In this document: positions 1-10,730 of the stretch, one piece after another | How the letters are laid out: every line of letters starts with the position of its first letter | How positions within the stretch are numbered: position 1 is the stretch's first letter | Made by a program: the position numbers and the translations under genes | NCBI GenBank assembly: GCA_017631135.1 | Contig: JAGBTW010000119.1 | Span: forward strand, 1 to 10,730 | Origin: Alistipes sp. | GTDB taxonomy: Bacteria; Bacteroidota; Bacteroidia; Bacteroidales; Rikenellaceae | Length of the DNA stretch: 10,730 bases | Direction of reading: 5' to 3' | Notes under the pieces: model-generated | What the model saw: the letters and a program-made list of their open reading frames with translations, nothing else | What the model was told of the DNA's origin: nothing | Databases searched by the model: none

Positions 1-767
1 CCCTCAATTAAGGAGATATTCTCGGCATGGAAGTCGCCACCACAATCGCACGAATAGCGATACAGCGAGCGCGCCGAGGTGTCGAAACCAAGCTCCACAC
101 CCATCTTAAGGATGAGCGCGCCACCCTCCTTTATCTGTGAGGCGAACTCACCAAAAGTCCTTTTCAGCTCCTCCGCAGTGCCATAGATGTCGAGGTGGTC
201 GGCATCCGTAGCCGTGATCACCGCCACATCGGGATGCAAGCGCAGGAATGAACGGTCGTACTCATCGGCCTCGACAACCAATCTGCGACCCTCGCCAAGC
301 GAGAGGTTGGAGTCGAAGTTGCGAGATATGCCACCCAAGATTGCACTACCCTCCTTCGCAGCTGCATGGTTGAGCCACGCTGCGAGTGTCGAGGTTGTGG
401 TCTTGCCGTGCGTACCCGCCACAGCCATACATAGCTTGCCACTCGAGAGGTGACCAAGCATCTGTGAGCGCTTCTCAATGCGATAGCCCTGCTCGCGCAA
501 CCATGCCCACTCGCGGTGGTCGGATGGTATTGCGGGGGTAAGCACCACAAGGGTATCCTCTGCCGAGCGCATATCCTCGGGGATAAGGTTTACATCATCC
601 TCGTAGTGTATCTCGGCACCCTCGCTCGAGAGGGCGCGCGTGAGTGGTGTCTCCGTGCGGTCGTAGCCCGCAACACGACAACCCTCGTGCATATAGTAGC
701 GCGCAAGGGCACTCATGCCGATGCCACCAATACCGAGAAAATATATCTTTTTGTAGTTACTATCCAT
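1..767 (-). CDS. murC: UDP-N-acetylmuramate--L-alanine ligase MurC (partial, C-terminus beyond window)
   Basis: Cytoplasmic ATP-dependent ligase that adds L-alanine to UDP-MurNAc, the first amino acid of the peptidoglycan stem peptide. The frame is open from the ATG at 767 to the left edge, giving 255 complete codons, a little over half of a typical MurC of about 450-460 residues. Visible features: N-terminal Rossmann motif FLGIGGIGMSA (about residues 10-20), the Mur-ligase ATP-binding loop GTHGKTTT (118-125), EADEYDRSF (166-174) and DADHLDIYG (188-196), all typical of MurC. The ATG lies 5 bp after the murG stop, so the two genes are surely co-transcribed and probably translationally coupled. 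There is no separate promoter and no clear Shine-Dalgarno. No frameshift is seen. Identification is firm; only the missing C-terminal domain is unseen. Confidence 0.97.
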   Translation of the reverse strand, partial: MDSNYKKIYFLGIGGIGMSALARYYMHEGCRVAGYDRTETPLTRALSSEGAEIHYEDDVNLIPEDMRSAEDTLVVLTPAIPSDHREWAWLREQGYRIEKRSQMLGHLSSGKLCMAVAGTHGKTTTSTLAAWLNHAAAKEGSAILGGISRNFDSNLSLGEGRRLVVEADEYDRSFLRLHPDVAVITATDADHLDIYGTAEELKRTFGEFASQIKEGGALILKMGVELGFDTSARSLYRYSCDCGGDFHAENISLIE

Positions 768-772
768 AGCCG

Positions 773-1891
773 TTATCTATTGTGCTTCGCAAGCTCGCGC
801 TCTATCTCTGCCACAACACGCTCCGCAGAGTCCGCAATGGCGAGCTTCGCTATGTTTGTCGCGAGGTGCTCGAGGCGCTCCTTGTCCATGGCGAGTGCCA
901 CAGCCTCGCGCATACCGCGCTCCACGGCCTCGCTATCACGCACTATCTCCGCCGCACCCTTCTCGACAAGTGCCATAGCATTCTTCGTCTGGTGGTCCTC
1001 CGCAACATTGGGCGAGGGGACAAATATCGTTGGCTTTGCCACAAGGCACAACTCCGACACTGTGCATGCGCCACTGCGCGAAAGCACCACGTCGGCAGCT
1101 GCATAGGCATAGTCCATGCGGTCGATAAATGCACCCTGCCAAATATTCTTCGTTGGGTGCGCAGCAAGGAACTCCTTCATCTCGCGCTCGTAGAACTTAC
1201 CCGTCTGCCATATAACCTGCACGGGAGCCTCGCCACCGAGCGTTAATATCCACGCCTTCATCATCTCGTTGAGTGTGCGCGTGCCGAGCGAGCCACCTAC
1301 GACCAACACCACGGGCTTCGACGCATCAAAACCGTAGTAGGCAAGTGCCTCGTCGCGGTTTGCGCCATCTGCCGAGAAGCGACCACGCAGAGGGTTACCC
1401 GTCATCACGATGCGGTCGGCGGGGAAGAAGCGCTCCATCTTGTCGTACGACACACATACACGCTTCGCACGCTTCGAGAGCAACTTATTTGTGAGTCCCG
1501 CATAGGAGTTCTGCTCCTGAATAATTGTGGGGATGCCCATGCGCTGTGCTGCCCAAAGCACGGGAGCAGAGGCGTAACCACCAAAGCCTACAACGATGTC
1601 GGCCTTAAAGTCGCGCACGATGCGCTTGGCACGACAAAGGCTCGCTGCCACCTTATAGGGCAGAGCCAAGTTGCGAGGCAAGTCGCTCAACTTACGCTGC
1701 AAACCTGCCACTGGAAGACCCTTGATATTGTAACCCAAGGCGGGCACCTTCTCCATCTCCATCTTACCCTCTGCGCCCACAAATAGCAGCTCCACATCTT
1801 CGCCATATTTGCGCTTTAGAGCCTCTGCCACTGCAACCGCAGGATAGATATGTCCGCCGGTACCTCCGCCCGATAGTATTATTCGCTTCAT
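773..1891 (-). CDS. murG: UDP-GlcNAc:lipid I N-acetylglucosaminyltransferase MurG
   Basis: Converts lipid I to lipid II at the inner face of the cytoplasmic membrane, the last intracellular step of peptidoglycan precursor synthesis. It has 372 residues, normal for the family. Motifs in order: the glycine-rich N-terminal loop GGGTGGHIYPA (8-18), VGFGGYASAP (101-110), QEQNSYAGLTNKLLSK (125-140), the second-domain loop VVGGSLGTRTLNE (197-209), and the donor-binding segment SRSGACTVSE (271-280) followed by PSPNVAEDHQTKNA (292-305). The ATG at 1891 is chosen because the glycine loop starts only seven residues later. murC follows directly. In many Bacteroidota ftsW and murD precede murG; here the upstream neighbour is a divergent msrA, so this pair is separated from at least that part of the division/cell-wall cluster. 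A promoter is proposed at 2042-2073. Confidence 0.97.
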   Translation of the reverse strand: MKRIILSGGGTGGHIYPAVAVAEALKRKYGEDVELLFVGAEGKMEMEKVPALGYNIKGLPVAGLQRKLSDLPRNLALPYKVAASLCRAKRIVRDFKADIVVGFGGYASAPVLWAAQRMGIPTIIQEQNSYAGLTNKLLSKRAKRVCVSYDKMERFFPADRIVMTGNPLRGRFSADGANRDEALAYYGFDASKPVVLVVGGSLGTRTLNEMMKAWILTLGGEAPVQVIWQTGKFYEREMKEFLAAHPTKNIWQGAFIDRMDYAYAAADVVLSRSGACTVSELCLVAKPTIFVPSPNVAEDHQTKNAMALVEKGAAEIVRDSEAVERGMREAVALAMDKERLEHLATNIAKLAIADSAERVVAEIERELAKHNR

Positions 1892-1925
1892 TCTTTTTGT
1901 TTTGAGTAACCTTAATAGCTACAAA

Positions 1926-2012
1926 TCGCACACTAAAACCGTGCTATTTTCGCATCGCACCACTCAACTTAACACGCTAATAATTAGCGCATTATCTATT
2001 CGCACGGTGCGA
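1926..2012 (-). repeat. Inverted and direct repeats in the murG 5' leader
   Basis: The hexamer TCGCAC occurs at 1926-1931, 1955-1960 and 2000-2005, and its complement GTGCGA at 2007-2012. The last two form an inverted repeat around one base. A second inverted repeat, 7-bp arms around one base, lies at 1975-1989 (CGCTAAT / ATTAGCG). In the minus-strand RNA the first UCGCAC made (2012-2007) could pair with the adjacent GUGCGA (as a 5-bp stem with a triloop) or with either of two downstream copies. The 1975-1989 element can form a 6-bp stem with a triloop. These sit inside the predicted leader of about 145 nt. Whether they act as DNA operators, RNA structure, or nothing is inference. Confidence 0.5.
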
Positions 2013-2041
2013 CATGGTGATATTGATGCAATTTCACCCTA

Positions 2042-2073
2042 CAAAAGTACACAAGATAGTCTAAATTTACAAA
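2042..2073 (-). promoter_or_regulatory. Predicted murG-murC promoter (Bacteroides-type)
   Basis: On the minus strand a -33 box TTTG (2073-2070) is followed after exactly 20 nt by a -7 box TACTTTTG (2049-2042), matching the Bacteroidota consensus TTTG-N19-21-TAnnTTTG. Transcription should start near 2036, leaving a leader of about 145 nt before the murG ATG. The match to both boxes and the spacing make this one of the best promoters in the window. Confidence 0.7.
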
Positions 2074-2164
2074 TGTAAAATGCGGTAATTTTTGTAAAAA
2101 ATCAATTTAATGGAGGCAAACTCTATTAAACTTAAAAACACACTCTGTGTTCCACATTTTTTTA

Positions 2165-2172
2165 TAACTTTG
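2165..2172 (+). promoter_or_regulatory. Predicted msrA -7 box immediately before the start codon
   Basis: TAACTTTG is a perfect TAnnTTTG box and ends only 4 bases before the msrA ATG at 2177. The expected start of transcription (3-7 nt after the box) falls on or within a base or two of the ATG. No good TTTG -33 box is seen 19-21 nt upstream. The resulting mRNA would have no room for a ribosome-binding site. Confidence 0.6.
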
Positions 2173-2176
2173 CATT

Positions 2177-2686
2177 ATGACAAAGGAGATATATTTAGCA
2201 GGTGGTTGCTTCTGGGGTACGGAGCACTTCCTAAAGCAGATAAACGGTGTTGTGGACACAACCGTAGGCTATGCCAATGGCGCAGTAGAAAACCCCTCGT
2301 ACGAGCAGGTGTATACCGACACCACGGGGTATGCCGAGTGCGTAAAGGTGGTTTACAACCCCGAGATTATATCGCTCGAAAAGATTGTCGAGCTATACTT
2401 CCACTCTGTAGACCCGCTGTCGCTAAACCAACAGGGCGGTGACATCGGAACACGCTATCGCACAGGCATATACTATACTGACGAACGAGAGCTCGCCGCC
2501 ATTAGCCCCATCTACCAAGCGGTAGAAAAGAGTGCGGGTAAACCTCTCGCGGTAGAGTTAGAACCACTACGCAACTTCTACCCCGCCGAAGAGTATCATC
2601 AAGACTATTTAGATAAGAACCCTGCGGGCTATTGCCATCTTCCATGGGCGCTATTTGAATACGCCCGCAAGGCTAATAAGTCGTAA
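2177..2686 (+). CDS. msrA: Peptide-methionine (S)-S-oxide reductase MsrA
   Basis: Cytoplasmic repair enzyme that reduces the S-epimer of methionine sulfoxide, free or in oxidised proteins. It has 169 residues, the short single-domain form without a fused MsrB domain. The signature GCFWG is at 10-14 with catalytic Cys11. GYAE (51-54, usually GHAE) supplies the catalytic glutamate. GGDIGTRYRTGIYY (87-100) and EEYHQDYLDKNP (138-149) are family-typical, and a probable resolving cysteine lies in GYCH (Cys153). The start at 2177 is fixed by the position of GCFWG; a longer upstream reading frame at 2110 is in another frame and irrelevant. The gene diverges from murG, converges on the ATPase gene (33-bp gap), and matches the base composition of the housekeeping genes. 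Confidence 0.96.
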   Translation: MTKEIYLAGGCFWGTEHFLKQINGVVDTTVGYANGAVENPSYEQVYTDTTGYAECVKVVYNPEIISLEKIVELYFHSVDPLSLNQQGGDIGTRYRTGIYYTDERELAAISPIYQAVEKSAGKPLAVELEPLRNFYPAEEYHQDYLDKNPAGYCHLPWALFEYARKANKS

Positions 2687-2712
2687 AATACTGAACAATC
2701 AAACATAAATAG

Positions 2713-2731
2713 GCAAAGTCTATAGCTTTGC
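2713..2731 (-). terminator. Weak hairpin between convergent msrA and ATPase genes
   Basis: GCAAAG (2713-2718) and CTTTGC (2726-2731) form a 6-bp stem with a 7-nt loop that straddles the ATPase stop codon. On the minus strand the stem is followed by a fairly T-rich stretch (CTATTTATGTTTG). The stem is short and the T-tract interrupted, so a terminator role is only a possibility. No other hairpin is seen in the 33-bp convergent gap. Confidence 0.25.
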
Positions 2732-4066
2732 TCTCTCGGCAATAAACCTTTTCAACAAGAAGGTCAAGAAGTATGGGAATGTGTAGAACTTACCATTAAA
2801 ACCAATGTTCTTATACCCCAACTTGATTCCATATTTCACATCTGGATACTTTTCTTCTTTGAGCAGATTATTAAGCGATGCAGTTGCTCCATCATTAGCC
2901 TTTACCTCCACAGGAATGAGCGAGTCAGCATCTCTCACAAAGAAATCCATCTCGAGAGCTGGCTTGTCGCTACTGTAGTAGAAGAGGGAGTACCCTTGCT
3001 TTACAAGCATATCGCCTACTATATTTTCATAAATAGCACCCTTGTATGTGCCCAAATTCTTATTTGCCCTTAAGTCTTCTTGCGCCTCTTCATCAAGCGA
3101 CGCAATCAAAAGACCAGTATCCTTAAAATATATTTTATACAATTTAGGGTCGTAATTGCCTCTGAGGGGCAACTCTGGTTGGTTCATGCAATAGCACACA
3201 TTGATAACACCTGCATCAGCAAGCCACTCCACACATCCAACATAATCTCTATTACGAGCATTGTTTGCGATTTTCGTTATCTGAAAACGCTTATTCTCTT
3301 TTGCAAGGAAGGTGGAGATATGGTTATAGACAGCCTTAACCTTTGCCTTATCCAAACCCACCACATATTTGGTAATATCCTCCTCGTAGTCTGCGAGCAA
3401 CTGCTTTTGTATACCAAGAGTACCACTGAAATTCATATTTTTCATATATGTATTCACAACCTCGGGCATACCTCCAAGAGTAACATAGTCACGGAACAAG
3501 TCGAAAAGAACATCCATTTGCAAATTAGCAAGAGGCTTAATCGCTAACATGTGTTGATAAAGCTCCTCTATAAATTCATCAGAGTACCCCTTTGCCCAAA
3601 GGAACTCCTCGAAATCCATAGAGTGCATCTCATAGTCCTCCTTATATCCAACACTATTTGATTCAATCTCCCTATAGTTGATACCCATCAAAGAGCCCGA
3701 ACAAATAACATCGTATCGTCCATCAAGCTTAAAGAACTTTAATGAAGTAGCACAATTGGGACAAGCCTGTAGCTCATCAAAAAAGAAGATGGTATCGCCT
3801 GGAATAAACTTAAGTTCGGGATTGAGCAAGGATATATTTTTCAAGATAGTATCGACATCAAAACCATCATCGAAAATATTCCTATATTTCTTTTGCTCTA
3901 CGAAATTTATCTGAATAACACTTGCGTAATTCTCCCCAGCAAACTTCTCAATAGAACGCGTTTTTCCAATCTGACGAGCGCCCTTTATAATAAGGGGTTT
4001 TCTATCAGGGTTATTTTTCCATGCAGACAAATAAGTATCTACCTTTCTTTTAAGCAATTCCGACAT
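2720..4066 (-). CDS. AAA-family ATPase with C-terminal DUF4143 / nuclease-like domain
   Basis: Protein of 448 residues with the architecture common in Bacteroidota: N-terminal AAA ATPase (AAA_14 type) plus C-terminal DUF4143. Walker A is GARQIGKT (29-36), Walker B IFFFDELQ (93-100, Asp97/Glu98), and a sensor-1-like strand is ICSGS (121-125). The middle carries the family-typical TLGGMPEVV (196-204). The C-terminal part has YENIVGDML (346-354) and then E-x-D (372-374) with EVK (387-389), resembling a PD-(D/E)xK nuclease core. No signal peptide or membrane segment is seen. The biological role of this family is not established; restriction- or toxin-like functions are speculation. The gene is clearly more AT-rich than its neighbours, is monocistronic, has its own promoter and lies between a convergent gene and a terminator, all suggesting horizontal acquisition. 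All motifs are intact. Confidence 0.9.
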   Translation of the reverse strand: MSELLKRKVDTYLSAWKNNPDRKPLIIKGARQIGKTRSIEKFAGENYASVIQINFVEQKKYRNIFDDGFDVDTILKNISLLNPELKFIPGDTIFFFDELQACPNCATSLKFFKLDGRYDVICSGSLMGINYREIESNSVGYKEDYEMHSMDFEEFLWAKGYSDEFIEELYQHMLAIKPLANLQMDVLFDLFRDYVTLGGMPEVVNTYMKNMNFSGTLGIQKQLLADYEEDITKYVVGLDKAKVKAVYNHISTFLAKENKRFQITKIANNARNRDYVGCVEWLADAGVINVCYCMNQPELPLRGNYDPKLYKIYFKDTGLLIASLDEEAQEDLRANKNLGTYKGAIYENIVGDMLVKQGYSLFYYSSDKPALEMDFFVRDADSLIPVEVKANDGATASLNNLLKEEKYPDVKYGIKLGYKNIGFNGKFYTFPYFLTFLLKRFIAERAKL

Positions 4067-4089
4067 ATCTTAAACCATTTATTTGTTTG

Positions 4090-4097
4090 CAAATATA
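4090..4097 (-). promoter_or_regulatory. Predicted -7 box of the ATPase gene
   Basis: The minus strand reads TATATTTG from 4097 to 4090, a perfect TAnnTTTG box 23 bp upstream of the ATG at 4066. That predicts a leader of about 17-20 nt. No TTTG is found 19-21 nt upstream. The position where a -33 box would lie overlaps one arm (4118-4127) of the inverted repeat, so an activator or repressor could act there. Confidence 0.55.
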
Positions 4098-4098
4098 G

Positions 4099-4181
4099 CA
4101 ATTTTCACACAATCCGCACTAAAAACACCCATATTTTTCACATTTTCCTACCTGTTTTTAGTACTATTTTTCACATTTTCC
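4099..4181. repeat. Three direct repeats phased at 33 bp upstream of the ATPase gene
   Basis: TATTTTTCACATTTTCC occurs identically at 4132-4148 and 4165-4181, exactly 33 bp apart. A diverged copy, CAATTTTCACACAATCC (12 of 17 matches), lies another 33 bp closer to the gene at 4099-4115. The 16-bp spacers between copies are not conserved. Thirty-three base pairs is about three helical turns, so the copies face the same side of the DNA. The copy nearest the gene lies just upstream of the proposed -7 box. This looks like a cis-regulatory array rather than a CRISPR or mobile-element end. Confidence 0.6.
4118..4162. repeat. 10-bp inverted repeat enclosing the middle direct repeat
   Basis: ACTAAAAACA (4118-4127) and TGTTTTTAGT (4153-4162) are perfect reverse complements separated by 25 bp, and the middle copy of the 33-bp direct repeats (4132-4148) sits in that spacer. 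The gene-proximal arm overlaps the expected -33 region of the ATPase promoter. It may be a dimeric regulator site; there is no T-tract, so a terminator is unlikely. Confidence 0.5.
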
Positions 4182-4215
4182 CCTTTTCTGAAGGGTGAAA
4201 CAGAGAAAAACACAA

Positions 4216-4258
4216 GAGGCTGATTACAATATCCGATACAGATATTGCAATCAGCCTC
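4216..4258 (-). terminator. Strong intrinsic terminator for the DksA-like gene
   Basis: Arms of 18 bases (4216-4233 and 4241-4258) pair around a 7-nt loop. The one A/C mismatch seen on the plus strand becomes a G-U wobble in minus-strand RNA, so the stem is fully paired only for leftward transcripts. On the minus strand it is followed by TTGTGTTTTTCTCTG, a T-rich tract; the plus-strand side has none. It lies about 105 nt after the DksA-like stop codon and would insulate the ATPase promoter region from read-through. Confidence 0.85.
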
Positions 4259-4363
4259 CACATACCATAGCCTCATTCAAATCAACTCAAGAGCGAAGAA
4301 ACACAACATACTAAACAATACACATCACCCATTGAGCAACGACTCAAACAAGCTATGTATCAA
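4259..4363 (-). other. 3' untranslated region of the DksA-like transcript
   Basis: This 105-nt stretch between the DksA-like stop codon and its terminator has no coding sequence that I can support and no repeats. It is A- and C-rich on the plus strand. Its length is larger than needed for a terminator and would end in a strong stem-loop with a U-tract, the form of some 3'-UTR-derived small RNAs, but nothing else in the sequence supports that. Confidence 0.4.
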
Positions 4364-4738
4364 CTATTTGCGCGCATTCTTTGCCTCGATGCACTCTGTT
4401 GCATGGGGCACACGAAGCAAGCGCTCGCGGGGTATGAGCTTGCCCGTGGTCTTGCAGACACCATAGGTCTTGTTCTTGATGCGCACAAGAGCCATCTCGA
4501 GGTTGCGAATGAACTTCGCCTGGCGCTGCGCAAGCGAGCCATACTCCTCACGCGAGAGCGTAGTTGCACCCTCTTCCATCACCTTGAATGTGGGTGACGA
4601 GTCCTCGGTGTCGTTCTCGTTGCTTGTTGCTGTGCGCAACATATCGTAGTCGGCGCGCGCCGATGCCAATTTCTGCTCTATCAAGATGCGAAACTCCTCA
4701 AGCTCTGCGTCATTGTAATGGGTCTTCTCCTCTGCCAT
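4364..4738 (-). CDS. DksA/TraR-family RNA polymerase-binding regulator
   Basis: Protein of 124 residues related to DksA, which binds the RNA polymerase secondary channel and, with ppGpp, adjusts transcription in response to starvation. An N-terminal helical region (LEEFRILIEQKLASARADYD) leads to the C-terminal zinc-finger region YGVCKTTGKLIPRERLLRVP followed by HATECIEA. The classical finger has four cysteines (CxxC...CxxC); here only the first and third are present, the second being Thr and the fourth Ala, so normal zinc binding is doubtful. As I recall, reduced cysteine sets are usual in Bacteroidota homologues. The ATG at 4738 is preferred over one 14 codons upstream at 4780, because the extra residues (MMRLKSDNRIKITI) look like leader rather than protein. 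The gene is monocistronic with its own promoter and terminator. Confidence 0.88.
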   Translation of the reverse strand: MAEEKTHYNDAELEEFRILIEQKLASARADYDMLRTATSNENDTEDSSPTFKVMEEGATTLSREEYGSLAQRQAKFIRNLEMALVRIKNKTYGVCKTTGKLIPRERLLRVPHATECIEAKNARK

Positions 4739-5008
4739 AATCGTAATTTTTATACGGTTATCACTCTTTAATCTCATCAAATTTTACAAAGCAGTCATCG
4801 CTCCGTAGCACCATCCGTGCCACAATCTACGCTCGACAACCGCAAATAAAACTCGAACCTCGTGTTAATAATAAGCGAAATTAAACAAAAATTATGAAAC
4901 TTGCAAATATTCCTCGTAAAAAAGAACAAAATAAAGCAGAAAGGAGTAGCTATTTTACACCGTCTAACCCTACACTATATAATATATAGATTGTCGCAAA
5001 TGGTAAGT
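4739..5008. other. Intergenic region between proC and the DksA-like gene
   Basis: This 270-bp AT-rich gap holds the proposed promoter of the DksA-like gene (4876-4907) and its leader of about 130 nt. Just after proC there is an AT-only-core palindrome at 4975-4989 (CTATATA, A, TATATAG). No T-tract terminator for proC is evident. A 31-codon open frame on the plus strand (4894-4989) has no supporting feature. Confidence 0.5.
4876..4907 (-). promoter_or_regulatory. Predicted promoter of the DksA-like gene
   Basis: On the minus strand a TTTG -33 box (4907-4904) is followed after 20 nt by TAATTTCG (4883-4876), one base off the TAnnTTTG consensus. Transcription would begin near 4870, giving a leader of about 130 nt. 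The spacing is ideal; the single -7 mismatch lowers confidence. Confidence 0.5.
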
Positions 5009-5806
5009 CTACCTCTTCGTTGAAGCACGAAGTCCCTCTATAACGCTATGGGTGAAGCCCGCCGCCTCCATGGCATTCAAGCCCCTTATGGTCAACCCAC
5101 CAGGCGTTGTCACTCGGTCAATCTCTGCCTCGGGATGGGCATCGCTTGCAGCAAGCACATCCACCGCGCCACGCAACGTCTGCATGACTATGCGCTTGGC
5201 ATCATTAGCGCGTATACCAAGCTCCACACCACCCTCCATTGCCGCGCGGATATAGCGTAGCGCGTATGCTATGCCACACGACGCCAACGACGTAGCTGCA
5301 GGCATAGCGCCCTCGTCGATAAGCATCGCCTCGCCCAACTCGTTAAAAACCTCACAAAGTGTGTTATCCAACTCCGTAGTAGAGCGTTGTGATGCGATAA
5401 AGGTCATACTACTCATCGTGGCAATTGCTGTATTGGGGATGATGATGTATGTTGCGGGCAACACACCATCGCCCTTGTCGAGCCACTCATCAAGCTGCGC
5501 GATGCCAAGACCTCCTACCATCGAGGCAACAGCTTGACGCGAGTAGTCGAGGTGCGGCTTTAGCTCTTCGAGCACCTCAACAACCTTCCATGGTTTTACG
5601 GCAAGCACGACCATGTCTGCTGATGTTGCCGCTATGCTGTTGTCAGTTGTTGTGTTTATCTCGGGGAACTCGCTCTTTAGCGCCTCGAGCTTTGGCGTCG
5701 AGGGGTTTGACAGAAAGATGTTCTCTGTTGGTATGCACTCTCCTTTAGCAAGGCCTCGAGCAAGTGCGCCACCCATGTTTCCAGCACCTATAATTGCTAT
5801 CTTCAT
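5009..5806 (-). CDS. proC: Pyrroline-5-carboxylate reductase ProC
   Basis: Cytoplasmic NAD(P)H-dependent enzyme that makes L-proline from 1-pyrroline-5-carboxylate, the last step of proline synthesis. It has 265 residues, normal length. The N-terminal dinucleotide-binding loop is GAGNMGGA (7-14), followed by VVLAVKPW (66-73), a proline-binding-region motif IPNTAIA (123-129, where most homologues have MPNxP/A) and the family signature VTTPGGLTIRGL (232-243). The start at 5806 places the Rossmann loop seven residues in, as usual. AGGAG lies only one base before the ATG, unusually close for a Shine-Dalgarno. The gene is 74 bp downstream of fabG on the same strand with a hairpin between them; no TAnnTTTG box is seen in the gap, so it may depend on read-through from the fab operon. 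Confidence 0.95.
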   Translation of the reverse strand: MKIAIIGAGNMGGALARGLAKGECIPTENIFLSNPSTPKLEALKSEFPEINTTTDNSIAATSADMVVLAVKPWKVVEVLEELKPHLDYSRQAVASMVGGLGIAQLDEWLDKGDGVLPATYIIIPNTAIATMSSMTFIASQRSTTELDNTLCEVFNELGEAMLIDEGAMPAATSLASCGIAYALRYIRAAMEGGVELGIRANDAKRIVMQTLRGAVDVLAASDAHPEAEIDRVTTPGGLTIRGLNAMEAAGFTHSVIEGLRASTKR

Positions 5807-5823
5807 ACTCCTATATATAAATA

Positions 5824-5855
5824 GGGCTGACTAAAATATAAATCTTAATCAGCCC
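5824..5855 (-). terminator. Hairpin between fabG and proC (possible partial terminator)
   Basis: GGGCTGACTAA (5824-5834) and TTAATCAGCCC (5845-5855) form an 11-bp stem with a 10-nt loop. The single mismatch is a G-U wobble in minus-strand RNA, as in the terminator at 4216-4258, favouring a role in leftward transcripts. The following minus-strand sequence, TATTTATATATAGGAG, is AT-rich but lacks a clean U-run, so termination may be incomplete, leaving proC expressed at a lower level by read-through. Confidence 0.6.
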
Positions 5856-5880
5856 CAATGTTTATTATTACTCTGCGATA

Positions 5881-6627
5881 TTAGCAGTTCATTGCACCGC
5901 AGCAGTGAATAGTCTGTCCGCTCACATAACCAGAGAGGTCTGACGCAAGGAACAATGCCACGTTAGCAACATCCTCGGGGGTGCCACCGCGACGCATGGG
6001 AATCTGCTGTGCCCACTGATCCTTAACCTCCTGTGAGAGCTGGTTGGTCATGTCGGTGATGATAAAGCCTGGCGCGATGCAGTTTGCACGGATGCCACGA
6101 GGACCCATCTCCTTTGCGATAGACTTTGCAAGACCAATCATACCCGCCTTCGATGCCGAGTAGTTACACTGACCAGCGTTGCCGCTAACACCCACAACAG
6201 ATGACATGTTGATGATAGAGCCACTGCGCTGCTTTGCCATGATAGGTGTTACAGCGTGGATGAAGTTGAACGCCGACTTGAGGTTTACGTTGATAACGGC
6301 ATCCCACTGCGCCTCTGACATACGCATCATTAGACCATCCTTGGTGATGCCTGCGTTGTTCACAAGCACATCGATGCGACCAAAGTCCTCGACAATCTGC
6401 TTAACAACCTCGTGTGTCTCGTCGAAGTTTGCAGCGTTAGAGGCATAAGCCTTCGCCTTCACGCCCATAGCCTCAATCTCCTTTACAGTCTCCTCGACAG
6501 CCTCGTTTACTGCCAAGTCGGTGAATGCCACGTTAGCACCCTCCTGGGCAAAACGCATGGCAATAGCCTTGCCGATGCCACGGCCAGCACCTGTTACGAG
6601 TGCTACCTTACCTTCCAAAAGTTTCAT
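5881..6627 (-). CDS. fabG: 3-oxoacyl-[acyl-carrier-protein] reductase FabG
   Basis: NADPH-dependent reductase that converts beta-ketoacyl-ACP to beta-hydroxyacyl-ACP in fatty acid elongation; cytoplasmic, a short-chain dehydrogenase/reductase. It has 248 residues, close to the 244 of E. coli. Cofactor loop TGAGRGIG (12-19), NNAG (90-93), Asn115, and catalytic Ser143, Tyr156 and Lys160 (YSASK) are all present, as is the IAPGFI segment (184-189). The C-terminus, IHCCGAMNC, differs from the DGG-type ending of many FabGs and has three cysteines in six residues; I cannot tell whether this is clade-typical. It follows fabF by 35 bp and is the last gene of the fabH-fabF-fabG run. Among SDRs the call rests on length, motifs and the fab context. 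Confidence 0.94.
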   Translation of the reverse strand: MKLLEGKVALVTGAGRGIGKAIAMRFAQEGANVAFTDLAVNEAVEETVKEIEAMGVKAKAYASNAANFDETHEVVKQIVEDFGRIDVLVNNAGITKDGLMMRMSEAQWDAVINVNLKSAFNFIHAVTPIMAKQRSGSIINMSSVVGVSGNAGQCNYSASKAGMIGLAKSIAKEMGPRGIRANCIAPGFIITDMTNQLSQEVKDQWAQQIPMRRGGTPEDVANVALFLASDLSGYVSGQTIHCCGAMNC

Positions 6628-6662
6628 AGTGTTATCTATATCTTTGGTTTATACTCCTTCGA

Positions 6663-7916
6663 TTACTGACCATCCCACTTGCGAAGCGCCACACATGCGT
6701 TGTGACCGCCAAAGCCGAGCGAGTTAGAGATAGCCATGGTGAGTGGTGCCTCAACAGCCTTGAGAGGTGTGTAGTCGAGGTCGCACTCGGGGTCGGGGTT
6801 TGTAAGACCAATTGTTGGCGTTACAACACCATGGTGGAGCGACAATGCCGACGCGATGAGCTCCACAGCGCCTGTAGCACCAAGCATGTGACCAGTGATA
6901 GACTTCGTAGAGGTAATCTTCGCTCTCTTTGCAGCCTCCTCACCCATAGCAAGCTTGATAGCCTTGGTCTCGGCAGCATCATTAAGAGGCGTACCAGTAC
7001 CGTGTGCGTTGATGTAGAGGAGGTCCTTCTCTGCGTCGAACTTTGCCTCGTCGAGCGCCTGCTTGATAGCACGCGATGCGGGGATGCCATCGGGGCGAGG
7101 TGCGGTGAAGTGGTGTGCGTCACAGCTGTTGCCATAGCCCACAACCTCGGCATAGATCTTTGCACCACGCTTCAAGGCGTTCTCCAACGACTCAAAAATA
7201 AGCACACCTGCACCCTCTGCAATCACGAAGCCGTGACGGTCAGCCGAGAATGGGAGCGACGCCTGGAGGGGATCCTCCGAGCGTGACAACGCCTTGCTAT
7301 TTGCGAAGCCACCAATAGCCAAGGGGTGCACCGAAGCCTCGGCACCTCCTGTGATGATGGCATCAGCATAGCCGTGCTTGATAGCGCGATATGCCTCACC
7401 AGCGGCGTGAGTACCTGTAGCACACGCAGTAACTACGGGCAAACATACGCCCTGTGCATCGTGCGAAATTGCCACGTTACCAGAAGCGATGTTTGAAATC
7501 ATCATAGGCACGAAGAATGGAGAGATACGACCTACGCCCTCCTCCAACAACACCTTGGTTTGGTTTACGAAGGTGTCCATGCCACCGATACCCGAACCGA
7601 TGTATACACCAAGACGCTCGGGGTCGATGTTCTCGCCACTCTTAAGACCAGCATCTTTCATTGCATCCGATGCTGCTGCCATGGCGTATACACAATATCT
7701 GTCGCTGCGGCGTGCAAGACCCGCGTTGAGCTCATACTCCGACTGGTCAAAGTTCTTAATCTGACCAGCAACCTTCACTGGGAGGTTATACTCATCCAAG
7801 CCCTGGATGAAGTCGATGCCACAGTTGCCCTCAAGGAGGTTCTTCCAAGTCTCCTCAACATGGTTACCCACGGGGGTGATTGCACCAATACCAGTGATAA
7901 CTACTCTCTGTTCCAT
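6663..7916 (-). CDS. fabF: 3-oxoacyl-[acyl-carrier-protein] synthase II FabF
   Basis: Condensing enzyme that extends acyl-ACP by two carbons using malonyl-ACP. It has 417 residues, normal for FabF. The Cys-His-His triad is complete: Cys165 in TACATGTHA, His305 in NAHGTGTPLND and His343 in GHMLGATGA. Other typical segments are GIGAITPVG (9-17), FSADRHGFVIAEGAG (223-237) and NSLGFGGHN (398-406). The start at 7916 fits, with AAGGAA directly before the ATG. It lies 73 bp after fabH and 35 bp before fabG. An acyl carrier protein gene, a frequent fabF neighbour, is not present here. The intact triad argues against a chain-length-factor-type partner; housekeeping elongation is the likely role. Confidence 0.95.
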   Translation of the reverse strand: MEQRVVITGIGAITPVGNHVEETWKNLLEGNCGIDFIQGLDEYNLPVKVAGQIKNFDQSEYELNAGLARRSDRYCVYAMAAASDAMKDAGLKSGENIDPERLGVYIGSGIGGMDTFVNQTKVLLEEGVGRISPFFVPMMISNIASGNVAISHDAQGVCLPVVTACATGTHAAGEAYRAIKHGYADAIITGGAEASVHPLAIGGFANSKALSRSEDPLQASLPFSADRHGFVIAEGAGVLIFESLENALKRGAKIYAEVVGYGNSCDAHHFTAPRPDGIPASRAIKQALDEAKFDAEKDLLYINAHGTGTPLNDAAETKAIKLAMGEEAAKRAKITSTKSITGHMLGATGAVELIASALSLHHGVVTPTIGLTNPDPECDLDYTPLKAVEAPLTMAISNSLGFGGHNACVALRKWDGQ

Positions 7917-7957
7917 TTCCTTAACTCTTTATTTAGTGATGCCGCTCTCGCAGCACC

Positions 7958-7965
7958 CAAAATTA
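7958..7965 (-). promoter_or_regulatory. Possible internal -7 box ahead of fabF
   Basis: The minus strand reads TAATTTTG (7965-7958), a TAnnTTTG match 42 bp before the fabF ATG, in the 73-bp fabH-fabF gap. No -33 TTTG is found at the right distance. Such a site could give fabF and fabG expression independent of fabH, but a chance match in an AT-rich gap is quite possible. Confidence 0.3.
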
Positions 7966-7989
7966 CAAACGTTTTATCTGCTAATTTTA

Positions 7990-8943
7990 TTATTTAGCCC
8001 ACTCGATAATGCAAGCACCCGTTGTGAAACCTGCACCAAAGGCGCTGAATACAAGCTTGTCACCCTTGTGGAGCTTGCCCGCACGGTTAAGCTCATCAAG
8101 CAACGCTGGCAGTGCAGCAGACGAGATGTTGCCGTAGCGCTCTACGTTGTGAGGCACCTTCTCCTCCTCTACACCGAGGAAGCCACGAATAGACTCGATA
8201 ATACGGTGGTTTGCCTGGTGCAAGACATAGTACTTGATGTCGTTAGGCTCGAGACCTGTCTGGTGTAGGAGCTTGCGGATGTCGCGGCATGAGTTGGTCA
8301 CAGCATGCTTGAACACCTCGCGACCACGCATCACAAGAGGCTCGAAGTTCTCATCCTTGTCGATGTAGGGTGTAGGCTCGAGGCGACGCTGATAGTAGAG
8401 CACCTCGGTGAGCGACGATGTTGTAAGGCGAATAGCCTTGAGCTCGTCACCCTCGGTAACCACCGCAGCACCTGCGCCATCACCAAAGAGCACACATGTG
8501 CTTCGGTTCTGCCAGCTCACCATGCGCGAGGGCTCCTCGGCACATACGATAAGGATGTTCTTCGCCTTCTTGCACTGAAGCTTATCCTCGGCCATGTCCA
8601 TAGCGAAGAGGAAGCCCGCACATGCGGCGTTAATATCAACTGTAGGACATGTAGCGCCCAACTTGCCCTGAATGATACAGCTCAATGCGGGTGTTACATA
8701 CTCGTTTACTACGTTTGAACAGATAATGAAATCGATGTCGGCAGCTGTGAGTCCCGCATCCTCGAGAGCCTTGTTTGCGGCTATCACAGCGAGATCCTCC
8801 AACTTCTCCGACGAAATTACACAACGCTCTTTAATACCTGTGCGCTCTGTGATCCACTCATCTGTTGTCTCGAGGAATTGCTCGAGCATGTGGTTCGTCA
8901 CTGCACACTTTGGATGCGCCGATCCTGTTCCAATAATTTTCAT
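7990..8943 (-). CDS. fabH: 3-oxoacyl-[acyl-carrier-protein] synthase III FabH
   Basis: Starts fatty acid synthesis by condensing an acyl-CoA primer with malonyl-ACP. It has 317 residues, the same as E. coli FabH. The triad is Cys108 (DINAACAGF), His242 (LHQANHRII) and Asn272 (YGNISSAA). The N-terminal DEWITERTGIKER (28-40) and GDGAGAAV (154-161) are also typical. The gene heads the minus-strand run fabH-fabF-fabG. It lacks the rpmF or plsX neighbours common in other bacteria; upstream is a divergent LytTR-type regulator. Primer preference (acetyl versus branched acyl-CoA) cannot be judged from sequence reading. No Shine-Dalgarno is evident before the ATG at 8943. Confidence 0.95.
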   Translation of the reverse strand: MKIIGTGSAHPKCAVTNHMLEQFLETTDEWITERTGIKERCVISSEKLEDLAVIAANKALEDAGLTAADIDFIICSNVVNEYVTPALSCIIQGKLGATCPTVDINAACAGFLFAMDMAEDKLQCKKAKNILIVCAEEPSRMVSWQNRSTCVLFGDGAGAAVVTEGDELKAIRLTTSSLTEVLYYQRRLEPTPYIDKDENFEPLVMRGREVFKHAVTNSCRDIRKLLHQTGLEPNDIKYYVLHQANHRIIESIRGFLGVEEEKVPHNVERYGNISSAALPALLDELNRAGKLHKGDKLVFSAFGAGFTTGACIIEWAK

Positions 8944-9066
8944 CAGAAATATTGTATTAGTTTAACATTTATTTCGTTCCTCAAACATCCCAAGCGCGCT
9001 CACAAATCCACATAGCACACACCCCGTTTAAGGCTTTACTATGCATGCCGCACAATAGGAATGGCG

Positions 9067-9074
9067 CAAAGATA
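9067..9074 (-). promoter_or_regulatory. Predicted -7 box of the fabH-fabF-fabG operon
   Basis: The minus strand reads TATCTTTG (9074-9067), a perfect TAnnTTTG match. Transcription would start near 9061, giving a leader of about 117 nt before fabH. No TTTG -33 box lies 19-21 nt upstream, which may mean dependence on an activator; the 20-bp repeat array begins 30 bp upstream of this box. Confidence 0.5.
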
Positions 9075-9103
9075 GATGTCTCGTTCGTATACGCACGCGA
9101 ATT

Positions 9104-9153
9104 GTGGTGGAAAATGCTATTCTGTGGTGAAAACATATAATAAGTGGTAAAAA
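9104..9153. repeat. Three direct repeats at exactly 20-bp spacing, likely operator array
   Basis: GTGGTGGAAAA (9104-9114), GTGGTGAAAA (9124-9133) and GTGGTAAAAA (9144-9153) start exactly 20 bp apart, nearly two helical turns, while the intervening bases are unrelated. The last copy ends one base before the TTTG -33 box of the LytTR gene promoter, and the first lies 30 bp from the fabH -7 box. LytTR-family regulators commonly bind phased direct repeats of about 9 bp, so autoregulation, and possibly control of fabH, is a reasonable inference. Confidence 0.7.
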
Positions 9154-9154
9154 T

Positions 9155-9185
9155 TTTGCAATAAATAGTTTTTTTCTTATTTTTG
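9155..9185 (+). promoter_or_regulatory. Predicted promoter of the LytTR gene
   Basis: TTTG (9155-9158), 19 nt, then TATTTTTG (9178-9185) is a full match to the Bacteroidota consensus. Transcription should start near 9190, about 14 nt before the ATG at 9204. The -7 box includes the TTG that would be an alternative start at 9183, which rules that start out. Confidence 0.75.
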
Positions 9186-9203
9186 TCGCCAAATTATAAG
9201 AGT

Positions 9204-10172
9204 ATGAGACACTACGAAATACCAAAATTTCTTGTTTCGAGCCGCTATATCGCAGCGACAATAGCATCGGTGGTGCTCTTCTCTGCGATATTCCTTATAA
9301 GCTACAAGCCCTTCTCCTTGGCTATGTGGTTCAACCCCGACAACATGGTGAGCATGCTCTTCACGTTGCTCTTCTATGTCGGAGCAATAGTCATACTCAT
9401 CATCAGTCGCATGACGATGTACAGGCTTCAAGATAGGGTCGAAATTACCACGATGCAGTATCTGTGTTGGTTGTTTGGCGAGGCGTTAGCAATCACGCTT
9501 CTATACACCTTTGTCACCTACCGCTTCTTCGCCGACTCGGGCTACTCGGTTGTTGACATCGGCATGCGCGCGCTATTCTGCATAACTACAATTCTCGCCA
9601 TACCCAACATCCTTATCTCGTTCTATGCGGGCTATCGCTCGAAGTGCGAGGAGCTCGAAGTGGCGCAGTATGAGCTAAAGCGCCTTGGCGAGGAGTACAA
9701 CCGCCTGATAAGTCGTTCGGAGGGTGAGCGCAGAGTGCTGGAGATGATTCCGAAGAGCGACTCACTTGCGCGCAGCCCACGCATGGTGCACTTCTACGAC
9801 AATGGTGGCACACTGCGCCTTACAATAGACATCAACGCGCTATACTTCCTTGAGTCAGAGGACAATTATATAAAGATACACTACAAACACAACGACAAGA
9901 TTTCATCTTACCTCTTGCGTTGTAAGACAAGCACCATTGAAAAGAGCCTCGAGGGCAGTGCCATGGTGCGCTGTCACCGCTCCTACATCGTCAACACCAC
10001 GAAGATACGCTTCATGGGTGAGGAGCACAGGATGCGATACCTCACGCTCGACGACGATAGCATCAAGCGCATACCCGTATCAAAGAGCTACTATACAACA
10101 CTGCTCTCGTCGCTTAACACCATTGACACAAAGAAGGAGAGCCCCGAGGTGGCAGTTGTAGGCGAGGCATAG
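9204..10172 (+). CDS. Membrane-anchored LytTR-domain transcriptional regulator
   Basis: Protein of 322 residues with four predicted membrane segments (about 16-34, 49-68, 84-106 and 117-141), a short charged, probably coiled-coil stretch (148-168) and a C-terminal LytTR DNA-binding domain (about 195-300). The domain shows LYFLESEDNYIKIHY (213-227), the signature MVRCHRSYIVN (254-264) and IPVSKSYY (290-297). There is no phospho-receiver domain, so it is not a classical response regulator; DNA binding from the membrane, perhaps responding to a membrane or envelope signal, is inference. The ATG at 9204 is chosen since the promoter overlaps the upstream TTG. It diverges from fabH and lies 110 bp before a CotH-like lipoprotein gene on the same strand. 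The phased repeats next to its promoter suggest autoregulation. Confidence 0.9.
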   Translation: MRHYEIPKFLVSSRYIAATIASVVLFSAIFLISYKPFSLAMWFNPDNMVSMLFTLLFYVGAIVILIISRMTMYRLQDRVEITTMQYLCWLFGEALAITLLYTFVTYRFFADSGYSVVDIGMRALFCITTILAIPNILISFYAGYRSKCEELEVAQYELKRLGEEYNRLISRSEGERRVLEMIPKSDSLARSPRMVHFYDNGGTLRLTIDINALYFLESEDNYIKIHYKHNDKISSYLLRCKTSTIEKSLEGSAMVRCHRSYIVNTTKIRFMGEEHRMRYLTLDDDSIKRIPVSKSYYTTLLSSLNTIDTKKESPEVAVVGEA

Positions 10173-10247
10173 CGCCCTATTTCTGCTCCAACAGCACAAT
10201 AAAGAGTCTTATTTGGCACTCGTTATAGGGGATTAAAGAATAATTGA

Positions 10248-10255
10248 TACATTTG
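10248..10255 (+). promoter_or_regulatory. Predicted -7 box of the CotH-like gene
   Basis: TACATTTG matches TAnnTTTG and lies 27 bp before the ATG at 10283, predicting a leader of about 22 nt. No TTTG is present 19-21 nt upstream. The 110-bp gap after the LytTR gene holds no clear terminator and none of the GTGGTGAAA-type repeats. Confidence 0.5.
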
Positions 10256-10282
10256 CATCAAGTAAATAATAATTTTTTAGAT

Positions 10283-10730
10283 ATGAAGAGATTTGGCTTT
10301 CTTACTACTGTTGTTATGCTACTAATGTCGCTCACGGTGGCATGCGTTGATGACAACGATTTCATCTTGCCCGACAACGGCAATGAGCAACCCAACGAGG
10401 GCAACGATGACAAAGATGATGGAAAGGGTGACGAAGAGGAGACCCCTACACCCCAGCCCCCTGTAAACGGAGACTATCCCGATAGTTCTTGGGCATCAGA
10501 TGGCATGAGGTGGGTATTCGACATGGAGGCGCTGCCCGAGATACATATCGAGGTGAGCGAGGAGGAGTGGAACAGACTCCTTGAGGAGTACGACCGCAAT
10601 AGCGACACCAATGCCTATATACACTGCGACGTAGATTTCGAGTCCAAGGGCGAGTCACACAGCTTCGAGGATGCGGGTCTACGCTTGCGTGGCAACACCT
10701 CGCGCCGCCGCCCCGAGGGCAATGGTGGCG
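10283..10730 (+). CDS. CotH-family surface lipoprotein (partial, N-terminal part)
   Basis: The frame runs from the ATG at 10283 through the right edge: 149 codons seen. Residues 1-20 form a signal peptide (MKR, then a hydrophobic stretch) ending in LTVA-Cys21, a lipobox-like site. The following VDDNDF is acidic, resembling the Bacteroidota lipoprotein export signal that sends lipoproteins to the cell surface. A low-complexity linker rich in Asp, Glu, Asn, Gly and Pro spans about 30-62. Then MRWVFDMEALPEIHIEVSEE (74-93) and LRLRGNTSRRRPEG (133-146) match the start of the CotH domain as found in Bacteroidota lipoproteins. CotH of Bacillus is a spore-coat protein kinase; whether this protein has kinase activity cannot be judged because the catalytic part is outside the window. 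It follows the LytTR gene by 110 bp with its own -7 box. Confidence 0.82.
   Translation, partial: MKRFGFLTTVVMLLMSLTVACVDDNDFILPDNGNEQPNEGNDDKDDGKGDEEETPTPQPPVNGDYPDSSWASDGMRWVFDMEALPEIHIEVSEEEWNRLLEEYDRNSDTNAYIHCDVDFESKGESHSFEDAGLRLRGNTSRRRPEGNGG

Follow-up and report, generated by a model that had tools for sequence, protein, structure and literature searches.

Three short direct repeats lie between a fatty-acid synthesis operon and the divergent gene of a LytTR regulator with a predicted membrane part, and this locus raises the question of which protein would read the repeats and which of the two promoters would be controlled. A first-pass annotation had proposed that the regulator controls itself and possibly the fab operon. 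Here, the window (the whole stretch of DNA analysed, 10,730 nucleotides) was compared with the corresponding loci of related genomes. The window is contig C126 of the incomplete genome G000 (1.29 Mb, 63% complete), and the named genomes closest to it are MAGs of Alistipes and other Rikenellaceae, most of which come from ruminant gut.

Gene layout and the regulator protein

On the minus strand, the window carries in order fabH (β-ketoacyl-ACP synthase III, 7990..8943), fabF (β-ketoacyl-ACP synthase II, 6663..7916) and fabG (3-oxoacyl-ACP reductase, 5881..6627), all assigned by Pfam, and fabH and fabG also by NCBIfam matches above cut-off (TIGR00747 and TIGR01830, respectively). This fabH is the sole PF08541 match in the 63% of the genome that is present. 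The regulator gene, lytTR (9204..10172, plus strand, 322 aa), is divergent to fabH, with 260 bp between the two start codons. Downstream of lytTR, a gene at 10283-10730 appears lipoprotein-like by eye, has no Pfam family and is cut by the contig end; a match to it was also seen in 4 of 80 named loci. Elsewhere in the window, an AAA_14/DUF4143 ATPase gene lies at 2720-4066, and the surrounding genes are otherwise housekeeping ones.

The lytTR protein has the C-terminal PF04397 domain of the LytTR family (9822..10109, plus strand; residues 207-302, E 3e-15, 56.7 bits against a cut-off of 22.6), and the Pfam scan gave nothing else at E ≤ 0.001, including the MHYT domain (PF03707) of the CoxC subfamily. 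In the structure model (mean pLDDT 79.9; pTM 0.45, so that the arrangement of domains is unsure), helices span residues 13-33, 48-78, 83-112 and 116-181, all N-terminal of the DNA-binding domain, and the last of these is a long helix leading toward it. From reading the sequence by eye, these N-terminal helices are predicted to cross the membrane. Four residues of the N-terminal part, W89, E93, Y101 and P134, are invariant. Foldseek matched the model to the LytTR structures of AgrA and ComE, and at E ≤ 0.001 the structure search returned LytTR-domain matches alone, thus the membrane part has no named relative among them. In LRS systems a soluble regulator and a separate inhibitory membrane protein share one operon; here, the regulator itself has long N-terminal helices, and its neighbours are fabH and the lipoprotein-like gene.

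The repeat array and the two promoters

The three cores are GTGGTGGAA (9104..9112), GTGGTGAAA (9124..9132) and GTGGTAAAA (9144..9152), all given on the plus strand. They are of the GTGGYRAAW type, 9 bp each, with a period of exactly 20 bp and thus gaps of 11 bp, as the first-pass annotation had stated. The array therefore has the form given for LytTR sites in passages of PMC11347149, namely direct repeats of ∼9 bp near the -35 region with 10-13 bp between them. One base beyond the third core begins TTTTG (9154-9158), which contains the predicted -33 box of lytTR, TTG (9156..9158, plus strand), so the claimed abutment of array and promoter was also correct. The predicted lytTR -7 box, TATTTTTG (9178..9185, plus strand), is 25 bp from repeat 3 and 19 bp from this TTG, and TTG-19 bp-TATTTTTG is what we take to be a good Bacteroidota promoter. 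A promoter of the form TGTA-19-TATCTTTG is quoted in a passage of PMC6193735. On the other side, the predicted fabH -7 box, TATCTTTG (9067..9074, minus strand), is separated from repeat 1 by 29 bases, where the first-pass annotation had given 30. At the position of the fabH -33 element (9094..9096, minus strand), GTG replaces the consensus TTG.

A general repeat search of the window (seed 6) did not list the array family, and the array was therefore scored by script, taking any three equally spaced 9-mers with a spacing of 15-30. When the intergenic region (260 bp) was shuffled 1000 times with dinucleotides preserved, the observed score of 23 was matched once. Thus, within the window by itself, the array is fairly but not overwhelmingly unlikely to occur by chance. 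The scan for further arrays that had been suggested gave none in G000: a two-core pattern with up to two mismatches matched the window site only, as two overlapping pairs, and the reversed control pattern matched once.

Conservation of the array in relatives

Loci around lytTR were collapsed by merging those with identical DNA around the lytTR start and by excluding starts cut by a contig end (e.g. L031). Of the 96 distinct loci left among those fetched first, 78 have lytTR opposite fabH (adjacent or separated from it by acpP), 6 have it opposite fabF and 12 opposite neither. The fabH loci were divided into a close set, with regulator identity of at least 42% (n = 41), and a distant set (n = 37).

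An array at p ≤ 0.01 (300 shuffles per locus) was found in all 78 fabH loci, 41/41 close and 37/37 distant; these loci have common ancestry, and their counts are not numbers of independent events. In the close set, columns of the cores hold 1.58-1.64 bits of information and those of the spacers 0.87-1.04, TAT is conserved before the second and third cores, and there is no conserved GTGG half-way between cores. The spacing is 20/20 in 41/41 close loci, and 20/21 in 21 of the 37 distant ones. Among the relatives with the gene pair are Tidjanibacter MAGs. Moreover, fabH-linked arrays extend over at least three families of the Bacteroidales (f1, f9 and f102), and arrays of three to seven copies recur at fab promoters down to a lytTR identity of 25-34%. 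The alignment of relatives that had been asked for thus bore out cores, spacing and phase alike, and this conservation removes the doubt about chance left by the shuffles of the window. Judged by these comparisons, the array is real and deeply conserved.

Promoter geometry and the probable sign of regulation

To measure how far the fabH -7 box is from the first scored core, the first TAnnTTTG at a distance of 20 bp or more was taken as the box, a rule that replaced a nearer -7 match in two loci; the one fabH locus of 78 that has no -7 box was left out. Among the remaining 77, this distance is 29/30 bp in 66, 39/40 bp in 5 and 49/50 bp in 6, and at least four of the last group (L028, L124, L154 and L067) have a weaker extra copy ∼20 bp nearer. 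Between the -7 box and the start codon of fabH lie 28 to 411 bp, depending on the locus, and in a few loci these include acpP. Thus, the distance between box and core shifts only in steps of ∼10 bp where length is otherwise free, which indicates that helical phase is kept.

TTG at the -33 position of fabH occurs in 0/40 close and 3/37 distant promoters, against backgrounds of 0.09 and 0.13, respectively. At the -33 position of lytTR it occurs in 35/38 close and 3/30 distant promoters; since the distant lytTR promoters are also without TTG, a missing -33 element is not specific to fabH in the distant clade. The presence of a -7 box, the lack of a -33 box and the sites just upstream suggest the layout of an activated promoter, and according to passages of PMC11347149 the majority of LytTR regulators are activators that act from positions upstream of -35. 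Activation is most likely the sign of regulation at fabH. On the lytTR side, 25 bp separate the third core from the lytTR -7 box in 36/41 close loci and 26 bp in 2/41 (no box was found in 3/41), and in 3 of 5 acpP-led loci (L024, L076 and L145) that box is 15 bp from repeat 3, so that the array covers the lytTR -33 region. At loci with such an overlap, repression of lytTR is as easily argued as activation; by analogy, an array abutting the -33 box is the layout that in CoxC means repression.

From sequence, we consider it likely that the array is the operator of a membrane one-component LytTR regulator that activates the fabH-fabF-fabG operon and tunes its own promoter in response to a putative membrane or lipid signal. 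In the model that we infer, for DNA binding as well as for fabH activation, autoregulation and the signal, one LytTR domain would probably occupy each repeat, with all domains facing roughly the same side of the helix. Once bound, the regulator would most likely activate the divergent fabH-fabF-fabG promoter, which has a -7 box and no -33 box, and would tune its own promoter from the opposite end of the array. The four-helix membrane part, joined to the DNA-binding domain by one long helix, may adjust this control to the membrane or lipid signal.

A different sign with the same operator is rather unlikely, though it deserves to be weighed: the regulator would repress fabH and itself, and a membrane or lipid signal would release both, as CO does with CoxC. 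The passages of PMC11347149 do describe a repressor in CoxC, which is a membrane LytTR protein and has an operator of three direct repeats, and the adjoining of array and lytTR -33 box, together with the array extending over that box in the three acpP-led loci, fits such a role. However, repeat 1 does not cover the position of the fabH -33 element but lies upstream of it, at 29 bp from the -7 box, and the lack of a -33 TTG would be odd in fabH promoters that were active unless repressed.

The array and the position of the regulator gene

An lytTR ortholog (E ≤ 1e-28) is present in 31 of 61 genomes of the genus, and 30 are without it. The exact two-core pattern was found in 15/31 genomes with the regulator versus 0/30 without; 16 of the 31 miss the pattern too, because their arrays are more divergent or their lytTR faces fabF, and thus its absence from the 30 regulator-free genomes tests the link only in part. 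Of the 31 orthologs, 30 adjoin a fab gene (26 at fabH or acpP-fabH, 4 at fabF), and in the remaining genome, G026, the contig ends at lytTR. A gene-blind pattern scan of 151 genus genomes matched 34, of which 31 at a fab site, and the reversed pattern matched 2 genomes. These 31 comprise 27 of the 30 fetched loci, G002, G025 and G179, and G122, whose array is identical to that of L091. Sites away from fab genes are few (G144, G151 and G181, plus a single additional one in each of G131 and G002); at such loci, any third core of L036, L074 and L075 has ∼3 mismatches at best, and L044 and L048 have no third core. In these genomes, the array is tied to the lytTR gene.

In two genomes of family f102, G351 and G499, lytTR is at the far end of a fabH-fabF-acpP-fabG cluster and points toward it. 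A four-copy array is retained at their fabH promoter, and no array was found at their lytTR, which has its own promoter-like box. Two further genomes of that genus, G251 and G436, still have lytTR opposite fabH; between the two genes of G436 (L241), ∼7 phased copies of the GTGACGAAA type are seen, 19-22 bp apart. Since the array stays at fabH where lytTR is elsewhere, control of the fab operon, which had been put forward as a mere possibility, is the best-supported part of the proposal, and the regulator very probably controls fatty-acid synthesis genes. Control of its own gene, which had been stated more firmly, is likely in most genomes but probably not universal, as no array was found at lytTR in these two.

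In other arrangements the gene link can outlive the array, which is mostly lost at loci facing fabF or fabG. At fabF-facing loci, an array was found at p ≤ 0.05 in 2/6 (L144 and L018) and at p ≤ 0.01 in 1/6, and in the other 4/6 none was better than shuffles; at the fabG-facing loci L149 and L152 it was found in 0/2. Among all 12 loci that face neither fabH nor fabF, 4 have an array at p ≤ 0.01 (L066, L068, L069 and L070) and 8, which include L149 and L152, have no significant one, with L071 near (p 0.08).

The FabH enzymes of the genus were also compared. The linked FabH type (E ≤ 1e-60) occurs in 0/30 genus genomes without the regulator. Among 22 genus genomes, 18 have exactly one FabH and 4 have none. 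The single FabH is the lytTR-linked one in the 11 genomes in which lytTR faces fabH, and 7 genomes without lytTR have one FabH each, with no match to the linked type at E ≤ 1e-60. This difference suggests replacement of the enzyme together with the regulator. In G008, G027, G034 and G039 (L018, L030, L032 and L033), lytTR is opposite fabF and no FabH match (PF08541, E ≤ 0.001) was found; one of these genomes is 99% complete.

Relatives outside the fab clade

Some more distant regulators have a similar array at other genes. At L066 and L068-L071 (lytTR identity 23-28%), three GKGGYRAAW-like cores at 20/20 spacing are upstream of lytTR, and in four of these five loci the array is at p ≤ 0.01. 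A whole-genome scan of 18 genomes of other families matched 4 and gave none in 14 (reversed pattern, 1); the match in G068 is at fabH, and those in G089, G090 and G097 are only upstream of a non-fab lytTR relative. Relatives of lytTR are opposite DUF6051 at L066, L068, L071, L245 and L246, and at these loci the GKGGYRAAW array with its 20-bp period is clear in L066 and L068 and weaker in L071 and L245. DUF6051 is placed among the alpha/beta hydrolases and co-occurs with LytTR and a fatty-acid-CoA ligase in passages of PMC11878206; a sequence comparison of one DUF6051 protein with solved structures gave no match. In a midpoint-rooted tree of 54 of the 103 proteins, for which the fabH loci of the named collection were thinned to one in three, fab-linked and DUF6051-linked regulators are split by a branch with support 100/98. 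Five rows labelled 'other' fall on the fab side, and they are cut by a contig end, face fabG, or belong to G499.

These relatives bear on the improbable reading that the array serves autoregulation alone and that fabH is opposite by coincidence. The array is kept upstream of lytTR in L066 and L068, where DUF6051 is the facing gene, and the lytTR promoter of the window is a consensus one, both as this reading would have it. Against it, the array of G351 and G499 is at fabH and not at lytTR, and across the fabH loci the distance between array and fabH -7 box moves only in 10-bp steps, although the stretch from that box to the start codon varies over 28-411 bp.

Less probable readings: an MraZ box or chance repeats

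A reading of the array as a modified MraZ box, which also consists of GTGG repeats, with MraZ as the protein that binds it, is very improbable. The core GTGGTAAAA does recur upstream of mraZ in other Bacteroidales. However, MraZ boxes are GTGG repeats with a 10-bp period upstream of mraZ, and the window array has a period of 20 bp without conserved GTGG at the half-way positions, neighbours fabH and lytTR, and accompanies lytTR and fab genes in relatives. An order-wide pattern scan matched 43 of 393 genomes; among the 29 loci newly fetched from it (L208-L236), 23 are mraZ-like by eye (only L210 confirmed by Pfam), 2 are fabH arrays (L216 and L217) and 4 are neither. As Bacteroidales MraZ boxes have the same GTGGTAAAA core at a 10-bp period, a period-blind motif search would mix both kinds of site.

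Finally, that chance repeats were retained through common ancestry, for which the one shuffle in 1000 equalling the window score might be cited, is refuted for practical purposes by core conservation far exceeding that of the spacers, by the array in 78/78 fabH loci and by its recurrence at fab promoters down to a lytTR identity of 25-34%.

Significance

Activation of fabH by a membrane LytTR regulator would matter in a dominant gut phylum, the Bacteroidota, for which the locus provides a specific candidate regulator of fatty-acid synthesis together with operator and target promoter. The genomes G351 and G499 offer a natural experiment, as the regulator gene lies elsewhere and the operator stays at fabH. 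Were the membrane part to sense lipids, membrane state and fabH transcription would be connected through a single protein. More tentatively, a membrane-embedded factor may directly read the state of the bilayer and set transcription of fabH, whose enzyme starts fatty-acid synthesis, through a helically phased operator, which would make it a one-protein switch of lipid homeostasis in Rikenellaceae and related Bacteroidales, with relatives in the same order wired to the predicted alpha/beta hydrolase DUF6051; we hold this larger picture as a possibility and somewhat doubt it.

Among the titles and abstract openings of open-licence papers that were listed, none linked a LytTR regulator to fab genes in Bacteroidota, and none named a transcriptional regulator of fatty-acid synthesis in this phylum. 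The view of the first-pass annotation that no such system was known to it agrees with this as far as the fab target is concerned, but membrane LytTR proteins and triple-repeat operators are described in passages of PMC11347149 and PMC6193735. What looks new is the fatty-acid synthesis target of a membrane one-component LytTR protein.

Comparison with known systems

In passages of PMC11347149, the sites of LytTR regulators are described as two 9-bp repeats with 10-13 bp between them, and three repeats are given for RcoM1 and CoxC. CoxC of Afipia carboxidovorans is described there as a membrane-bound, CO-responsive one-component repressor of cox genes. Like the window protein, it joins a membrane sensor to a C-terminal LytTR domain, and its operator consists of three direct repeats at the -35 region (PMC11347149, same passages). 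CoxC differs in having seven membrane segments of the MHYT type, in responding to CO with copper and in repressing cox genes (ibid.), whereas the window protein has about four predicted membrane helices and no MHYT match and is opposite fatty-acid genes.

RcoM1 is a soluble haem sensor that responds to CO. In this protein of Paraburkholderia xenovorans, the LytTR domain acts on a triplet of evenly spaced direct repeats, as proposed for the window; it controls cox genes, and its repeat is TTCNNGCA with gaps of 12-13 bp (passages of PMC11347149).

The LRS-like operons of Bacteroides, as far as passages of PMC6193735 describe them, likewise have a LytTR regulator with several membrane segments and direct repeats 11 bp apart upstream of the promoter, and autoregulation is presumed for them. 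Their operators consist of two 11-bp repeats of a different sequence (TCCGG...), and a partner membrane protein (NfeD-like/DUF2154) is encoded with the regulator (PMC6193735). In contrast, lytTR of the window has three 9-bp cores and no membrane-partner neighbour, and its upstream neighbour, where an NfeD or DUF2154 gene would be expected in such an operon, is the divergent fabH. The DUF6051-LytTR neighbours of PMC11878206 resemble our locus in that related regulators are divergent to DUF6051, with a similar array in L066 and L068. The target gene differs, and the passages of that source are silent on array and fab genes.

With respect to function, the proposed regulator resembles FapR, FabT and FadR, which exert dedicated transcriptional control of fatty-acid genes. 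These three are soluble proteins of other folds and from other phyla.
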